This document shows, piece after piece, positions 1-64,000 of a stretch of 64,000 nt of DNA (positions within the stretch are counted from its first letter, which is position 1; each line of letters begins with the position of its first letter). Under the pieces are notes generated by a model. The model had not been told where the DNA came from. It made no database searches and worked only from the letters and a program-made list of their open reading frames with translations. The stretch lies in contig RDYL01000002.1 of assembly GCA_004293165.1 (NCBI GenBank), forward strand, positions 310,001-374,000, in the 5' to 3' direction. The translations under genes were made by a program, and so were the position numbers. The stretch is from Flavobacteriia bacterium (lineage in GTDB: Bacteria; Bacteroidota; Bacteroidia; Flavobacteriales; Flavobacteriaceae).

Positions 1-686
1 AAGCAAAAAATAAAGGCAAAAAATATTTCATCGCTGTTTCTAATATGGGAACTACCATGTTTGGTTCCGTTGATAATCCTGATGATTATACTTCGATTTT
101 AGAAAAACACAACGTTACTTATCGCTTACATATTGATGGTGCTTATGGCGGATTTGTGTATCCGTTTAGCAATCAAAAAACAAATATCAACTTTAGCAAT
201 CCAAAAATTAGTTCGATTACGATTGATGCGCACAAAATGTTGCAAGCGCCTTATGGAACAGGTATTTTTGTTTGCCGAAAAGGATTAATCGAAAACGTAC
301 TTACCAAAGAAGCCGAATACGTAGAAGGAATGGATTTAACCCTTTGCGGAAGTCGTTCTGGTGCGAATGCGGTGGCAGTTTGGATGATTTTATTTACCTA
401 TGGTGCTTTTGGCTGGTTTGAAAAAGTAAGTATTTTACAAATGCGTACTCAATTTTTATGTCACGAATTAGACCTATTGAATATCCAATATTTCCGCGAA
501 CCTTTTATGAATATCGTAACCATTCATTCGGAATCCATTCCAGAAAAAATTGCTGAAAAGTATGATTTGGTACCTCAACAACACAATGAAAACAACAAAT
601 GGTATAAAATTGTGGTGATGGATCACGTAGAAATAGAACATTTAACTACTTTTATAGACGAATTGAAAGCGTCTGTAAATGGATAA
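1..686 (+). CDS. PLP-dependent group II decarboxylase/aminotransferase-like protein, C-terminal part
   Basis: The gene enters from the left edge: the reading frame is open from base 3, and the ATG at 45 is an internal methionine. The fragment has the fold-type I PLP signatures of the tyrosine/glutamate decarboxylase group: HIDGAYGG, where the Asp binds the pyridine nitrogen, and DAHKMLQAPYGTG, where the Lys forms the Schiff base. The substrate cannot be told because the N-terminal half is missing. Its last 8 bases overlap the next gene, so the two are probably co-transcribed and translationally coupled. An aromatic amino acid or glutamate decarboxylase is the most likely identity. Confidence 0.8.
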   Translation, partial: AKNKGKKYFIAVSNMGTTMFGSVDNPDDYTSILEKHNVTYRLHIDGAYGGFVYPFSNQKTNINFSNPKISSITIDAHKMLQAPYGTGIFVCRKGLIENVLTKEAEYVEGMDLTLCGSRSGANAVAVWMILFTYGAFGWFEKVSILQMRTQFLCHELDLLNIQYFREPFMNIVTIHSESIPEKIAEKYDLVPQQHNENNKWYKIVVMDHVEIEHLTTFIDELKASVNG

Positions 687-1263
687 AAAGGCATTAAGAA
701 GTAAGTACAAAGTATTAAGACAATCGTTAACTGAAGAAGAAATCGAAGACAAAAGTTTGGCGATTGCGAACCAATTGTTGCGAATGGATGCTGAGCCTAG
801 CGGCAGGCTGGTTTGGGACAAATTGTATTATCATTTGTTTTTAACGATTGAAGAGCAAAAAGAAATCAATACCGAATATATACTGCAAATTTTAGCGGGA
901 AAAGATAAAGAAATCGTCATTTCGAAGTGCGACTTTGCCACTTTAGGAATGACGCCTTTTTTATTAACCGATAATACCAAAATCAAAAAAAACAGTTACA
1001 ACGTACCAGAACCGGTTGATGGTTTAGAAGTTCCTGATGCAAAAATTGATGTGGTTTTTGTGCCTCTTTTAGCTTACGACAAGCACGGAAATCGTGTTGG
1101 TTACGGAAAAGGTTTTTACGATAACTTTCTAAGTAAATGCAAGCCTGAAACGATTAAAATTGGGTTGTCGTTCTTTCCTCCAGAAGATAAAATTGACGAT
1201 GTTTCAGAAAATGATGTAAATTTGGATTTTTGTGTGACACCTGAGGGGATTATTTCTTTCTAA
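679..1263 (+). CDS. 5-formyltetrahydrofolate cyclo-ligase
   Basis: This enzyme converts 5-formyl-THF to 5,10-methenyl-THF using ATP, a salvage step in cytosolic one-carbon metabolism. The basic N-terminus (KKALRSKYKVLRQSL) and the ATP-site motif GYGKGFYDNF at residues 141-150 are diagnostic, and 194 aa is a normal length. It overlaps the upstream decarboxylase gene by 8 bases and the convergent small membrane-protein gene by 14 bases. Residues 37-44 (DAEPSGRL) sit just before the conserved WDK-YYH block. They are encoded by an unusually GC-rich palindromic stretch (794-809) that looks like a short in-frame insertion; see findings. Confidence 0.93.
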   Translation: MDKKALRSKYKVLRQSLTEEEIEDKSLAIANQLLRMDAEPSGRLVWDKLYYHLFLTIEEQKEINTEYILQILAGKDKEIVISKCDFATLGMTPFLLTDNTKIKKNSYNVPEPVDGLEVPDAKIDVVFVPLLAYDKHGNRVGYGKGFYDNFLSKCKPETIKIGLSFFPPEDKIDDVSENDVNLDFCVTPEGIISF

Positions 1264-1531
1264 AACTCGTAATCAATTCAATTACTCCATAAATAATAAT
1301 GTGAGTTACCACAAAAATCCCGCCATAAAATAAAACCGCTAAAGAATTTCCACCTTTAAAATTATCTTCATCTAAAAAAATGTAAAACATATATAAAAAA
1401 TAGACCATAAAAATGGTCAAATTCACTTTATATATAGTTCTTTTAGTAAAAATTAAACCCAAAAGAAAATAAGCAAATACCGAAAAATACACAAAGTATA
1501 AAAGTGTAAATTCAGAATCTGTCGGAAACAT
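1250..1531 (-). CDS. small three-helix membrane protein, uncharacterised
   Basis: A 93-aa, very hydrophobic protein with about three predicted membrane segments (roughly residues 8-28, 35-55 and 65-85) and a basic C-terminus (SFRKK). I do not recognise a family. Its ATG overlaps the stop codon of lspA in a TAATG arrangement, so it is almost certainly translated from the lspA message. Its 3' end overlaps the convergent cyclo-ligase gene by 14 bases. Similar short membrane proteins commonly follow lspA in flavobacteria, but a role in lipoprotein maturation is only a guess from position. Confidence 0.7.
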   Translation of the reverse strand: MFPTDSEFTLLYFVYFSVFAYFLLGLIFTKRTIYKVNLTIFMVYFLYMFYIFLDEDNFKGGNSLAVLFYGGIFVVTHIIIYGVIELITSFRKK

Positions 1532-2172
1532 TATTCTTGAGTTTGAATAGTTTCTTCCTCTTTATCCGTATGAGCAAAAGCTCTTTTGTTGAAAACGATT
1601 AAAATCCCAACACCAGTAGAAATTGCAACATCGGCTACATTGAAAATAGCGTTGAAGAAAGTAAAGTGTTTGCCGCCCCAAATTGGCAACCAAGAAGGTA
1701 AGTTTCCTTCCCACATTGGAAAATAGAACATATCTACCACTTCTCCATGGAACCAAGTACCGTAAGGTTGGTCAGCAAAAGCAGTTGCTACTTGATGGTA
1801 ACTATCGTTAAAAATTACGCCGTAAAAAACTGAATCGATAATATTTCCTAATGCGCCTGTAAAAATCAAAGCAATAGCTACTATTAAGTAATTTGACGCA
1901 TTTTTTCTTACTGAATCCCACAACCACCAAGCGATTCCACCTACGGCTACGATACGGAATAAAGTTAAGATTAGTTTTCCGTAATCTCCGGGGATTTCAG
2001 CACCCCAAGCCATGCCTTCGTTCTCTATAAAATGAATTTGAAACCATTCTAAACCCATTACTTTTATGGATTCTCCAATAAAAAAATGCGTTTTAATGTA
2101 GATTTTAGAAATCTGATCAATTAATAAAATAGCAAGGATTAAAATATAGGCTTTCTTTAACGACATGTTCAT
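1531..2172 (-). CDS. lspA: lipoprotein signal peptidase (signal peptidase II)
   Basis: An inner-membrane aspartyl protease that removes the signal peptide from prolipoproteins after lipidation. The conserved blocks are present: ENEGMAWG (the N-x-G-x-A-x-G box), GALGNIID with the first catalytic Asp, and FNVADVAI with the second. Four membrane segments are visible. The frame is open with an ATG at 2202, but a TAnnTTTG promoter box lies at 2181-2188, so I place the start at 2172 (MNMSLKK) or 2166 (MSLKK). The protein is longer than enterobacterial LspA because of an insertion between helices 3 and 4, as in other Bacteroidota. It is followed by a coupled small membrane-protein gene. Confidence 0.95.
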   Translation of the reverse strand: MNMSLKKAYILILAILLIDQISKIYIKTHFFIGESIKVMGLEWFQIHFIENEGMAWGAEIPGDYGKLILTLFRIVAVGGIAWWLWDSVRKNASNYLIVAIALIFTGALGNIIDSVFYGVIFNDSYHQVATAFADQPYGTWFHGEVVDMFYFPMWEGNLPSWLPIWGGKHFTFFNAIFNVADVAISTGVGILIVFNKRAFAHTDKEEETIQTQE

Positions 2173-2180
2173 TTTTTTTG

Positions 2181-2188
2181 CAAAAGTA
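2181..2188 (-). promoter_or_regulatory. -7 promoter box for lspA
   Basis: Read on the minus strand this is TACTTTTG, an exact match to the Bacteroidota -7 consensus TAnnTTTG. It lies between the terminator of the upstream gene and the lspA start, and it rules out the longer annotated start at 2202. No TTG at the expected 17-23 base distance was found. Confidence 0.55.
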
Positions 2189-2204
2189 GTAGTTTTTATC
2201 AAAT

Positions 2205-2228
2205 AAAAAACGCCCCAAACGGAGCGTT
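2205..2228 (-). terminator. rho-independent terminator after the DksA-like gene
   Basis: On the minus strand an 8-bp stem AACGCTCC/GGGGCGTT (one T-G pair) closes a GTTT loop and runs straight into a T tract. It begins about 20 bases after the stop codon of the DksA-like gene and isolates that gene from lspA. Confidence 0.85.
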
Positions 2229-2248
2229 AGTAAAATTTTGTAAAAAGA

Positions 2249-2629
2249 TTAACGTTGCAAGTTTTTCGCTTCGATACTCATAGTTGCATGAGGGACGATT
2301 TTTAATCTTTCTTTATTGATTAATTTGCCTGTAACTTTACACAAACCATAGGTTTTGTTTTCAATACGAATTAAGGCATTTTTTAAATCTCTAATAAACT
2401 TTTCTTGACGAATAGCTAGTTGTGAATTGGCTTCTTTACTCATTGTTTCACTGCCTTCTTCAAATGCTTTAAACGTTGGTGATGTATCATCAGTTCCGTT
2501 ATTTAAATCATTCATATAGGCACTCTTAATAAGCTCTAAATCACCTTTAGCTTTTTCTAATTTCGCTTGAATTAATGCTTTGAATTCAGCCAAATCAGCG
2601 TCTGAAAATCTAATTTGCTCCTCTATCAT
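2249..2629 (-). CDS. TraR/DksA-family transcriptional regulator with a degenerate zinc finger
   Basis: A 126-aa protein with an N-terminal coiled-coil region and the C-terminal TraR/DksA fold (YGLCKVTGKLI and PHATMSIEAKN). DksA proteins enter the RNA polymerase secondary channel and modulate transcription initiation, often with ppGpp. Only one of the four classical zinc-finger cysteines remains (Cys97); the other positions are Thr or non-metal residues. This is the usual form in flavobacterial homologues as far as I recall, and the fold is then held without zinc. The gene lies upstream of lspA, separated by a terminator, and downstream of ileS. Confidence 0.88.
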   Translation of the reverse strand: MIEEQIRFSDADLAEFKALIQAKLEKAKGDLELIKSAYMNDLNNGTDDTSPTFKAFEEGSETMSKEANSQLAIRQEKFIRDLKNALIRIENKTYGLCKVTGKLINKERLKIVPHATMSIEAKNLQR

Positions 2630-2657
2630 AATTTCAATATTTTTATAGTTATACTTT

Positions 2658-2682
2658 AAATAAAAGCTTTTGGCTTTTATTT
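2658..2682 (-). terminator. possible terminator overlapping the ileS stop codon
   Basis: A 10-bp perfect inverted repeat, AAATAAAAGC and GCTTTTATTT around a 5-base loop, overlaps the last codon of ileS. The trailing T run on the minus strand is weak, so termination efficiency is uncertain. Confidence 0.45.
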
Positions 2683-5600
2683 TGAAATTAATATACTTGT
2701 TTTTATATCATCAAACTCAATTTCCGTACCATTTTCAAGGGTATCCACAAAAATTAACGATTCGGTTAAGGTTTCTGACTTAATATACGATTCGTTTGCT
2801 AAAACAGCTTCTTCTACTTGCGTATTTTTTTCCATTTTAACAGTAATCTTATCTGTTACTTCAAAACCTGAGTCTTTTCTGATATTTTGAATTCTGTTAA
2901 TCAATTCTCTCGCAATACCTTCTTTTCTTAATTCGTCGGAAATCGTAATATCTAATGCTACCGTAATTCCGTTTGAATTGGCTACTAACCAACCTTCAAT
3001 ATCTTGCGAAGAAATCTCAACATCTTCTAGTGATAAAGTTATACTTTTTCCTGAAATATCCATAACTAATTCACCTTGACGCTCTAATGTTGCAATTTCA
3101 TCTTGTCCAAAACCTTGTATCTCTTTGGAAATCAATCCCATATACTTTCCAAAACGAGGTCCTAATGTTTTAAAATTAGGCTTAATTTGCTTCACTAAAA
3201 CACCCGAAGCATCGTCTAATAATTCAATTTCTTTCACGTTTACCTCTGCCATAATTAAGTCAGAAACTGCCTCAATTTCAGCACGCTGATTCTCATCAAG
3301 TACTGGAATCATTACCTTTTGCAACGGTTGACGCACTTTAATCATTTCCTTCTTACGCAGCGATAAAACCAACGAAGAAACCGTTTGTGCTTTTAACATT
3401 TTGCTCTCTAACGACTTATCAACAAAGTTTTCAACCGAAACTGGAAACTGCGCCAAATGTACACTGTCATAATTTTCTGAGGATGTTGCTAACGTTAAAT
3501 CTCTGTAAAGTTTATCCATGAAAAACGGTGCAATTGGTGCTCCAAGTTTAGAAATTGTCAACAGACAAGTGTAAAGCGTTTGATAAGCCGCAATTTTATC
3601 TTGTGCATATTCACCTTTCCAAAATCTTCTTCTACACAAACGAACATACCAATTACTTAGGTTTTCCTGAACGAAATCAGAAATTGCTCTTGCTGCTTTT
3701 GTTGGTTCGTAATCTGCATAGGCTTCATCCACAACTTGAATTAAAGTATGTAATTCAGATAAAATCCAACGATCAATTTCTGGTCTTTCTTCTAATGGAA
3801 CTTCCGCTTCATCATAAGTAAATCCATCAATATTAGCATATAACGAAAAGAACGAATACGTATTATATAACGTTCCAAAGAATTTTCTTCTTACCTCAGC
3901 AACACCTTCGATATCAAATTTTAAGTTATCCCAAGGATTAGCATTCGAAATCATGTACCAACGTGTAGCATCTGGACCATATTCAGCCAAAGTAGTAAAT
4001 GGATCCACGGCATTTCCTAAACGTTTCGACATTTTCTGTCCGTTTTTATCCAAAACTAATCCGTTTGAAACTACGTTTTTATAAGCAATTTTATCGAAAA
4101 CTAAAGTTCCAATCGCATGTAATGTATAGAACCAACCACGTGTTTGGTCAACACCTTCCGCAATAAAATCTGCTGGGAACGCTTTGTTTTCGTCGATTAA
4201 CTCTTTGTTTTCGAATGGATAATGCCATTGTGCATAAGGCATTGCGCCTGAATCGAACCAAACGTCAATTAAATCGGTTTCGCGTTTCATTGGTTTTCCT
4301 GATGGAGAAACTAAAACAATTCCGTCTACTACATTTTTATGTAAATCCACTAAATCGTAGTTGGCTTCGCTCATGTCGCCAATTTTGAATCCTTTATACG
4401 GATTTTCAGCTTGGAAACCTGCTGCGATTGCTTTTTCGATTTCGTTGTATAATTCTTCAACTGAACCAACTAACATTTCTTCGGTTCCATCTTCACTTCT
4501 CCAAATTGGTAAAGGAATTCCCCAATATCTTGAACGTGATAAGTTCCAATCATTTGCATTTTTCAACCAATTCCCGAAACGACCTTCTCCTGTAGCTTTT
4601 GGTTTCCAGTTGATGGTTTCGTTTAAATCGAACATTCTATCTTTGATTTCGGTTACTTTAATGAACCAAGAATCTAATGGATAATATAAAATTGGTTTGT
4701 CTGTTCTCCAACAATGTGGATAACTGTGCACGTATTTTTCAACCTTAAAGGCTTTGTTTTCTTCTTTTAATTGGATAGCGATTTCTACGTCAGCTGAACG
4801 TTCTGGCGCTTCACCATCGTTGTAATATTCGTTTTTAACGTATTTACCTGAAAATTCGCCTAAACCTTGAATGAATCTTCCTTGTAAATCTACCAATGGC
4901 ACTGGATTTCCGTTTTCATCTAAAACCAACATTGGTGGCACTTCTGGAGTTGCTTCTTTGGCAACTTTAGCATCATCCGCTCCGAAAGTTGGAGCCGTAT
5001 GAACAATTCCTGTTCCATCTTCCGTAGTTACGAAATCTCCTGAAATTACTCTAAAAGCATTTTCTGGATTTTGATAAGGTAATGCTAATGGTAGTAATTG
5101 TTCATAACGAATTCCTACTAAATCAGAGCCTTTAAATTCAGATAAAACTCTATATGGAAATTTAGATTTTATCTCTTTATTGAAATTAATTGCTTCAATA
5201 ACACCATCAATTTCTTTTTGAGACATTATGTCTTTTAAGACTTGAATGTTAACAGATTCAGCATCAATTTTTTTTGGTATACTTAAAAAATCGAACAAAT
5301 CATTGCTTTCAAAACACTTTCCTCCAAATTGTTTTCCAACTAAATTTTTAGCTAAAATTACATTTACTGGTTCAAAAGTATATTGGTTATAAGTTTGAAC
5401 TAAAACATAATCAATTTTTGGACCAACTGTCAATGCTGTATTTGATGGCAACGTCCAAGGAGTGGTCGTCCAAGCTAAGAAATGAATCGTTCCAAATCCT
5501 TGTAAAAAGCTTGGTAAGGTTTCGTCTTTTGCTTTGAATTGCGCTACAATCGTTGTATCCGTAACATCACGATATGAACCTGGCTGATTAACTTCATGCG

Positions 5601-6177
5601 AAGACAAACCCGTTCCTGCTTTTGGAGAATAGGGCTGAATTGTGTAGCCCTTGTATAGTAAATCCTTGTTGTAAATTTGTTTTAGCAACCACCAAACGGT
5701 TTCCATGTATTTGGATTTGTACGTCACATACGGATCTTCCATATCTACCCAATACCCCATTTTTTCAGTCAAGTCGTTCCATACGTCAGTGTAACGCATA
5801 ACGGTTCTTTTACATGCTTCGTTGTATTCGGTAACTGAAATGGTTTTTCCGATGTCTTCTTTGGTGATGCCTAATTCTTTTTCGGTACCTAATTCTACTG
5901 GTAAACCGTGCGTATCCCAGCCTGCTTTTCGCTTAACTTGGTAGCCTTTTTGAGTTTTATAACGACAAAAAATATCTTTAATCGCACGCGCCATTACGTG
6001 GTGAATTCCAGGCAAACCATTTGCAGATGGTGGCCCTTCAAAAAACACGTAAGGTGTAGCTCCTTCTCGAGAAGTTACGGATTGTTCAAAGATGTTGTTT
6101 TTCTTCCAAAAATCAAGAACTTCTGATGCTACTGTTGGCAAGTCAAGTCCTTTGTATTCAGTAAATTTTGTACTCAT
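2677..6177 (-). CDS. ileS: isoleucine--tRNA ligase
   Basis: A class I aminoacyl-tRNA synthetase that charges tRNA-Ile in the cytoplasm. The HIGH-type motif is PGIHH at residues 56-60, followed by the editing-associated signature GWDTHGLPVE; the KMSKR loop is near residue 715. At 1166 aa it is longer than the E. coli enzyme, and the C-terminus has no cysteine-rich zinc module. These features fit the eukaryotic-like type 2 IleS, a class associated with natural resistance to mupirocin; that resistance is inference here. A variant -7 box (TACTTTCG, 6203-6210) lies 26 bases upstream of the ATG. Confidence 0.97.
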   Translation of the reverse strand: MSTKFTEYKGLDLPTVASEVLDFWKKNNIFEQSVTSREGATPYVFFEGPPSANGLPGIHHVMARAIKDIFCRYKTQKGYQVKRKAGWDTHGLPVELGTEKELGITKEDIGKTISVTEYNEACKRTVMRYTDVWNDLTEKMGYWVDMEDPYVTYKSKYMETVWWLLKQIYNKDLLYKGYTIQPYSPKAGTGLSSHEVNQPGSYRDVTDTTIVAQFKAKDETLPSFLQGFGTIHFLAWTTTPWTLPSNTALTVGPKIDYVLVQTYNQYTFEPVNVILAKNLVGKQFGGKCFESNDLFDFLSIPKKIDAESVNIQVLKDIMSQKEIDGVIEAINFNKEIKSKFPYRVLSEFKGSDLVGIRYEQLLPLALPYQNPENAFRVISGDFVTTEDGTGIVHTAPTFGADDAKVAKEATPEVPPMLVLDENGNPVPLVDLQGRFIQGLGEFSGKYVKNEYYNDGEAPERSADVEIAIQLKEENKAFKVEKYVHSYPHCWRTDKPILYYPLDSWFIKVTEIKDRMFDLNETINWKPKATGEGRFGNWLKNANDWNLSRSRYWGIPLPIWRSEDGTEEMLVGSVEELYNEIEKAIAAGFQAENPYKGFKIGDMSEANYDLVDLHKNVVDGIVLVSPSGKPMKRETDLIDVWFDSGAMPYAQWHYPFENKELIDENKAFPADFIAEGVDQTRGWFYTLHAIGTLVFDKIAYKNVVSNGLVLDKNGQKMSKRLGNAVDPFTTLAEYGPDATRWYMISNANPWDNLKFDIEGVAEVRRKFFGTLYNTYSFFSLYANIDGFTYDEAEVPLEERPEIDRWILSELHTLIQVVDEAYADYEPTKAARAISDFVQENLSNWYVRLCRRRFWKGEYAQDKIAAYQTLYTCLLTISKLGAPIAPFFMDKLYRDLTLATSSENYDSVHLAQFPVSVENFVDKSLESKMLKAQTVSSLVLSLRKKEMIKVRQPLQKVMIPVLDENQRAEIEAVSDLIMAEVNVKEIELLDDASGVLVKQIKPNFKTLGPRFGKYMGLISKEIQGFGQDEIATLERQGELVMDISGKSITLSLEDVEISSQDIEGWLVANSNGITVALDITISDELRKEGIARELINRIQNIRKDSGFEVTDKITVKMEKNTQVEEAVLANESYIKSETLTESLIFVDTLENGTEIEFDDIKTSILISK

Positions 6178-6220
6178 TTTGTCGCTTTCTTAAATCAATT
6201 TGCGAAAGTAATGATTTAAA

Positions 6221-6248
6221 GGTAAAAGGCAAAAGGTAAAAGGCAAAA
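6221..6248. repeat. two tandem copies of a 14-base unit
   Basis: GGTAAAAGGCAAAA occurs twice head to tail between ileS and recO. It is low-complexity, purine-rich intergenic sequence with no visible function. Confidence 0.8.
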
Positions 6249-6256
6249 GTTAAGCG

Positions 6257-6970
6257 TTAGGAAAAAACTTCTTTTAAAACGTCTAACGATTTTGGTTTTT
6301 TGAAACCATCGAGATGTAAAGTGTAGAAATCTAGAAGGATTTTTAATAATATTTGGCGTTCAATTCCAGCAAATACTTTTTGGTCGGCATCAAATTTTAA
6401 TTCTAATAGTTTTTTAAACAAATGCGTTTCGTGTTCGGTTAACGAATGTACACTTTGAAAAGGGGTGAAATAACCTTCTTTCGTGTCAAAAAAAGCGAAC
6501 TCTTTTTCAGTTACATCGGGATAAAATCCTAAATATTTAGTAACTTCCATCATTAAAATGAGATGAAAATTAGCCATTTCATCGTGTGTGTCTAACCAAA
6601 GAAGCGCCGTTTCTAAAAAAGAGAATAAGTTTTGGTTTTTTTCTTCTTCTTTGATGGCGTGATGCAAAATTTCGGAAAGAAAAATCACAATGGTGCTTTT
6701 GACAACATCAGTGTTTATGGAATAATAGCTGTGAGCTAATCGGATTTCTTTAAAATGTTCCAGCGTGCCTTTATTCTTATGATTAGCTTCGATTTCAATC
6801 ATGGTTAATGGCTGAAAGTACGCGATTTTTTGATTGGCTTTTTTGTTGGAATAGGCGCTTTGGACAAAATAACTTTTTAACCCATCTGATTCGGTAAAGC
6901 ATTTGACTATCAAGCTTTTTTCTTGAAACTTTATGGAAGAAAGAACGATGGCTTTAGTTTTGACGAGCAT
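6257..6970 (-). CDS. recO: DNA repair protein RecO
   Basis: RecO anneals SSB-coated DNA and, with RecR, loads RecA during recombinational repair. The 237-aa protein starts with the OB-fold (MLVKTKAIVLSSIKFQEKS), followed by the helical C-terminal domain with the conserved EVTKYLGFYPDV segment. The four zinc cysteines seen in some RecO proteins are absent, as usual in this phylum. Its first base is shared with the end of the upstream porZ-like gene, so the two genes form a transcription unit. Confidence 0.93.
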   Translation of the reverse strand: MLVKTKAIVLSSIKFQEKSLIVKCFTESDGLKSYFVQSAYSNKKANQKIAYFQPLTMIEIEANHKNKGTLEHFKEIRLAHSYYSINTDVVKSTIVIFLSEILHHAIKEEEKNQNLFSFLETALLWLDTHDEMANFHLILMMEVTKYLGFYPDVTEKEFAFFDTKEGYFTPFQSVHSLTEHETHLFKKLLELKFDADQKVFAGIERQILLKILLDFYTLHLDGFKKPKSLDVLKEVFS

Positions 6971-9258
6971 TATCTGACAATCATTACCTTTTTAACTGTA
7001 GAATCTAATCCGTCTTCAGAAGCCACAAAAATCATGTAAACTCCAGAAGCCACTTTGTATTTTCCAAATGCTGTGGTATCCCATTCAATTGTACCTCCAG
7101 AAGAAGTAGTTTCATATACTAAATTTCCTTCTATGTCGGTAATTTTTATATTTGCCTTATCGGTTAATCCGCTTATTTTGACCGTTCCTACAAAGTTAGG
7201 ACGAACTGGATTTGGATACACATAAACATCTCCAAGACCATCACTTGGTTTGGTTGAAGTTCCTAAAAACGACACCATTCCTTTATCAGTTACAAAAAAT
7301 ACTTCTCCTGAAACTCCATCAATTTCAATATCTAAAATGTTATTACTTGGCAAGGGCGAATTACTTTTATCGAATCTATAAAGAGTTTGTTGTCCATTAG
7401 ATGATACTAAAAACACTCCTCCATCGGCAATAGAAACCCATTTTCTATTAGCACCATCAACTGCAATATCTAAAATAGGTTGCTGATAAAATAATTCTTG
7501 TGCTAAATCTCCTTCTTGAATAATAATAGGAAAAACATCAAGTTCTGTTTCAGTAATAAAACGATCTATACTTGATAATACTCGTAAACCCGCCATAGTT
7601 CCAATCCATAATTGATTACGGTTGTCAATAGCCAAACAATTTACAACTGGAGCAGGAATATCAGCATTTTCTTGATTGATGACAATGAACTTATTGCTGT
7701 AATTTTCATTAAGAGCTACAACACCATCATTATAGGCGGCAATCCATTTGGTACTGTTTTTATCAATAGCCATAGAATTATATCTTCCCGTAGCTAAGTT
7801 TGCTGTTATTCCTGTTAAATCAAATGATTGCCATTGACCGTTAGCTCGCAACACTTTTATGCCTCTGTCAACAAGACCATTAGTAACCCATAAATTTCCT
7901 TCTTTATCAAAAGCAGGACTATTGATTCGAATATCAATATATGATGGATTTCCCGACAAAACTAATGACTCTAAACCATTTGGCCCTGTATTGGTGTTAT
8001 TTAACAACTCTACCTCTTCTCCTTGAAATTTTAACATCCCTGAAAAATAAGAAGTAACAAAAACTTCATTTGGTCTTGATGGATTTATAGCAATATCCGA
8101 AAGTGATTTGGCTCCTAATAAATCTTGATACGGCAATACTTGCCAACTATTATCAGTAGTATAAGTACTTATGCCTAACTCGTCTAGAGGATACGGATTA
8201 AATTGTTGTGAATAATCGCCATGCACCATCCAAAGTTTATTTTTACCTTTTTTTACTCTAAAAGCATAATTTTGAAGCGGTCCATTTGGAGACATGGCAG
8301 TAAAAACGGCTGGGTTTGTTAAAGTGGTAGAAAACAAGCCATTCTTTTCAGTTCCAATATATATAAACTCATCCACAACGGTAGCAGCTGTAAACTTTAC
8401 ATTTAAATCTGGGATTTGAGTTATATGAGCCATAATGTTAAAGGATTGTCCTAAAACATAAATGTTGTTTTGCGTGGTAATAATAAGTTCATTACCATTC
8501 GTTTTTAGTTTTAACCCTATTTGATTGTGATTCAAAATTTCCTGAAACGAAGCTCCATTATAGCTGTAGGTCCTTGCATTAGTATTGGTAGCAACCAATT
8601 GATTATTAAATGTTACAATTCCAGACCAAAAGTTTGTATCAAAAGTTTGCCATTGGCTAAAATCGAACAAATTTGGGTTATTTATATTAGCTTTTCTTAT
8701 GCCAAAACTTCTTGTAACAGCATAGATTTCATTATTTAAGACCGTAGTTTGTAATACTTCCGTTTCTTCTCCTGCGGTTCCAATAAAATAAGTGGTTATA
8801 AATTCTGACGTTGCTACATCAATAACAGAAATACCATAATCCGTTGCTACATATAATCGACCATTGAACTCATAAAAATCATTGATCTTCTTTTTGTTTG
8901 GCGGCACAGGAACTTCTTCAATTACATCCACTTTAGTGGTTACTGAGCCATCAGGATTTTGTATCAGAATTAATCCATTTTTATTTCCAACAAACGTTTT
9001 ATTAAAACTCTCTGAATGATGAATTGTAGAAATAACATCAGGTTTTAATCCAGTAATTGAATTGTAAATATTCAAGTTAGAAGACGCAATAACTTGTGAA
9101 AAAAGTGCATTTTGAGTTGAAGCAAATACTGCATTTGATGCTGATTCAACGTCAACAATTTCATTATATGAAAAATAACCTTTCCACATCTGATTACTCT
9201 GTTGCCCTATAGAGAATTGAGTAACAAATAATATATATATGAGTGTTTTTATCTTCAT
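6970..9258 (-). CDS. porZ: PorZ-like type IX secretion system protein (beta-propeller with C-terminal sorting domain)
   Basis: A 762-aa secreted protein with an N-terminal signal peptide (cleaved near SIGQ-QSNQ), about 600 residues of repeated propeller blades, and a type A C-terminal domain with YVYPNPV and DTTAFGKYKVASGVYMI. In Porphyromonas gingivalis PorZ (776 aa) is a surface component of the T9SS attachment complex that delivers anionic LPS to the sortase. Length, domain order, the opening WKGYFSYNEIVDV segment and linkage to recO all agree with PorZ. A -7 box TATATTTG lies at 9274-9281. The alternative is a generic T9SS cargo with regulator-propeller repeats. Confidence 0.75.
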   Translation of the reverse strand: MKIKTLIYILFVTQFSIGQQSNQMWKGYFSYNEIVDVESASNAVFASTQNALFSQVIASSNLNIYNSITGLKPDVISTIHHSESFNKTFVGNKNGLILIQNPDGSVTTKVDVIEEVPVPPNKKKINDFYEFNGRLYVATDYGISVIDVATSEFITTYFIGTAGEETEVLQTTVLNNEIYAVTRSFGIRKANINNPNLFDFSQWQTFDTNFWSGIVTFNNQLVATNTNARTYSYNGASFQEILNHNQIGLKLKTNGNELIITTQNNIYVLGQSFNIMAHITQIPDLNVKFTAATVVDEFIYIGTEKNGLFSTTLTNPAVFTAMSPNGPLQNYAFRVKKGKNKLWMVHGDYSQQFNPYPLDELGISTYTTDNSWQVLPYQDLLGAKSLSDIAINPSRPNEVFVTSYFSGMLKFQGEEVELLNNTNTGPNGLESLVLSGNPSYIDIRINSPAFDKEGNLWVTNGLVDRGIKVLRANGQWQSFDLTGITANLATGRYNSMAIDKNSTKWIAAYNDGVVALNENYSNKFIVINQENADIPAPVVNCLAIDNRNQLWIGTMAGLRVLSSIDRFITETELDVFPIIIQEGDLAQELFYQQPILDIAVDGANRKWVSIADGGVFLVSSNGQQTLYRFDKSNSPLPSNNILDIEIDGVSGEVFFVTDKGMVSFLGTSTKPSDGLGDVYVYPNPVRPNFVGTVKISGLTDKANIKITDIEGNLVYETTSSGGTIEWDTTAFGKYKVASGVYMIFVASEDGLDSTVKKVMIVR

Positions 9259-9325
9259 TACGAGAATTTAATACAAATATACTACAAACGCATTAATTTT
9301 AGTTTTTGATATAATCAGATAATAA

Positions 9326-9357
9326 AAAAGCTCTTTTAGTAAACCAAAAGAGCTTTT
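9326..9357 (-). terminator. terminator after gdhA
   Basis: A perfect 12-bp inverted repeat AAAAGCTCTTTT and AAAAGAGCTTTT around an 8-base loop lies just past the gdhA stop codon. On the minus strand it is followed by a T tract. Confidence 0.88.
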
Positions 9358-9376
9358 AAATTATAAAAAATGCTTT

Positions 9377-10720
9377 TTACACAACTCCTTGTGCTAACAT
9401 CGCATCTGCAACTTTAACAAAACCAGCAATATTGGCTCCTTTAACATAGTTAACATAACCATCTTCTTCAGTTCCGTATTTTTTACATTGACTGTGAATT
9501 CCAGTCATAATGTCTTTTAATCGAGCATCTACTTCTTCACTCGTCCAATTTAAACGAATAGAGTTTTGTGTCATTTCTAAACCAGATGCTGCAACACCTC
9601 CAGCATTAGCTGCTTTTCCAGGGGCGAATAATACTTTTGCATCTAAAAATTGTTTAATAGCGTCTAAAGTACATGGCATGTTAGCTGCTTCTGTAACACA
9701 TAAAACACCATTTGCAATTAATTTCATTGCATCTGCTTCAGTTAATTCATTTTGAGTCGCACATGGTATTGCGATATCTACCTTAGCTTCCCATGGACTT
9801 TTTCCTTTATGGAAAACAGCACTTGGGAATTTATCTGCATAACTTTCCGCTCTGTTATTTCCGCTTGCTCTCATTTCTAACATGAAATCGATTTTTTCAC
9901 CAGAAATTCCATCCGCATCATAAATATATCCATCAGGACCAGAAATTGTAACTAATTTTCCGCCTAATTCATTCACTTTTAAAGCTACACCCCAAGCTAC
10001 ATTTCCAAAACCAGAAATAGCTACCGTTTTACCTTCAATAGTTTGTCCAACTGTTTTTAACATTTGTTGTGTAAAATAAACAACTCCGTAACCTGTAGCT
10101 TCTGGACGAATCAACGAACCCCCGTAAGCCAATCCTTTACCTGTTAAAACACCTGTAAATTCGTTTCTAATTCTTTTATATTGACCAAACATGTAACCAA
10201 TTTCTCTAGCACCAACGCCAATATCTCCAGCAGGAACGTCTAAATCTGGACCAATATGACGACATAATTCTGTCATAAATGATTGGCAAAAACGCATAAC
10301 TTCAGCGTCTGATTTTCCCTGTGGATCAAAATCAGAACCTCCTTTACCACCTCCCATTGGAAGCGTTGTTAAACTATTTTTAAATACTTGTTCAAAAGCT
10401 AAAAACTTAAGCACCGATAAATTTACCGTTTGGTGGAAGCGAATACCTCCTTTATAAGGTCCAATTGCAGAATTCATTTGAATACGAAATCCTCTATTAA
10501 CTTGAATTTCGCCTTGATCATCTACCCAAGGCACTCTAAAAATAACTGAACGCTCTGGCTCAGCCATTCTTAACAATACATTTTTTCCATCATACTTTTT
10601 TTCATTGGCAATAAAAGGCATTACGGTTTCAGCAAATTCTCTTACTGCTTGTAAAAATTCAGGCTCATTTGGATTTTTGGCTTCAATTAGAGCCATAAAA
10701 TCATTGATTTTTTGTTCCAT
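9377..10720 (-). CDS. gdhA: NADP-type glutamate dehydrogenase
   Basis: A cytosolic enzyme that aminates 2-oxoglutarate with ammonia to form glutamate. The catalytic glycine-rich segment PMGGGKGG is at residues 121-128 with Lys126 in the active site. The nucleotide-binding domain shows GFGNVAWG near residue 240, and the C-terminus carries FAPGKAANAGGVA. At 447 aa it is the short hexameric form typically used for biosynthesis. It is monocistronic, with its own terminator and an upstream -7 box TATATTTG (10802-10809) that gives a leader of about 75 bases. Confidence 0.96.
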   Translation of the reverse strand: MEQKINDFMALIEAKNPNEPEFLQAVREFAETVMPFIANEKKYDGKNVLLRMAEPERSVIFRVPWVDDQGEIQVNRGFRIQMNSAIGPYKGGIRFHQTVNLSVLKFLAFEQVFKNSLTTLPMGGGKGGSDFDPQGKSDAEVMRFCQSFMTELCRHIGPDLDVPAGDIGVGAREIGYMFGQYKRIRNEFTGVLTGKGLAYGGSLIRPEATGYGVVYFTQQMLKTVGQTIEGKTVAISGFGNVAWGVALKVNELGGKLVTISGPDGYIYDADGISGEKIDFMLEMRASGNNRAESYADKFPSAVFHKGKSPWEAKVDIAIPCATQNELTEADAMKLIANGVLCVTEAANMPCTLDAIKQFLDAKVLFAPGKAANAGGVAASGLEMTQNSIRLNWTSEEVDARLKDIMTGIHSQCKKYGTEEDGYVNYVKGANIAGFVKVADAMLAQGVV

Positions 10721-10801
10721 TATTCTATAAAACTTGTAAATAAACTAATTCAATAAATATGTTATTTTTCTTAAATTATTATTTTCTAAAATTTAAGTCG
10801 A

Positions 10802-10809
10802 CAAATATA
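10802..10809 (-). promoter_or_regulatory. -7 promoter box for gdhA
   Basis: Minus-strand TATATTTG matches TAnnTTTG exactly in the divergent gap between gdhA and the THC0290_0291-like gene. No correctly spaced TTG was found. Confidence 0.5.
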
Positions 10810-10904
10810 CATTATAAAAGTTACTTGTTATATTTTTAATAAAAAATTATAATTTTTGTTATAAAAAAATTAAAAGGCTTTAATAAAAGTGCCTTTTGTT
10901 TTTA

Positions 10905-10912
10905 TATATTTG
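10905..10912 (+). promoter_or_regulatory. -7 promoter box for the THC0290_0291-like gene
   Basis: TATATTTG lies 24 bases before the preferred ATG at 10937. It falls inside the longer open frame that begins at 10889 and so argues against that earlier start. Confidence 0.55.
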
Positions 10913-10936
10913 TCCTATAATGGAAAAATTTTAGTA

Positions 10937-11713
10937 ATGACTAAAAAAAATAAATATCTCTTGATATTGCTTTTTGGAGTAAACTTGTCCGTGAATGCAC
11001 AATCTGGTTTCTCTCACGAAGTTGGAGCATTTATTGGTGAAGTTGCTTTGCAATCTGATTTTGGAGTAAGGCATGATTTTGAAACAAATGCAGGCAATAC
11101 AGGAATAGGAATTGGATTAGTACACTACATGAATTTTGCTTATCGAGCAAAATGTAACTGTTATGCCCCAAAAACCTATTTTAACGACCATTTCAAAGTT
11201 CGTTCTGAATTATCTTACAATAGTACAAAATTGAAACATTTTGGAAAATGGGTAAACAAAAATTCTTCTACTGCTGCTCAATTAAGAGCTATGAAAGGCG
11301 AAGCTAAAGTAACTGATATTGGAATGCAATTAGAATATTTTCCTTTTAGTATTAGAGAATTTACGGCAAGTAAAGGTCGCTGGGCTCCTTTTATTGCTTT
11401 AGGAGCTCATTATTCTTTTTTCCAAAACGGAACATATTCAGAGCTTGGTCCTATGGACACTCCTATATCAACTCCTGTAAAATATTATGGAGCATGGTCA
11501 AAAGAAGGAGGAAGTACTTGGTCGGTAGTATCGAGTATTGGAACACGATATAAATTAACAGAATTATCGGATTTATTTGCAGAAGTAAGATGGCAATACT
11601 ATTATTCTGACTGGGTTGATGGTTTAAACCCTGATCCAAAAATTTATACCGAAAACAAAGCTAATGACTGGAACTTATGGTTTCATGTAGGCTATATTTA
11701 TTATTTAAATTAA
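10937..11713 (+). CDS. THC0290_0291-family secreted/outer-membrane protein
   Basis: A 258-aa protein with a signal peptide ending at VNAQ, then an aromatic, beta-rich body of the outer-membrane beta-barrel type ending in YYLN. The pattern SHEVGAFIGEVALQSDFG, DFETNAGNTG and YFNDHFKVRSELSYN is what I know as the flavobacterial THC0290_0291 family, whose function is unknown. A conserved CNC pair lies near residue 70. I chose the ATG at 10937 rather than 10889 because a -7 box occupies the interval and the signal peptide begins at 10937. It is monocistronic and shares a bidirectional terminator with the convergent PLP enzyme gene. Confidence 0.78.
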   Translation: MTKKNKYLLILLFGVNLSVNAQSGFSHEVGAFIGEVALQSDFGVRHDFETNAGNTGIGIGLVHYMNFAYRAKCNCYAPKTYFNDHFKVRSELSYNSTKLKHFGKWVNKNSSTAAQLRAMKGEAKVTDIGMQLEYFPFSIREFTASKGRWAPFIALGAHYSFFQNGTYSELGPMDTPISTPVKYYGAWSKEGGSTWSVVSSIGTRYKLTELSDLFAEVRWQYYYSDWVDGLNPDPKIYTENKANDWNLWFHVGYIYYLN

Positions 11714-11730
11714 TAGTATATTGCAACATA

Positions 11731-11763
11731 AAAAAATCCCAATTCTCACGAATCGGGATTTTT
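11731..11763. terminator. bidirectional terminator between convergent genes
   Basis: AAAAATCCCAATTC and GAATCGGGATTTTT form a 14-bp stem with one mismatch around a TCAC loop, with A and T tracts on either side. It can serve both the plus-strand membrane-protein gene and the minus-strand cystathionine gamma-synthase gene. Confidence 0.85.
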
Positions 11764-11780
11764 ATTTATAACTATTTCCA

Positions 11781-12923
11781 TTACTTGAAAGCTTGTTCCA
11801 AATCGGCTAACAAATCTTCGATATCTTCAACTCCAACACTCAAACGAACTAAATCATCTGAAATGCCAACTTCTTTTCTTTTGTCTTCAGGAATTGAAGC
11901 ATGTGTCATCAAAGCTGGATGATTTGCTAACGATTCTACGCCACCTAATGATTCTGCTAAAGTGAATACTTTTAAATTTTCTAAGAATTTAATCGCATCT
12001 TCTTTTTTACCAGATTTAAAAGTAAACGTTACCATTCCTCCAAAACCACTCATTTGCTTTTTAGCAATTTCATGAAATGGATGCGATGTTAATCCAGGAT
12101 AAAAAACTCTTTCTACTAAAGGATGATTATCTAAATATGCAGCAACTTTTTCTCCATTTTCACAATGACGTTGTACACGTAAATGCAATGTTTTGATTCC
12201 TCTTAAAACCAAGAAAGAATCCATTGGTCCTAAGGTAGCTCCTGTTGCGAATTGTTTAAAATGTAATTCTTCGCCTAACGCTTTATCTTTAATAATTAAA
12301 GCTCCCGCAATTACATCTGAGTGACCTCCTAAATATTTTGTCGCCGAATGCATTACAATATCAGCACCTAAATCCAATGGTTTTTGTAAATAGGGAGTTG
12401 CGAAAGTATTATCTACTGCGAACAAAACATTATGCTTCTTAGTAATTTGCGCAATCGCAGCAATATCCGCTAATTTCATTAATGGATTTGTTGGTGTTTC
12501 AACCCAAACCAATTTTGTGTTTTCATTGATTAATGATTGGAATTTCTCCAAATCATTCATATCCACAAAATTAAATTTGATACCGCTATCTTTATATAAT
12601 CGTGTAAATAATCGGTAAGTCCCACCATATAAATCGTCCATGGCGATGATTTCGTCACCTGATTTGAACATACGTAACAAACAATCGGTTGCTGCTAATC
12701 CAGAAGAAAAAGCCAAACCTCTTGCTCCGTTTTCGATACTTGCTAAAGCGTCTTCTAAAGCGGTTCTTGTTGGATTTGCTGCTCTACTATATTCGTAATC
12801 GCCTACTGGTTTTCCAGGACTTGATTGCACATAAGTAGATGTTTGAAATATCGGAGGCATTACGGCTCCTGTTACTTTTTCATGATGTTGCCCACCATGT
12901 ATGGTTTTAGTATTGAATTTCAT
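11781..12923 (-). CDS. cystathionine gamma-synthase/trans-sulfuration PLP enzyme
   Basis: A cytosolic Cys/Met-metabolism PLP enzyme that joins an activated homoserine to cysteine, or cleaves cystathionine in the reverse direction. The PLP lysine is Lys196 in HSATKYLGGHSD and the cofactor-binding Asp is Asp171 in VDNTFATPYLQ. The N-terminal TIHGG and EYSRAANPTR segments are typical. At 380 aa it fits MetB; the family is hard to split, so cystathionine gamma-lyase or O-acetylhomoserine sulfhydrylase remain possible. A -7 box TACCTTTG lies at 12940-12947, 17 bases upstream, so it has its own promoter. Confidence 0.88.
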   Translation of the reverse strand: MKFNTKTIHGGQHHEKVTGAVMPPIFQTSTYVQSSPGKPVGDYEYSRAANPTRTALEDALASIENGARGLAFSSGLAATDCLLRMFKSGDEIIAMDDLYGGTYRLFTRLYKDSGIKFNFVDMNDLEKFQSLINENTKLVWVETPTNPLMKLADIAAIAQITKKHNVLFAVDNTFATPYLQKPLDLGADIVMHSATKYLGGHSDVIAGALIIKDKALGEELHFKQFATGATLGPMDSFLVLRGIKTLHLRVQRHCENGEKVAAYLDNHPLVERVFYPGLTSHPFHEIAKKQMSGFGGMVTFTFKSGKKEDAIKFLENLKVFTLAESLGGVESLANHPALMTHASIPEDKRKEVGISDDLVRLSVGVEDIEDLLADLEQAFK

Positions 12924-12939
12924 TTTTATTAATTTTTTA

Positions 12940-12947
12940 CAAAGGTA
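12940..12947 (-). promoter_or_regulatory. -7 promoter box for the cystathionine gamma-synthase gene
   Basis: Minus-strand TACCTTTG matches TAnnTTTG exactly and lies between the DinB-like stop codon and the start of the PLP enzyme. Confidence 0.6.
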
Positions 12948-12953
12948 ATAAGA

Positions 12954-13409
12954 TTAAAGGAATTTTTTGATTTGTAGCATAATTCCCAAATGAATACCTT
13001 CATGATAATTATTAAATTCCATAGCTTCTTTCCAAGTTCCTAAATGAAATCCTGTTTTCGTTTGATACGGATGAAATTCTTTGAAAACGCCTGTTTCAAA
13101 ATCGGATTTGGTTTTTTCTACCATTTCTGAAAGCAATTTTTTAATTTCATCTACTTCAGCTTGCGTAGTTTTTCCATCTGGACGCGAACCATTTTGGTAT
13201 TTCTCAAAAAGGGAATCCGAAATATGCATTGGCAATCCTGATAACGCGTATACCAATTTTTGCTGTGAAACAATAGCATGTGCAATGTTCCAAATCAAAT
13301 TGTTACTCATGCCTGCCGGAATGGTATTGAGTTGTTCTAACGAATAGTTGTCTAAAAAATTTTGATACAATCCTCGGCTGGTTTGCCAAATTCTAAAAGT
13401 TGCTTCCAT
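12954..13409 (-). CDS. DinB-family putative metal-binding four-helix protein
   Basis: A 151-aa DinB/YfiT-superfamily protein. The expected metal ligands are visible as a histidine in WNIAHAIVSQQ and the two histidines of YHEGIHLG near the C-terminus. Members are metal-dependent hydrolases or thiol transferases; the specific reaction is unknown. The gene stands on its own, divergent from the ArsC-like gene. Confidence 0.85.
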   Translation of the reverse strand: MEATFRIWQTSRGLYQNFLDNYSLEQLNTIPAGMSNNLIWNIAHAIVSQQKLVYALSGLPMHISDSLFEKYQNGSRPDGKTTQAEVDEIKKLLSEMVEKTKSDFETGVFKEFHPYQTKTGFHLGTWKEAMEFNNYHEGIHLGIMLQIKKFL

Positions 13410-13456
13410 TATTTATTTTTTTATAAAATTACTGATTTTTAGAATTCAAAAGACTG

Positions 13457-13464
13457 TATTTTTG
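13457..13464 (+). promoter_or_regulatory. -7 promoter box for the ArsC-like gene
   Basis: TATTTTTG matches TAnnTTTG exactly, 24 bases before the ATG at 13489. It overlaps an in-frame ATG at 13462, which therefore is not the start. Confidence 0.6.
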
Positions 13465-13488
13465 TGGCTGAAATTGAAAAACATCAAA

Positions 13489-13845
13489 ATGAATAAAATA
13501 TATTACTTGGCTTCGTGCGATACGTGCCGAAAAATCATCAAATCGCTACCTAATTCTGATAAATTGACCTTTATTGACATTCGTCAAAATCCAATTTCAG
13601 AAAGCGATTTGGAAGAAATGTACCAACTTTCGGGAAGTTACGAAGCGCTTTTTAGCAAAAAAGCGCAATTGTATAAATCGTTAGGTTTAAAAGATAAAAA
13701 TCTAACTGAAGCCGATTTTAAAAAATATCTTTTAGAACATTACACGTTTTTGAGTCGTCCTGTTATTCTTTTTAATAATGAAATTTTTATCGGGAACACG
13801 CAACCCAATGTCCTTAAATTAACGAAAGCTCTTCAAAGTGTCTAA
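13489..13845 (+). CDS. ArsC/Spx-type thioredoxin-fold protein
   Basis: A 118-aa protein of the arsenate reductase-like family. The redox pair lies in ASCDTCRK near the N-terminus, and the C-terminal half carries the SRPVILFNN loop with the conserved Arg-Pro. Arsenate reductase, Spx-like regulator or an unassigned thiol oxidoreductase are all possible, and no ars genes are nearby. The ATG at 13489 is chosen because the longer frame starts inside the -7 box. The gene overlaps the following transporter gene by 8 bases. Confidence 0.85.
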   Translation: MNKIYYLASCDTCRKIIKSLPNSDKLTFIDIRQNPISESDLEEMYQLSGSYEALFSKKAQLYKSLGLKDKNLTEADFKKYLLEHYTFLSRPVILFNNEIFIGNTQPNVLKLTKALQSV

Positions 13846-14725
13846 AAGAAGTTGGGCTTTATTTGCCGCTACCTTAGTTTCCATCATTTACGGCGTAACC
13901 TTTACGATTGCTAAAGATGTTATGCCTAAATACGTTGACGCTTTCGGATTTATTATCATGCGTGTTGGCGGTTCGGTAATTTTATTTTGGTTGATATCCT
14001 TTTTCGGACCCAAAGAAAAAATCGCCAAAGAAGATTTTCCTCGCATTGTTGCTGCTGCGTTTTTCGGAGTAGCTTTCAATATGCTAACTTTTTTCAAAGG
14101 ATTGAGTTATACTTCGCCTATTATGGGAGCCGTATTAATGGTTACAACACCTATGATTGTCCTCGTTTTATCAGCATTCATCATGAAAGAACGGATGGAA
14201 AACCGAAAAGTATTAGGCATCATTTTAGGCTTAGCTGGTACCATAACGTTAATTCTCTACGGAAAATCATTAGTCAATGCCACGAATGCGAGTTTAGGCA
14301 ATTTATTGGTTTTTGTTAACGCTGTTTCCTATGCATTTTACCTCATCATTGTAAAGAAATTAATGGATAAATACAACGCCTTCACCTTCGTGAAATGGAT
14401 TTACACTTTTGGTTTTCTGATGGTATTACCTTTTGGTTGGGGCGAATTTCATGCGATAGATTTTGCTAATTTACCAATCGATATTATCTGGAAAATTGGT
14501 TTTGTTGTGATATTTTCAACGTTCTTAACGTATTTGCTAAATTTAATTTCAATGCGAGAACTAAAACCCACAACCGTAGCGGTTTTTATCTATTTACAAC
14601 CACTTTTTGCTACCATTTTCGCAGTAAGTTTAGGAAAAGACGATTTAAGTTTGGTGAAATTAATTTCGGCAGTGTTGATATTTGTTGGGGTTTATTTAGT
14701 TACCCAAAAGAAATCTGCTTCATAA
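13838..14725 (+). CDS. EamA/DMT-superfamily transporter
   Basis: A 295-aa inner-membrane protein with about ten transmembrane helices in two homologous halves, the arrangement of two EamA domains (for example AAFFGVAFNMLTFFKGLSYTS and TVAVFIYLQPLFATIFAV). Family members export metabolites or amino acids; the substrate is unknown. It overlaps the ArsC-like gene by 8 bases, so the pair is co-transcribed. Confidence 0.88.
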   Translation: MSKRSWALFAATLVSIIYGVTFTIAKDVMPKYVDAFGFIIMRVGGSVILFWLISFFGPKEKIAKEDFPRIVAAAFFGVAFNMLTFFKGLSYTSPIMGAVLMVTTPMIVLVLSAFIMKERMENRKVLGIILGLAGTITLILYGKSLVNATNASLGNLLVFVNAVSYAFYLIIVKKLMDKYNAFTFVKWIYTFGFLMVLPFGWGEFHAIDFANLPIDIIWKIGFVVIFSTFLTYLLNLISMRELKPTTVAVFIYLQPLFATIFAVSLGKDDLSLVKLISAVLIFVGVYLVTQKKSAS

Positions 14726-14738
14726 TCAGAAATTCTTT

Positions 14739-14769
14739 ACTGAACACTAAAAACTGAACACTGAACACT
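14739..14769. repeat. three copies of the intergenic word ACTGAACACT
   Basis: ACTGAACACT at 14739-14748 and two overlapping copies at 14753-14769 lie in the gap before the yicC-like gene. The same word occurs at 37095-37105 and, in both orientations, at 55263-55314. Confidence 0.8.
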
Positions 14770-14775
14770 TTTTCT

Positions 14776-14783
14776 TATCTTTG
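14776..14783 (+). promoter_or_regulatory. -7 promoter box for the yicC-gmk-nadD group
   Basis: TATCTTTG matches TAnnTTTG exactly, 19 bases before the ATG at 14803 and directly after the ACTGAACACT repeats. Confidence 0.6.
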
Positions 14784-14802
14784 AAGACATTTTTATAACA
14801 AT

Positions 14803-15663
14803 ATGATACAATCCATGACGGGTTTTGGAAAAGCATCTTTGCAATTACCAACCAAAAAAATTACCGTAGAAATCAAATCGCTAAACAGTAAAGGTTTAGA
14901 CTTAAATACACGTATGCCTTCAGTTTTCCGTGAAATGGAATTGGGTTTACGTAATCAAATTTCGCAACGTTTAGAGCGTGGAAAAGTTGATTTTTCACTT
15001 TATGTGGAAGTTACTGGCGAAGAAACGACTTCAAAAATCAATGTACCAATTATAAAAGGGTACATCAACCAGATGAAAGCCGTTATTCCAACTGCAGATG
15101 AAACGGAATTAATGAAAATGGCGGTTCGTATGCCTGATGCATTAAAAACCGAGCGCGACGAAATCGATGAAAACGAATGGAAACAAATCCAAACCGTGAT
15201 TAATGAAGCTTTGGAAAACATCGCTAATTTTAGAAAAGACGAAGGTGCTTCTTTGGAAAAAGAATTCCAATTGCGCATTTCAAACATCAATAATTTAATG
15301 AACGAAGCGGTTTCTTACGATGCTGAACGCGTTGAAACGGTAAAAACTCGTTTAAGAACAGCTTTAGACGAATTAAAAGTGAACGTTGATGAAAATCGTT
15401 TCGAGCAAGAGTTGATTTTTTATCTTGAAAAATACGACATTACCGAAGAAAAAGTGCGTTTGGGTAACCATTTGAACTATTTTCTAGAAACCTTGAATGG
15501 AACAGAAGCAAACGGAAGAAAATTAGGTTTCATCACGCAAGAAATGGGAAGAGAAATCAATACCATGGGATCCAAATCCAACCATACCGAAATGCAAAAA
15601 TTGGTGGTAATGATGAAAGATGAATTGGAGAAAATTAAGGAGCAAGTATTAAACGTTTTATAG
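14803..15663 (+). CDS. YicC/YloC-family endoribonuclease
   Basis: A 286-aa protein that opens with the family signature MIQSMTGFGKAS and ends with the DUF1732 segment ETLNGTEANGRKLGFITQEMGREINTMGSKS. The family is a stress-linked endoribonuclease in E. coli (YicC) and B. subtilis (YloC). It is followed by gmk and nadD, a gene order common in Bacteroidota and partly shared with Firmicutes (yloC-gmk), which supports the call. Confidence 0.93.
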   Translation: MIQSMTGFGKASLQLPTKKITVEIKSLNSKGLDLNTRMPSVFREMELGLRNQISQRLERGKVDFSLYVEVTGEETTSKINVPIIKGYINQMKAVIPTADETELMKMAVRMPDALKTERDEIDENEWKQIQTVINEALENIANFRKDEGASLEKEFQLRISNINNLMNEAVSYDAERVETVKTRLRTALDELKVNVDENRFEQELIFYLEKYDITEEKVRLGNHLNYFLETLNGTEANGRKLGFITQEMGREINTMGSKSNHTEMQKLVVMMKDELEKIKEQVLNVL

Positions 15664-15671
15664 TTTAAGCC

Positions 15672-15727
15672 CCACAGATTAGAAGAATTTTCACGGATTA
15701 AAATCGTTATAATCCTATAATCCGTGG
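15672..15727. repeat. intergenic inverted-repeat element between yicC and gmk
   Basis: CACGGATTA (15692-15700) and TAATCCGTG (15718-15726) are inverted copies around a 17-base loop, and a related CCACAGATTA precedes the left arm. A short hairpin of repetitive intergenic character; it is not followed by a clear T tract, so it is unlikely to be a strong terminator. Confidence 0.7.
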
Positions 15728-15743
15728 CAAAAATAACAACACA

Positions 15744-16316
15744 ATGACTAAAGGAAAATTATTAGTATTCTCTGCGCCATCAGGTTCAGGAAAAACCACT
15801 ATAGTAAGACATTTATTAGCCCAACCCGATTTGAATTTAGAATTTTCAATTTCATGTACAACGCGCCAACCACGTGGCGAAGAAGTACATGGAAAAGATT
15901 ATTATTTTATCTCTTGGGACGAATTCAAAAAGCATATTAAAGCAGAAGATTTTGTGGAATGGGAAGAAGTATATACCGATAATTTCTACGGCACTTTAAA
16001 AGCCGAAGTAGAACGTATCTGGTCGTTAGGAAAACACGTAATTTTTGATATTGACGTTGCGGGTGGTTTACGTATAAAAAGCAAATTTCCAAACGAAACG
16101 TTAGCTGTTTTTGTAAAACCTCCAAGTGTTGATGAATTAAAACGTCGCCTAAAACAACGTTCTACAGAAAGCGAAGACAAAATTAACATGCGTATCGCAA
16201 AAGCATCAGTAGAATTAGCAACCGCACCACAGTTTGATACTATCATCAAAAATTATGATTTAGATGTGGCCAAAGAAGATGCGTATCAATTGGTAAAAGA
16301 TTTTATTAATAAATAA
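15744..16316 (+). CDS. gmk: guanylate kinase
   Basis: Phosphorylates GMP to GDP with ATP in nucleotide metabolism. The P-loop APSGSGKTTI covers residues 11-20, the GMP-binding region carries SCTTRQPRGEEVHGKDYYF, and the lid region is RLKQRSTESEDKINMRIAKA. 190 aa is the usual length. It lies between yicC and nadD on the same strand. Confidence 0.97.
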   Translation: MTKGKLLVFSAPSGSGKTTIVRHLLAQPDLNLEFSISCTTRQPRGEEVHGKDYYFISWDEFKKHIKAEDFVEWEEVYTDNFYGTLKAEVERIWSLGKHVIFDIDVAGGLRIKSKFPNETLAVFVKPPSVDELKRRLKQRSTESEDKINMRIAKASVELATAPQFDTIIKNYDLDVAKEDAYQLVKDFINK

Positions 16317-16324
16317 ACCGTAGA

Positions 16325-16352
16325 GTAGAGACGCGATTAATCGCGTCTTTAC
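16325..16352. repeat. 28-base palindrome between gmk and nadD
   Basis: A perfect 20-base palindrome AGACGCGATTAATCGCGTCT (16329-16348) is extended by four more pairs on each side (one G-T). It is much richer in GC than its surroundings. It begins 8 bases after the gmk stop and ends 11 bases before the nadD start. Confidence 0.9.
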
Positions 16353-16363
16353 AACAAATAATT

Positions 16364-16945
16364 ATGAAAATCGGATTGTATTTCGGAACGTTTAATCCCA
16401 TTCATATTGGGCATTTAATTATTGCCAATCACATGGCAGAGCATTCTGATTTGGATCAAATTTGGATGGTCGTTACGCCACATAATCCGCACAAGCAGAA
16501 AAGTACTTTGTTAGATGATTACCATCGTTTACACATGGTGCATTTAGCAACGGAAGATTACCCAAAAATCCAACCTTCGGATATTGAATTCAAATTACCG
16601 CAGCCGAATTATACCGTTAATACCTTAGCGCATTTACAAGAAAAATTTCCAAAACACGAATTTTCCTTAATCATGGGTGAAGACAATTTGAACTCACTCC
16701 ACAAGTGGAAAAACTACGAAGTCATTTTGCAAAACCACGATATTTTTGTGTATCCAAGATTCAATTCTGGTGAAATCGACGAGCAATTTGTCAATCATTC
16801 AAAAATTCATCGTGTAGGCGCCCCTGTAATTGAATTATCCTCCACCTTCATTCGCGAAAGCATTAAAAACGGTAAAAATGTAGTTCCGATGTTACCGAAT
16901 AAAGTTTGGGAATATGTGGAGCATAATAATTTTTATAAGAAGTAA
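16364..16945 (+). CDS. nadD: nicotinate-nucleotide adenylyltransferase
   Basis: Adenylylates nicotinate mononucleotide to deamido-NAD in NAD synthesis. The nucleotidyl-transferase motif is HIGH at residues 14-17 within GTFNPIHIGHLIIANHM, and the second ATP motif SSTFIRESI is near residue 170. 193 aa is a normal length. The RNA-processing, GMP and NAD genes upstream and here form one plus-strand group, divided by intergenic palindromes. Confidence 0.96.
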   Translation: MKIGLYFGTFNPIHIGHLIIANHMAEHSDLDQIWMVVTPHNPHKQKSTLLDDYHRLHMVHLATEDYPKIQPSDIEFKLPQPNYTVNTLAHLQEKFPKHEFSLIMGEDNLNSLHKWKNYEVILQNHDIFVYPRFNSGEIDEQFVNHSKIHRVGAPVIELSSTFIRESIKNGKNVVPMLPNKVWEYVEHNNFYKK

Positions 16946-16956
16946 TAAATAATTAT

Positions 16957-17538
16957 ATGACAAAAAGAATTTTCATCTTCACTATATTTTCAATTCTAAT
17001 TTCATGTTCGGAAAAACAATTTTTATTTGAAAATTACACAAATTATCCTGTAAAATTTGCGAAAAAAAATTTTGTTTACCCAAATAATGAATTTGAAATT
17101 TTCTTACCGTTGAATTGGGAAAGTAAAATTGAAAATTATGAAGATAATGATGAAATAATTTTAGGAATTGATGCGATTTCAAAACCTGACAAAGAAAACT
17201 TTATCAATGCAATTAGCATTCAAAAAATGAATCCGTCTTCATCAAAGAAAGATTTGAAATCTGAGTATGATTACTTAATTGAAAAATTAAAACAAAAAGA
17301 TTCTTTTGAAATTATTGCTTCAGGAAAAACAGATTTTTTGAAAAATGAAGCTTACTTTATCCATTCGAAATCTAATTCTGGAAATTATGGTGAATTAGAA
17401 ATGATAACCATAATTATTAAAAGCGGTAGTGACAATAATTATTTTTATTTAAATGCTGGTGCTTCCAGAACAAAAGATTTAAATAAAAATATGTCAATGA
17501 TGCTGAATTGTTTAAAAACGTTCAAACAAAAGAAATAG
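16957..17538 (+). CDS. putative lipoprotein, uncharacterised
   Basis: A 193-aa protein with a short hydrophobic leader ending in the lipobox ILISC, so it should be lipidated at Cys17. The mature part contains EFEIFLPLNWESKIE and a later strand-rich region, resembling the PsbP-like fold seen in many secreted bacterial proteins, but I cannot assign a family. It starts 11 bases after nadD and may be read through from it. Confidence 0.75.
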   Translation: MTKRIFIFTIFSILISCSEKQFLFENYTNYPVKFAKKNFVYPNNEFEIFLPLNWESKIENYEDNDEIILGIDAISKPDKENFINAISIQKMNPSSSKKDLKSEYDYLIEKLKQKDSFEIIASGKTDFLKNEAYFIHSKSNSGNYGELEMITIIIKSGSDNNYFYLNAGASRTKDLNKNMSMMLNCLKTFKQKK

Positions 17539-17583
17539 TCATCTCTTAACATTCCTTTACCATTCGTTCCCAATCTCATTGCG

Positions 17584-17591
17584 TAACTTTG
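17584..17591 (+). promoter_or_regulatory. -7 promoter box for the alcohol dehydrogenase gene
   Basis: TAACTTTG matches TAnnTTTG exactly, 36 bases before the ATG at 17628. The leader holds a small GCTG/CAGC hairpin. Confidence 0.55.
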
Positions 17592-17627
17592 CGGGGATGC
17601 TGAACTAAATCCAGCAAGACAATTATT

Positions 17628-18794
17628 ATGCTAAACTTCGAATTATACAATCCTGTAAACTATGTCTTTGGAAAAGGACAAATTGAAAAACTAACTGATT
17701 TAGTTCCGACAAATACTAAAATTCTTATCGCTTATGGCGGTGGAAGTATCTTTAAAAATGGCGTTTATGATCAAGTAAAAGCGGCTTTACCAAACCATGA
17801 TATTGTAGAATTTGGCGGAATTGAACCGAATCCTCGTTTTGAAACCTTGATGAAAGCCGTTGAAATTATTCGTGCTGAAAAAATCGGTTTCATCTTAGCT
17901 GTTGGTGGTGGAAGCGTGATTGATGGTGTGAAATTTATTTCTGCAGCCGTTAATTTTGAAGGCGATGCAGCGGATATTTTGAAAAAACGTATTTTATTCA
18001 AAGATGTTTCCAAAGTAATTCCTTTTGGAACCGTTTTAACCTTGCCGGCAACAGGTTCGGAAATGAATTCAGGCGCTGTAGTTACAATTGAAGCTACACA
18101 AGAAAAACTAACCTTAGGCGGAAGTGCTTTATTCCCAGTATTCTCAATTGTAGATCCAACAGTAATTACTTCGTTACCAAAAAGACAATTGCAAAACGGA
18201 GTTGTGGATGCGTTCACACACGTGATGGAGCAATATCTAACTTACACACACGATGCTTTATTACAAGACCGAATTTCAGAAAGTATTTTACAAACGTTAA
18301 TTGAAATTGGTCCCGATGTAGTTGAAAATCCGAGCGATTATAAATTAGCTTCTAACTTTGTTTGGAGTGCTACCATGGCATTGAATGGATTGATTCAAAA
18401 AGGTGTTCCTTCGGATTGGGCAACACACATGATTGGTCATGAATTAACAGCATTGTACGAAATTGATCATGCGAGAACATTGGCAATCATTGGTCCAAAT
18501 TTATACCGTGTGATGTTTGACACGAAAAAAGACAAATTAGCACAATACGGCCAACGTGTTTGGAACATTCAAGGCAATTCAACCGAAGAAATTGCCGAAA
18601 AAGCAATCGAAAAAACCGTTGAATTCTTCCACAAAATGGGAATGAAAACCAAATTATCGGAAAACGCAGAAAACATCGAAAAAACTGCTGATTTCATTGC
18701 CAATCGATTTGAAGAAAGAGGCTGGAAAGTATTAGGCGAAAAACAAAATATCACCATCGAAAAGGTAAAAGCAATCGTAGAAATGAGTTATTAA
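17628..18794 (+). CDS. YqhD-like iron-containing alcohol dehydrogenase
   Basis: A 388-aa group III alcohol dehydrogenase that reduces aldehydes with NAD(P)H. The nucleotide-binding turn GGGSVIDG is at residues 93-100. The four metal ligands are Asp194, His198, His267 and His281, the same pattern and nearly the same numbering as E. coli YqhD, which detoxifies short-chain aldehydes with NADPH. GG-S near residues 37-40 also fits NADPH preference. It has its own promoter box and stands before gpsA, which has a separate promoter. Confidence 0.92.
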   Translation: MLNFELYNPVNYVFGKGQIEKLTDLVPTNTKILIAYGGGSIFKNGVYDQVKAALPNHDIVEFGGIEPNPRFETLMKAVEIIRAEKIGFILAVGGGSVIDGVKFISAAVNFEGDAADILKKRILFKDVSKVIPFGTVLTLPATGSEMNSGAVVTIEATQEKLTLGGSALFPVFSIVDPTVITSLPKRQLQNGVVDAFTHVMEQYLTYTHDALLQDRISESILQTLIEIGPDVVENPSDYKLASNFVWSATMALNGLIQKGVPSDWATHMIGHELTALYEIDHARTLAIIGPNLYRVMFDTKKDKLAQYGQRVWNIQGNSTEEIAEKAIEKTVEFFHKMGMKTKLSENAENIEKTADFIANRFEERGWKVLGEKQNITIEKVKAIVEMSY

Positions 18795-18816
18795 AATCGC
18801 TTCACGCAAACGTTTT

Positions 18817-18846
18817 TTGTAAATCCTTTTAAAATGATTATTTTTG
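18817..18846 (+). promoter_or_regulatory. complete Bacteroidota-type promoter for gpsA
   Basis: TTG at 18817-18819, a 19-base spacer and TATTTTTG at 18839-18846 match both the -33 and -7 consensus elements. The box ends 22 bases before the gpsA ATG. Confidence 0.75.
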
Positions 18847-18868
18847 ATTTTCTAAATCGAAACACATA

Positions 18869-19864
18869 ATGGAAAAAAAGCCAAAATTTGCAGTCATTGG
18901 AGGAGGAAGTTGGGCTACTGCAATTGCTAAAATGCTTTGTGAAAATCAAGACGAAATTGCTTGGTACATGCGAAGCACGTATGCTATTGAACATTTAAAA
19001 CATCAAAAACACAACCCAAATTATTTAAGTTCGGTTGCGTTTGATACTAATAAATTAAAACTTACAAACGACATCAACGAAGCAGTTGCTTATGCTGATT
19101 ATGTGATTTTTGTGGTTCCTTCTGCTTTTTTAAGCAAAGAATTAGAAAGTTTAACCGAAAGTTTAGAAGGAAAAATCATTTTCTCAGCGATTAAAGGAAT
19201 TGTTCCAGAATCGAGTTTAATTGTTGGTGAACATTTTCATACCAAATACGATATTCCTTTTGAAAATATTGGGGTTATTACAGGTCCTTGTCACGCAGAA
19301 GAAGTGGCTATGGAACGTTTATCGTACTTAACTATTGCTTGTAGCGATCGAAAAAAAGCCAAATATGTAGCTAAAAATCTGAGCTCACACTACATCAAAG
19401 CAAAAACTACAGATGATATCATTGGAACAGAATATGCTGCCGTTTTAAAGAACATTTATGCTATTGCAGCGGGAATGGCACATGGTTTAGGCTATGGTGA
19501 TAACTTTCAAGCCGTTTTAATGAGTAATGGGATTCGCGAAATGAAAAAATTCATTCGTAAAGTACACAAAATGAAACGAAACATTAATAATTCGGCTTAT
19601 TTGGGCGATTTATTGGTGACAGGATATTCGGTTTTTTCAAGAAATAGAATGTTTGGAAACATGATTGGGAAAGGCTACACTGTGAAATCAGCACAAATGG
19701 AAATGAGTATGGTTGCCGAAGGATATTACGCCGTAAAAAGTGCTTATAAATTAAACCAAGAATATGGTGCAGACACGCCAATTATTGATGCCGTTTATAA
19801 AATTTTATACGAAAATAAAGACGCAAAAGCTGTTTTCAAAGAATTAACAGACAAATTAAATTAA
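18869..19864 (+). CDS. gpsA: glycerol-3-phosphate dehydrogenase [NAD(P)+]
   Basis: Reduces dihydroxyacetone phosphate to sn-glycerol-3-phosphate for phospholipid synthesis. The Rossmann motif GGGSWATAIA is at residues 11-20, ITGPCHAEEV in the middle, and the catalytic Lys lies in EYAAVLKNIYAIAAG. 331 aa is normal. A TerC-family gene follows after 3 bases. Confidence 0.96.
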   Translation: MEKKPKFAVIGGGSWATAIAKMLCENQDEIAWYMRSTYAIEHLKHQKHNPNYLSSVAFDTNKLKLTNDINEAVAYADYVIFVVPSAFLSKELESLTESLEGKIIFSAIKGIVPESSLIVGEHFHTKYDIPFENIGVITGPCHAEEVAMERLSYLTIACSDRKKAKYVAKNLSSHYIKAKTTDDIIGTEYAAVLKNIYAIAAGMAHGLGYGDNFQAVLMSNGIREMKKFIRKVHKMKRNINNSAYLGDLLVTGYSVFSRNRMFGNMIGKGYTVKSAQMEMSMVAEGYYAVKSAYKLNQEYGADTPIIDAVYKILYENKDAKAVFKELTDKLN

Positions 19865-19867
19865 TAC

Positions 19868-20869
19868 ATGCTATCATTAAAAACAGGTTCAATCGATCAT
19901 TTAATTGATCATCCTGGTATTATTACGGCTTTCACAATTACCATCATTGCTATGTTGGTATTAGATTTAGGAGTTTTAAACAAAAAAGGACATGTAGTTT
20001 CCAATAGAGAAGCGGCGATTTGGTCGGTAATTTGGATTTCACTTTCAATGGGATTTAGTGGAATCATCTACCACTACATGGGTGCCGAAAAATTCATGCA
20101 ATTTCAAGGAGCCTATTGGATTGAAAAAGCACTTTCAGTAGATAATTTATTCGTTTTCATCTTAGTTTTTGGCTATTTCAATGTGGCAAAAGAAGCTCAA
20201 CATAAAGTCTTATTTTGGGGTGTAATTGGTGCTTTGGTTTTTAGAGCCATCTTTATTTTTACTGGAGTTTGGTTGCTGAATTACACGTATTTACCCGAAA
20301 TGGAATTGTTTGGTCAAGTAGTAAAAATCAATTATTTGCTAACCATTTTCGGAATTATTCTAATTGTTGCGGGAATAAAATCGGGCTTTAGTAATGAAGA
20401 AGATGATGGAAGTAAAGATTTTAGTAAAAGTGCTGGTTCAAAATTTGTACATAAGTTTTTCAAAGTAAGTCCAAATTTTGATGGCGATAAATTCTTCACT
20501 GTTCAAAACGGAATCAGAATGGCAACCCCTTTATTTGTGGTGGTTACTATTGTTGAATTTACCGATTTATTGTTTGCAGTAGACAGTATTCCAGCCATTT
20601 TTGCAATAGCACCAGATGACCCATTTATTTTATATACGTCTAACATTTTTGCTATTTTAGGATTGCGTTCGTTGTATTTCTTGTTGGCGAACTTTATGTA
20701 CATGTTCAGTAAATTAAAATACGGGTTGGCGCTTATCTTAGCTTTTATCGGAGTAAAAATGATTGTAGCGCCGTTTTACCACATCGAAACCTCTTATTCT
20801 TTAATGGTTGTTGGAAGTGTGTTAATCTTGTCTGTAATCGCTTCTTTGTTGTTTCCTGATAAAGATTAA
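19868..20869 (+). CDS. TerC/Alx-family integral membrane protein
   Basis: A 333-aa membrane protein with about nine helices and the TerC signature: WIEKALSVDNLFVFILVFGYF and the acidic helix EFTDLLFAVDSIPAIFAI. E. coli Alx, of the same family, exports manganese in response to alkaline pH; tellurite-resistance clusters use the TerC branch. No ter genes are nearby, so a metal-homeostasis role is more likely. It starts 3 bases after gpsA. Confidence 0.9.
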   Translation: MLSLKTGSIDHLIDHPGIITAFTITIIAMLVLDLGVLNKKGHVVSNREAAIWSVIWISLSMGFSGIIYHYMGAEKFMQFQGAYWIEKALSVDNLFVFILVFGYFNVAKEAQHKVLFWGVIGALVFRAIFIFTGVWLLNYTYLPEMELFGQVVKINYLLTIFGIILIVAGIKSGFSNEEDDGSKDFSKSAGSKFVHKFFKVSPNFDGDKFFTVQNGIRMATPLFVVVTIVEFTDLLFAVDSIPAIFAIAPDDPFILYTSNIFAILGLRSLYFLLANFMYMFSKLKYGLALILAFIGVKMIVAPFYHIETSYSLMVVGSVLILSVIASLLFPDKD

Positions 20870-20880
20870 TTTGTGATTTC

Positions 20881-21447
20881 ATGAAGAAACTATTCCTGCT
20901 GGTTGTTTTGTTTTTAACTAATATATGTTTTAGTCAATCTGAAAAAGGTTCAAAGCAATTTTTGGAAAAAATAAAAATGCATTGCGGTAAATCTTTCGAA
21001 GGACAAATTACAGCAGGAGCTTCGGCTAATGACCCTTTTTCAGGTAAAAAACTAGTAATGCATGTGAAAAGCTGTGAAGAAAATCGCATAAGAATTCCGT
21101 TTTTTGTTGGAGATGATAAATCTAGAACTTGGGTTTTAACATTTGAAAATGAAATCATAACACTCAAACACGATCACCGTCATGAAGATGGAACTCCTGA
21201 TAAAGTAACACAATATGGTGGAAGCTCAACCAACACAGGATTGCCAAACATTCAATTTTTTCCAGCCGATCAAGAAACATGCGATTTAATTTCTTATGCT
21301 TCCACTAATGTTTGGTGGATTACTATCGACGAAAAAGTGTTTACTTATAATTTGAAACGCATTGGCTCTGACCGAGTTTTTTCGGTGAGTTTTGATTTGT
21401 CTAAACCCATTGAAACTCCCTCAGCGCCTTGGGGTTGGAAAGAATAA
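20881..21447 (+). CDS. uncharacterised secreted protein
   Basis: A 188-aa protein with a signal peptide (MKKLFLLVVLFLTNICFSQ, likely cut after FSQ). The mature part has two or three cysteines (IKMHCGKSFEG, HVKSCEENR) and a conserved-looking TWVLTFENEIITLKHDHRHEDG segment, and ends in APWGWKE. I recognise it only as a protein type frequent in flavobacteria, not as a named family. It lies 11 bases after the TerC gene and ends 3 bases from the convergent GH92 gene. Confidence 0.72.
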   Translation: MKKLFLLVVLFLTNICFSQSEKGSKQFLEKIKMHCGKSFEGQITAGASANDPFSGKKLVMHVKSCEENRIRIPFFVGDDKSRTWVLTFENEIITLKHDHRHEDGTPDKVTQYGGSSTNTGLPNIQFFPADQETCDLISYASTNVWWITIDEKVFTYNLKRIGSDRVFSVSFDLSKPIETPSAPWGWKE

Positions 21448-21450
21448 TTA

Positions 21451-24285
21451 TTATTTAACCAAAATCTCATCCACAAAAATAAACGCATCGCCACCAAAAC
21501 CTTGATGCCATTCAGGTAATTTACCGAAGTTTTTAGCGATTACTTTTACGTAACGTGCTTTTTTTCCTTTGTTTTCATTTGAGGTGAAATTCAAAATCGT
21601 ATTTTCTTCTAATTTCGGGTCTAACGTATTTACAACCGAACCAAAATACGTAAAATTCACATTGTCTTCCGAAATATAATATTCCACTTTCGTTGGCATT
21701 AAAATCCACGAACGTTGGTCTTGTAAAAAACGAGCTGAAATTTCTGAAATGTTTTTCACTTCTTTTAAATCAACCACCGCTTCAAAATCCTGACTTTGGT
21801 AGCCTTGCCAATCGCCTTTTCTCCAGTTCTCCGTTCCTAAAATACCATCTAATAACCCTTCTGGACCACCTGCATGATATTGCGGATTGTATTTTGACTT
21901 AATTTCAATTGTGTAATTATTTGGTTTTTTGAAGAAGGTTGCAGAAATGGTGTTGCTTCTTGGAGGCTTTCCACCAGCAACTCTTTCAATATATGCTTCA
22001 ACTTTAGATGATTTATTGATTTCAAAAGACTCTTTATAGTTAACAAATGGAGTTTTATCATACGTGTTATTTTCATCTAGAATTCTAAAATAAATATTCT
22101 CAGAAAGCCCTAAATTATTGTTATTGGCTTTGATTTCAATTTTCATATTTTCCTTAAAAGCTTTACTTTCTGCTTGAATTACTGGAACTGGTATGATATT
22201 TTCAAATTCGTTAGTTTTATTATTTCTTAAGTCTAATTTGGAAAATATCCCAGTCTTTAAATAAGATAAATTTACTGATTTAGGTTTGTTGTCATATAAG
22301 TTTATTTTGACACTTTCAAAGAATAAAGGATTTATAGTAGTCCAAAATTCAATTCCAGGAGTTACTTGATAAATTCCCAAAGAACTCAACACGTACCAAG
22401 CACTCATTTGACCACAGTCTTCGTTTCCAATTAAACCATCGGGCGTATTGGTGTAAAAATTATCTAAAATATAATGTACTTTTTCTTTTGTTTTTTCTGG
22501 TTTTCCTATGTAATTGTACAAATATGCCATGTGATGACTGGGTTCGTTTCCGTGAGCATATTGACCAATTAAACCCGTAACATCGACTTGTTCTCTTCCT
22601 GTCGTTTTGCTTTCGCTGTTGAATAGTTCATCTAATTTGGCTTCAAATTTAGCTGCTCCGCCATAAGCTTGAATCATGCCGTAAACATCTTGTGGCACGA
22701 AAAACGAATATTGCCAAGAATTCCCTTCGGTGAAATTATTATTGACTTCTCTTGGATCGAAAGGTTTGTCCCAACCGCCATTTTTCTTTGGACGCATAAA
22801 ACCCGTTTCCCAATCGAAAATGTTTTTCCAGTTTTGAGAACGTTTCATGAAATATTGGTAATCTTCTTGCTTGTTTAAAAGTTGTGCCATTTGAGCAATA
22901 CACCAATCGTCATACGCATATTCTAAGGTTTTTGAAACGCTTTCGTGTTCGTCGTCAATAGAAATGAAGCCGTTTTTCTTATAAGCATCCAAACCTAATA
23001 CATCACGCATGGCCGAAGCTTTACTGGCTTCAAAGGCTTTTTCGTAATCAAAACCTGTAATTCCTTTTGCCATTGCATCTGCAATTACAGAAACAGAATG
23101 ATAGCCAATCATACAATCGGTTTCATTGGAAGCCAATTCCCAAACAGGCAATCTGCCACCTTGTTCGTATTGTTTGATGAAGGTATTGATGTAATCGGCA
23201 GTTCGTTTTTTATCGATTAAGGTGTATAATGGATGCGCACCTCTAAAGGTATCCCAAAGTGAAAATACCGTATAATAATCAAATCCTTCTGCTTGATGAA
23301 TTTGGTTGTCTCTACCGCGGTATTTTCCGTCTAAATCTTGTGCAATGTTTGGTTGCATCATCGTGTGATACAAAGCCGTGTAGAAAATCGTTAACTTGTC
23401 TTTATCATTAGAAGTGACTTCAATTTTTGATAATTCTTTGTTCCAAAGGGTTACTGCCTCTTTCTTAACTTTTTCAAAATCCCAATGGTTAATTTCGGAA
23501 CTGTTTAGTTTGGCTCCTTCATAACTCGTTGGTGAAAGTGATACTTTTACAAGAATTTTTTCGCCTTTTTTTACTTGTTTAGAGAAACATAAAGCCAATT
23601 CAGTTGCTTTATATATTCCTTCTAATTTAGTATTTTCCTTGTTTTCTTCTTTAACTAGATTTACTTTCAAAGGCACATTAAACTCAATTCGAGCATACAC
23701 ATATTGATCTCTTGCCCAAGCTTCGCTTCTTCTCAATACTTCAATGGTTTTATCATCAATGACTCTAATTCTTCCTTCCAACAATTTATCACGATGATTC
23801 AAATCTAAAATAATATTAGCTAAACCTCCTTTATTAAAAGTATATTCATGAAAACCTACACGAGTTGAAGTCGTTAATCGCACATCGATACCGTGTTTGT
23901 CTAATTTAACAGAATAAAATCCAGCGGAAGCTTTTTCATTCGCATGTGAAAAAGTAGAAGAATAGACTTTATTATCAAACGAAGGTTCGCCCATAGTTGG
24001 CATCAACATAATATCACCATAATCAGAAACGCCAGTACCATTCAAATGCGTGTGGGAAAAGCCATAAATCAAATTATCCGAATAATGATAACCTCCACAG
24101 CCATCCCAACTGCCGTCGATTCTGGTATCAGGAGACAATTGCACCATTCCGTAAGGCACAGTAGCGCCAGGAAATGTATGTCCGTGACCACCAGTTCCAA
24201 TAAATGGATTGACGTGTTTGGCGAAATCTTGTGCTTGGGAAATAGTAGTCGTTAAAAAGGCTAAAGCAATAAGAAATGGTTTCAT
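21451..24285 (-). CDS. GH92-family glycoside hydrolase (alpha-mannosidase type)
   Basis: A 944-aa secreted enzyme with signal peptide MKPFLIALAFLTTTISQAQ. The GH92 N-terminal domain starts at VNPFIGTGGHGHTFPGA and the catalytic domain shows GNEPSHHMAYLYNY and GNEDCGQMSAWYVLSSLG. GH92 enzymes are exo-acting, calcium-dependent alpha-mannosidases that release mannose from N-glycans or mannans. Residues from about 800 onward (EGLLDGILG through FVDEILVK) look like an F5/8 type C/carbohydrate-binding module. No susC/susD pair flanks it, so it is an orphan rather than part of a polysaccharide utilisation locus. Confidence 0.92.
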   Translation of the reverse strand: MKPFLIALAFLTTTISQAQDFAKHVNPFIGTGGHGHTFPGATVPYGMVQLSPDTRIDGSWDGCGGYHYSDNLIYGFSHTHLNGTGVSDYGDIMLMPTMGEPSFDNKVYSSTFSHANEKASAGFYSVKLDKHGIDVRLTTSTRVGFHEYTFNKGGLANIILDLNHRDKLLEGRIRVIDDKTIEVLRRSEAWARDQYVYARIEFNVPLKVNLVKEENKENTKLEGIYKATELALCFSKQVKKGEKILVKVSLSPTSYEGAKLNSSEINHWDFEKVKKEAVTLWNKELSKIEVTSNDKDKLTIFYTALYHTMMQPNIAQDLDGKYRGRDNQIHQAEGFDYYTVFSLWDTFRGAHPLYTLIDKKRTADYINTFIKQYEQGGRLPVWELASNETDCMIGYHSVSVIADAMAKGITGFDYEKAFEASKASAMRDVLGLDAYKKNGFISIDDEHESVSKTLEYAYDDWCIAQMAQLLNKQEDYQYFMKRSQNWKNIFDWETGFMRPKKNGGWDKPFDPREVNNNFTEGNSWQYSFFVPQDVYGMIQAYGGAAKFEAKLDELFNSESKTTGREQVDVTGLIGQYAHGNEPSHHMAYLYNYIGKPEKTKEKVHYILDNFYTNTPDGLIGNEDCGQMSAWYVLSSLGIYQVTPGIEFWTTINPLFFESVKINLYDNKPKSVNLSYLKTGIFSKLDLRNNKTNEFENIIPVPVIQAESKAFKENMKIEIKANNNNLGLSENIYFRILDENNTYDKTPFVNYKESFEINKSSKVEAYIERVAGGKPPRSNTISATFFKKPNNYTIEIKSKYNPQYHAGGPEGLLDGILGTENWRKGDWQGYQSQDFEAVVDLKEVKNISEISARFLQDQRSWILMPTKVEYYISEDNVNFTYFGSVVNTLDPKLEENTILNFTSNENKGKKARYVKVIAKNFGKLPEWHQGFGGDAFIFVDEILVK

Positions 24286-24641
24286 GTTGTTGGGATGAAA
24301 AATTTCTTAAAGGTAAAAATATTTTCTAATTGTTGTAAGGGTAAAGCTATTTTTGAGTTTTACCACATAGAAACATAGGTTTTTCTTGTTTTGCTTTTAG
24401 GCATTACACTTTTTTGAGGTAACAATAGAATTGTGTTGATTTTAAACATATAAGTCAAATAAGAAAGTATGAAAAGTCTTTGTTTATATGAGTTCATATA
24501 AGTTTTCCTATGTTGACTATGTAAAATGAAATACCTTATATTTATAAAGTTAATCTTTGTTTCTATGTGGTGTAAACAAAAAACCACAAAGACATTTCTG
24601 AATTCGTGGTTTAGTTATTTTGAAACCTCGCAGGGAAAATG
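24286..24641. other. 356-base gene-free gap holding a repeat element
   Basis: The gap between GH92 and the small conserved gene contains the inverted-repeat element at 24362-24571 and, after it, CCACAAAGAC...GTGGTTT hairpin-like sequence. A 75-codon minus-strand frame here is made of the repeat and is not a believable gene. Confidence 0.7.
24362..24571. repeat. MITE-like element, copy 1 (ACCACATAG family)
   Basis: ACCACATAGAAACA (24362-24375) and its exact inverse TGTTTCTATGTGGT (24558-24571) bound 210 bases of AT-rich sequence. The interior holds a second, inverted relative of the left end (near 24506, CCTATGTTGACTATGT) and AAACATATAAG, the word that also starts the inverted repeat around the GxxExxY gene. 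A second element of the family is at 46571-46695. Confidence 0.75.
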
Positions 24642-25049
24642 TTAATTCGCAAAAACGCCTCTTTTGTTGATGATTGGTAAATCGGCAGTGGCTTTTTCGT
24701 TAATAGAATTAGTTCTAAAAACAAAGGTTTTATCGAATAATTGTCCGTTTGCGAAGTATGACAATAGGAATTCGTTATTCAATTGTAAGACATTGTTTTC
24801 TAACAATTCTACTTTAACAGCGGTTCTTGGTTCTACTTTGGCAAACGCATGACGAAAAGTTCCTGTTTTGCGTTCTTCACCATTGATTAAACCATAAGCG
24901 CGTGAAACTACCATAGCCATTTCTAGCAAATCATCGGTATCGTTTATTAAATAAGCGTACCAAGAATTCTCCATGAAATCGTCGTTCCATTCTTGAAAAG
25001 CTACAATGTGAACTCCTTCAACTTTTGGGATGATAATATCTTTTTTCAT
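24642..25049 (-). CDS. conserved hypothetical protein next to pheS
   Basis: A 135-aa protein without signal peptide or membrane segment, predicted cytosolic and mostly beta (KVEGVHIVAFQEWNDDFMENSWYAYLIND). I do not recognise a named family. It lies downstream of pheS on the same strand, separated by a strong hairpin at 25059-25091. Its reading frame, codon use and start context look like a real gene. Confidence 0.72.
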   Translation of the reverse strand: MKKDIIIPKVEGVHIVAFQEWNDDFMENSWYAYLINDTDDLLEMAMVVSRAYGLINGEERKTGTFRHAFAKVEPRTAVKVELLENNVLQLNNEFLLSYFANGQLFDKTFVFRTNSINEKATADLPIINKRGVFAN

Positions 25050-25058
25050 ATTTTGAAG

Positions 25059-25091
25059 AATCCTGACAGGTTTCGAAAACCTGTCAGGATT
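25059..25091. terminator. perfect 15-bp hairpin after pheS
   Basis: AATCCTGACAGGTTT and AAACCTGTCAGGATT surround a CGA loop. On the minus strand it follows the pheS stop codon within 10 bases. The T tract is short, so it may be a repeat-derived hairpin acting as terminator or RNA end-protector. Confidence 0.7.
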
Positions 25092-25097
25092 TAAATG

Positions 25098-26117
25098 TTA
25101 TATACTTGATTTGAATTGCTCTAAGAAACGAACGTCGTTTTCATAAAACATACGGATATCACCAATTTGATACAACAACATGGCAATACGCTCTACTCCC
25201 ATTCCGAAAGCGAAACCAGTGTGCTCTTCTGGATTGATGCCGCAGTTTTTCAATACGTTTGGATCTACCATACCGCAACCACCAATTTCTAACCAACCGG
25301 TTCCTTTGGTAATTCTGTAATCGGTTTCGGTTTTTAATCCCCAATAAATATCGATTTCAGCACTTGGTTCTGTAAATGGGAAATAAGAAGGACGCAAACG
25401 GATTTTCGATTTTCCGAACATTTCTTTCGTAAAGTACAATAACGTCTGTTTTAAATCGGCAAACGAAACGTCTTTGTCAATATACAAACCTTCCACTTGA
25501 TGGAAAATACAGTGCGAACGCGAGGAAACAGCCTCGTTACGGAACACTCTTCCTGGAGAAATCGTACGGATTGGCGGTTTATTGTTTTCCATATAACGCA
25601 CTTGCACTGATGAAGTGTGTGTACGCAATAAAACATCAGGATTGGTTTGAATGAAAAACGTATCCTGCATATCTCTTGCTGGATGGTATTCTGGTAAATT
25701 TAATGCGGTAAAATTGTGCCAATCGTCTTCGATTTCTGGACCTTCAGACACGTTAAAACCAATGGTTGAAAAAATATCAATCATTTGGTTTTTTACAATA
25801 GAAATTGGGTGGCGAGAACCAATGTTCATCGCTTCTCCCGGGCGCGTTGTATCGCCGTAAATTCCTTTTGCTTCTTCTTTATTTTCTAAAGCGTCTTGAA
25901 TGCTTTTTACTTTTTCTTCTGCCGAAGTTTTCAATTCGTTGATGACTTGACCAAATTCTTTCTTTTGTTCGTTTGGAACATTTTTGAATTCGGCAAAAAA
26001 GTCTTTCAACAAGCCTTTACTTCCTAAATACTTAATTCGGAAGGCTTCTAATTGTTCTTTATTATCGGTTTGAAAAGATTTTACTTCTTCAATATGGGCT
26101 TTAATCGTTTCTGTCAT
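25098..26117 (-). CDS. pheS: phenylalanine--tRNA ligase alpha subunit
   Basis: The catalytic alpha subunit of the heterotetrameric Phe-tRNA synthetase, a class II enzyme. The N-terminal coiled coil (TIKAHIEEVKSF...) is followed by the catalytic core: HPISIVKNQ, FHQVEGLYIDK (motif 2 region) and GMGVERIAMLLYQI (motif 3). The frame has an earlier ATG at 26138, but this lies in a -7 box (26136-26143), so MTETIKAH at 26117 is the start, giving 339 aa. pheT is not adjacent, as is common in Bacteroidota. Confidence 0.96.
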   Translation of the reverse strand: MTETIKAHIEEVKSFQTDNKEQLEAFRIKYLGSKGLLKDFFAEFKNVPNEQKKEFGQVINELKTSAEEKVKSIQDALENKEEAKGIYGDTTRPGEAMNIGSRHPISIVKNQMIDIFSTIGFNVSEGPEIEDDWHNFTALNLPEYHPARDMQDTFFIQTNPDVLLRTHTSSVQVRYMENNKPPIRTISPGRVFRNEAVSSRSHCIFHQVEGLYIDKDVSFADLKQTLLYFTKEMFGKSKIRLRPSYFPFTEPSAEIDIYWGLKTETDYRITKGTGWLEIGGCGMVDPNVLKNCGINPEEHTGFAFGMGVERIAMLLYQIGDIRMFYENDVRFLEQFKSSI

Positions 26118-26135
26118 CGCTCGTTTTGTAAAATG

Positions 26136-26143
26136 CAAATTTA
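26136..26143 (-). promoter_or_regulatory. -7 promoter box for pheS
   Basis: Minus-strand TAAATTTG matches TAnnTTTG exactly, 18 bases before the ATG at 26117, and overlaps the alternative upstream ATG. Confidence 0.6.
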
Positions 26144-26158
26144 TGGATTTTTTTTGAG

Positions 26159-26179
26159 AGACAAGTCATTGACTTGTCT
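26159..26179. repeat. 21-base intergenic palindrome
   Basis: AGACAAGTCA and TGACTTGTCT are perfect inverse copies around a single T, between pheS and the small gene upstream. It is a short hairpin of the kind scattered through this window. Confidence 0.85.
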
Positions 26180-26193
26180 GTACTATAAATTAA

Positions 26194-26550
26194 TTAGTCA
26201 ATTAATTCTTTCTCTAAAAAGTAGCTTACAATTGCTTCTTTCATTAGTACGGCTTGTTCACCTGCTTTTAGTGGTGGCAATTCTTCTTTTACTTTGTAAT
26301 GCGGCCAACCTTCGTTATCAAAATACTCAAATTCGTAGTAACCGTAAGGCTCTAACAAACGACAAATAGCAATGTGCATCAGGTTTACTTTTTCATCTTT
26401 TTTGAAAGCAGCATGGATTTTTCCTAATTCTTGTACACCAATTAAGTAGATAATTCCTTCTAAATCAAGGTCTTCTCCGCTTGAAAATTTTTCTGATAAT
26501 ATATTGACAACGCTTTCCCAACGCTGTTTTAATTGTTCGTCTCTTGACAT
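26194..26550 (-). CDS. conserved hypothetical cytosolic protein
   Basis: A 118-aa protein with no signal peptide or membrane helix. The sequence has conserved-looking helical segments (DLDLEGIIYLIGVQELGKIHAAFKKDEKVNLMHIAICRLLEPYGYYEF) and a Trp-Pro-His-Tyr stretch. I recognise it as a small protein seen in many flavobacteria but cannot name a function. It has a full consensus promoter (26617-26649) and lies upstream of pheS. Confidence 0.78.
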   Translation of the reverse strand: MSRDEQLKQRWESVVNILSEKFSSGEDLDLEGIIYLIGVQELGKIHAAFKKDEKVNLMHIAICRLLEPYGYYEFEYFDNEGWPHYKVKEELPPLKAGEQAVLMKEAIVSYFLEKELID

Positions 26551-26616
26551 TTTTTATAGATGAAAGAAAAAAGAGAAAAGAAAAAAGACTATTCCCAACT
26601 TTCTATATTAGTTTTG

Positions 26617-26649
26617 CAAAGATAATCGATGGTTTTGTTTTTTAAGCAA
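26617..26649 (-). promoter_or_regulatory. complete Bacteroidota-type promoter
   Basis: On the minus strand TTG (26649-26647), a 22-base spacer and TATCTTTG (26624-26617) match both consensus elements. It drives the 118-aa gene ending at 26194; the leader is about 60 bases. Confidence 0.72.
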
Positions 26650-26692
26650 TCTATCGTCTTTGTTCTTTATTCTTTCATCTATTTTCTTTCAA

Positions 26693-27214
26693 ATGAGTTT
26701 TATTGATATTGTTTTTGCGGTTTTATTGGGTTTTGCGGTTTATAAAGGTTTGAAAAACGGGCTTTTTGTAGAAGTTGCTTCGTTTGTGGCTTTGATTTTA
26801 GGAATTTACTTAGCGATTAAATTTTCGAATTTAGTAGGTGCTATTTTTACTGGAATTTTCCCGAGTTGGAATCCGAAATATATTGAAATTACGGCTTTTA
26901 TCATCACGTTTTTGTTGGTGGTGATTGCAATTCACTTGAGTGCAAAAATTTTAACCAAATTAGTCGATTTTGCTTTTCTAGGTTGGATTAATAAATTGGC
27001 AGGTGTAATTTTTAGCGTATTGAAAACGATTTTAGCGTTGAGTGTGGCACTTTTTATTTTTGAGAAAATCAACATCAATAACATAGTGCTTTCTAAAGAA
27101 ACGCAAGAGCACTCGCTTTTTTATAACCCAATTCAGAATATTTCAAAAGCGATTTATCCTACGATTGAAGGTTGGTATGGTAGTTTGAAGTCGGGAGTTG
27201 AGAGTGAGAATTAA
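26693..27214 (+). CDS. CvpA-family membrane protein
   Basis: A 173-aa inner-membrane protein with four helices in the CvpA/colicin V production pattern: FIDIVFAVLLGFAVYKGLKNGLFVEVASFVALILGIYLAI and a GWINKLAGVIFSVLKTIL helix. The family is needed for colicin V production in E. coli and for envelope homeostasis. An earlier in-frame ATG at 26660 would add a hydrophobic 11-residue leader; MSFIDIV at 26693 fits family N-termini better. Confidence 0.88.
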   Translation: MSFIDIVFAVLLGFAVYKGLKNGLFVEVASFVALILGIYLAIKFSNLVGAIFTGIFPSWNPKYIEITAFIITFLLVVIAIHLSAKILTKLVDFAFLGWINKLAGVIFSVLKTILALSVALFIFEKININNIVLSKETQEHSLFYNPIQNISKAIYPTIEGWYGSLKSGVESEN

Positions 27215-27217
27215 TAG

Positions 27218-27943
27218 TTATTCTGTAACTCCGATTATTACACCAAAATTTCCATCGATTTGATTCCAATTCTTTTCTGGAAGATAGGTTCTTGACACAA
27301 ATCCGTCTAAGTATAAGGCGTTTTTGCATCCAAGTTTTTTAAAATATTCGGCAAAATCATAAAAATTGATTTCCTTTTTTGAAATAGCAAATATGATTTG
27401 ATTGTTTGGTAAAATCCCAACGCCATTACGAATATTTAAATTGGTAGAATTCTTTTTAAATGCAGTATGAATTTCGCCATCAATTACCAACATTGGACCC
27501 GATTGAGTTGCATATTTTATCTTTTCATTACTCAAAAAATTTTCCGTTTTGCAAATCATTGGATTTTTATCCGTTGTAAGATAAAAAACACCATTTGGCT
27601 TTAAATAAAAATTGCCTTTCCCATTTGAAGTATCAATTTCTGATTTAGTAATTGTGTTTTCAACATACAATCCTTGGGGTGAATTGTCTTTTTTATACAT
27701 TCCGCCATTAGTTGAAAACAGCAGTTTTTTGTTTTTACTTTTAAGCCATGAAATTAAATTTTCAGCATTTTTAAAATGCTCTTCTTTTTTGTTTTTCCAA
27801 AAAAATTCTAAATTCTGCTTTTTTGGATTCACAATATAACTTACAAATCTGTCATCTTCATTAGCTGGCTTACCAAATTGATAAAAACCAACTGAAATTA
27901 TTGCTATGATTAATAAAATTATAAATGTGCCTTTTTTTGACAT
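27218..27943 (-). CDS. phosphodiester glycosidase (NAGPA/DUF2233) family protein
   Basis: A 241-aa protein with one N-terminal membrane anchor (IILLIIAIISVGFY). The core shows the DUF2233 motifs TNGGMY, RNGVGI and ALYLDGFVS. The family contains the N-acetylglucosamine-1-phosphodiester alpha-N-acetylglucosaminidase fold; bacterial members act on phosphodiester-linked sugars or exopolysaccharide, substrate unknown here. It is 7 bases downstream of batE on the same strand and may be read through from the bat operon. Confidence 0.87.
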   Translation of the reverse strand: MSKKGTFIILLIIAIISVGFYQFGKPANEDDRFVSYIVNPKKQNLEFFWKNKKEEHFKNAENLISWLKSKNKKLLFSTNGGMYKKDNSPQGLYVENTITKSEIDTSNGKGNFYLKPNGVFYLTTDKNPMICKTENFLSNEKIKYATQSGPMLVIDGEIHTAFKKNSTNLNIRNGVGILPNNQIIFAISKKEINFYDFAEYFKKLGCKNALYLDGFVSRTYLPEKNWNQIDGNFGVIIGVTE

Positions 27944-27950
27944 GATGAAA

Positions 27951-28709
27951 TTATTCCTTCACTTCCTTAATCGCTTCTTTGTCAATCCACGCTTTGGTTT
28001 TGTCGGTGAGTTCTACTTGTTTCCAGTTGCCTAATTCTTCTAAAACGAAGACTTTTGTTCCTTCATGAAGCGTTACAACATCTTCAGAACTATTTTTTGG
28101 TTCGGCTTTCAAAGTCGTTGATTCTGCAAAAACGATGGCTGGATTATAATTTGCATCGAAATTCTTTTGTAAAAAAGCGGAGAAAACGGTTACGCCAATT
28201 CCAACTAAAAACAACAGGAATAAACTGAAAAAAGTACGTTTTAGTAATACGGTATTTCCAAAATAATAACCTAAAAATGAAAGCAAACTCAGGAAAGCAA
28301 TAAAAATGGCGATCCAAGCCCAAGTGTCATAATGAAATGTGCTAGTGAACTCTTTTACCATTTTTTTGAAACCGACTTCTGGAAGAATTTTAATGTCGTC
28401 TATAGCCATTTTTTGCGCAAAAGACAAATTGGTTTGAATGGCTTCGTCATCTGGGTTTAAAAGCAATGCTTTTTCGTAGTTGTAAATTGATGGTGCTACT
28501 TTTCCTAATTTGTAATAGCAATTGGCAATATTAAAATACAAATCGGCCGATTCGCTGCCTTGGTTTACAATGCTTTCGAAAGATCTTACTGCTTGTTCGT
28601 AATCGCCTTTGTTGTACAAATTGTTTGCTTTTTTGAAAGTAGCGTCGATTGATTCGTTTGCTAAAGCGAATTGAAATGTTAGTATGAAAAGGAGAATGTA
28701 TTTTTTCAT
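27951..28709 (-). CDS. batE: BatE: TPR protein with membrane helices and SH3-like domain
   Basis: A 252-aa protein with a signal peptide, two to three TPR motifs (residues about 20-110: NNLYNKGDYEQAVRSFESIV, YFNIANCYYKLGKVAPSIYNYEKALLLNP), two membrane helices (about 130-190) and a C-terminal bacterial SH3 domain (VFAESTTLKAEPKNSSEDVVTLHEGTKV). This order matches BatE, the last gene of the Bacteroides aerotolerance operon. It probably supports an envelope complex with the VWA proteins BatA and BatB. An 86-base gap with a hairpin separates it from batD. Confidence 0.85.
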   Translation of the reverse strand: MKKYILLFILTFQFALANESIDATFKKANNLYNKGDYEQAVRSFESIVNQGSESADLYFNIANCYYKLGKVAPSIYNYEKALLLNPDDEAIQTNLSFAQKMAIDDIKILPEVGFKKMVKEFTSTFHYDTWAWIAIFIAFLSLLSFLGYYFGNTVLLKRTFFSLFLLFLVGIGVTVFSAFLQKNFDANYNPAIVFAESTTLKAEPKNSSEDVVTLHEGTKVFVLEELGNWKQVELTDKTKAWIDKEAIKEVKE

Positions 28710-28754
28710 GATTTTTTTGTTAAACCAGTCTTATATCTTAATCAATCATTTGAG

Positions 28755-28775
28755 ATGCTGAAAAGAGTTCAGCAT
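28755..28775. repeat. short hairpin between batD and batE
   Basis: ATGCTGAA and TTCAGCAT pair around a 5-base loop (AAGAG). It is one of the short intergenic palindromes in this window. Confidence 0.8.
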
Positions 28776-28795
28776 GACAAATTAGTATTTTGTGG

Positions 28796-30571
28796 TTAAA
28801 TTTGTTTTTCAAGTTCGGTAATTATTTCGATAGCTCTGTCAAAATCGTTATGCATTGCAGTATCAGTTGCTGGTGCATATCTTGCGAATTCACAATCATT
28901 CATTAATTCCATAAACTGATTGACACTACTTTCAGATGCGTTTTTATTTTGTAATATTTCAATAATATTTTCTTTACTCATTTCAACCGTTTCGATGTGT
29001 AATTTGGCTTTTAAGAAATTGTGTAACGCTTTTTCCATTGCCATATAAAACGGTACTTTGTCGCCCATTTGTTTTTTGGCTTCCGATAAATATTTCTTCA
29101 CTAATCGATTATTATTTCTAACTCGATTACCCACAACATCGGCATCTTTTGCTTCTTTTTGTTTTCTAGCAATCATCACAATCGGAATCAATAATAATGG
29201 CGCCAATAACAAACTATAAAACAATCCAGAACCCAAGAAATCTTCTCTAGATGCTGAAACAAATTCTGTTTTTAATTTATTATATTGAAATACTTCCTTT
29301 TTCTGAATGGCTTGCTTATTTGCATTTTCTTTGTTAGAAACTACTGTTCCGTCACCTTCTGCTACATCAATAGTAATTTCTTTTGATGTAATGGTTTTGT
29401 ATGAATTACTTGCCAAATCATAGTACGAAAACTCAATAGGTTTAATTGTGTATTTTCCTTTGAACTGAGGAATAATCGTATATTTATCTGATACTTTTCC
29501 AACAATTCCTGTAACAGGCGTTTGCACATTTTCAATATGTGCTGGATCGTACATTTCTAGCGCACTTGGCACAATTGGTTTTGGTAAGTTAAACAATTTT
29601 AAATTCCCTTTTCCCGAAACACTGACTTCTAAATCTAACGATTCTCCAGCTTTTAATGTGGTTTTTGATGGCACTACTTTGAAATCAAAATTTCCAACAG
29701 CTCCAGTAAAACTTGATGGTTTATTGTTTTCTGGCAAAGCTTTTACGTTAATTGTTTGAACACCTGTTGAAAGTGATTTTTGAATCAATCTCATTTCATA
29801 TTCTCCAAACCAATCACGACGGCCTGTTGGTACTTCGGCATCTAATTCGATTTTGAAAGGTTCTATTTTTTTAGCACCCGCTTCTAAAGGATATAAAATC
29901 ACTTTTCGAAGCACCACCATGCTATAATCTTTTCCGTTGAATTTTCCTCTTTCGGCACGAAGTTGTTTCATATCGATATATTGACTCCAAAAATCTTCGT
30001 ATTTAGGTGCTTTAAAATTTCTAAAATTTCCAACGGTTGATCTTGGCTCAAAATACAATTTGTATATTACAGTAACGGGTTGGTTGACATAAGGATTCTT
30101 TGTTGACATTTCAGCCACCAAATGAATTCCTTCCCCATAATTCATGTTGTTAGGTTGTCCAGGATAAGACGGTATTTCTATTGGATCGGTAATCGTAATT
30201 CTAATTGGCGCCGATTTATACGTAGTTTCATTAAATTGAATGGAAGCAGAACCTATAGTAAAAACACCTTTTTTTACTGGGGTTAAATAATAGATAACTT
30301 GCGTAGAAATTTCTCTTTTTTGGGTTACTTTTCCATTTACAATAGTTATAGAAGTTTGATTCCCTTTATTAATAAAAGGGCCTTCTGTTTTAAAACCTGA
30401 AAATTTTGGTGGTTCAAAATTATCTCCTTCATTATTTATAGTGAAAACTAATTGAATTCGTTCATTTAAACCATAAGAACTCCTCTCTGTTTGCGCTTCA
30501 AATTTTACTTGAGCAGAAACAGTTGAAATAACTAAAAGTAAAACTAATTGTATGGCTTTAAAAAATTTCAT
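28796..30571 (-). CDS. batD: BatD family protein
   Basis: A 591-aa envelope protein with signal peptide, repeated BatD immunoglobulin-like domains (VKFEAQTERSSYGLNERIQLVFTINNEGDNFEPPKF; GIHLVAEMSTKNPYVNQPVTVIYKLYF), one membrane helix near residue 440 (GLFYSLLLAPLLLIPIVMI) and a cytosolic tail that resembles DUF4381-like helices. It belongs to the moxR-DUF58-bat operon; the Bat proteins influence oxidative-stress tolerance and, in some bacteria, envelope integrity. A second, shorter BatD-like gene lies 2 bases upstream. Confidence 0.93.
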   Translation of the reverse strand: MKFFKAIQLVLLLVISTVSAQVKFEAQTERSSYGLNERIQLVFTINNEGDNFEPPKFSGFKTEGPFINKGNQTSITIVNGKVTQKREISTQVIYYLTPVKKGVFTIGSASIQFNETTYKSAPIRITITDPIEIPSYPGQPNNMNYGEGIHLVAEMSTKNPYVNQPVTVIYKLYFEPRSTVGNFRNFKAPKYEDFWSQYIDMKQLRAERGKFNGKDYSMVVLRKVILYPLEAGAKKIEPFKIELDAEVPTGRRDWFGEYEMRLIQKSLSTGVQTINVKALPENNKPSSFTGAVGNFDFKVVPSKTTLKAGESLDLEVSVSGKGNLKLFNLPKPIVPSALEMYDPAHIENVQTPVTGIVGKVSDKYTIIPQFKGKYTIKPIEFSYYDLASNSYKTITSKEITIDVAEGDGTVVSNKENANKQAIQKKEVFQYNKLKTEFVSASREDFLGSGLFYSLLLAPLLLIPIVMIARKQKEAKDADVVGNRVRNNNRLVKKYLSEAKKQMGDKVPFYMAMEKALHNFLKAKLHIETVEMSKENIIEILQNKNASESSVNQFMELMNDCEFARYAPATDTAMHNDFDRAIEIITELEKQI

Positions 30572-30573
30572 TT

Positions 30574-31749
30574 TTATTTAACTTGTATGGTAAATTCTTT
30601 TGAATATATGGCTTTTTTTTCATTTGTTATCTCGTTGTAAAAATAAAAACTTGCTGGATAAAAAGTGTATTTTCCTTCATAAACAGCTTTTAATTTATAA
30701 GTTCTGATAGCAACAGTTTTTATTTTTCCGTTTTCTAATGTTCTTTCGTTTTTTAAAGTGTTTGAAACGGTTTCAAATGCTTCATGAATATATAAATTGG
30801 GAATCACGTTGTCTTCAAGAAAACCATCGCCATAAAGTTGAACTACTACTTCAAAAATTTTCCCTTTTTTGTATTCTGACTTATCAGGGATAATAACGTC
30901 TAATTTATAGTCGCCAAACGATTTAATTTCATGAGGAAATTTATAGTTCGTTTGAAAATTTTTAACTTTAATTCGTTCAGAAACCACCGGCAAAATTGTA
31001 TTTATAGATTTTTTTAATGTTTGGTTTTCTTGTGATGCTATAATCTCGTCGTAACTTACTTTTATTTTATTATGTATGTAAGTATGGTAATTTTCTTTAA
31101 ATCGTAAAACATCATTTTTTATAATCTTGCAATTGTACTCTTTATTATTGAAATTTTCTTTAAAAACAGAATCATATGTGCTTAAAGCATATAAATAAAA
31201 CTCTCTCAAGTACTCTTTTTCAAAATCAAAATCAATTGAAGACGGTTGAATATTATTATCGTAATATAATTTATAATTTACCGAAATTTGTTGGTACTTG
31301 TAAGGTTCATAATTTGAAATTTCTGCAATAATAAAAATGTTGTTTTCTTTATTGAATGGATCATTTTCAACTGTATTGCCTTTAACCAAAACAGTTAACG
31401 GATTTGTTTTATATTCTTCTCCTTCATATTCAAAAATAATACTTTCAATATTTAAGACGCCTGTTTTTTTTGGTTTTAGTAGATATGTTCTTGTAATTTG
31501 TGCTTTTGAGACACCTCTTGTAATAGTTACATTATGATAGTTATTTGTTTGGTAAATTTCAAAATCTTTAAAAACAGGATTAATTAAATCAGCATTTCTA
31601 TTATTAAATTCTATTGTAAATGTTAACACATCAAAAAAGCCTATAGTATCTTTTGAAATACTTGAAGAAACTATTAGATCGTCTTGAGAAAAACTCAATT
31701 GACCATTTAATGCAATTATTAAAAAAAATATTTTAACTATATTTTTCAT
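30574..31749 (-). CDS. second BatD-like protein lacking the C-terminal membrane domain
   Basis: A 391-aa secreted protein with signal peptide (ALNGQLSFSQ). It has the same start (ISKDTIGFFDVLTFTIEFNNRNADLINPVFKDFEIYQT; RTYLLKPKKTGVLNIESI) and domain pattern as BatD, but ends at the last beta domain without a membrane helix. It sits between batC and batD with 2-4 base gaps. A diverged tandem paralogue is the simplest reading; function is unknown, though it must act in the periplasm or outer membrane space with the other Bat proteins. Confidence 0.82.
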   Translation of the reverse strand: MKNIVKIFFLIIALNGQLSFSQDDLIVSSSISKDTIGFFDVLTFTIEFNNRNADLINPVFKDFEIYQTNNYHNVTITRGVSKAQITRTYLLKPKKTGVLNIESIIFEYEGEEYKTNPLTVLVKGNTVENDPFNKENNIFIIAEISNYEPYKYQQISVNYKLYYDNNIQPSSIDFDFEKEYLREFYLYALSTYDSVFKENFNNKEYNCKIIKNDVLRFKENYHTYIHNKIKVSYDEIIASQENQTLKKSINTILPVVSERIKVKNFQTNYKFPHEIKSFGDYKLDVIIPDKSEYKKGKIFEVVVQLYGDGFLEDNVIPNLYIHEAFETVSNTLKNERTLENGKIKTVAIRTYKLKAVYEGKYTFYPASFYFYNEITNEKKAIYSKEFTIQVK

Positions 31750-31752
31750 GAA

Positions 31753-32490
31753 TTACCAATCTTTTTCATTTGAAGCTGGACGTCCTTTTACTTTTTTTGC
31801 ATTTACTTTGTCCTGCAATTTCTTTTCTGCATTATTTACGGCATCTAAGATATTATCGATTCGCTGTTTATCAGCACCACTTGGTTTTGGATTTTCTTTT
31901 TCATCTTCTTTTTTATCACCATCGCCTTTGTTTTTGTCTTTATCACCTTCTTTATTAGTATCGTTTTTGTTTTCCTTATCGTTTTTGTTATTTTCTGGTT
32001 GTGGTTTTTTGTCTTGACCACCTTTTCCTTTATTATCTTTCTTGTCGTTTTTTGGTGGTGGATTCTCTTTTTTCTTCTTTTTAGCTAAAGCGTAATTATA
32101 GCGTGTTTCTTCATCAAACGGGTTATTACGTAACGCATTTTTATACGCTTCAGCAGCCGCTTCATAATTTTTGTCCAACATAAAAGTATTTCCTAAATTA
32201 TGATAAATTCGATGTTTTTCGACTTTGGTTTTTGCCGTTTCTAAAGCCTGAATATATTTTATTTGTGCTTCACCATGTTGATTTTGTCTGTATATACTAT
32301 TACCTAAATTATATCCTGCAACTGCTTTTTTGGGCGATTTTTTCGATTCGGTTACCCTATAATCTGCTTCGGCATTGGTATAACTTTTTTGAGCAAAAGA
32401 TTGATTTCCATTGTACAGGTTTTTATCTTTCTCTTGACTAAAAAGCATGCCACTAAGCAACAAAACTAGTATATAAACTATCTTATTCAT
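31753..32490 (-). CDS. batC: BatC: TPR protein with highly charged tail
   Basis: A 245-aa protein with signal peptide (LLLSGMLFSQ), TPR motifs at about residues 45-140 (KAVAGYNLGNSIYRQNQHGEAQIKYIQAL; HNLGNTFMLDKNYEAAAEAYKNAL) and an extremely Lys/Asp/Glu/Asn-rich tail of about 80 residues. This is the BatC architecture. It overlaps batB by 8 bases. Confidence 0.9.
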   Translation of the reverse strand: MNKIVYILVLLLSGMLFSQEKDKNLYNGNQSFAQKSYTNAEADYRVTESKKSPKKAVAGYNLGNSIYRQNQHGEAQIKYIQALETAKTKVEKHRIYHNLGNTFMLDKNYEAAAEAYKNALRNNPFDEETRYNYALAKKKKKENPPPKNDKKDNKGKGGQDKKPQPENNKNDKENKNDTNKEGDKDKNKGDGDKKEDEKENPKPSGADKQRIDNILDAVNNAEKKLQDKVNAKKVKGRPASNEKDW

Positions 32491-33526
32491 GTTTTTTCTC
32501 GTTAAATAAATTCAACTTTTGCACCCAATTTGTTTTTTTCTCCAACAGAAAAATATCTGCCAAAAGCAACAAGAATCCCAATCCTAGAAACCATTGATAT
32601 TGTGATTCAAAATCGGCAATTTGTTGTGATTCGAATTCTGATTTTTCAATTTTATCTAATGATTTTTTCACCTCTTCTACCACTTCCTTTGTAGATGCGC
32701 CTATAATATATTTTGCTTTAGTTTTATTGGCAATATTTTGCAACACTTCTGGGTATAATTTTGTAATCACATTTTCTCCGTTTTGGTCTTTTTTATACGA
32801 AGAAATGTTGCCTCTATTATCTTTTAAAGGAATTAAACCACCTTTTTCTGTGCCCACACCAATCGTTAAAATACGAACGCCTTTTTCTCGAGCCATTTCA
32901 ATTGCTTCTTCAGCTCCATCACCATGATCTTCGCCGTCTGAAACCAAAATAATTAGTTTACTAGTATCTTTTATGTCAAAATAATCTACCGAAAGCTTAA
33001 TGGCGTCATTAAAAGCAGTTCCTTGCGAAGAAACCATATTGGTATTCATGCTTTGCAGATACATTTTAGCAATACTATAATCGGTCGTCATGGGTAAAAC
33101 AGGATATGCACTTCCGGCATAACCTACAATTCCAACTCTATCATTTCCAAATTGATTGATGATTTGCGACACCAATTGCTTAGTTTTTTCTAAACGGTTT
33201 GGCGCCACGTCTTCGGCTAACATACTTTTTGAAATATCTATAGCAAAAACAACATCAATCCCTTGGCGTTTTACGGTTTCCATTTTGGTTCCCATTTTTG
33301 GGTTTACCAAAGCAATTATTACGCAAACAATAGCCAATAGCAGAAGTACTACTTTTAAAACAGGTTTAAAAGTTGATTTTTCAGGGCTTAATTTTTCAAA
33401 CAATTCCAAATCGGCAAAAGCGGCTTGTTTTTTTCTTTTCCAAAACAAATTGAATAGAAAAAGTGCCACTACAATTGGAATGAGTGCTATTAAATAAAAA
33501 TATATTGGGCTTTCTAATTCAAACAT
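32483..33526 (-). CDS. batB: BatB: VWA-domain membrane protein
   Basis: A 347-aa protein with two N-terminal membrane helices, a von Willebrand A domain with MIDAS motif DISKS at residues 97-101 (VVFAIDISKSM) and a C-terminal helix near 310-330. The start and end overlap or nearly touch batA and batC. BatA and BatB are the paired VWA proteins of the aerotolerance operon; the MoxR ATPase upstream is thought to act on such metal-dependent partners. Confidence 0.93.
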   Translation of the reverse strand: MFELESPIYFYLIALIPIVVALFLFNLFWKRKKQAAFADLELFEKLSPEKSTFKPVLKVVLLLLAIVCVIIALVNPKMGTKMETVKRQGIDVVFAIDISKSMLAEDVAPNRLEKTKQLVSQIINQFGNDRVGIVGYAGSAYPVLPMTTDYSIAKMYLQSMNTNMVSSQGTAFNDAIKLSVDYFDIKDTSKLIILVSDGEDHGDGAEEAIEMAREKGVRILTIGVGTEKGGLIPLKDNRGNISSYKKDQNGENVITKLYPEVLQNIANKTKAKYIIGASTKEVVEEVKKSLDKIEKSEFESQQIADFESQYQWFLGLGFLLLLADIFLLEKKTNWVQKLNLFNEKKHE

Positions 33527-33537
33527 TTTTTCTCTTT

Positions 33538-34542
33538 CTAAACGATTCCTCTAAAAACTGAATTTCTCAACAACACTTCAATTCCTAATAAAACAAAAGC
33601 TATTAGTGCAAATGACTTATACTTTTCGTCGTAATTATAAAATTTCTTTTCGTCAATTTCTGTGGTTTCTAACTTATTAATTTCGTCGTAAATGGCTTGT
33701 AATTTTTGATTTGATGTGGCTCTAAAATATTTGGCATCCGTTGATTTTGCAATTTCTTGCATTAATTTTTGGTCAATTTCTACAGGCATCATTCTAAAAA
33801 CTAACTTTCCATTCGCATCTTTTGCCACAGGAAACATTGCTTTTCCATTGGTTCCAATTCCGATAGTATAAACTTTTATACCATATTCTTTTGCAATTTC
33901 CGCTGCAGTTCTTGGGTCAATTGTTCCTGAATTATTTACACCATCTGTTAATAAAATAATAATTCTACTTTTTGCTTTGCTATCTTTTATTCGATTAATT
34001 GCTGTGGCTAACCCAACACCTATTCCTGTTCCGTCTTCAATAATAGAATCATCATATTCTACGGTTTTTAATGATTGCAAAATAATGGCTTTATCAGAGG
34101 TTACAGGAGTTCTAGTGTAACTTTCACCGGCATAAACTACTAAACCTATTCTGTCATTTACTCTATCTTGTATAAATGTGGACGCAACTTTTTTTAGTGC
34201 TTCTAAACGGTTTGGTTTTAAATCATTGGCCAACATACTACTCGAAACATCGATTGCCATTACAATATCAATTCCTTTAGTGGTTTTTGATTTTGAAGTA
34301 ACATCCACGCTTCTTGGTCGGGCTAAAGCAATAATGATTAAACATAATGCTAAAATTCGCAATACATGTAGAAACGGTTTTGCTTTGGCTAAAAAAGTTC
34401 TATTGTGTTTAAATGGTGTTACCGAACTCATCTTTAGTGTAGCCGAAAGTTGGTTTCGTTTATAAAACAACCATGCAATAGCTACTGGCAAAAGCAGAAA
34501 TAGCCATAAAAATTCTGGATTTAAAAAAGTTACTTTTCCCAT
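33538..34542 (-). CDS. batA: BatA: VWA-domain membrane protein
   Basis: A 334-aa paralogue of BatB with the same plan: two N-terminal helices, VWA domain with MIDAS DVSSS at residues 98-102, and a C-terminal helix. Its ATG overlaps the stop codon of the upstream gene in a TAATG arrangement. It is followed by batB after 11 bases. Confidence 0.93.
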   Translation of the reverse strand: MGKVTFLNPEFLWLFLLLPVAIAWLFYKRNQLSATLKMSSVTPFKHNRTFLAKAKPFLHVLRILALCLIIIALARPRSVDVTSKSKTTKGIDIVMAIDVSSSMLANDLKPNRLEALKKVASTFIQDRVNDRIGLVVYAGESYTRTPVTSDKAIILQSLKTVEYDDSIIEDGTGIGVGLATAINRIKDSKAKSRIIILLTDGVNNSGTIDPRTAAEIAKEYGIKVYTIGIGTNGKAMFPVAKDANGKLVFRMMPVEIDQKLMQEIAKSTDAKYFRATSNQKLQAIYDEINKLETTEIDEKKFYNYDEKYKSFALIAFVLLGIEVLLRNSVFRGIV

Positions 34543-36158
34543 TATTTTTTTGCTTTTCTTAGTTCAATCGAATTCTGAATCTTCTCCATAATTTGTTTTG
34601 CGTGTTCATCATCTTCCTTATAAATTAAGAAAAATTCTTGTGCACCACCTGGTTGAGCAAAAACCAAAATTTCGTAGCTCATTTTTTGGTCTTCTTTTGT
34701 AATGTCATTAAAAGCTGTAAAGCTTCCGTATGATTTTTTACCTGAAAGACCTTTTACGTTTTCAAAATCAGCGGTTTTTACAATGATATTTTTGGCACCA
34801 AAACGTTCCAATTCTTTCAAATCCGTTTCTAGTGCTGCTTCTAAATCCAACTTGGTTGTGTCTTTAAAAGCTGTAGTTACCAAAATAATTGAAAAATCAT
34901 CAATAATACTACCATACATAAATCTATTGGTCGATTTTACATTTTCAGGAAGGTTATTTTGAATTTTTTCGTCGTTATTTCGTTTCAAAACCTTTGGCGT
35001 TTCAATCACAATTGCAGGTTCTCCGTATTCAGAAGTAATCCATTCTTTTTCTAATAATTCTTCGGTGGTGTACCCAATGTGATGCTCTTTTAAATAATCT
35101 AAACCAAAAGTGTAAGCAAAAATTCCAACTGAAATCACAAATAAAACAACAGCAATTCCGACTGAGATAGCGGTTCGCATGAATTTTTGTTTCTTTAATT
35201 CTTTACGACGCACTTCTTCTGCAAAAAGTGCTTCGGCTTGTTCTTCAGTTCTTGGTAATGCTTTGTCAACGATTAATATAAATTTATCAACGATGCTTTT
35301 ATCTTTTTCAATTTCAAATTGCAATGGTTTTGATTTGGCAAATTTTACTAAATCAGAATTTTCTAAAACCTGACGAAATTTGTCCAATTCTTCACGATTC
35401 ACAAACATTTTCTTCTCTGAAATTGCCTTTTTTAATGCATCCATCAACTCGCTTGAAGTACTTTCCATAGCTGGAACATGCACTGATTCTTCAATGTACG
35501 TTCGAGCAATATCGGTCATTTCAGAATAATATTCTTTTACATCGCCTTTTTGAACCAATTGTTTTTTATCTAAATTTTGAAGATACGCAATTGCTTTTTC
35601 AATGGGTGAAGCGAAAAATTCTTCTTCTTTTACTTTTCCGTTTTGTAATTTTTTAATGATGAAATACGAACCAAAACCTGAAGCAATTATTAAACCTAAT
35701 AATACCAATAATTTCCACCATTCGCTACTCGGTTCTTCTTCGGTAGCGATGATGTTTTTAATATCATACATTTGCTGCTTAGTGGTATCTACTTTTACAT
35801 TTTTTACTACAATGGAAAGCGAATCGGTTTGAAAATCTTTTTGATTGATTTTCACCATTAGTTTCGGAATTAAATACCTTCCCGAATCAAATTGAGTTAA
35901 CCCATACTTTTTGATTAATTCGTATTGTGAATTGTTTTTTACAGTATCAATTGGATACGATTCTAAAACTTCTAAAGCGCCAAAATTTTTCGCATTTGGA
36001 AAAACTACTTTATCCTTTGCATTTACCGAAGCTTTAATCGTTAAATGGAATTGCGATCCAATTTTTATTTGTGAAGAATCAATAGCTGTCGTGATTTTTT
36101 GAGCTGATCCCAAAAATCCAAACAATAAAGCAATATAAAAGTAAATTGTCTTTTTCAT
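34542..36158 (-). CDS. bat-operon membrane protein with N-terminal BatD-like domain
   Basis: A 538-aa protein with signal peptide, an N-terminal beta domain of BatD style (ITTAIDSSQIKIGSQFHLTIKASV), a membrane helix near 148-168, a cytosolic helical region (EEFFASPIEKAIAYLQNLDKKQLV...) and a second helix near 330-350, then a C-terminal domain of unknown fold that may be periplasmic. In flavobacteria a gene of this kind usually lies between the DUF58 gene and batA; function is unknown. Coupled to batA by TAATG. Confidence 0.78.
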   Translation of the reverse strand: MKKTIYFYIALLFGFLGSAQKITTAIDSSQIKIGSQFHLTIKASVNAKDKVVFPNAKNFGALEVLESYPIDTVKNNSQYELIKKYGLTQFDSGRYLIPKLMVKINQKDFQTDSLSIVVKNVKVDTTKQQMYDIKNIIATEEEPSSEWWKLLVLLGLIIASGFGSYFIIKKLQNGKVKEEEFFASPIEKAIAYLQNLDKKQLVQKGDVKEYYSEMTDIARTYIEESVHVPAMESTSSELMDALKKAISEKKMFVNREELDKFRQVLENSDLVKFAKSKPLQFEIEKDKSIVDKFILIVDKALPRTEEQAEALFAEEVRRKELKKQKFMRTAISVGIAVVLFVISVGIFAYTFGLDYLKEHHIGYTTEELLEKEWITSEYGEPAIVIETPKVLKRNNDEKIQNNLPENVKSTNRFMYGSIIDDFSIILVTTAFKDTTKLDLEAALETDLKELERFGAKNIIVKTADFENVKGLSGKKSYGSFTAFNDITKEDQKMSYEILVFAQPGGAQEFFLIYKEDDEHAKQIMEKIQNSIELRKAKK

Positions 36159-36163
36159 TTTTC

Positions 36164-37030
36164 TTAATTACGCGCTTTAAAATAACCCAGTAATTTGGTT
36201 ACATAGCTTTCATCTACTCTTGAACTTATGGTTCCGGCGCCACATTTTGAAAATATATCTCTAAAATAAGCTACATTTTCATGATAGTACTTTTCGTAAT
36301 CTTGTCGAACCGATTTTGAATTGGTATCAACTACTAACGTTTCACCTGTTTCGGCATCTAACATATTGATAATTCCAATGTTTGGAATACTTTCTTCTCT
36401 TTGATCAAAAACACGAATTCCGGTTACATCATGTCGTTTTGAAGCTATTTTCAAGGTGTGTTCGTAGTCTTTCGTCATAAAATCTGAAATTAAAAACACA
36501 ATGGCTTTCTTTTTCAAAACACTTGATAAATATTTCAAAGCTTGCGATAAATCGGTTTTTTTACTTTTTGGTTGAAACTCAATTAACTCACGAATAATTC
36601 GTAAAACGTGCGATTTTCCTTTTTTAGGCGGAATAAACAACTCTATTTGGTCTGAAAACAAAAGCAATCCAATTTTATCATTGTTTTGCGTTGCCGAAAA
36701 AGCCAAGGTTGCGGCGATTTCTGTAACCATGTCACGTTTTTGTTGGTTTTTTGTACCAAAACTTTCCGAACCCGAAATATCAACAATTAACATCATGGTT
36801 AATTCTCGCTCTTCTTCAAATACTTTTACAAATGGTTCGTTATAACGTGCGGTAACATTCCAATCAATCGCTCTTACGTCATCACCATATTGGTATTGGC
36901 GCACTTCTGAAAACGTCATTCCGCGTCCTTTAAAAGACGTATGATATTCTCCCGAAAAGATGTGATCACTCAATCTTCGGGTTTTGATTTCAATTTTTCG
37001 AACTTTTTTTAGAATTTCTTTGGTATCCAT
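36164..37030 (-). CDS. DUF58 domain-containing protein
   Basis: A 288-aa cytosolic protein with the DUF58 core (YGDDVRAIDWNVTARYNEPFVKVFEEERELTMMLIVDISGSESFG), which is a VWA-like fold keeping the DISGS metal motif. DUF58 genes almost always follow moxR and are proposed partners of the MoxR ATPase. It is 85 bases downstream of moxR, with repeat words in the gap. Confidence 0.92.
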   Translation of the reverse strand: MDTKEILKKVRKIEIKTRRLSDHIFSGEYHTSFKGRGMTFSEVRQYQYGDDVRAIDWNVTARYNEPFVKVFEEERELTMMLIVDISGSESFGTKNQQKRDMVTEIAATLAFSATQNNDKIGLLLFSDQIELFIPPKKGKSHVLRIIRELIEFQPKSKKTDLSQALKYLSSVLKKKAIVFLISDFMTKDYEHTLKIASKRHDVTGIRVFDQREESIPNIGIINMLDAETGETLVVDTNSKSVRQDYEKYYHENVAYFRDIFSKCGAGTISSRVDESYVTKLLGYFKARN

Positions 37031-37043
37031 TTTTATTAGTTGG

Positions 37044-37105
37044 CAGTCGCAGTTGACAGTCGCAGTATTAAATCAGTAGTATCTGAAAACTGAGACTGAA
37101 CACTG
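37044..37105. repeat. intergenic repeat words between moxR and the DUF58 gene
   Basis: CAGTCGCAGT appears twice (37044-37053 and 37057-37066), followed by ACTGAACACTG at 37095-37105, the word shared with 14739-14769 and 55263-55314. Confidence 0.75.
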
Positions 37106-37114
37106 ATAACTAAA

Positions 37115-38119
37115 TTAAGGCACTTCGATTTCGTTTACAATTTTGCTAATGATGTCTTCTGTGGTTACGTTTTCAGCTTCGGCTTCATATGTGATTCCAA
37201 TTCTGTGACGTAATACATCATAAACCACTGCACGAACGTCTTCTGGGATTACATATCCTCTACGTTTGATGAAAGCGTAACATTTTGCAGCAGTAGCTAA
37301 GTTGATACTTCCACGTGGTGAAGCTCCAAAACTGATTAATGGTTTTAGACTTTCTAATTTATATTTTTCAGGATAACGCGTTGCGAAAATAATATCTAAA
37401 ATATATTTTTCGATTTTTTCGTCCATATATACTTCACGAACGGCTTGTTGCGCTTTTAGAATTTGCTCTAACGAAACCACCTCATTCACTTTTTCGTAAG
37501 CACCTTTTAAATTTTGACGAATTACCAAACGCTCATCTTCCATTTTAGGATAATCGATAACCACTTTTAACATGAAACGGTCAACCTGTGCTTCTGGTAA
37601 CGGATAGGTTCCTTCTTGGTCAACAGGATTTTGAGTAGCCATTACTAAGAACGGTTTGTCTAGTTTGAAGGTTTCATCGCCAATTGTAACTTGTTTTTCC
37701 TGCATAGCTTCTAATAAAGCGGATTGTACTTTTGCAGGAGCACGGTTAATTTCATCGGCTAAAACGAAATTTGCAAAAATTGGTCCTTTACGAATGGTAA
37801 AGTCGTTTTGTTTAATGTTATAAATCATAGTTCCCACCACATCGGCTGGTAATAAATCAGGTGTAAACTGAATTCTACTAAATGAACCATGAACGGCTTG
37901 TGATAGCGTATTAATTGCTAATGTTTTTGCTAATCCAGGAACACCTTCTAGTAAAATGTGTCCTTGTCCTAATAATCCAATCAGTAATCGTTCTACCATG
38001 TGTTTTTGACCAACAATTACTTTGTTCATTTCCATGGTAAGTAAGTCGATAAAAGCACTTTCTCTTTCTATCTTTTCATTAATTGCTCTAATGTCTAAAG
38101 TCGATGTATTTTCTTCCAT
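37115..38119 (-). CDS. MoxR-family AAA+ ATPase
   Basis: A 334-aa AAA+ ATPase, the lead gene of the bat operon. Walker A is GVPGLAKT at residues 59-66, Walker B is VLADEINRA, and sensor/arginine-finger regions follow (ATQNPVDQEGTYPLPEAQVDRFMLK). MoxR proteins act as chaperones for VWA-domain proteins. The frame extends to an ATG at 38155, but MEENTST at 38119 gives the normal N-terminus. No exact -7 box was found. Confidence 0.95.
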   Translation of the reverse strand: MEENTSTLDIRAINEKIERESAFIDLLTMEMNKVIVGQKHMVERLLIGLLGQGHILLEGVPGLAKTLAINTLSQAVHGSFSRIQFTPDLLPADVVGTMIYNIKQNDFTIRKGPIFANFVLADEINRAPAKVQSALLEAMQEKQVTIGDETFKLDKPFLVMATQNPVDQEGTYPLPEAQVDRFMLKVVIDYPKMEDERLVIRQNLKGAYEKVNEVVSLEQILKAQQAVREVYMDEKIEKYILDIIFATRYPEKYKLESLKPLISFGASPRGSINLATAAKCYAFIKRRGYVIPEDVRAVVYDVLRHRIGITYEAEAENVTTEDIISKIVNEIEVP

Positions 38120-38295
38120 TTTAGTTTTAATTTGGCGCTGTGAAATTAACAACATTTTTTAACGCTGCAAATTGTAATTTTTTTTAGATTTTAGTTGTTA
38201 ACATTGCGTTAAAAAACAATAAAAAAAGTAGCTTTTGTGAGTGTTTTATGATTCAATTTTATAATTTTAAGAAATATTTAGAAATTACACACATT

Positions 38296-39168
38296 ATGTC
38301 AGTAAAATTATCACCTATAATTGCCGGAGTTATGAATTGGGGGGTTTGGGATAAAAACCTCAACACAAAGGAAATGAACCATTTAATTCATCTTTTTTTT
38401 GAAAACGGAATTAGTACTTTTGATCATGCCGATATTTATGGCGGTTACACCACCGAAGCTGCTTTTGGAAAAGCTTTAACTGAAAGTAAAATTGAGCGAA
38501 AAAACATTCAATTAATTACTAAATGTGGTATAGAGCACATTTCTGAAAATCGTCCAAAAAATCTAATCAAACACTATAATTATTCCAAAGATTACATTAT
38601 TTGGTACGCAGAAAATTCGCTAAAAAATCTACAAACCGATTATTTAGATGTTTTTTTATTACACAGACCAAGTCCGTTAATCCAAGCTGATGAAGTTGCT
38701 GAAGCAGTTGAAAAACTTAAATCTGATGGAAAAATTCTATCTTTTGGTGTTTCTAACTTTACCCCTTCGCAAACCGAATTATTGCGTCAAAAAACGGAAA
38801 TTTCTTTTAATCAAATTCAGTTTTCGGCAACTAACCACGAAGCTATGTTGGATGGAAGTTTAGACTATATGCAATTGCACAAAATTACTCCGATGGCTTG
38901 GAATCCGTTAGGGGTGGTTTTTAGAGAAAACACGGAGCAAACACAACGCTTGAAATTACTTTTTTCTAAATTAGTCGATAAATATCATGTGGGTTCTGAC
39001 TTGATTTTATTGGCTTGGATTTTACAACATCCTGCAAATATTTTACCAGTAGCCGGAACCATTAATGTGAGTCGCATTCAACAACTAATGAAGGCAAAAT
39101 CACTGGTTTTAGACACACAAGATTGGTTTGCTATTTGGACCGAAAGTATGGGAAAGAAGGTTAATTAA
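38296..39168 (+). CDS. aldo/keto reductase
   Basis: A 290-aa NAD(P)H-dependent oxidoreductase of the TIM-barrel family. The catalytic tetrad is visible: Asp and Tyr in FDHADIYGGYTTE, Lys in LITKCGI and His in VFLLHRPSPL. Its closest known type is the YdhF-like group. I prefer MSVKLSPIIAG at 38296 to the ATG at 38248, which would add 16 residues that do not fit the family. The substrate is unknown; the gene is monocistronic. Confidence 0.9.
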   Translation: MSVKLSPIIAGVMNWGVWDKNLNTKEMNHLIHLFFENGISTFDHADIYGGYTTEAAFGKALTESKIERKNIQLITKCGIEHISENRPKNLIKHYNYSKDYIIWYAENSLKNLQTDYLDVFLLHRPSPLIQADEVAEAVEKLKSDGKILSFGVSNFTPSQTELLRQKTEISFNQIQFSATNHEAMLDGSLDYMQLHKITPMAWNPLGVVFRENTEQTQRLKLLFSKLVDKYHVGSDLILLAWILQHPANILPVAGTINVSRIQQLMKAKSLVLDTQDWFAIWTESMGKKVN

Positions 39169-39199
39169 TTGCGGGTTGCGAGTTCAAAGTTGCGGGTTT
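39169..39199. repeat. left arm of inverted repeat around the four-helix-bundle gene
   Basis: The arm begins TTGCGGGTTGCGAGTT and ends CAAAGTTGCGGGTTT. It pairs with 39615-39652: 14 of 16 bases at the outer end and 13 of 15 at the inner end are identical in inverse orientation. Confidence 0.85.
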
Positions 39200-39219
39200 A
39201 ATACTAATAAACAATAATT

Positions 39220-39609
39220 ATGGCTACAATTAACACATTTGAAGAGCTTGATATTTGGCAATTGGGAAGAGAAATTTGTCAAGATGTTTGGGATAAATTT
39301 GAAAAAACATCTTTAGGAAAAGATTTTGAATTAAAAAATCAAATGAATGGTTCCTCGGGTTCAATTATGGATAATATTGCCGAAGGTTTTGAAAGAAATG
39401 GGAGAAAAGAATTTATTCAATTTTTAAGCTATTCGAAAGGTTCTTGTGGAGAATTACGCTCACAACTTTATAGAGCATTTGACAGAAAACACATTACTAA
39501 AGAAGAATTTGAGTTTTTAAAAGAAAAAACAATTACCGAAAGTAAAAAAATTGGTTCTTTTATGGCTTATTTGATAAAATCAGATTACAAAGGAAGCAAG
39601 TTTACCTAA
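39220..39609 (+). CDS. four-helix-bundle (23S rRNA-intervening-sequence/S23-type) protein
   Basis: A 129-aa protein of the family named after the ORF in bacterial 23S rRNA intervening sequences: FEELDIWQLGREICQDVWDKFE, MNGSSGSIMDNIAEGFERNGRKEFIQFLSYSKGSCGELRSQLYRA. These proteins form a pentameric four-helix bundle and are thought to bind nucleic acid; no enzymatic motif is present. In Bacteroidota they occur as multicopy genes outside rRNA. This copy is framed by inverted repeats (39169-39199 and 39615-39652), so it looks like cargo of a small repeat element. Confidence 0.9.
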   Translation: MATINTFEELDIWQLGREICQDVWDKFEKTSLGKDFELKNQMNGSSGSIMDNIAEGFERNGRKEFIQFLSYSKGSCGELRSQLYRAFDRKHITKEEFEFLKEKTITESKKIGSFMAYLIKSDYKGSKFT

Positions 39610-39614
39610 TCTCG

Positions 39615-39652
39615 AAACCCGAAACTTTAAACTTGTAACTCGCAACCTACAA
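39615..39652. repeat. right arm of inverted repeat around the four-helix-bundle gene
   Basis: The arm begins AAACCCGAAACTTTA and ends AACTCGCAACCTACAA. It starts 6 bases after the stop codon and ends 1 base before the ATG of the next gene. Confidence 0.85.
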
Positions 39653-39653
39653 A

Positions 39654-40805
39654 ATGATCAACAAGCGTCTTCTTATTAAAAATTTATTAGCTCACAACGA
39701 TGAGAATAGTTTTTATGATAAAAAACGCCAGTTAAATTTGCATACCAAAGAAGGAAAAGCAAAGTTTTTAAAACACATTTGTGCGCTTTCGAATTCTAAT
39801 CCTAGCAACAATTCATACATTGTTGTTGGTGTGGAAGATGAAACCAATGAAATCGTGGGTGATGATTTTTTTGACGATAGTCGCATTCAAAATTTAGTCA
39901 ATGCTTTTTTGGAAAATCCGCCCAAAATTCAATATGAAAACGTGCCATTTCCAAATCTTCCAAAAGATAAAGTAGTAGGATTGGTTACCATTAAACCCAA
40001 ATCAAAAACATCTTATTTTAAAAAAGGAATTCACACCATAGTTGCCAATAGCGTTTATGAACGAAAAGGCAGTAACACTTCTCCTGCAACGGAAAAAATT
40101 CCGTATTCAAAACAAAATGTTGAAACGGTTATTAGCTTAGAAAACAACTCCCGAAATAGTATTTCTTATACGTTGGAAAGTGTTTTGGATTTTATAAATA
40201 CTAGACACAAAGATTTAGAATCAAATTACAAGGTTTTTAAAGAACTTTTTGTGGTGTGCTGGGCTGGAAATAAGAAAAAAGTAAGGGATACTATTTATTA
40301 TTCTAGAGTAGATATTGAGTTAGTGAATGAGCAAGTCAAATTGTTTTATTCGGCATTAGATGAAGTGAGTATTGCATTTGATGAAGAATCTTTTTCTATT
40401 ACAGAATACGTTTGTTTGGGATTAAACGACAAAACCAGTTTTTATCCGCTAGAAAAAGTATCCATCCGTTTTTTTGATAATGGTTATTATAAAATAGACA
40501 CAAAATTATTGTTTGAACCACCACAATACAATAAAAAAATGTTGCATCACATTTATAATTCAAATATCACCATACTCAACAAACTTCAAAAAGGAACTTT
40601 TTTACATGAAACTGAAAAAAAAGATTTGCTCAATGTGCCACATACTTTAATGATATGTTATTTGAATGGATTTGAAGAAGCGAAACAAAAATTAATTGAA
40701 GCTAAAACGTTTTTGAAAACATTTGACAATCCATTGGTATATTTGTCCTTTAAAGAAGTGATGCGAATTTTACGAAAAATGAAATACAATACAAAAAATG
40801 ACTAG
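39654..40805 (+). CDS. schlafen/AlbA_2-type putative DNA-binding protein
   Basis: A 383-aa protein whose first 150 residues carry the AlbA_2 (schlafen-like) domain: KEGKAKFLKHICALSNSNPSNNSYIVVGVEDE, DDSRIQNLVNAFLENPP and the late VYERKGSNTSPA turn. Databases often call such proteins 'ATP-binding', but no Walker motif is visible. The rest (about 160-383) is unassigned and helical. It overlaps the downstream phosphoesterase gene by 8 bases, so the two are translationally coupled. Role unknown. Confidence 0.8.
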   Translation: MINKRLLIKNLLAHNDENSFYDKKRQLNLHTKEGKAKFLKHICALSNSNPSNNSYIVVGVEDETNEIVGDDFFDDSRIQNLVNAFLENPPKIQYENVPFPNLPKDKVVGLVTIKPKSKTSYFKKGIHTIVANSVYERKGSNTSPATEKIPYSKQNVETVISLENNSRNSISYTLESVLDFINTRHKDLESNYKVFKELFVVCWAGNKKKVRDTIYYSRVDIELVNEQVKLFYSALDEVSIAFDEESFSITEYVCLGLNDKTSFYPLEKVSIRFFDNGYYKIDTKLLFEPPQYNKKMLHHIYNSNITILNKLQKGTFLHETEKKDLLNVPHTLMICYLNGFEEAKQKLIEAKTFLKTFDNPLVYLSFKEVMRILRKMKYNTKND

Positions 40806-41535
40806 AAAATTAGTAGTTGGCGATATACACGGTGGCTTAAAAGCGTTGGTTCAGGTTTTAGAAAGAGCGAATGTTTCAAAAAATGACACGTTGATTTTTT
40901 TAGGTGATTTCGTAGATGGTTGGAGCGATTCGCCAGCCGTTATAGCGTATTTAATTTCGCTTCAACTCGAACAAAAATGTGTTTTTATAAGAGGAAATCA
41001 TGATGATTTATTGCTAAAATGGTTGCGAAATGATTCGGAAGGGTTTGATGAAAAAATGTGGTTTTTACATGGTGGTGAAGCCTCGGCATTAGCTTACCAA
41101 AACATTGATAATACTACAAAAGAAAAACACATTCACTTTTTACAATCGTTACAAGATTATTATTTAGATGATGAAAACCGATTGTTTATTCATGCCGGAT
41201 TTACAAACCTAAGAGGAGTTACACATGAATTTTTTACTCCTTTATTTTATTGGGATAGAACTTTATGGGAAATGGTTTTGGCTATGGACAACGAACTTTC
41301 GGAAGACGCTCTTACGTATCCAAATCGATTAAAGCTTTATAAAGAAATTTATATTGGCCACACACCGGTTACTAAAATTGAGGAATCTACACCAGTAAAT
41401 AAAGCTTGTGTTTGGAATATAGATACAGGCGCTGCTTTCAAAGGAAAATTATCTATTATGGATGTTGATACCAAAGAATTTTGGCAAAGTGATGCCTTAC
41501 CTGATTTATACCCAAATGAAAAAGGAAGAAATTAA
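40798..41535 (+). CDS. calcineurin-like metallophosphoesterase (Ser/Thr phosphatase type)
   Basis: A 245-aa cytosolic phosphatase with the three metal motifs GDIHG (8-12), GDFVDG (36-41) and GNHD (66-69), and later histidines in IHAGFTN and IGHTPVT. This is the PrpA/ApaH-like branch acting on phosphoproteins or dinucleoside polyphosphates. It overlaps the AlbA_2 gene, so both probably act in one process. Confidence 0.92.
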   Translation: MTRKLVVGDIHGGLKALVQVLERANVSKNDTLIFLGDFVDGWSDSPAVIAYLISLQLEQKCVFIRGNHDDLLLKWLRNDSEGFDEKMWFLHGGEASALAYQNIDNTTKEKHIHFLQSLQDYYLDDENRLFIHAGFTNLRGVTHEFFTPLFYWDRTLWEMVLAMDNELSEDALTYPNRLKLYKEIYIGHTPVTKIEESTPVNKACVWNIDTGAAFKGKLSIMDVDTKEFWQSDALPDLYPNEKGRN

Positions 41536-41568
41536 TTGCTTTTTTTTATGTCATCTTAATACTATTTA

Positions 41569-41576
41569 TACCTTTG
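41569..41576 (+). promoter_or_regulatory. -7 promoter box for the phnA-like gene
   Basis: TACCTTTG matches TAnnTTTG exactly, 35 bases before the ATG at 41612. Confidence 0.6.
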
Positions 41577-41611
41577 CTCCAAATTATTTATTTACGTAAA
41601 ATCCATTCAAA

Positions 41612-42187
41612 ATGAGTGTAATAGAAAGAAAACTGAAAGACCGTAGTGGTTCAGTTTGCGAAATTAGTGGTACGGAACATGACTTAGTTGTATATGTATT
41701 GCCACCAACAAATGAAAGAACGGTTGAAAATAGTGTGTTAATTGCAAAACACCTAAAAGACCAAATTGAAAACCCAGAAACTACCGATGAAAAAGACTGG
41801 AGAGGTTTATCGGAAAGTATGTGGAGTGAGCATTTACCAGTTCAAATTCTATCTTGGAGAATGTTAGCACGTTTAAAAAATACCGATTTATTAGAGATGA
41901 TGTATCTGGATGAAGAGGCTTTAGAATGGGCAAAAGCTACTGGTGAAGGTGAAGAAGAAGACGAAAATAAAATTGTACATAAAGACAGCAACGGTGTAAC
42001 CTTATTAGATGGGGACTCGGTGGTGTTGATTAAGGATTTAGATGTAAAAGGCGCTACTTTTACCGCAAAACGTGGAGCTGCCGTACACAATATTAAATTA
42101 GTTTGGGACGATGCGAACTTGATTGAAGGTAGAGTAGAAAACCAAAGTATTTATATTTTGACGCAATACGTGAAGAAAACGAAGTAA
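41612..42187 (+). CDS. PhnA/YjdM-like protein
   Basis: A 191-aa protein whose C-terminal 70 residues form the PhnA domain: VHKDSNGVTLLDGDSVVLIKDLDVKGATFTAKRGAAVHNI. The N-terminal extension (residues 1-115) has SVCEISGTEHDL, lacks the classical zinc ribbon and ends in an acidic linker (GEGEEEDEN). Despite the old name, PhnA/YjdM is not essential for phosphonate use and its function is unclear. A terminator hairpin follows at 42222-42253. Confidence 0.88.
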   Translation: MSVIERKLKDRSGSVCEISGTEHDLVVYVLPPTNERTVENSVLIAKHLKDQIENPETTDEKDWRGLSESMWSEHLPVQILSWRMLARLKNTDLLEMMYLDEEALEWAKATGEGEEEDENKIVHKDSNGVTLLDGDSVVLIKDLDVKGATFTAKRGAAVHNIKLVWDDANLIEGRVENQSIYILTQYVKKTK

Positions 42188-42221
42188 TTTTCAATGTGCC
42201 GATTTGGCAATATCACAATAG

Positions 42222-42253
42222 AAAACCCTACAAATTTGATTTGTGGGGTTTTT
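42222..42253 (+). terminator. terminator after the phnA-like gene, also left copy of a 23-base direct repeat
   Basis: AAAACCC and GGGTTTT plus CAAAT/ATTTG form an interrupted stem with a TTG loop, followed by T residues. The last 23 bases, starting CAAATTTGATTTGTGGGG, recur exactly at 42995-43017. Confidence 0.82.
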
Positions 42254-42263
42254 CTATTTCCTG

Positions 42264-42282
42264 CAAGGTCTTTTTGACCTTG
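42264..42282. repeat. short hairpin
   Basis: CAAGGTC and GACCTTG pair around five T residues. It lies between the terminator and the promoter of the next lipoprotein gene. Confidence 0.75.
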
Positions 42283-42417
42283 TAAGTATAATTTGTATAC
42301 TACTTAAAAATAGATAAAATTATTTCAGTAGCTTTGTTTTGAGGTAGCTTGTAGGCACAGAATGCAATTCCTTATTATCGAGTATCTGATTTTAAAACAT
42401 AAAAAAAAGTAAAACCG

Positions 42418-42446
42418 TTGAACAAATAAATTTATTATTACATTTG
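42418..42446 (+). promoter_or_regulatory. complete Bacteroidota-type promoter for the lipocalin-like lipoprotein gene
   Basis: TTG (42418-42420), an 18-base spacer and TACATTTG (42439-42446) match both consensus elements, 28 bases before the ATG. Confidence 0.75.
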
Positions 42447-42474
42447 AAAAACTCTAAAATTAAAAACTATTATT

Positions 42475-42906
42475 ATGAAAAAATTATTAAAATTGACATT
42501 TGTTTTAACATTAATCTTTACAGGTTGTAGTAATGATGACGACAATAATTCAACTACATCTATTGTTGGTAAGTGGAGAACAGAAAAGTTTGATTATTAT
42601 ACAGATAATCAATTTGATAATACAGAAATAACTGTAGAGGAAAATTCAACTTGTCCAGATTATATAGAATTCAAAACCAATGGAAATTATGAATCAATAG
42701 ACAAAGACGTAGATTGTGTTACTTCTGTTGATGAAAGCGGCACTTATACTTTTAATGGCACTACACTTACTAATAATTCTAATGGTTCTATAACTACTGG
42801 TACAGTAACATATCTAACAACAACAGATTTGAAAATTGAATTTATAGAAACATCCTTGGGAGGAACAATTTTTAAAAATGTTGGTTACTTTAAAAAAATT
42901 AACTAA
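42475..42906 (+). CDS. lipocalin-like putative lipoprotein
   Basis: A 143-aa protein with a lipobox LIFTGC (lipidated at Cys19) followed by the acidic SNDDDNN run that marks surface-exported lipoproteins in Bacteroidota. The mature domain begins IVGKWRTEKFDYY, the usual start of lipocalin-like domains, and has two further cysteines (STCPDY, VDCVTS). No ligand can be named. The gene with its promoter lies between two copies of a terminator repeat. Confidence 0.8.
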   Translation: MKKLLKLTFVLTLIFTGCSNDDDNNSTTSIVGKWRTEKFDYYTDNQFDNTEITVEENSTCPDYIEFKTNGNYESIDKDVDCVTSVDESGTYTFNGTTLTNNSNGSITTGTVTYLTTTDLKIEFIETSLGGTIFKNVGYFKKIN

Positions 42907-42985
42907 TCATAATTAGAGTTATAGCCCGAACTCGCGGATTTATTACCACATCGATTGCGTAAATTATCCCTGAACATAAAAAAAC

Positions 42986-43017
42986 AAACCCCTGCAAATT
43001 TGATTTGTGGGGTTTTT
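42986..43017 (+). terminator. terminator after the lipoprotein gene, right copy of the 23-base direct repeat
   Basis: AAACCCC and GGGGTTT close a stem around CAAATTTGATTTG, followed by a T run. The last 23 bases are identical to 42231-42253. Confidence 0.85.
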
Positions 43018-43084
43018 GGTTTTTGATAGCTTTCTGTTACTATTAAAGAAACTTAGGTTTTTAATGCTATATCTGTGTTATATT

Positions 43085-43101
43085 AGTACTGTAACAGTAC
43101 T
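43085..43101. repeat. 17-base palindrome upstream of the nuclease-like gene
   Basis: AGTACTGT and ACAGTACT are perfect inverse copies around one A. It lies about 75 bases upstream of the -7 box and has the size of an operator; no binding protein can be named. Confidence 0.7.
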
Positions 43102-43175
43102 ATATCTAATAAGTAAACCACGAACTTGACTACTTAATAATAAAAGCTGACCTTACTTTTTTATTGACAATTTGT

Positions 43176-43183
43176 TATCTTTG
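43176..43183 (+). promoter_or_regulatory. -7 promoter box for the zinc-ribbon nuclease gene
   Basis: TATCTTTG matches TAnnTTTG exactly. It is followed after 6 bases by the small leader open frame and after 52 bases by the main ATG. Confidence 0.6.
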
Positions 43184-43189
43184 ATTAAA

Positions 43190-43225
43190 ATGAACCACGC
43201 GAAAGGATTCGGTAGCTGGGGATAA
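43190..43225 (+). CDS. possible 11-residue leader peptide
   Basis: ATG followed by ten codons (MNHAKGFGSWG) and a TAA stop, lying wholly between the promoter box and the start of the nuclease-like gene. It is GC-richer than its surroundings and ends 10 bases before the next ATG. It may be translated as a leader or be chance. Confidence 0.3.
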   Translation: MNHAKGFGSWG

Positions 43226-43235
43226 TTTTATAAAA

Positions 43236-44177
43236 ATGGGATCTAAATTAACTCAAGAAGAAGTAATAAAAAGAATTACAGATATACACAAAGATAAATT
43301 TGACTTATCAAAAGTTGAATATATAAATAAAAGAAATAAAATAAGAGTAATCTGTAAAGAACATGGCCAATGGAAAACAAGTGTTGAACAATTATTTCGT
43401 GGGCAAGGTTGTACAATTTGCGGAAAAAAAGAAGCTGCTGAAAAAAGGAGGTTGTCTTTTCATCATTTTGAATCAAAAGCAAACCAAATACACAATTATA
43501 AATATATTTATAATAAAGATAAATACGTAAAATCAAGTTTGGAAACAGAAATACTCTGTAAAGAACATGGTGTTTTTAAAATGTTACCTTCTGTACACAT
43601 TGGCAAACAAGAACAAGGCTGTCCTAAATGCGGATTTATTTCTCAAAAAAATAAAAGAAAAATGTCCTTGACAGAATTTATAAAAAAGAGTAATGCAATA
43701 CATTCAAATAAATATGAATATAATTTAGTCAGTTTTGAAAATCAAAAAGGTAACATACAAATAATTTGTAAAAAACATGGAATATTTGAACAAAATGTAA
43801 GTAACCATTTGACAGGAAGTGGTTGTCCAGATTGCAATAATTCAAAGGGTGAAAATAAAGTTAAAGAAATACTTTTAAAACATAATATTTCATTTATTCA
43901 ACAAAAAACATTCAAAGATTTAAAAGATATTGCTTTATTGAAATGTGACTTTTATCTTCCAAAATTTGAATGTATAATTGAATTTAATGGACGACAACAT
44001 TATGAAATTGTTCCAAAATTTGGTGGAGAAAAAGGTTTTCTTGAAAATATAAGAAGGGATGAATTAAAAAAACAATATTGCTTAAAAAAAAATATTTTAT
44101 ACATCGAAATAAATTATAAAGAAAAGAACATAGAAAAACTAATCATTAACGCATTAAAAATTAATACCATCCTTTAA
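43236..44177 (+). CDS. triple zinc-ribbon (DUF723-like) protein with C-terminal PD-(D/E)XK/Vsr-type nuclease domain
   Basis: A 313-aa protein made of three tandem modules of about 65 residues, each with an ICK-HG (or LCK-HG) turn and a closing C-x2-C pair (GCTICG, GCPKCG, GCPDCN), followed by a nuclease-like domain (about 205-313). The latter has E in NKVKEIL, CDFYLP and IIEFNGRQHYE, the E...D...ExQ-type core of Vsr/restriction-like endonucleases. Proteins of this kind occur in phages and as bacterial accessory genes. No partner methylase is nearby. The gene is AT-rich compared with its housekeeping neighbours, which fits horizontal acquisition. Confidence 0.8.
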   Translation: MGSKLTQEEVIKRITDIHKDKFDLSKVEYINKRNKIRVICKEHGQWKTSVEQLFRGQGCTICGKKEAAEKRRLSFHHFESKANQIHNYKYIYNKDKYVKSSLETEILCKEHGVFKMLPSVHIGKQEQGCPKCGFISQKNKRKMSLTEFIKKSNAIHSNKYEYNLVSFENQKGNIQIICKKHGIFEQNVSNHLTGSGCPDCNNSKGENKVKEILLKHNISFIQQKTFKDLKDIALLKCDFYLPKFECIIEFNGRQHYEIVPKFGGEKGFLENIRRDELKKQYCLKKNILYIEINYKEKNIEKLIINALKINTIL

Positions 44178-44344
44178 AAACTTTTGGTAATTAGCAATGC
44201 TACACTCGATTAATCGGAATTGTATTTTATTTTTAACTAATAAAACAATTAAAACAACTGCAATTTTTTGCTTTTACAAGTAAAATATATATATAAATTA
44301 TAAAATGTTTTTATATATTTATCCTTTATAAATAATATGTAACT

Positions 44345-44803
44345 ATGAAAATATTTAATTTATTACTTTTATTAACTTTATTAAGCCAAAATAAAACAAT
44401 TAGCCAAAATAAAACAATTATTGTTAACAAATTAGTTGATATTGAGATAGGAATGACTTATGAAAAAATTATTGAAAAATATCCAAACCTAACTCAAGAA
44501 GAAAAAAAAGGAAACACCATTGATATTTATTACGAAAAATTAGATTTAATTAATGGAATAACTTTAACCAATTTATTGCTTACTTTTTATAAAAATAAGC
44601 TATATGATATTGGTACCGACCATAATAACACGTTACATCTTGGTTTATTAAATAAGTATGGCTATAAAACTGTAAAAGATATGACTTTTAATGGTTATTA
44701 TGGTACATCATACAAAAGCAACATTTCAGCTGTATACATTGAAAATAGGATTTGGATTGTTGATAATAATATTAGAAAAATAGCAACTTCTGAAGGATTT
44801 TAA
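44345..44803 (+). CDS. uncharacterised secreted protein
   Basis: A 152-aa protein with a leucine-rich leader (IFNLLLLLTLLS) that looks like a signal peptide. Just after it, SQNKTI is repeated because of an exact 18-base tandem duplication (44384-44419). The mature part (VDIEIGMTYEKIIEKYPNLTQEE) resembles the start of small SmpA/OmlA-like or PepSY-like secreted domains, but I cannot assign it. It ends before a bidirectional terminator. Confidence 0.65.
   Translation: MKIFNLLLLLTLLSQNKTISQNKTIIVNKLVDIEIGMTYEKIIEKYPNLTQEEKKGNTIDIYYEKLDLINGITLTNLLLTFYKNKLYDIGTDHNNTLHLGLLNKYGYKTVKDMTFNGYYGTSYKSNISAVYIENRIWIVDNNIRKIATSEGF
44384..44419 (+). repeat. 18-base tandem duplication within a gene
   Basis: AGCCAAAATAAAACAATT occurs twice in direct succession and in frame, duplicating SQNKTI at the end of the signal peptide. 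Confidence 0.95.
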
Positions 44804-44850
44804 TTTGAAGACAGATTGCTTTAAATTTTTTTTGTGCCCACAAAACAACA

Positions 44851-44876
44851 AAAAACCCTGCAATTGCAGGGTTTTT
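44851..44876. terminator. bidirectional terminator
   Basis: A perfect 26-base palindrome built around ACCCTGCAATTGCAGGGT, with A and T tracts on both sides, separates the secreted-protein gene from the convergent ALDH7 gene. Confidence 0.9.
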
Positions 44877-44927
44877 CTATATCCAAAAAGTAACTAATCA
44901 CTTACAACTTTTCACTAATCACTTATT

Positions 44928-46478
44928 TTAGAAATCAAACTTAATCCCTTGCGCTAATGGTAACGCTGTTCCGTAGTTAATAGTGTTGGTCTGTCTTCTC
45001 ATGTAAGCTTTCCATGCATCAGAACCTGATTCACGTCCACCACCTGTTTCTTTTTCACCACCAAAAGCACCACCAATTTCAGCACCAGAAGTTCCAATGT
45101 TTACGTTAGCAATACCACAATCAGAACCCGCAGCCGAAAGGAATAGCTCCATTTCTCTCATGTTGTTGGTAAAGATAGAAGAAGATAATCCTTGAGGCAC
45201 TGCATTTTGCATTGCAATTGCTTCTTCAATAGTACTGTATTTCATTACATATAAAACAGGAGCAAAAGTTTCGTGTTGTACGATTTCAAACTCGTTTTTA
45301 GCTTCAATAATACATGGTTTAACATAACAACCGCTTTCGTATCCTTTTCCTTCTAAAACACCACCTTCTACAATTACTCTTCCGCCTTCTGCTTTTGCTT
45401 TTTCAATCGCGTTTAAGTAATCTTGCACCGCACCTTTATCGATAAGTGGCCCTACGTGATTGTTAGCATCTAATGGATTTCCAATTTTTAACTGCGCATA
45501 CGCTTTTGCTAAAACGTCTAATGTTTTATCGTAAACACTTTCGTGAACAATTAATCTACGCGTTGAAGTACAACGTTGACCTGCTGTTCCTACCGCTCCA
45601 AAAACCGCTCCTACCAATACCATTGATAAATCCGCTTCTTGAGAAACGATAATCGCGTTGTTTCCACCTAATTCTAAGATAGTGTTTCCAAAACGCTCCG
45701 CCACCGTTTTTGATACGTGACGACCAATTCTTGTAGAACCTGTAAACGATACTAATGGAATACGTTTGTCGTTATTGATTAAATCACCCGATTCGTTACC
45801 CACTACTAAACAGCTGATTCCTTCTGGTAAATTGTTTCTTTCTAATACGGTTTGAATGATGTTTTGACATGCTACACCACATAAAGGCGTTTTTGAACTT
45901 GGTTTCCAAATACAAACATCACCACAAATCCAAGCTAACATCGTGTTCCAAGACCAAACCGCTACTGGGAAGTTAAAAGCAGAAATGATTCCTACAATTC
46001 CAAACGGATGCCATTGCTCATACATTCTGTGCATTGGACGCTCTGAATGCATGGTTAATCCGTGTAATTGACGAGATAAACCTACTGCAAAATCACAGAT
46101 ATCAATCATTTCTTGCACTTCTCCAAGACCTTCTTGATACGATTTACCCATTTCAAAAGACACTAATTTTCCTAATGCTTCTTTGTGTTTACGTAATTCT
46201 TCTCCCATTTGACGAACGATTTCCCCTCTTTTTGGAGCCGGAACCAAACGCCATGTTTTGAACGCTTCTTCTGCAGCACTCATAGCTGTTTCGTAATCTT
46301 CTTTGGTAGAAGATTTTACTTTTCCAATCAAATCTCCCGTTGCAGGTGAATAAGATTCGATGATTTTTCCATTAGAAAACCACTTAGAACCTGTTGAAGT
46401 TCCTTCGTTAATTTCTTTAATGCCTAATTGTTGCAAAGCGTCTTGCATACCAAATTGAATTGCTGCTTCAGATATCAT
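44928..46478 (-). CDS. ALDH7-type aldehyde dehydrogenase (L-aminoadipate-semialdehyde/P6C dehydrogenase)
   Basis: A 516-aa NAD(P)-dependent aldehyde dehydrogenase. The catalytic Cys303 lies in GTAGQRCTSTRR and the general base Glu269 in LELGGNNA. The ALDH7 fingerprint is strong (AFNFPVAVWSWNTMLAWICGD; GEKETGGGRESGSDAWKAYMRRQTNTINYG). ALDH7 oxidises alpha-aminoadipate semialdehyde in lysine breakdown. A -7 box TATCTTTG lies at 46517-46524. The dioxygenase gene upstream belongs to tryptophan degradation, so joint amino acid catabolism is possible, but they have separate promoters. Confidence 0.9.
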   Translation of the reverse strand: MISEAAIQFGMQDALQQLGIKEINEGTSTGSKWFSNGKIIESYSPATGDLIGKVKSSTKEDYETAMSAAEEAFKTWRLVPAPKRGEIVRQMGEELRKHKEALGKLVSFEMGKSYQEGLGEVQEMIDICDFAVGLSRQLHGLTMHSERPMHRMYEQWHPFGIVGIISAFNFPVAVWSWNTMLAWICGDVCIWKPSSKTPLCGVACQNIIQTVLERNNLPEGISCLVVGNESGDLINNDKRIPLVSFTGSTRIGRHVSKTVAERFGNTILELGGNNAIIVSQEADLSMVLVGAVFGAVGTAGQRCTSTRRLIVHESVYDKTLDVLAKAYAQLKIGNPLDANNHVGPLIDKGAVQDYLNAIEKAKAEGGRVIVEGGVLEGKGYESGCYVKPCIIEAKNEFEIVQHETFAPVLYVMKYSTIEEAIAMQNAVPQGLSSSIFTNNMREMELFLSAAGSDCGIANVNIGTSGAEIGGAFGGEKETGGGRESGSDAWKAYMRRQTNTINYGTALPLAQGIKFDF

Positions 46479-46516
46479 TTTTATAACTTTTTATTCGGTT
46501 TTTGTTAAATTTTTTT

Positions 46517-46524
46517 CAAAGATA
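46517..46524 (-). promoter_or_regulatory. -7 promoter box for the ALDH7 gene
   Basis: Minus-strand TATCTTTG matches TAnnTTTG exactly, 38 bases before the ATG. Confidence 0.55.
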
Positions 46525-46570
46525 AAAAATATATTGTAACTCCGTAAATGTAATTGTGTTTTAAAATTTT

Positions 46571-46695
46571 AACCACATAGAATCATAGGTTACTATACTC
46601 AGATAAAGTCGTTTCACTTAACATGAGAAATCATAGACCTCTATCTAACCAGAATGATCTATCCCGTTCTCTTTTTTCTATGTTTCTATGTGGTT
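46571..46695. repeat. MITE-like element, copy 2 (ACCACATAG family)
   Basis: AACCACATAGAATCATAG (46571-46588) and CTATGTTTCTATGTGGTT (46678-46695) are inverse copies with one mismatch over 18 bases, bounding 125 bases of unrelated interior. The ends match those of the element at 24362-24571, the interiors do not. Confidence 0.8.
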
Positions 46696-46701
46696 AGAGA
46701 T

Positions 46702-47244
46702 TTATTTCTTAATTGTAAATTTAGGATTGGTTTCCATTACGGTGCCACATTTTTTGCAGGTTCTTTTTTCTTCTGAATTGTAGAACGTACTGAAATGCGG
46801 TAGAAAGTCTTTTTCTATATCGTGTAATTCGAAATAAACTTCGTGTAATTTATGATTGCAATTATCGCAAAACCATAATAAACCATCATTGAATCCTTTG
46901 CCTACACGTTTTCTTTCGATTACCAATCCGATAGAACCTTCAGCCCTTGCTGGTGAATGTGGTACTTTAGCAGGATGTAAATACATATCGCCTGCTGAAA
47001 GTTTCATAGCTTTCTTTTCGCCATCTTCTTGAATGTAAACGGTGATTTCACCTTCTAACTGATAGAATAATTCTTCGGTTTCATTGTAGTGATAGTCTTT
47101 TCGTGCATTGGGTCCACCCACAACCATTACAATGTAATCATCAGATTCCACATATAAATTCTTATTACTCACAGGTGGTTTTAACAATGCTTTGTTGTCC
47201 TCAATCCACTTTTGTAAATTAAACGGTTTTCCTATTGCCATCAT
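46702..47244 (-). CDS. 3-hydroxyanthranilate 3,4-dioxygenase
   Basis: A 180-aa non-haem iron enzyme that opens the ring of 3-hydroxyanthranilate in the kynurenine pathway. Iron ligands are His52, Glu58 (in YHYNETEELFYQLEG) and His96 (in HPAKVPHSPAR). The bacterial-type C-terminal rubredoxin-like site is complete: Cys126, Cys129, Cys163 and Cys166. The start is MMAIGK or the second Met. Other kynurenine genes are not in the window. Confidence 0.94.
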   Translation of the reverse strand: MMAIGKPFNLQKWIEDNKALLKPPVSNKNLYVESDDYIVMVVGGPNARKDYHYNETEELFYQLEGEITVYIQEDGEKKAMKLSAGDMYLHPAKVPHSPARAEGSIGLVIERKRVGKGFNDGLLWFCDNCNHKLHEVYFELHDIEKDFLPHFSTFYNSEEKRTCKKCGTVMETNPKFTIKK

Positions 47245-47277
47245 TTTTAATTTAAAACGTAAAGTTACTAAAAAGAA

Positions 47278-47322
47278 AAAAGGTTAGCTGTACTTTTTGT
47301 TACAAACTAACCTTATTAAATT
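47278..47322 (-). terminator. terminator after the secreted nuclease/phosphatase gene
   Basis: AAGGTTAG and CTAACCTT form the base of a hairpin with a partly paired interior; on the minus strand T residues follow. It is 13 bases past the stop codon. Confidence 0.72.
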
Positions 47323-47335
47323 ATTAACTTTGGAA

Positions 47336-48451
47336 TTACTTCACTTCTTTCACTAAATAAATATAAACTGGGAAGTGATCCGAGAATCCAGGAACTCCGT
47401 TTTGATTACGAAGTGGATATCCTTTGTACTGACCCGTTTTCTGAATTAAGAAAGGTTTGTTGTAAATACCCGCCTTCCAATATTTGAACGAACTATAATC
47501 GTTATTATCCGCAGGAATTAATTGTTGGCTTACCATAATTTGGTCAAAAATATCACCTGAATCTCTGTAAAATAAAGAAGCGTGTCCGTCTTTAGCCATT
47601 TGCTCAAATGGATTGTAAACGTCTCTTGGTTCTTTTAATTCTGTTTTCTTAAGTTTAGCGCCAATACCTTGTTTCACACTTTTATTATATGCACCATCAT
47701 TTAAATCTCCCATGGTAATGAATTTAGCCTTTGGGTTAATTTTTATGATTGAATCCATTATTTTTCGGTTTAATCTACCCGCCGCTTCTCTGTAAGGACT
47801 ACTTTTTTTCTCTCCACCAGAACGTGATGGCCAGTGGTTTACAATAACATTAATTTCTTCACCGTCTAACAAACCAGTAACTAAAAGTTGGTCACGAGTA
47901 TAAATTCTTTTTGTCTTTTTATCGTAGTTAACGTTTTCTTCAACCTCTTCATCTTCTTTTTTGTCTTTTTTATCAGTCGCAGATTCTGACTCATATACAT
48001 ACAGAGGAACATTGATGTAGCTTGTTGGTTGGAAATACTTTTCTTGGTATAAAAAACCAACATCAATTCCACGTTTATCTGGCGAATCAAAGTGTACTAC
48101 TTTATATCCTTTATTAATTAAGGCAGGATGTTTTACTAAATCTTCTAACACTCTTCTGTTTTCAATTTCACAAGCACCAATAATAACTGGTGAATTTTTT
48201 TGGTTTTCGCTTGTACCTAATTCAATTAGAACTCTACTTAAATTATCTAATTTCTTTTTATAATTCTTTTTTGTCCAACCGTTCACAGGAGTATATTCTT
48301 CATCATATGTATCGGGATCGTTAATTGTATCAAACAAATTTTCAAAATTGTAAAATGCAACCGTATGCACCTTAAATTTTTTATCCTGAGAAAAAGCACT
48401 ATTGATAGACAAAATCACGGTAAATACAGCCAAAAGGTGTTTAATTTTCAT
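47336..48451 (-). CDS. secreted endonuclease/exonuclease/phosphatase-family protein
   Basis: A 371-aa protein with signal peptide (ILSINSAFSQ). The EEP fold is shown by FYNFENLF, the metal Glu in GACEIENRRVLEDL, NHWPSR, TMGDLNDGAYN and the terminal catalytic GFSDHFPVYI. Members cleave DNA, RNA or phospholipid head groups; this one acts outside the cytoplasm. It is divergent from the TonB-receptor operon with overlapping promoters (48497-48532), so the two are likely co-regulated. Confidence 0.88.
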   Translation of the reverse strand: MKIKHLLAVFTVILSINSAFSQDKKFKVHTVAFYNFENLFDTINDPDTYDEEYTPVNGWTKKNYKKKLDNLSRVLIELGTSENQKNSPVIIGACEIENRRVLEDLVKHPALINKGYKVVHFDSPDKRGIDVGFLYQEKYFQPTSYINVPLYVYESESATDKKDKKEDEEVEENVNYDKKTKRIYTRDQLLVTGLLDGEEINVIVNHWPSRSGGEKKSSPYREAAGRLNRKIMDSIIKINPKAKFITMGDLNDGAYNKSVKQGIGAKLKKTELKEPRDVYNPFEQMAKDGHASLFYRDSGDIFDQIMVSQQLIPADNNDYSSFKYWKAGIYNKPFLIQKTGQYKGYPLRNQNGVPGFSDHFPVYIYLVKEVK

Positions 48452-48496
48452 AAATTAAATGTTATATTAATATCAAGCTTATTACAAATTGGGAGC

Positions 48497-48504
48497 CAAA
48501 GGTA
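48497..48504 (-). promoter_or_regulatory. -7 promoter box for the secreted nuclease gene
   Basis: Minus-strand TACCTTTG matches TAnnTTTG exactly. It faces the opposite promoter box at 48525-48532, 20 bases away. Confidence 0.6.
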
Positions 48505-48524
48505 AATAATATTATTAAATGTTA

Positions 48525-48532
48525 TACATTTG
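48525..48532 (+). promoter_or_regulatory. -7 promoter box for the TonB-receptor operon
   Basis: TACATTTG matches TAnnTTTG exactly, 58 bases before the ATG of the receptor gene. Confidence 0.58.
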
Positions 48533-48590
48533 TAGGCTGTTAAGTTTTTAACCACTTAACGTTAAATAAGTATTAATTATAATTTTCTCT

Positions 48591-51359
48591 ATGAAAAAAC
48601 TTGTATTAAGCACTTTACTAGTGCTACAAGCCGTTTTTGTTTTTGCACAGCAAAGTCCAGCCTTAAAAGGTAAGGTTATCGATGCTAAAAGTCAAAAACC
48701 TTTACAAAATGTTGTTGCAACCATTCAAAGTACCAATCAATCTGCTTTGACTGATTTTGACGGAAATTTTGTTTTTCAATCACTTCCTGCTGGGGAACAA
48801 GTATTAGTAGTTAAGTCTACAGGATACAACCAACAGACGTTTGTATTAGAACCTAACAATGGGGAACCATTGGATTTAGGGGTTGTGGTCTTAGAAGAAG
48901 ATGTAACTTCTGAACAACAGTTGAGTTTAGTTACTATCACTGAAAATGACTTAGGAGATGATAACAGTGGGTCGGAAAGTACTTCAGGTTTATTACAAGC
49001 CACGAGAGATACATACCAACAAGCTGCTGCATTTAACTGGGGGCAATCTCGTTTTAGAATTAGAGGTTTAGATAATGAATATGGAGTAACCATGATTAAT
49101 GGTATTTCAATGAATAAACTGTATGATGGAAGACCACAATGGAGTAACTGGGGTGGTTTAAATGATGCCACAAGAAATCAAGAATTTACAATGGGTTCTG
49201 CGCCTTCAGATTATACATTTGGTAGTGCATTGGGAACACAAGAAATCAACACAAGAGCTTCATTCTACCGTCCTGGATCTAGAATCTCTATGTCGGGAAC
49301 GAATACCAATTATAGTTGGAGAACCATGGGTACTTATGCCTCTGGGATGAACAAAGAAGGATGGGCGTTTGTTGTTTCTGCATCAAGAAGATGGGCTCAA
49401 GAAGGCTATTTTGAAGGAACTGACTATGCTGCCAATTCATTGTTTGCAAGTGTTGAGAAAAAAATAAACGACAAACACAGCATTAACTTAACTGCAATTT
49501 ATGCTCAAAATAGTAGAGGAAAAAACTCTCCAAACACAAAAGAAGTGAACGATTTAATGGGAATTAAATACAACTCTTATTGGGGATGGCAAGATGGCGA
49601 AAAACGTAACTCTAGAGAGAAAAACGTTGAAGAGCCTATTGCAATGTTATCACACTACTGGAAAATTACAGAAAGAACAACTTTAAATACAAATGTTGCC
49701 TTTCAAACAGGAGCAATTGGAAATTCTAGATTAGATTTCCAAATAGGAAACAATCCAGACCCAACCTACTACAAAAATTTACCAAGTTATTATAGTAATT
49801 TAGGAGATGCCGCAGGTGCTGCTTCTGCTGAAACATTTTTCTTGAATAATAGTCAAATAAATTGGAATGCAATGTACATTGCCAACCAAAATAGTGCATT
49901 TCCAGGAAGAAGTGTTTATGTTTTGTATGAAGACAGAACAGATGATAATCAATTAAGCGCAAATAGTATTTTAAATTCAAGTATTTCTGAAAATGTAAGC
50001 TTAACTGCTGGTGCAAATTTCAGAAAACTTCGCTCACACAATCATCAAAACTTAATTGATTTAATGGGTGGTCAATATTTCTTAGATATCGATCCTTTTT
50101 ATTCTGGAGATGCTGGTCAGTCTGACTTAAATAATCCAAACAGACAAATTGGTGAAAATGACTCTTATGGTTATAACTATTTATTACATGCATTAACATT
50201 TGATGGATTTACACAATTTAAATTTACTTATGATAAAGCTGATTTCTATTTAGCACAATCATTCTCAAGAACAGAATATCAAAGAGAAGGTTTGTATAGA
50301 AATGGAATCTATGCTGATAATTCTTTTGGAAAAGGAGAAAGCATCACATTTGAAAACTTCGGATTCAAAGGAGGTTTAACTTATAAATTAAACGGAAGAA
50401 ATTACTTAGATTTCAATGGTTTATACCAAACTAAAGCACCAAGTTTAAGAAACTCTTTTTCTAATGCTAGAATGAACAATGTAATTACTCCAGACTTAGA
50501 AAGTGAGAGCATTACAAGTGCTGATGGAAGTTATATCTTAAGAGCTCCAAAATTCAAAGCGCGTATAACAGGTTTCTATTCTAAAATTCAAAATGCTACT
50601 GAAATTGCTTTCTTCTATGGAGAAGGAATTGGTGGTGATGACGGTGGTGATGAAGACACTTTTGTAAGTGAGATTGTTACTGGAATTGAAAAACAAAATA
50701 TGGGTGCTGAACTTGGTTTAGAATACCAAATTACTTCAACTATCAAAGCAACTGCTGCTGCTTCTTATGGTCAGTATATTTATTCAGACAATGCTAAGTT
50801 AAAAACAAACGATGATGCATTAGCTGCTGCAGGAAATAACTCTTTAACAGACTTTGGTACGGTTTATATGAAAAACTATCACCAACCAGGTATGCCACAA
50901 ACAGCGGCTTCGTTTGGTTTAGAATACAGAGATCCTAATTTCTGGTGGATTGGAGCTAACGTTAACTATTTAGCTAACAGTTATGTTGATTTCGCTAATA
51001 TCTTAAGAACAGATAATTTTAGTATTGATGGAGCTACAGGTGATAATTATTCTGGAGCTACACCTGAAACGGTTAGAGATATCCTTAAACAAGAAAAATT
51101 TAATAGTTTTACATTAGTTAATTTAACGGGTGGAAAATCTTGGAGAATAAGCAAAGCCAATCGTAACACAGTAGGATTCTTTGCGTCAGTAAATAACGTT
51201 TTTGATATCACCTACAAAACAGGTGGTTTTGAACAATCTAGAAAAGCAACTTTCCCAGATTTACAAGCTGACCAAGCTAACGGAACACCTTCTTTTGGAT
51301 CTAAATATTTTTACGGATACGGAAGAACATTCTTTGTTAACTTCTACATAAACTTCTAA
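48591..51359 (+). CDS. TonB-dependent receptor with carboxypeptidase-like N-terminal domain
   Basis: A 922-aa outer-membrane transporter. After the signal peptide (VLQAVFVFAQ) comes a carboxypeptidase-regulatory-like domain (residues about 24-95: LKGKVIDAKSQKPLQNVVATI, TDFDGNFVFQSLPAGE), then the plug (RFRIRGLDNEYGVTMINGISMN) and the barrel ending in an aromatic strand FFVNFYINF. It imports a large substrate with TonB energy. It is followed by two exported lipoproteins, not by a SusD gene, so it is not a typical glycan system. Confidence 0.93.
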   Translation: MKKLVLSTLLVLQAVFVFAQQSPALKGKVIDAKSQKPLQNVVATIQSTNQSALTDFDGNFVFQSLPAGEQVLVVKSTGYNQQTFVLEPNNGEPLDLGVVVLEEDVTSEQQLSLVTITENDLGDDNSGSESTSGLLQATRDTYQQAAAFNWGQSRFRIRGLDNEYGVTMINGISMNKLYDGRPQWSNWGGLNDATRNQEFTMGSAPSDYTFGSALGTQEINTRASFYRPGSRISMSGTNTNYSWRTMGTYASGMNKEGWAFVVSASRRWAQEGYFEGTDYAANSLFASVEKKINDKHSINLTAIYAQNSRGKNSPNTKEVNDLMGIKYNSYWGWQDGEKRNSREKNVEEPIAMLSHYWKITERTTLNTNVAFQTGAIGNSRLDFQIGNNPDPTYYKNLPSYYSNLGDAAGAASAETFFLNNSQINWNAMYIANQNSAFPGRSVYVLYEDRTDDNQLSANSILNSSISENVSLTAGANFRKLRSHNHQNLIDLMGGQYFLDIDPFYSGDAGQSDLNNPNRQIGENDSYGYNYLLHALTFDGFTQFKFTYDKADFYLAQSFSRTEYQREGLYRNGIYADNSFGKGESITFENFGFKGGLTYKLNGRNYLDFNGLYQTKAPSLRNSFSNARMNNVITPDLESESITSADGSYILRAPKFKARITGFYSKIQNATEIAFFYGEGIGGDDGGDEDTFVSEIVTGIEKQNMGAELGLEYQITSTIKATAAASYGQYIYSDNAKLKTNDDALAAAGNNSLTDFGTVYMKNYHQPGMPQTAASFGLEYRDPNFWWIGANVNYLANSYVDFANILRTDNFSIDGATGDNYSGATPETVRDILKQEKFNSFTLVNLTGGKSWRISKANRNTVGFFASVNNVFDITYKTGGFEQSRKATFPDLQADQANGTPSFGSKYFYGYGRTFFVNFYINF

Positions 51360-51370
51360 AAAAATATACT

Positions 51371-52006
51371 ATGAAAATAAAATTTTTAAAAACAATTTTC
51401 TTGTTGGCACTTAGTACAAGTGCTTTAACAAGTTGTGTAGGAGATGATGATTATGTTATTCCTACTGTGTATACTTATGCATTTAACGAAGGTTTTGAAA
51501 CTTCTACAACTGGAAGTGGTTCAGTTGAGGTGCCAATTACTTTAGAAGGATGGATAAACTATAATGGATCAACATCAAGTCCAGCATCAGCTCGCTTATG
51601 GCATGCTAGAACATTTAGCAATAATATTTACGCGGAATTTTCTTCGTTTTATTCTGCAACAGGTACAAATGATGTCGCTTGGTTAATTACTCCAGAACTA
51701 GATTTAACAGCTACAACAGGTGAGGTTTTATCTTTTGTAACAAAAACAAGATTTGCTAATGGTTATCCATTAACTGTATTTATTTCAACTGATTATGATG
51801 GAACAACTAGTGGAATTGCTACTGCAACATGGACTCCGCTAGCGTTTACTGCACCAACTACAAATGATGTTTTTGTAAGTAGTGGAAATATTGACCTTAG
51901 TTCTTATGAAAGCGATAATGTAAGAATTGCGTTCAAATATACCGGAAGTAAAGCTGGTGTAACTACTACTTTACAATTAGACAATGTTAAGATCACTAAA
52001 AACTAA
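51371..52006 (+). CDS. surface lipoprotein with choice-of-anchor J/DUF5017-like domain
   Basis: A 211-aa lipoprotein with lipobox ALTSC followed by the acidic export signal VGDDDY. The mature domain has the jelly-roll features of choice-of-anchor J domains: FNEGFET, GWINYN, DVAWLITPELDL, LSFVTKTRF, VRIAFKYTGSKAGVTTTLQLDNVKI. It is 11 bases after the TonB receptor and 6 before the DUF5689 gene, so it is part of this operon and probably a surface substrate-binding partner. Confidence 0.82.
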   Translation: MKIKFLKTIFLLALSTSALTSCVGDDDYVIPTVYTYAFNEGFETSTTGSGSVEVPITLEGWINYNGSTSSPASARLWHARTFSNNIYAEFSSFYSATGTNDVAWLITPELDLTATTGEVLSFVTKTRFANGYPLTVFISTDYDGTTSGIATATWTPLAFTAPTTNDVFVSSGNIDLSSYESDNVRIAFKYTGSKAGVTTTLQLDNVKITKN

Positions 52007-52012
52007 ATAGCT

Positions 52013-53416
52013 ATGAAAAATATAAAATTAATAGTAACAACAGTAATTTTAGCAACTTTATCAAGTTGTGTAAATGGCGACGATTATGGTGTGCCAGAGT
52101 TATCAAATGAGTGTGTAACAATCGCTAAAACTAAAGAAGTTAGTGATATTACAAATATTGCTACTGCTACAACGGTTCCTTATACTACTTCTGAAACAGT
52201 TGTAGATTATATTGAAGCTTATGTTACATCAAGTGATGAAGGGGGTAACTTTTACAAATCAATTTCAATGATGTCGTTAGACGGATTAAAAGGATTTAGT
52301 ATGCCTGTAGATAATTACAACTTATACACCGAATTTGAACCGGGTAGAAAAGTAACCATTAAACTAGACAAAAACCGTTATTTCAACAAACAACACGGTT
52401 CTACTGTTATTGGTTCTTCTTATAATGCTGGTGTTGGTAGAGTATCTGGTGTTGACTATAAGAATGTTATTTTACGTTCTTGTACTGATGTAAATGAAAA
52501 CGAAATCAAGAAAAATTTAACCATTGCAGCTGCAAAAAATGACCAATATTTAAACATGTTGATTGAATTTGATGCAGTGCAATTTACAGATGCCTCTCTA
52601 GGTAAAAAATACTATGATGCTTCGTTAAATAGTTTAGGTGGTGCCACAAATCATGAAATTACAGATCAATTTGGAAATAAAGTGATTTTAAGAGTAAGTG
52701 AATATGCAACATTTGCTTCAAATGCTGTGCCTTCTCAAAATGGAAAAATTCGTGGAGTAATGACTAAATATAACAGTGATTATCAATTCATGATTAGAAC
52801 ATTGAAAGACGTTGATTTAATAAATCCAAGACTAGAAATTGATTTGAGTCCGCCTTTAGGAGGCTCTGCTATTGTTTATTCAGGGGCTTTCACTGAAAAT
52901 TTTGAAAGCTATACAGCTGGAAGTGCAACAACAGGTCAACGTAATTTTCCTAAGTATATTAACGATCCTTATATAGGTTCTAAATATTGGTATGTAGCAA
53001 CTTTTAGTTCAAATAAATATTTAGTTATGTCTGCTTTTAGTTCTTCAGCTTCAAGTCAAGAACAAAATAACAAAACTTATTTTATTGTTCCTGTAGATTT
53101 TACAGCAGCAAACAGTATGTCTTTTAAAACTCAAGACAGATTTAATGTTGGCGGCGTATTAAGAGTGTATCATTCTACAAATTATGCTCCAAATGGTAAC
53201 ATAGGGAATGCTACGCTAACAAATATTACATCAAACTTTACAATTGCTTCTGGTACAACTTCTGGTACAACAGTGCCTTTTGTGAATAGTGGTGTTTATA
53301 ACTTTCCAACTGGATTAACAGGAACTGGATTTATTATTTTTGAATATACAGGAGGTTATAGTTTCAACCCAGACTTAACAACCACTATTCATTTAGATGA
53401 TATTGTAATTAATTAA
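52013..53416 (+). CDS. DUF5689-domain surface lipoprotein
   Basis: A 467-aa lipoprotein with lipobox TLSSC and an acidic export tail (VNGDDYG). Residues about 60-280 form an OB-fold-like DUF5689 domain (VDYIEAYVTSSDEGGNFYKSISMM; VTIKLDKNRYF; RGVMTKYNSDYQFMIRTLKDV). The C-terminal part repeats the choice-of-anchor J pattern (FTENFESYTAG; FIIFEYTGGY; IHLDDIVI). DUF5689 proteins typically accompany such TonB receptors and nucleases in flavobacteria. Confidence 0.85.
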   Translation: MKNIKLIVTTVILATLSSCVNGDDYGVPELSNECVTIAKTKEVSDITNIATATTVPYTTSETVVDYIEAYVTSSDEGGNFYKSISMMSLDGLKGFSMPVDNYNLYTEFEPGRKVTIKLDKNRYFNKQHGSTVIGSSYNAGVGRVSGVDYKNVILRSCTDVNENEIKKNLTIAAAKNDQYLNMLIEFDAVQFTDASLGKKYYDASLNSLGGATNHEITDQFGNKVILRVSEYATFASNAVPSQNGKIRGVMTKYNSDYQFMIRTLKDVDLINPRLEIDLSPPLGGSAIVYSGAFTENFESYTAGSATTGQRNFPKYINDPYIGSKYWYVATFSSNKYLVMSAFSSSASSQEQNNKTYFIVPVDFTAANSMSFKTQDRFNVGGVLRVYHSTNYAPNGNIGNATLTNITSNFTIASGTTSGTTVPFVNSGVYNFPTGLTGTGFIIFEYTGGYSFNPDLTTTIHLDDIVIN

Positions 53417-53434
53417 TTACAATTCTTATACATC

Positions 53435-53464
53435 AAAAGCGGCTCAATAGAGTCGCTTTTTTTA
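53435..53464 (+). terminator. terminator after the TonB-receptor operon
   Basis: AAAAGCGGCTC and GAGTCGCTTTT pair over 11 positions (one G-T) around AATA, followed by T residues. Confidence 0.88.
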
Positions 53465-53478
53465 TGCTTGCTATTTCG

Positions 53479-53486
53479 TACCTTTG
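53479..53486 (+). promoter_or_regulatory. -7 promoter box for hflX
   Basis: TACCTTTG matches TAnnTTTG exactly, 18 bases before the ATG. Confidence 0.6.
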
Positions 53487-53504
53487 TATTCTTAAAGAAC
53501 GATT

Positions 53505-54728
53505 ATGTTAGAGAAAGAAGTTATTGACTTTGAAAAATCAATTATAGTTGGAATAATAACCCAAAACCAAAGTGAAGATAAACTAAACGAATATCTTGAC
53601 GAATTGGAGTTCTTAACCTTCACTGCTGGTGGAACGGTAGTAAAACGCTTTTCCCAAAAAATGGATAAGCCCAACCCAAAAACGTTTGTAGGAACAGGAA
53701 AACTAGAAGAAATCAAATATTATATCAAAGATAACGATATTAAAACCGTAATTTTTGACGATGAATTAACGCCTTCACAATCCAAAAACATTACCAAAGA
53801 ATTAGATTGTAAAGTATTAGACAGAACCAATCTTATTTTGGATATTTTTGCCCAAAGAGCCGAAACTTCTTATGCAAGAACGCAAGTTGAATTAGCACAA
53901 TGTCAATACCTATTACCTCGTTTAACCGGAATGTGGACACACTTAGAACGTCAAAAAGGAGGAATTGGTATGCGTGGTCCTGGGGAAACCGAAATTGAAA
54001 CCGACCGTCGTATTGTACGTGATAGGATTTCGTTACTAAAAGAAAAAATCAAGGTAATTGATAAACAAATGGCAACCCAACGAAGCAATCGTGGCGCCAT
54101 GGTTCGTGTTGCATTAGTAGGTTATACCAATGTTGGAAAATCAACTTTGATGAACGCTATTGGAAAAAGTGATGTGTTTGTAGAAAACAAGTTATTTGCC
54201 ACATTAGATACAACCGTTCGTAAAACCGTTATAAAGAATTTACCGTTTCTTTTAAGTGATACCGTAGGATTTATTAGAAAACTTCCAACACAATTAGTTG
54301 AATCATTTAAAAGTACGTTAGATGAGGTTAGAGAAGCTGATTTATTGCTTCATGTAGTAGATATTTCGCATCCTGACTTTGAAGATCATATTTCCTCGGT
54401 GAATCAAATTTTACAAGATATTAAAAGTGCCGATAAACCAACTATCATGGTTTTCAATAAAATTGATGCTTATCAATCGGTTTATTTCGATGAAAATGAT
54501 TTAAGTATTGAAAAAACAACCAAACATTACACATTAGAAGATTGGAAACAAACTTGGATGAGTAAATTAGGTGAAAATAATACCCTTTTTATCTCTGCCA
54601 CAGAAAAAGCCAATTTTGAAGAATTCAGAGAAAAAGTGTACGAAGCTGTAAGAGAAATTCATATCACACGATTTCCTTACAATAAATTTTTATATCCCGA
54701 TTATAAAGACGCCGTTGAAAACGAATAA
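53505..54728 (+). CDS. hflX: GTPase HflX (ribosome rescue/splitting)
   Basis: A 407-aa ribosome-associated GTPase that splits stalled ribosomes under stress. The N-terminal HflX domain carries GTVVKRFSQK, KTFVGTGKLEEI and FDDELTPSQ; the linker has RLTGMWTHLERQKGGIGMRGPGETEIETDRR. The G domain has GYTNVGKST (G1), DTVGFIRKLP (G3) and FNKIDA (G4). It ends 18 bases from the convergent DUF2480 gene. Confidence 0.96.
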   Translation: MLEKEVIDFEKSIIVGIITQNQSEDKLNEYLDELEFLTFTAGGTVVKRFSQKMDKPNPKTFVGTGKLEEIKYYIKDNDIKTVIFDDELTPSQSKNITKELDCKVLDRTNLILDIFAQRAETSYARTQVELAQCQYLLPRLTGMWTHLERQKGGIGMRGPGETEIETDRRIVRDRISLLKEKIKVIDKQMATQRSNRGAMVRVALVGYTNVGKSTLMNAIGKSDVFVENKLFATLDTTVRKTVIKNLPFLLSDTVGFIRKLPTQLVESFKSTLDEVREADLLLHVVDISHPDFEDHISSVNQILQDIKSADKPTIMVFNKIDAYQSVYFDENDLSIEKTTKHYTLEDWKQTWMSKLGENNTLFISATEKANFEEFREKVYEAVREIHITRFPYNKFLYPDYKDAVENE

Positions 54729-54746
54729 AAAAAGACTTTAAATCGG

Positions 54747-55250
54747 TTATTTCTTCTTGTATAAAGGCACTGCCGAACACGCTTCGCCAAACATCACGCT
54801 TTTCGCAACTTTTAGTAGTTTTTGAATCGCTAAAGTATACACCTGATTAGGAACTGATTTTTTAGAACATCCCTTTAAAATTACTGGCTTTTGAAAATAA
54901 TCGGTATAATCGAGTTTATTTAAAATATCTTGATACCATTCAATAACGGCCAATTCTTTAGTTCCATGAATAACTTTTAAAGCATAGGGTGCTAAATTCA
55001 CAGTAACTAAAGCAAAAGTCCAGGCAGGCAAAATAGCATCTGTTGAACAATAGATAGCCACGTATTTATCTTGAAAAGACGAGAAATCGTTGCTTTTTAA
55101 TTGTGCTCTAAAATCAGATTCTTTTAAGATAAATCCTTCCAACAACCATTGCGAAATATCTAAATCCACTACATGATTATCTGGATAGTAATCTTCTAAA
55201 TCGAATACCATCAAAGAACTTTGTGCTACTTTGTTTACTATTTCATCCAT
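54747..55250 (-). CDS. DUF2480-family protein
   Basis: A 167-aa cytosolic protein (MDEIVNKVAQSSLMVFDLEDYYP; YVAIYCSTDAILPAWTFALVTVNLAPYA; VILKGCSKKSVP). This Bacteroidota family is regularly found at the end of the suf operon, as here, and has two conserved-looking cysteines, but its function is unknown. Its gap to sufT holds an ACTGAACACT inverted repeat. Confidence 0.88.
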   Translation of the reverse strand: MDEIVNKVAQSSLMVFDLEDYYPDNHVVDLDISQWLLEGFILKESDFRAQLKSNDFSSFQDKYVAIYCSTDAILPAWTFALVTVNLAPYALKVIHGTKELAVIEWYQDILNKLDYTDYFQKPVILKGCSKKSVPNQVYTLAIQKLLKVAKSVMFGEACSAVPLYKKK

Positions 55251-55262
55251 TTTTATAGTCTT

Positions 55263-55314
55263 CAGTGTTCAGTAATTAGTGTTCAGCAAACTGCCAACTA
55301 AAAACTGAACACTG
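55263..55314. repeat. inverted ACTGAACACT repeat between sufT and the DUF2480 gene
   Basis: CAGTGTTCAGT (55263-55273) and its exact inverse ACTGAACACTG (55304-55314), plus a further AGTGTTCAG at 55278-55286, can form a hairpin. The same word occurs at 14739-14769 and 37095-37105. Confidence 0.85.
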
Positions 55315-55324
55315 CTTACTTATT

Positions 55325-55648
55325 TTAAAGCATTCCTAATTCTAATTTTGCTTCTTCGCTCATTAAATCTTTGCTCCAAGGCGGATCAAAAGTTATTTCT
55401 ACTTCACATGATTTAACAGTATCAATAGATTTTACTTTTTCTTCCACTTCCATTGGTAACGTTTCTGCTACAGGACAATTTGGTGAGGTTAATGTCATTA
55501 AGATTTTTACATCGTTATCTTCATTAATCATCACATCGTAAATTAACCCTAATTCGTAAATATCTACTGGGATTTCAGGGTCAAAAATTCCTTTTAAAAC
55601 TTTGACTACGTCTTCTCCTAAGTTGATTGTGTCGTTAAATTCTTCCAT
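55325..55648 (-). CDS. sufT: SUF-associated MIP18/DUF59 protein
   Basis: A 107-aa protein of the DUF59 family: VLKGIFDPEIPVDIYELGLIYDV, LTSPNCPVAETLP with the conserved Cys, and ITFDPPWSKDLMSEEAKLELGML. SufT-type proteins help mature Fe-S clusters. It lies in the suf gene group, between DUF2480 and the inserted GxxExxY gene. Confidence 0.92.
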   Translation of the reverse strand: MEEFNDTINLGEDVVKVLKGIFDPEIPVDIYELGLIYDVMINEDNDVKILMTLTSPNCPVAETLPMEVEEKVKSIDTVKSCEVEITFDPPWSKDLMSEEAKLELGML

Positions 55649-55661
55649 TTTTTAAATTTTT

Positions 55662-55683
55662 AAACATATAAGCCATATAAGTT
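55662..55683. repeat. left arm of perfect 22-bp inverted repeat around the GxxExxY gene
   Basis: The arm begins AAACATATAAGCCATATA. It is the exact reverse complement of 56138-56159 and overlaps two bases of the stop codon of the GxxExxY gene. Confidence 0.95.
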
Positions 55684-56098
55684 AATCCCATAATGTCTTA
55701 TATATTTCGTTTACATATGTTTGTTGTCCTTCGTAATAAATGTTCTTGACATTAAAATTAATTAATAATCCTATTGGCATTTGCAATAAGTTCATGTAAG
55801 TTAAAAGTTGAGCTTCATAAATTGGATTCATTTCCGCCACTGCTTTCAATTCAACTACTAAAATGTTTTCAACTAAAATATCACATCTTAGTTTTGATTC
55901 CAATTCAAATCCTTTGTAATTGATTGGAATATTGCATTCTGAAATTGAATTTATATTACGTAATTCTAATTCCTTAATCAGACACTGGTGATAAACTGCT
56001 TCTAACAATCCTGGTCCTAATCTTTTATGAACTTCTATTGCGGCTCCGTTAACTTGATAAACTAAATCTTTTAATTTTGTTTTTGTTACATTCTTCAT
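55682..56098 (-). CDS. GxxExxY protein
   Basis: A 138-aa protein with the name-giving motif at residues 30-36 (GLLEAVY) after AAIEVHKRLGP, then CDILVENILVVELKAV, which has the D...ExK spacing of a PD-(D/E)XK-like nuclease core, and a later AQLLTYMNLL. Nuclease activity is unproven for the family. The gene interrupts the row sufE-sufT. It is framed by a perfect 22-bp inverted repeat (55662-55683, 56138-56159), so the gene plus arms forms a compact 498-base unit that looks inserted. Confidence 0.9.
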   Translation of the reverse strand: MKNVTKTKLKDLVYQVNGAAIEVHKRLGPGLLEAVYHQCLIKELELRNINSISECNIPINYKGFELESKLRCDILVENILVVELKAVAEMNPIYEAQLLTYMNLLQMPIGLLINFNVKNIYYEGQQTYVNEIYKTLWD

Positions 56099-56137
56099 GG
56101 CTTGTATTAATTTTAGTGGTGTATATCATATTGTAAA

Positions 56138-56159
56138 AACTTATATGGCTTATATGTTT
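56138..56159. repeat. right arm of perfect 22-bp inverted repeat around the GxxExxY gene
   Basis: The arm begins AACTTATATGGCTTATAT. It lies 40 bases upstream of the GxxExxY ATG and 12 bases from the sufE stop. Confidence 0.95.
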
Positions 56160-56170
56160 GATTTTTTGGT

Positions 56171-56590
56171 TTATTGCTTCGATTGAAAAGCTAACGCATA
56201 CATTTTTATTTGTTTTATCATTGAAACCAAACCATTGGCTCTAGTGGGCGACAAATGTTCTTTTAATCCTATTTCGTCAATAAAATCGGTGTTAGCTTCT
56301 AAAATATCTTTAGGAGATTGATTAGAAAAAGCACGAATAAGAATAGCAATAATGCCTTTCGTTAAAATGGCATCGCTATCTGCAGTGAAAACTATTTTTC
56401 CACCTTGTTCCTCTCCATGAACCCAAACTTTAGATTGACAACCTTTGATGATGTTTTCGTCTATTTTGTATTGTTCATCAATTAATGGAAGTGTTTTTCC
56501 TAACTCGATGATGTATTCGTAGCGTTGCATCCAGTCGTCAAACATAGAAAACTCGTCTACAATTTCGTTTTGTATCTCTTTAATCGTCAT
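56171..56590 (-). CDS. sufE: sulphur acceptor protein SufE
   Basis: A 139-aa protein that takes persulphide from SufS and passes it to the SufBCD scaffold. The acceptor is Cys51 in IIKGCQSKVWV. Other conserved features are DDWMQRYEYIIELGKTLP and LSPTRANGLVSMI. It is 7 bases downstream of the META-domain gene. Confidence 0.95.
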   Translation of the reverse strand: MTIKEIQNEIVDEFSMFDDWMQRYEYIIELGKTLPLIDEQYKIDENIIKGCQSKVWVHGEEQGGKIVFTADSDAILTKGIIAILIRAFSNQSPKDILEANTDFIDEIGLKEHLSPTRANGLVSMIKQIKMYALAFQSKQ

Positions 56591-56597
56591 TAAAAAA

Positions 56598-57347
56598 TTA
56601 TTTTTTAGTTGCTTTTAAAATCAACTTGTTTTCATTATTGTATAATAAAATGGTTTTGTTTTCCATTTTAAAAGAGGTAACTTCAGTGGAAACTTTAAAC
56701 CATAATGTTTCTTTTTCCATTGCATTTTCACAATATTTTCTGGTTGACATCATAGGACCGAAAGAAATTGATTCATCTTGTAATTTGTATATGCCTGAAT
56801 ACATATTACAACCCATAAAACCCGATACTTTCTCCGCATCAAAACTAATAAAATATTCCTTTTTACTGACATCATTTGACAACAACTCTTCTACAGAATA
56901 ACTACCTAAAACTGGATTTTTTACAACAGAATCATCTGCTAATTTATTAATGTAATCTACAAATTCTTTAATTTTAGCTGGCGGAATTGTATGGTCAAAA
57001 CCTTTTGTGGTGTACGTTTTATCTTTTACAATAATTGACATATCGGCATGTGCTTTCCCATCATAAGCACGTTCCATGGTAGGACCTTCTAAATCGTTAA
57101 AAGTTTTTAAATCGATTTTAGAATATAATTTCCCAAGTTGATTCCATTGTTCATCAGATAATTCAACAACTTCTGGCTTACCATCTCTTGTGTTAATAAC
57201 TGAAAAGGTTTTATTTTCAATTTGAATGGTTCTGTGAAAACCTCTTGAATTCGCACCATATGAAATTTTTACATCCGATATAAACTGCTCTTGCGAACAA
57301 CCTTTCGATAAAAAAAACACTAAAAAAATAGAAAATAATGATTTCAT
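56598..57347 (-). CDS. META-domain putative lipoprotein in the suf gene group
   Basis: A 249-aa protein with a short leader and a lipobox-like FLSKGC. Residues about 20-125 are an unassigned beta-rich domain; the C-terminal part (about 150-249) is a META/HslJ-like domain (VSGFMGCNMYSGIYKLQDESISFGPMMSTRKYCE). It is co-oriented between sufS and sufE with gaps of 7-11 bases, a surprising place for an envelope protein. Role in Fe-S assembly is doubtful. Confidence 0.8.
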   Translation of the reverse strand: MKSLFSIFLVFFLSKGCSQEQFISDVKISYGANSRGFHRTIQIENKTFSVINTRDGKPEVVELSDEQWNQLGKLYSKIDLKTFNDLEGPTMERAYDGKAHADMSIIVKDKTYTTKGFDHTIPPAKIKEFVDYINKLADDSVVKNPVLGSYSVEELLSNDVSKKEYFISFDAEKVSGFMGCNMYSGIYKLQDESISFGPMMSTRKYCENAMEKETLWFKVSTEVTSFKMENKTILLYNNENKLILKATKK

Positions 57348-57358
57348 AATATTTATTT

Positions 57359-58573
57359 TTAAGACAACATCATTTGTGCTTTTTTAACCGCTTCTACAAA
57401 GATATCAATTTCTTCCTTGGTATTGTAAAAAGCAAAACTTGCTCTAATGGTTCCTGGAATATTGAAAAAATTCATAATAGGTTGGGCGCAATGATGACCG
57501 GTTCTAACCGCTATACCTAGCTTATCGATAATTGTGCCAATGTCATACGGATGAATGCCTTCGATATTAAATGAAATTACTGAAGCTTTGCTTTCACTCG
57601 TTCCAAAAATCGTTAAACCTTCTATTTCCTGTAATCTTTTAGTTCCGTACTCTAATAATTCTTGTTCGTAGACCGCAATGTTATCAAAACCGATGGCATT
57701 CATATAATCAATAGCGGTTCCTAAAACAATTCCGCCTTCAATATTTGGCGTTCCTGCTTCAAATTTATGTGGTAAATCGGCGTAAGTTGTTTTTTCGAAA
57801 GTAACCTCAGCAATCATTTCGCCTCCACCTTGATAGGGCGGTAATTTGCGTAACCATTCTTCTTTTCCGTATAAAATTCCCACGCCTGTTGGACCACACA
57901 CTTTATGTCCTGAAAACACATAAAAATCACAATCCAAGGCTTGTACATTTGGACGTAAATGCGGAGTTGCTTGTGCGCCATCGATTAGAACGGCTGCTCC
58001 TACTCCATGTGCTTTTTTGATGATGTATTGAATTGGGTTAACTGTTCCTAACGCATTTGAAATGTGATTTACGGTTACGATTTTCGTCTTGTCGGAAAGT
58101 AATTTGTCGAATTCTGAAATAACCAATTCGCCTTTTTCATTCATTGGAATTACGACCAACTTGGCTCCTGTTCTTTCACACAAAAATTGCCAAGGCACAA
58201 TATTACTATGATGTTCCAATGCCGAAACCATTACCTCATCGCCAGCTTGTAACAAACTTGCAAAACCATTCGCCACCAAGTTAATTCCGAAAGTCGTTCC
58301 CGAAGTAAAAATGATTTCGTGATTGTATTTCGCATTTAAGTGATTTTGAATCGTATTTCTAGACACTTCATACGCATCAGTAGCTAATTGACTCAACGTA
58401 TGTACACCACGGTGAATATTCGCGTTGATTTCGCTGTAATATTTGGAAATAGCATCAATAACCACTTGGGGTTTTTGCGAAGTAGCTCCGTTATCAAAAT
58501 ACACCAAGGGTTTGCCATTTACTTTTTGCGATAAAATGGGAAAATCAGCTCTTACTTTTTGAACATCAAACAT
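57359..58573 (-). CDS. sufS: cysteine desulphurase SufS
   Basis: A 404-aa PLP enzyme that removes sulphur from cysteine for Fe-S assembly. The PLP lysine is Lys224 (SGHKVCGPTG) and the persulphide cysteine is Cys362 (RTGHHCAQP), as expected for the type II/SufS group. MFDVQKVRADFP at 58573 is the start; the ATG at 58594 lies inside the -7 box TAAATTTG (58592-58599). The SUF group is divided here: sufBCD lie beyond the inserted opposite-strand pair. Confidence 0.96.
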   Translation of the reverse strand: MFDVQKVRADFPILSQKVNGKPLVYFDNGATSQKPQVVIDAISKYYSEINANIHRGVHTLSQLATDAYEVSRNTIQNHLNAKYNHEIIFTSGTTFGINLVANGFASLLQAGDEVMVSALEHHSNIVPWQFLCERTGAKLVVIPMNEKGELVISEFDKLLSDKTKIVTVNHISNALGTVNPIQYIIKKAHGVGAAVLIDGAQATPHLRPNVQALDCDFYVFSGHKVCGPTGVGILYGKEEWLRKLPPYQGGGEMIAEVTFEKTTYADLPHKFEAGTPNIEGGIVLGTAIDYMNAIGFDNIAVYEQELLEYGTKRLQEIEGLTIFGTSESKASVISFNIEGIHPYDIGTIIDKLGIAVRTGHHCAQPIMNFFNIPGTIRASFAFYNTKEEIDIFVEAVKKAQMMLS

Positions 58574-58591
58574 TTTTGTACAATTTGAGTA

Positions 58592-58599
58592 CAAATTTA
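58592..58599 (-). promoter_or_regulatory. -7 promoter box for sufS
   Basis: Minus-strand TAAATTTG matches TAnnTTTG exactly, 18 bases before the ATG at 58573. It gives sufS its own promoter now that the insert separates it from sufD. Confidence 0.62.
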
Positions 58600-58729
58600 C
58601 AACATCATTGTTTATAATTAGAATAAATAAAGGTTAAAATCGAATTAAAATGAATTGAAACGATTTGTTGATAACTAAAATTGAGTTTGTAGGAATTTAT
58701 TTTTAGTTTAGTAGAAAATTAAAGAAAAA

Positions 58730-59917
58730 TTGGAAGAATCAACGTATTTATTAAATCGAATAAGAAAAGTAATTAATAATTACGAAGAAAAATCAATAAA
58801 GTCTGGAGAAAAATTTAATGTTTTTTCAATTTTAAAACTCGAGAATAATGAAGTTAGAACGCATTCTGCTTTTTTAGGCGAATTGTTGAACCCAATAGGT
58901 TCACATGGAATGAAAACACGATTTTTGGAACTGTTTTTAGAAGAAGTTTTTGGAAAAGAAAATTCTTTAATTCCTGAATCCACATCAATTGGTATTGAAG
59001 AGCATGTTGGTAAAATAAATTCTGATTATACCGAAGGTGGAAGAATAGATATAATTCTGAAAGACAAAAGCGATAATGTTATTTTAATTGAAAACAAAAT
59101 CTACGCTGGTGAACAAAAAAACCAATTGATTAGATACAAAAATGCTTATCCAAATGCTAAAATCCTTTTTCTTACACTTTTTGGAAACGATTCTTTTAAA
59201 TCAGAAGGTTTAAATGCTGAAGTCGATTATAAATTAATTTCTTATGAAAATCATATTATAAATTGGCTACAAAAATGTTTAATTACATCCGATTCATTTC
59301 CAATTTTAAAGCATACTATTCAACAATACATAATTTTACTAAAAAAGCTTACTAATCAAACAATTAATTATGAAATGAAAAGAGAAATTGTTGAAATAAT
59401 TAAAGATAATTATTTAGAATCTTATGAGATTTACAGAAATTTTAATTATGCTAAGAAAAATATTGTTGAAGATTTTATTAAAGATTTTAAAAAAGAACTG
59501 ACACTAAAATTAGAAGAATCTTGGAAAATAGACGATTTAAATTTAATCCCAAAAAACAATTTTAATTACACAATTATATCAAAGAATACCGAAAAATGTT
59601 TTTTTTATTTTAGATATAATAATTTAGATTCTAAAAATTCTATTGCAACCATAGGAATTATCCTTAACAATGAAATAATTGACAGAAAAATTACAGGAAT
59701 TGATATATATAAAAAATTAGATATTAAAAAGTACAAATCAGGAAATCACTCTGTGATATATAATTACTTGGAAGATATTGATTTTTGCAAACCATCAACA
59801 ATTGAAAAAATTTTAAATGACAAACGAGAATTTATAAATGAAATTTTAGATGTATTTATTGATTTTATAAATGAAAACTCACAAACATACAATGACATAG
59901 TAAAAACAAATTTTTAA
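58730..59917 (+). CDS. PD-(D/E)XK nuclease-family protein (PDDEXK_4-like), TTG start
   Basis: A 395-aa protein. The nuclease core is GGRIDIIL with Asp107, then LIENKI with Glu121 and Lys123, and the following EQKNQLIRY helix; FSILKLENNEVRTHSAFLGELLNP at 32-55 is the usual N-terminal block of the PDDEXK_4 family. The C-terminal half (about 210-395) is unassigned. The start is TTG at 58730: a TAG stop lies 18 bases upstream and no other Met precedes the conserved block. It lies opposite to, and inside, the suf locus and is followed by a coiled-coil membrane protein 3 bases later. Such pairs are often defence-related; that is inference. Confidence 0.85.
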   Translation: MEESTYLLNRIRKVINNYEEKSIKSGEKFNVFSILKLENNEVRTHSAFLGELLNPIGSHGMKTRFLELFLEEVFGKENSLIPESTSIGIEEHVGKINSDYTEGGRIDIILKDKSDNVILIENKIYAGEQKNQLIRYKNAYPNAKILFLTLFGNDSFKSEGLNAEVDYKLISYENHIINWLQKCLITSDSFPILKHTIQQYIILLKKLTNQTINYEMKREIVEIIKDNYLESYEIYRNFNYAKKNIVEDFIKDFKKELTLKLEESWKIDDLNLIPKNNFNYTIISKNTEKCFFYFRYNNLDSKNSIATIGIILNNEIIDRKITGIDIYKKLDIKKYKSGNHSVIYNYLEDIDFCKPSTIEKILNDKREFINEILDVFIDFINENSQTYNDIVKTNF

Positions 59918-59920
59918 AAT

Positions 59921-60688
59921 ATGATAAAAGTGTTAATTAAAGGAACAGGGCAATTAAATGGACCTGTTATCATTGATAAAACTATTGAGATTGACAGACA
60001 AACACTTAATAGATTTAGAGGGCAATTTAGTGATCAAGTTATTACTGAGTTTCTTGCTGTTCACTATCCAGGAGTGAAAATTAATCCACGTCAAATTTCT
60101 ATTAGAGAACTTGGAAATGTAAAAGAAGATGTTCAAGAAAAAAAGAATGTTGTTGAACCTTTTAAGAAAAATTCAGATCTTGAGAGTTTTGAAAACAAAA
60201 AGAAAGAAGTTGAATTAGAGCATTTAAGAGCTAAAAACAAAATTGAAATTGAAAAATTCAAACTACAAGAAAAAACAAGAAAAATAGAAAATGCCAGAGA
60301 AGATTTTAAAAATGGTGGCAACAAATATCTTTATTATTTAAAATCGTTTTGGTATTGGTTAGACAAACCTTGGAAAAAAATCGTATTTTTTATTGCTTTA
60401 TTTATAATTGCTTCATTATTAAATGATTTTATCAATAAATCTGATGACTTGAAAGAATTTGAATCAAAGAAAAATGCCGTTGAAGTTAAATACAATCAAA
60501 TTATTTTAGATATAAAAAACTCAACAACTGAAAATTCCGATGAAAAGATAAAAGAATTAGAACAATTGTTATACGAAAGTAAAACAAGCAACGAACTGTT
60601 AATTGACGAGAGTAAAATTTTTCAAAAAGAATGGAGAAAAAAAATTGATGATGTTAAAAAATCAATAGATAGTCTTAACAATTTATAA
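59921..60688 (+). CDS. coiled-coil membrane protein of unknown function paired with the nuclease gene
   Basis: A 255-aa protein with a small N-terminal beta domain (MIKVLIKGTGQLNGPVIIDKTIEID), a long charged coiled coil (about 85-140), one membrane helix (KKIVFFIALFIIASLLNDFI, about 153-171) and a second coiled coil to the end. I recognise no family. It starts 3 bases after the PD-(D/E)XK gene and is followed by a strong terminator, so the two form a closed transcription unit. A membrane sensor or effector tied to the nuclease is a possible role, unproven. Confidence 0.72.
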   Translation: MIKVLIKGTGQLNGPVIIDKTIEIDRQTLNRFRGQFSDQVITEFLAVHYPGVKINPRQISIRELGNVKEDVQEKKNVVEPFKKNSDLESFENKKKEVELEHLRAKNKIEIEKFKLQEKTRKIENAREDFKNGGNKYLYYLKSFWYWLDKPWKKIVFFIALFIIASLLNDFINKSDDLKEFESKKNAVEVKYNQIILDIKNSTTENSDEKIKELEQLLYESKTSNELLIDESKIFQKEWRKKIDDVKKSIDSLNNL

Positions 60689-60698
60689 AACAAAAAAA

Positions 60699-60719
60699 AA
60701 ACCGCCTAAAAGGCGGTTT
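60699..60719. terminator. bidirectional terminator between the inserted pair and sufD
   Basis: AAACCGCC and GGCGGTTT form a perfect 8-bp stem around TAAAA, with an A run on one side (T run on the minus strand) and pyrimidines on the other. It can stop both the inserted unit and sufBCD transcripts. Confidence 0.88.
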
Positions 60720-60740
60720 CTATTATCTAAAAAGAAATAA

Positions 60741-62057
60741 TTACAAATCAAATCCCATATAAACTCCCAATTTATCAGCAATAATTCTACCGATTTTAGC
60801 TTTTAATTCAGGTATTTTGATGCTATTTGTTACTTCGCTGGTGAAAGCATACATCAACAAAGCTTTCGCTTCTTTTTTTGGAATTCCACGTTGTTGCATG
60901 TAGAACATAGCGCTTTCGTCTAATTGTCCAATCGTACAACCATGTGAACATTTTACATCATCGGCAAAAATTTCCAATTGTGGTTTTGCGTTGATAGTAG
61001 CTTTATCGCCAATTAAAATGTTGTTATTTTGTTGGAATGCATCGGTTTTTTGAGCTTCTTTTTCTACGAAGATTTTTCCGTTGAAAACTCCGGTTGAACT
61101 ATCGTGTAAAATCGTTTTATAGTTTTGGTGGCTTTCGCAATTTGGTGTGGCGTGTTGGACTAACGTATAATGATCTACGTGTTGTTTATCACCAATAATG
61201 GTAATTCCTTTCAAAGTTGAATCGATTCTTTCACCTTGGTGATAGAAATTCAAGTTGTTTCTCGTAATGTTTCCACCAAACGAAAACGTATGCACCGCTA
61301 CTCTACTCTCTTGCTTTTGTGCAATGTATGTATTGTCAATCAAATTCGCAGTTTGCACATCGTTTTGCACTTTGTAATAATCAACAATCGCACGTTTTTG
61401 AGCAAAAATTTCGGTAACCGAATTCGTTAAAACGGGATTCGAATTCAAACTTTGATGACGCTCTACAATTTGAACATGAGCGTTCTCTCCAATAATTACT
61501 AAATTTCTAGGTTGTACTATCAAAGCTGCTTCATTTCCTGTAGAGAAATAAATAATCTCGATTGGCTTTTCAACCACTTTACTTTTTGGAATGTTGATAT
61601 ATGCTCCTTCCATTGAAAAAGCTGTATTTAAAGAAGTTAAACTTTCTTCTTTATTAGCAATTTGATTGAAATAAGTATCCACAATCATTTTATATTTAGG
61701 CTTGGTCAATGCCGAAGACATCAAACAAACATCTAAACCATCATGCGTAGTAGAAGACAAAAACGAACTGAAAATTCCGTCAATGAAAACTACTTTGTAT
61801 GTATCAATTTCGTGTAAAAAATACTTTTTAACATCTTTGAATTCAATCGTATTTTCTTTCTTTGGGAAAACCGAAAAATCATTCTTTAAAATCGAATTTA
61901 ACGATGTGTATTTCCAAGCTTCCTCTTTTTTGGTAGGGAAACCTTTGTTTTCGAAATTTTTTATGGCATTGCTTCTTAACTCGTGAAGTTCAGAATGTGT
62001 ATCAATCTTTTCTTCAAAAGCCATGAAAGAAGCTAATAATTTATCTTTCAACTCCAT
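60741..62057 (-). CDS. sufD: Fe-S cluster assembly protein SufD
   Basis: A 438-aa component of the SufBC2D scaffold. The C-terminal beta-helix block CSHGCTIGQLDESAMFYMQQRGI is diagnostic, as is KPQLEIFADDVKCSHG. It is 1 base downstream of sufC, so translation is coupled. It ends before the terminator at 60699-60719. Confidence 0.96.
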   Translation of the reverse strand: MELKDKLLASFMAFEEKIDTHSELHELRSNAIKNFENKGFPTKKEEAWKYTSLNSILKNDFSVFPKKENTIEFKDVKKYFLHEIDTYKVVFIDGIFSSFLSSTTHDGLDVCLMSSALTKPKYKMIVDTYFNQIANKEESLTSLNTAFSMEGAYINIPKSKVVEKPIEIIYFSTGNEAALIVQPRNLVIIGENAHVQIVERHQSLNSNPVLTNSVTEIFAQKRAIVDYYKVQNDVQTANLIDNTYIAQKQESRVAVHTFSFGGNITRNNLNFYHQGERIDSTLKGITIIGDKQHVDHYTLVQHATPNCESHQNYKTILHDSSTGVFNGKIFVEKEAQKTDAFQQNNNILIGDKATINAKPQLEIFADDVKCSHGCTIGQLDESAMFYMQQRGIPKKEAKALLMYAFTSEVTNSIKIPELKAKIGRIIADKLGVYMGFDL

Positions 62058-62058
62058 G

Positions 62059-62811
62059 TTATACTACTTGTCCGTTTTTAATCCAGTCGTATCCTTTTTC
62101 TTCTAACTCTAAAGCCAAATCTGCTCCACCTGTTTTTACGATTTTTCCATCCATTAAAACGTGAACAAAATCAGGAACGATATAATCTAATAAACGTTGG
62201 TAATGCGTAATCACTAAAACGGCGTTGTTTTCGTTTTTCAATTTATTCACTCCGTTAGCAACAATTCGTAATGCATCGATGTCTAAACCTGAATCGGTTT
62301 CGTCCAAAATTGCGATTTTTGGTTCCAACATTGCCATTTGGAAAATTTCATTACGTTTCTTTTCACCACCCGAAAAACCTTCGTTTAGAGAACGCGACAA
62401 AAATTTTCTGTCCATTTCCAATAATTCTGATTTTTCACGAATTAACTTCAGCATTTCGTTGGCTGGCATTTCGTCTTGCTTGTTGGCCTTACGTTTTTCA
62501 TTGATTGCCGTTTTGATGAAATTCGTTACCGAAACTCCTGGAATTTCCACTGGATATTGAAACGATAAGAAAACACCTTTGTGTGCTCTTTCTTCAGGTG
62601 CTAATTCTGAAATTTCTTCACCATCTAAAAAGATTTCTCCTTCAGAAACTTCATAATTTTCATTTCCAGCAATAATAGAAGATAATGTTGATTTTCCGGC
62701 ACCATTTGGTCCCATAATCGCATGAACTTCTCCTGCTTTAATTTCAAGGTTGATTCCTTTTAATATTTCTTTGTCTTCTACCGAAGCGTGTAAGTTTTTT
62801 ATCTGTAACAT
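62059..62811 (-). CDS. sufC: Fe-S cluster assembly ATPase SufC
   Basis: A 250-aa ABC-type ATPase of the SUF scaffold. Walker A GPNGAGKS is at residues 34-41, the signature is [16 protein letters not shown] and Walker B is [14 protein letters not shown], the last being the SufC-specific form. It is separated from sufB by 125 bases that hold an inverted-repeat element. Confidence 0.97.
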
Positions 62812-62815
62812 TTTA

Positions 62816-62932
62816 GTTTCAGGTTTAAAGTTTCAAGTTTATGAAATGTTGTTCTTGAAACGTTTATATTAAATTAATTTTAAATTCTATTCTAATTGTT
62901 TTTACGTTCAGGTATAACGTGAAACCTGAAAC
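62816..62932. repeat. inverted-repeat element between sufB and sufC
   Basis: GTTTCAGGTTT (62816-62826) and its exact inverse AAACCTGAAAC (62922-62932) bound 117 bases of AT-rich sequence. It fills nearly the whole sufB-sufC gap. Confidence 0.8.
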
Positions 62933-62936
62933 AAAA

Positions 62937-64000
62937 CTATCCTACTGAACCTTCTAACGAAATTTCCAACAATTTCTGCGCTTCCACAGCAAATTCCATT
63001 GGCAATTTATTCAATACTTCCTTACTGAAACCGTTTACGATTAAGGCAATTGCTTTTTCGGTAGGAATTCCGCGTTGGTTACAATAGAACACTTGGTCTT
63101 CACCAATTTTTGAAGTCGTAGCTTCGTGTTCAATTTTTGCCGAAGCATTTTTGCTTTCGATATATGGGAATGTGTGTGCACCACAATTATTTCCCATTAA
63201 AAGCGAATCACATTGCGAGAAATTACGAGCGTTTTCGGCTCTTGCTCCTATTTGTACTAATCCTCTGTAACTGTTTTGTGATTTTCCAGCTGAAATACCT
63301 TTAGAAATAATGGTTGACTTTGAGTTTTTACCCAAGTGAATCATCTTCGTTCCTGTATCGGCTTGTTGATAATTGTTGGTAACCGCAATCGAGTAAAATT
63401 CGCCAATTGAATTGTCACCTTTTAAAACAACCGATGGATATTTCCAAGTTACTGCCGAACCCGTTTCTACTTGTGTCCAAGAAATCTTAGCATTTTTCTC
63501 GCACAAACCTCTTTTGGTTACGAAGTTATAAACCCCTCCTTTTCCTTCTTTGTTTCCAGGATACCAGTTTTGAACAGTTGAATATTTAATTTCGGCATCA
63601 TCCATTGCAATTAATTCTACAACAGCTGCATGCAATTGATTTTCATCACGACTTGGCGCCGTACAACCTTCTAAATAAGAAACATAACTTCCTTCATCAG
63701 CAATTAGTAACGTTCTTTCAAACTGACCTGTTCCTCCTTGATTGATACGGAAATAGGTTGATAATTCCATTGGACAACGAACACCTTTTGGAATATAACA
63801 GAAACTTCCGTCCGAGAAAACCGCCGAATTTAAAGCCGCATAAAAATTATCTTTCTGCGGAACGATGGTTCCTAAATATTTACGAACTAATTCTGGATGT
63901 TCTTTAATGGCTTCCGAAATCGAACAAAAAATAATCCCTTTTTCGTTTAATGTTTTCTTGAAAGTCGTTGCTACAGAAACCGAATCTACCACGATATCAA
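62937..64000 (-). CDS. sufB: Fe-S cluster assembly protein SufB, 5' end outside the window
   Basis: The visible 354 codons are the C-terminal three quarters of SufB, the main scaffold protein. Diagnostic blocks are [23 protein letters not shown]-type sequence near the middle, [20 protein letters not shown], and the C-terminal [21 protein letters not shown]. The frame is open through the right edge; the GTG at 63992 is internal. It leads the sufBCD group. Confidence 0.96.

What the first reader, a model, noticed from the sequence alone, without database searches (positions are those of the whole stretch)
55662..56159. GxxExxY gene framed by a perfect 22-bp inverted repeat, inserted in the suf operon
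The 498-base unit consists of a GxxExxY gene and two arms that are exact reverse complements (AAACATATAAGCCATATA...). The left arm overlaps the stop codon, so gene and repeat are tightly fitted. The unit splits sufE from sufT, which are usually adjacent. GxxExxY proteins have a D...ExK spacing reminiscent of PD-(D/E)XK nucleases. This looks like a minimal mobile unit: one putative nuclease plus terminal repeats, with no transposase. Mobility and nuclease activity are inference.
Basis: partly seen in the sequence, partly recalled or inferred. Interest (0 to 1): 0.72.

Follow-up and report, generated by a model that had tools for sequence, protein, structure and literature searches.

The report
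Tiny nuclease gene in repeat arms
A small nuclease gene sits between two mirror-image repeat arms, and the same design recurs in many bacterial phyla and some archaea, with gene-less copies of the arms scattered through genomes, which looks like a little-described kind of miniature mobile DNA.

Summary
Observation confirmed: a GxxExxY gene (55682-56098, minus) lies between perfect 22-bp inverted arms in the sufE-sufT gap. It is one case of a wider pattern. Inverted arms flank GxxExxY genes in 46 of 69 testable loci of a cross-phylum scan (5 of 441 control positions) and in 53 of 73 loci of the order (controls 2 of 146, sufT 0 of 29). Arms are tandem 8-10-nt units. The four arm types seen around GxxExxY genes pair around 0 of 29 four-helix, 0 of 28 GIY-YIG, 0 of 29 Y1 and 0 of 29 sufT loci. 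Arm sequence tracks protein sequence, also with one locus per site. Gene-less hairpin copies exist, some sharing a subterminal block with gene-bearing ones. The protein looks like a minimal Cas4/RecB-like PD-(D/E)XK nuclease.

The window copy is old: 15 genomes share it at the same place. Two other sites show empty, solo-arm or hairpin, and occupied states. Best reading: a REP/RAYT-like system whose enzyme is a PD-(D/E)XK nuclease. Pairing, hairpins and presence/absence are shown; nuclease-driven movement is inferred.

The parts
55662..56159 (-). whole unit: arm, GxxExxY gene, arm (498 bp)
   Evidence: same place in 15 genomes
55682..56098 (-). GxxExxY gene, PD-(D/E)XK nuclease (138 aa)
   Evidence: TIGR04256 and PDDEXK_3; E33, D73, K85, Y101 invariant and E83, Q97 in at least 90% of 60 members; fold
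55662..55683 (+). arm beyond the gene's 3' end, overlapping its stop codon
   Evidence: exact reverse complement of 56138-56159; repeat family
56138..56159 (-). arm upstream of the gene
24444..24501 (+). gene-less copy of the same arm family: two-unit head plus third unit AGTTCATATAAG
24362..24571 (.). inverted pair of CACATAG-type arms without a gene, around the solo copy at 24444
   Evidence: between ORFs
46572..46694 (.). gene-less mini-element: inverted pair of CACATAG-type arms, with the subterminal block at 46606
   Evidence: (z -3.66); between ORFs

Best explanation
The unit is a gene-bearing member of a two-part repeat system. A small Cas4/RecB-like PD-(D/E)XK nuclease (GxxExxY) is encoded between inverted arms made of tandem 8-10-nt units; gene-less hairpin copies of the same arms are its non-autonomous relatives. 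Proposed mechanism (inferred): when the arms are single-stranded or extruded as a hairpin, the nuclease recognises its own arm type and cuts there; repair then copies the unit, or an internally deleted version, into another intergenic place or into an existing arm. This resembles REPIN spread by RAYTs, with a different enzyme. Shown: arm-gene-arm anatomy and its recurrence across phyla, pairing of arm type with protein, hairpin mini-elements, a shared subterminal block, and different states of the same sites in relatives. Not shown: binding, cutting or a movement event. This copy has long stayed in the suf locus.
For: IR at score 13 or more in 46 of 69 cross-phylum loci, control 5 of 441; 53 of 73 loci of the order, controls 2 of 146, sufT 0 of 29. 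Inward-pointing CRCRRAG-type pairs in 49 of 69 against 1 of 885 control positions; outward 9 of 69 (motif drawn from these loci). Arm types private to GxxExxY among five gene families. Arm similarity tracks protein similarity: cross-phylum r=0.28 (0.21 after GC), order r=0.64, p=0.0005 each; one locus per site r=0.40-0.49, p 0.0015 or less, n=15. Gene-less copies: 134 motif hits in 0.95 Mb, reversed control 0; 42 lie away from the gene. Strong DNA hairpins. Subterminal block AAGTCGTTTCACT 33-36 nt from a CACATAG arm in gene-bearing and gene-less copies. Site states. Catalytic residues and fold; dN/dS 0.077 between own and G012.
Against: No movement seen; no target-site duplication above expectation. 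The elements look sedentary: 73 loci of the order fall into 25 site clusters, and seven solo copies compared with G012 are present in both. G011 has 15 arm copies but no GxxExxY match. About a third of cross-phylum loci have no arms at my threshold, and direct repeats reach the threshold in 15 of 69. Four-helix and GIY-YIG genes also sit in inverted repeats, so the anatomy is not unique to a nuclease of this fold.
Confidence: 0.55

Rival explanations
1. Homing: the hairpin repeats come first, and the GxxExxY gene is a homing-endonuclease-like gene that invades existing hairpins between their arms. The gene moves; the arms are its target.
For: Gene-less hairpins or solo arms at places that hold the gene in relatives: suf gap (L086, L087, L091, L093 by eye), L014 site in G023, L009 site in G026 with another arm type.
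Against: Gene and arm type go together across phyla and across sites, which fits travel as one unit; the order of events was not polarised.
Confidence: 0.2
2. Passenger: the arms are REP-like repeats moved by another enzyme (RAYT or unknown), and GxxExxY is repeatedly captured between them.
For: Arms without a detected GxxExxY gene in G011; RAYTs move REPs elsewhere (PMC3733652, PMC3116915).
Against: The GxxExxY arm types pair around 0 of 29 Y1 loci; G004, G011, G012, G029, G030, G053, G054 have 11-30 arm copies but no Y1 match; different arm types track different protein clades.
Confidence: 0.15
3. Housekeeping: a resident gene for a hairpin-processing or repair nuclease; the arms are terminators or regulatory hairpins and nothing moves.
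For: Same place in 15 genomes, purifying selection, co-variation with the neighbours, rare on plasmids (7 of 72,556 records), no match in phages (0 of 50,697 records), 4 viral contigs.
Against: Patchy presence (86 of 150 genomes, own included), stops inside some copies, many sites, and genome-wide gene-less copies.
Confidence: 0.1

Closest known systems
REPIN/RAYT systems, REPtrons and TIRtrons (PMC3733652: abstract and section 16 read; PMC3116915: abstract and outline seen)
   Same: Small gene flanked by inverted repeats; gene-less copies of these repeats as singlets and inverted doublets that form hairpins; several repeat types per genome, each with its own gene; chromosomal
   Different: The enzyme is PD-(D/E)XK, not a Y1 (HUH) transposase; arms are tandem 8-10-nt units; the arm types seen here do not pair around Y1 genes
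Cas4 / RecB-family nucleases
   Same: Catalytic pattern E..D..ExK..QxxxY and closest solved fold 4ic1
   Different: Shorter; one invariant cysteine only; no cas gene beside it here
Homing endonuclease genes
   Same: Small nuclease gene, empty and occupied sites
   Different: Carries its own inverted arms, which also spread without the gene
MITEs and insertion sequences
   Same: Terminal inverted repeats and short gene-less derivatives
   Different: No DDE or HUH transposase found; no target-site duplication above expectation
Four-helix bundle (S23-like) genes, TIGR02436
   Same: Inverted tandem-unit arms flank them too in this order (20 of 29 loci at score 13 or more)
   Different: Unrelated protein and different arm sequences. 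Their known place in 23S rRNA insertions is recalled

Membership tests
GxxExxY / PDDEXK_3 protein family | profile match above curated cut-off | tested here: met
   134.8 bits against cut-off 35; 130.6 against 22
PD-(D/E)XK nuclease | conserved catalytic residues and core fold | tested here: met
   E33, D73, K85, Y101 invariant; E83, Q97 in at least 90% of 60 members; AF2 pLDDT 86.4; Z 9.3 to 4ic1
PD-(D/E)XK nuclease | cuts DNA | not testable with these tools
   needs an assay
Cas4 | profile match above the Pfam cut-off | tested here: not met
   14.5 bits against 22.7, E 0.04
Cas4 | four conserved cysteines for an Fe-S cluster (recalled) | tested here: not met
   one cysteine, C39, among the invariant columns
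REP/RAYT (REPtron) | repeats flank the gene in inverted order | tested here: met
REP/RAYT (REPtron) | genome-wide gene-less singlets and doublets of the same repeat | tested here: met
REP/RAYT (REPtron) | Y1 (HUH) transposase | tested here: not met
   PDDEXK_3 is the one Pfam match at E 0.001; arm types absent around 29 Y1 loci
Insertion sequence / MITE | target-site duplication | tested here: not met
   k=4: 1 of 99 against 1.1 expected; k=5-7: 0 of 99; one 8-bp case. Some IS families make none (recalled)
Homing endonuclease gene | invades gene-less alleles of its own site | tested here: inconclusive
   gene-less and gene-bearing states of one site seen; direction not polarised

The most novel reading that the evidence does not exclude
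A widespread, undescribed class of miniature mobile elements in bacteria and some archaea whose only enzyme is a Cas4/RecB-like PD-(D/E)XK nuclease acting on inverted tandem-unit arms, with its own swarm of gene-less hairpins. Together with the four-helix and GIY-YIG cases it would show that REP-like repeats arose several times around unrelated small proteins.
Probability: 0.4. Interest if true: 0.92.

Novelty: new variant of a known kind. Interest (0 to 1): 0.8.

Why it matters
GxxExxY is an annotated but unexplained family; in the full-text library only 2 papers hold the name, each once and in passing, and one holds PF13366. The arms give the protein a concrete substrate to test, tie it to intergenic repeats found in many phyla, and suggest that REP-like swarms need not depend on HUH transposases. 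If the nuclease moves DNA, it would be an unusual route of mobility; if not, the close pairing of protein and repeat still needs explaining.

Tried and rejected
Recent jump into suf: rejected for this copy. Cargo of other long inverted pairs: three spans looked at (L198, L200, L202) hold ordinary-looking genes between separate repeats. Known RNA family: no Rfam match in the window; in 15 loci only a tRNA. Phage or plasmid carriage. The mispaired-flank null was spoiled by shared arms and opposite strands, so I used positional controls and other genes. PDB by sequence: no match. GIY-YIG inverted repeats are confounded by strong direct repeats (19 of 28). Against the pattern: the Treponema L098, Prevotella L099, Persicobacter L100 and Gemmatirosa L101 loci show no convincing inverted tandem arms.

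Rows dropped or limited. IR counts: L038, L062, L264, L079, L320, L336 and one Y1 locus (L356) were short; 11 of 80 cross-phylum loci lay near contig ends. The order's set includes the window's own copy (L034) and five own paralogues. Mantel sets used loci with IR score 13 or more and arms of 17 nt or more (40 cross-phylum; 46 of the order, L034 left out; 15 sites). In some searches the motifs were drawn from GxxExxY flanks, so 54 of 73 and 49 of 69 are not independent; the controls and the zeros elsewhere are the informative part. 'Tandem-unit' for the four-helix arms is by eye.

Literature searches behind 'little in print'; open-licence PMC papers only, no preprints. A curators' note on TIGR04256 could not be read. 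Papers: PMC8934634, PMC12085832 and PMC5524665 passages; PMC3733652 abstract and section 16; PMC3116915 abstract and outline; others listing only.

The first attempt to file also carried garbled fields.

Full report
OBSERVATION. Shuffled flanks reach at most 15 where 22 is seen.

THE ARM IS A GENOME-WIDE REPEAT. AAACATATAAGYCATATAAG has 16 copies at up to 2 mismatches in this genome, 0 for the reversed pattern; 59 of 150 genomes searched, own included, have a match. In 14 of 17 solo copies a third unit (AGTTCATAAAAG or similar) follows 27-35 nt after the two-unit head. Of the 17, one (L020) is overlapped by an open frame of 120 codons or more; the rest are not. Seven were aligned with the matching place in G012; both genomes carry the repeat in all seven, with length differences. 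They were chosen because both carry it among the 13 G012 places fetched, so they do not measure turnover.

THIS COPY IS OLD. The 14 best protein hits in 150 genomes, own included, and a 15th further down (L052) lie between sufE and sufT. With up to 4 mismatches a forward arm is found upstream in 15 of 15 and a reverse arm downstream in 14 of 15 (the exception, L038, is a short locus measured from a shifted coordinate), though arm sequence differs between species. The gene's protein distances follow those of the neighbours (r=0.51). Between own and G012 the gene has fewer synonymous changes (21.0 of 81.5 sites) than its neighbours (121.2 of 243.3; p=1.7e-4), with identity highest in the 3' half of the gene and the left arm, but the mean difference over 105 species pairs is -0.03. 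So there may have been one local exchange, not a general rule.

OWN PARALOGUES. The genome has six GxxExxY matches, one with an internal TGA. Five have inverted arms at score 14-22; L010 scores 11 among related repeats. Arm units differ: CATATAAG, CGCAAAG, CACAGAG, CGCAGAG, and CACATAG twice.

THE PATTERN CROSSES PHYLA. A scan of genome contigs with a consensus-based alignment kept the best 80 of 580 loci, from Cyanobacteria, Acidobacteria, Chloroflexota, Bacteroidota, Proteobacteria, Planctomycetes, Verrucomicrobia, methanogenic archaea and others, mostly metagenome-assembled. Of 69 with enough flank, 46 have inverted arms at score 13 or more; control positions 5 of 441; direct repeats 15 of 69. 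Two of the three archaeal loci have arms (L112, L136; not L119). In the order 27 of 33 and 26 of 40 loci do, controls 2 of 66 and 0 of 80. Of seven loci on plasmid records four have clear arms of the same style (L094-L097). Arms repeat with a period of 8-10 nt; target-site duplications are not above expectation apart from one 8-bp case.

ARMS AND PROTEIN BELONG TOGETHER. The four arm types drawn from GxxExxY flanks pair around 54 of 73 GxxExxY loci of the order and around 0 of 29 four-helix, 0 of 28 GIY-YIG, 0 of 29 Y1 and 0 of 29 sufT loci. Arm similarity follows protein similarity: cross-phylum r=0.28 (0.21 after GC), order r=0.64, both p=0.0005; with one locus per site r=0.40-0.49. Betaproteobacterial, alphaproteobacterial and Chloroflexota loci (L151, L129, L107) have arms identical over the shorter arm with related proteins, which suggests that gene and arms travel together.

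GENE-LESS COPIES. In the 80 loci the arm motif occurs 134 times, reversed control 0; 42 hits lie away from the gene, and by my count of the list 29 of these form inward pairs 48-155 nt apart or join one. Five such copies and one gene-less hairpin from a suf gap (L087), chosen by me, fold as DNA with z -5.5 to -11.6. In this window 46572-46694 and 24362-24571 are CACATAG pairs. Around the block AAGTCGTTTCACT (2 mismatches allowed), 11 of 36 hits in the loci searched have a CACATAG arm upstream, 10 of them at 33-36 nt and one at 49; two rows are the same G032 locus. They include the gene-less copy at 46572 and gene-bearing elements of own, G032 and other relatives. The block is short and also occurs without an arm.

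STATES OF A SITE. At the L014 site G012 is empty, G023 has a solo arm, own and G032 have arms and gene. At the L009 site G012, G035 and G009 lack gene and arms; G026 has a gene-less inverted pair of another type just before the next start codon; G013 has other short repeats; G011 has other sequence; own and G032 have the gene. In the suf gap several relatives have hairpin-like repeats without the gene (by eye; L087 folded). The order of events was not polarised.

THE PROTEIN. AlphaFold2 gives pLDDT 86.4, pTM 0.80. The best solved match is 4ic1, titled SSO0001 (that it is a Cas4 is recalled): Foldseek E 2.8e-3, none at 0.001 or below; Z 9.3 over 99 residues. Other rows are below Z 8 and may show only a common arrangement. 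Cas4 profiles match weakly in 38 of 60 members (Pfam) and 53 of 60 (PADLOC). Between own and G012 dN/dS is 0.077.

OTHER FAMILIES. Four-helix bundle genes (TIGR02436) have inverted flanks in 20 of 29 loci, controls 0 of 58, with other sequences that look like tandem units. Small GIY-YIG genes sit in inverted (20 of 28) and direct (19 of 28) repeats of yet other sequence. Y1 genes have inverted flanks in 10 of 29. So the families tested seem to have repeats of their own.

WORKS LIKE, AND IS. It works most like a REPtron/TIRtron (PMC3733652, section 16). It is not a RAYT: the enzyme family differs. I file it as a new variant of a known kind, with the mechanism inferred.

LIMITS. No movement, binding or cutting was observed; G011 keeps arms without a GxxExxY match; about a third of cross-phylum loci have no arms at my threshold; loci were chosen by similarity; the library holds open-licence papers only.

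Noticed in passing
L245-L274 (30 loci of relatives): Four-helix bundle (TIGR02436) genes are flanked by inverted arms of their own type, e.g. units like TTCTAAGG: 20 of 29 loci at score 13 or more, controls 0 of 58.
   Followed up: partly
L315-L344 (30 loci of relatives): Small GIY-YIG genes sit in inverted and direct repeats such as TGTCACCCTGAGCTTGTCGAAG; some form tandem gene arrays about 350 bp apart, e.g. G022:C1 from 181321 and G007:C24 from 34487.
   Followed up: partly
window 58730-60688: Between sufS and the next suf-like gene lies a PDDEXK_4 gene matching PADLOC candidate PDC-S26 (E 2e-97) plus a 255-aa protein without a family match.
   Followed up: partly
window 55263-55314: Inverted ACTGAACACTG repeat between sufT and the DUF2480 gene; similar sequence stands in the sufE-sufT gap of L067 and L069, and more copies occur in the window.
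   Followed up: no
L009 894-1381: Own and G012 have about 490 bp here that G032, G013 and G026 lack, bordered by a repeated TTGTTTTTATTAAAT: perhaps a separate insertion.
   Followed up: no
L102: A Gemmatirosa GxxExxY gene lies between 127-nt imperfect inverted flanks that include AAGGACTGAAG tandem repeats.
   Followed up: no
L097: In a Sphingomonas plasmid record the unit sits between fabD and fabG, another core operon split like suf.
   Followed up: no
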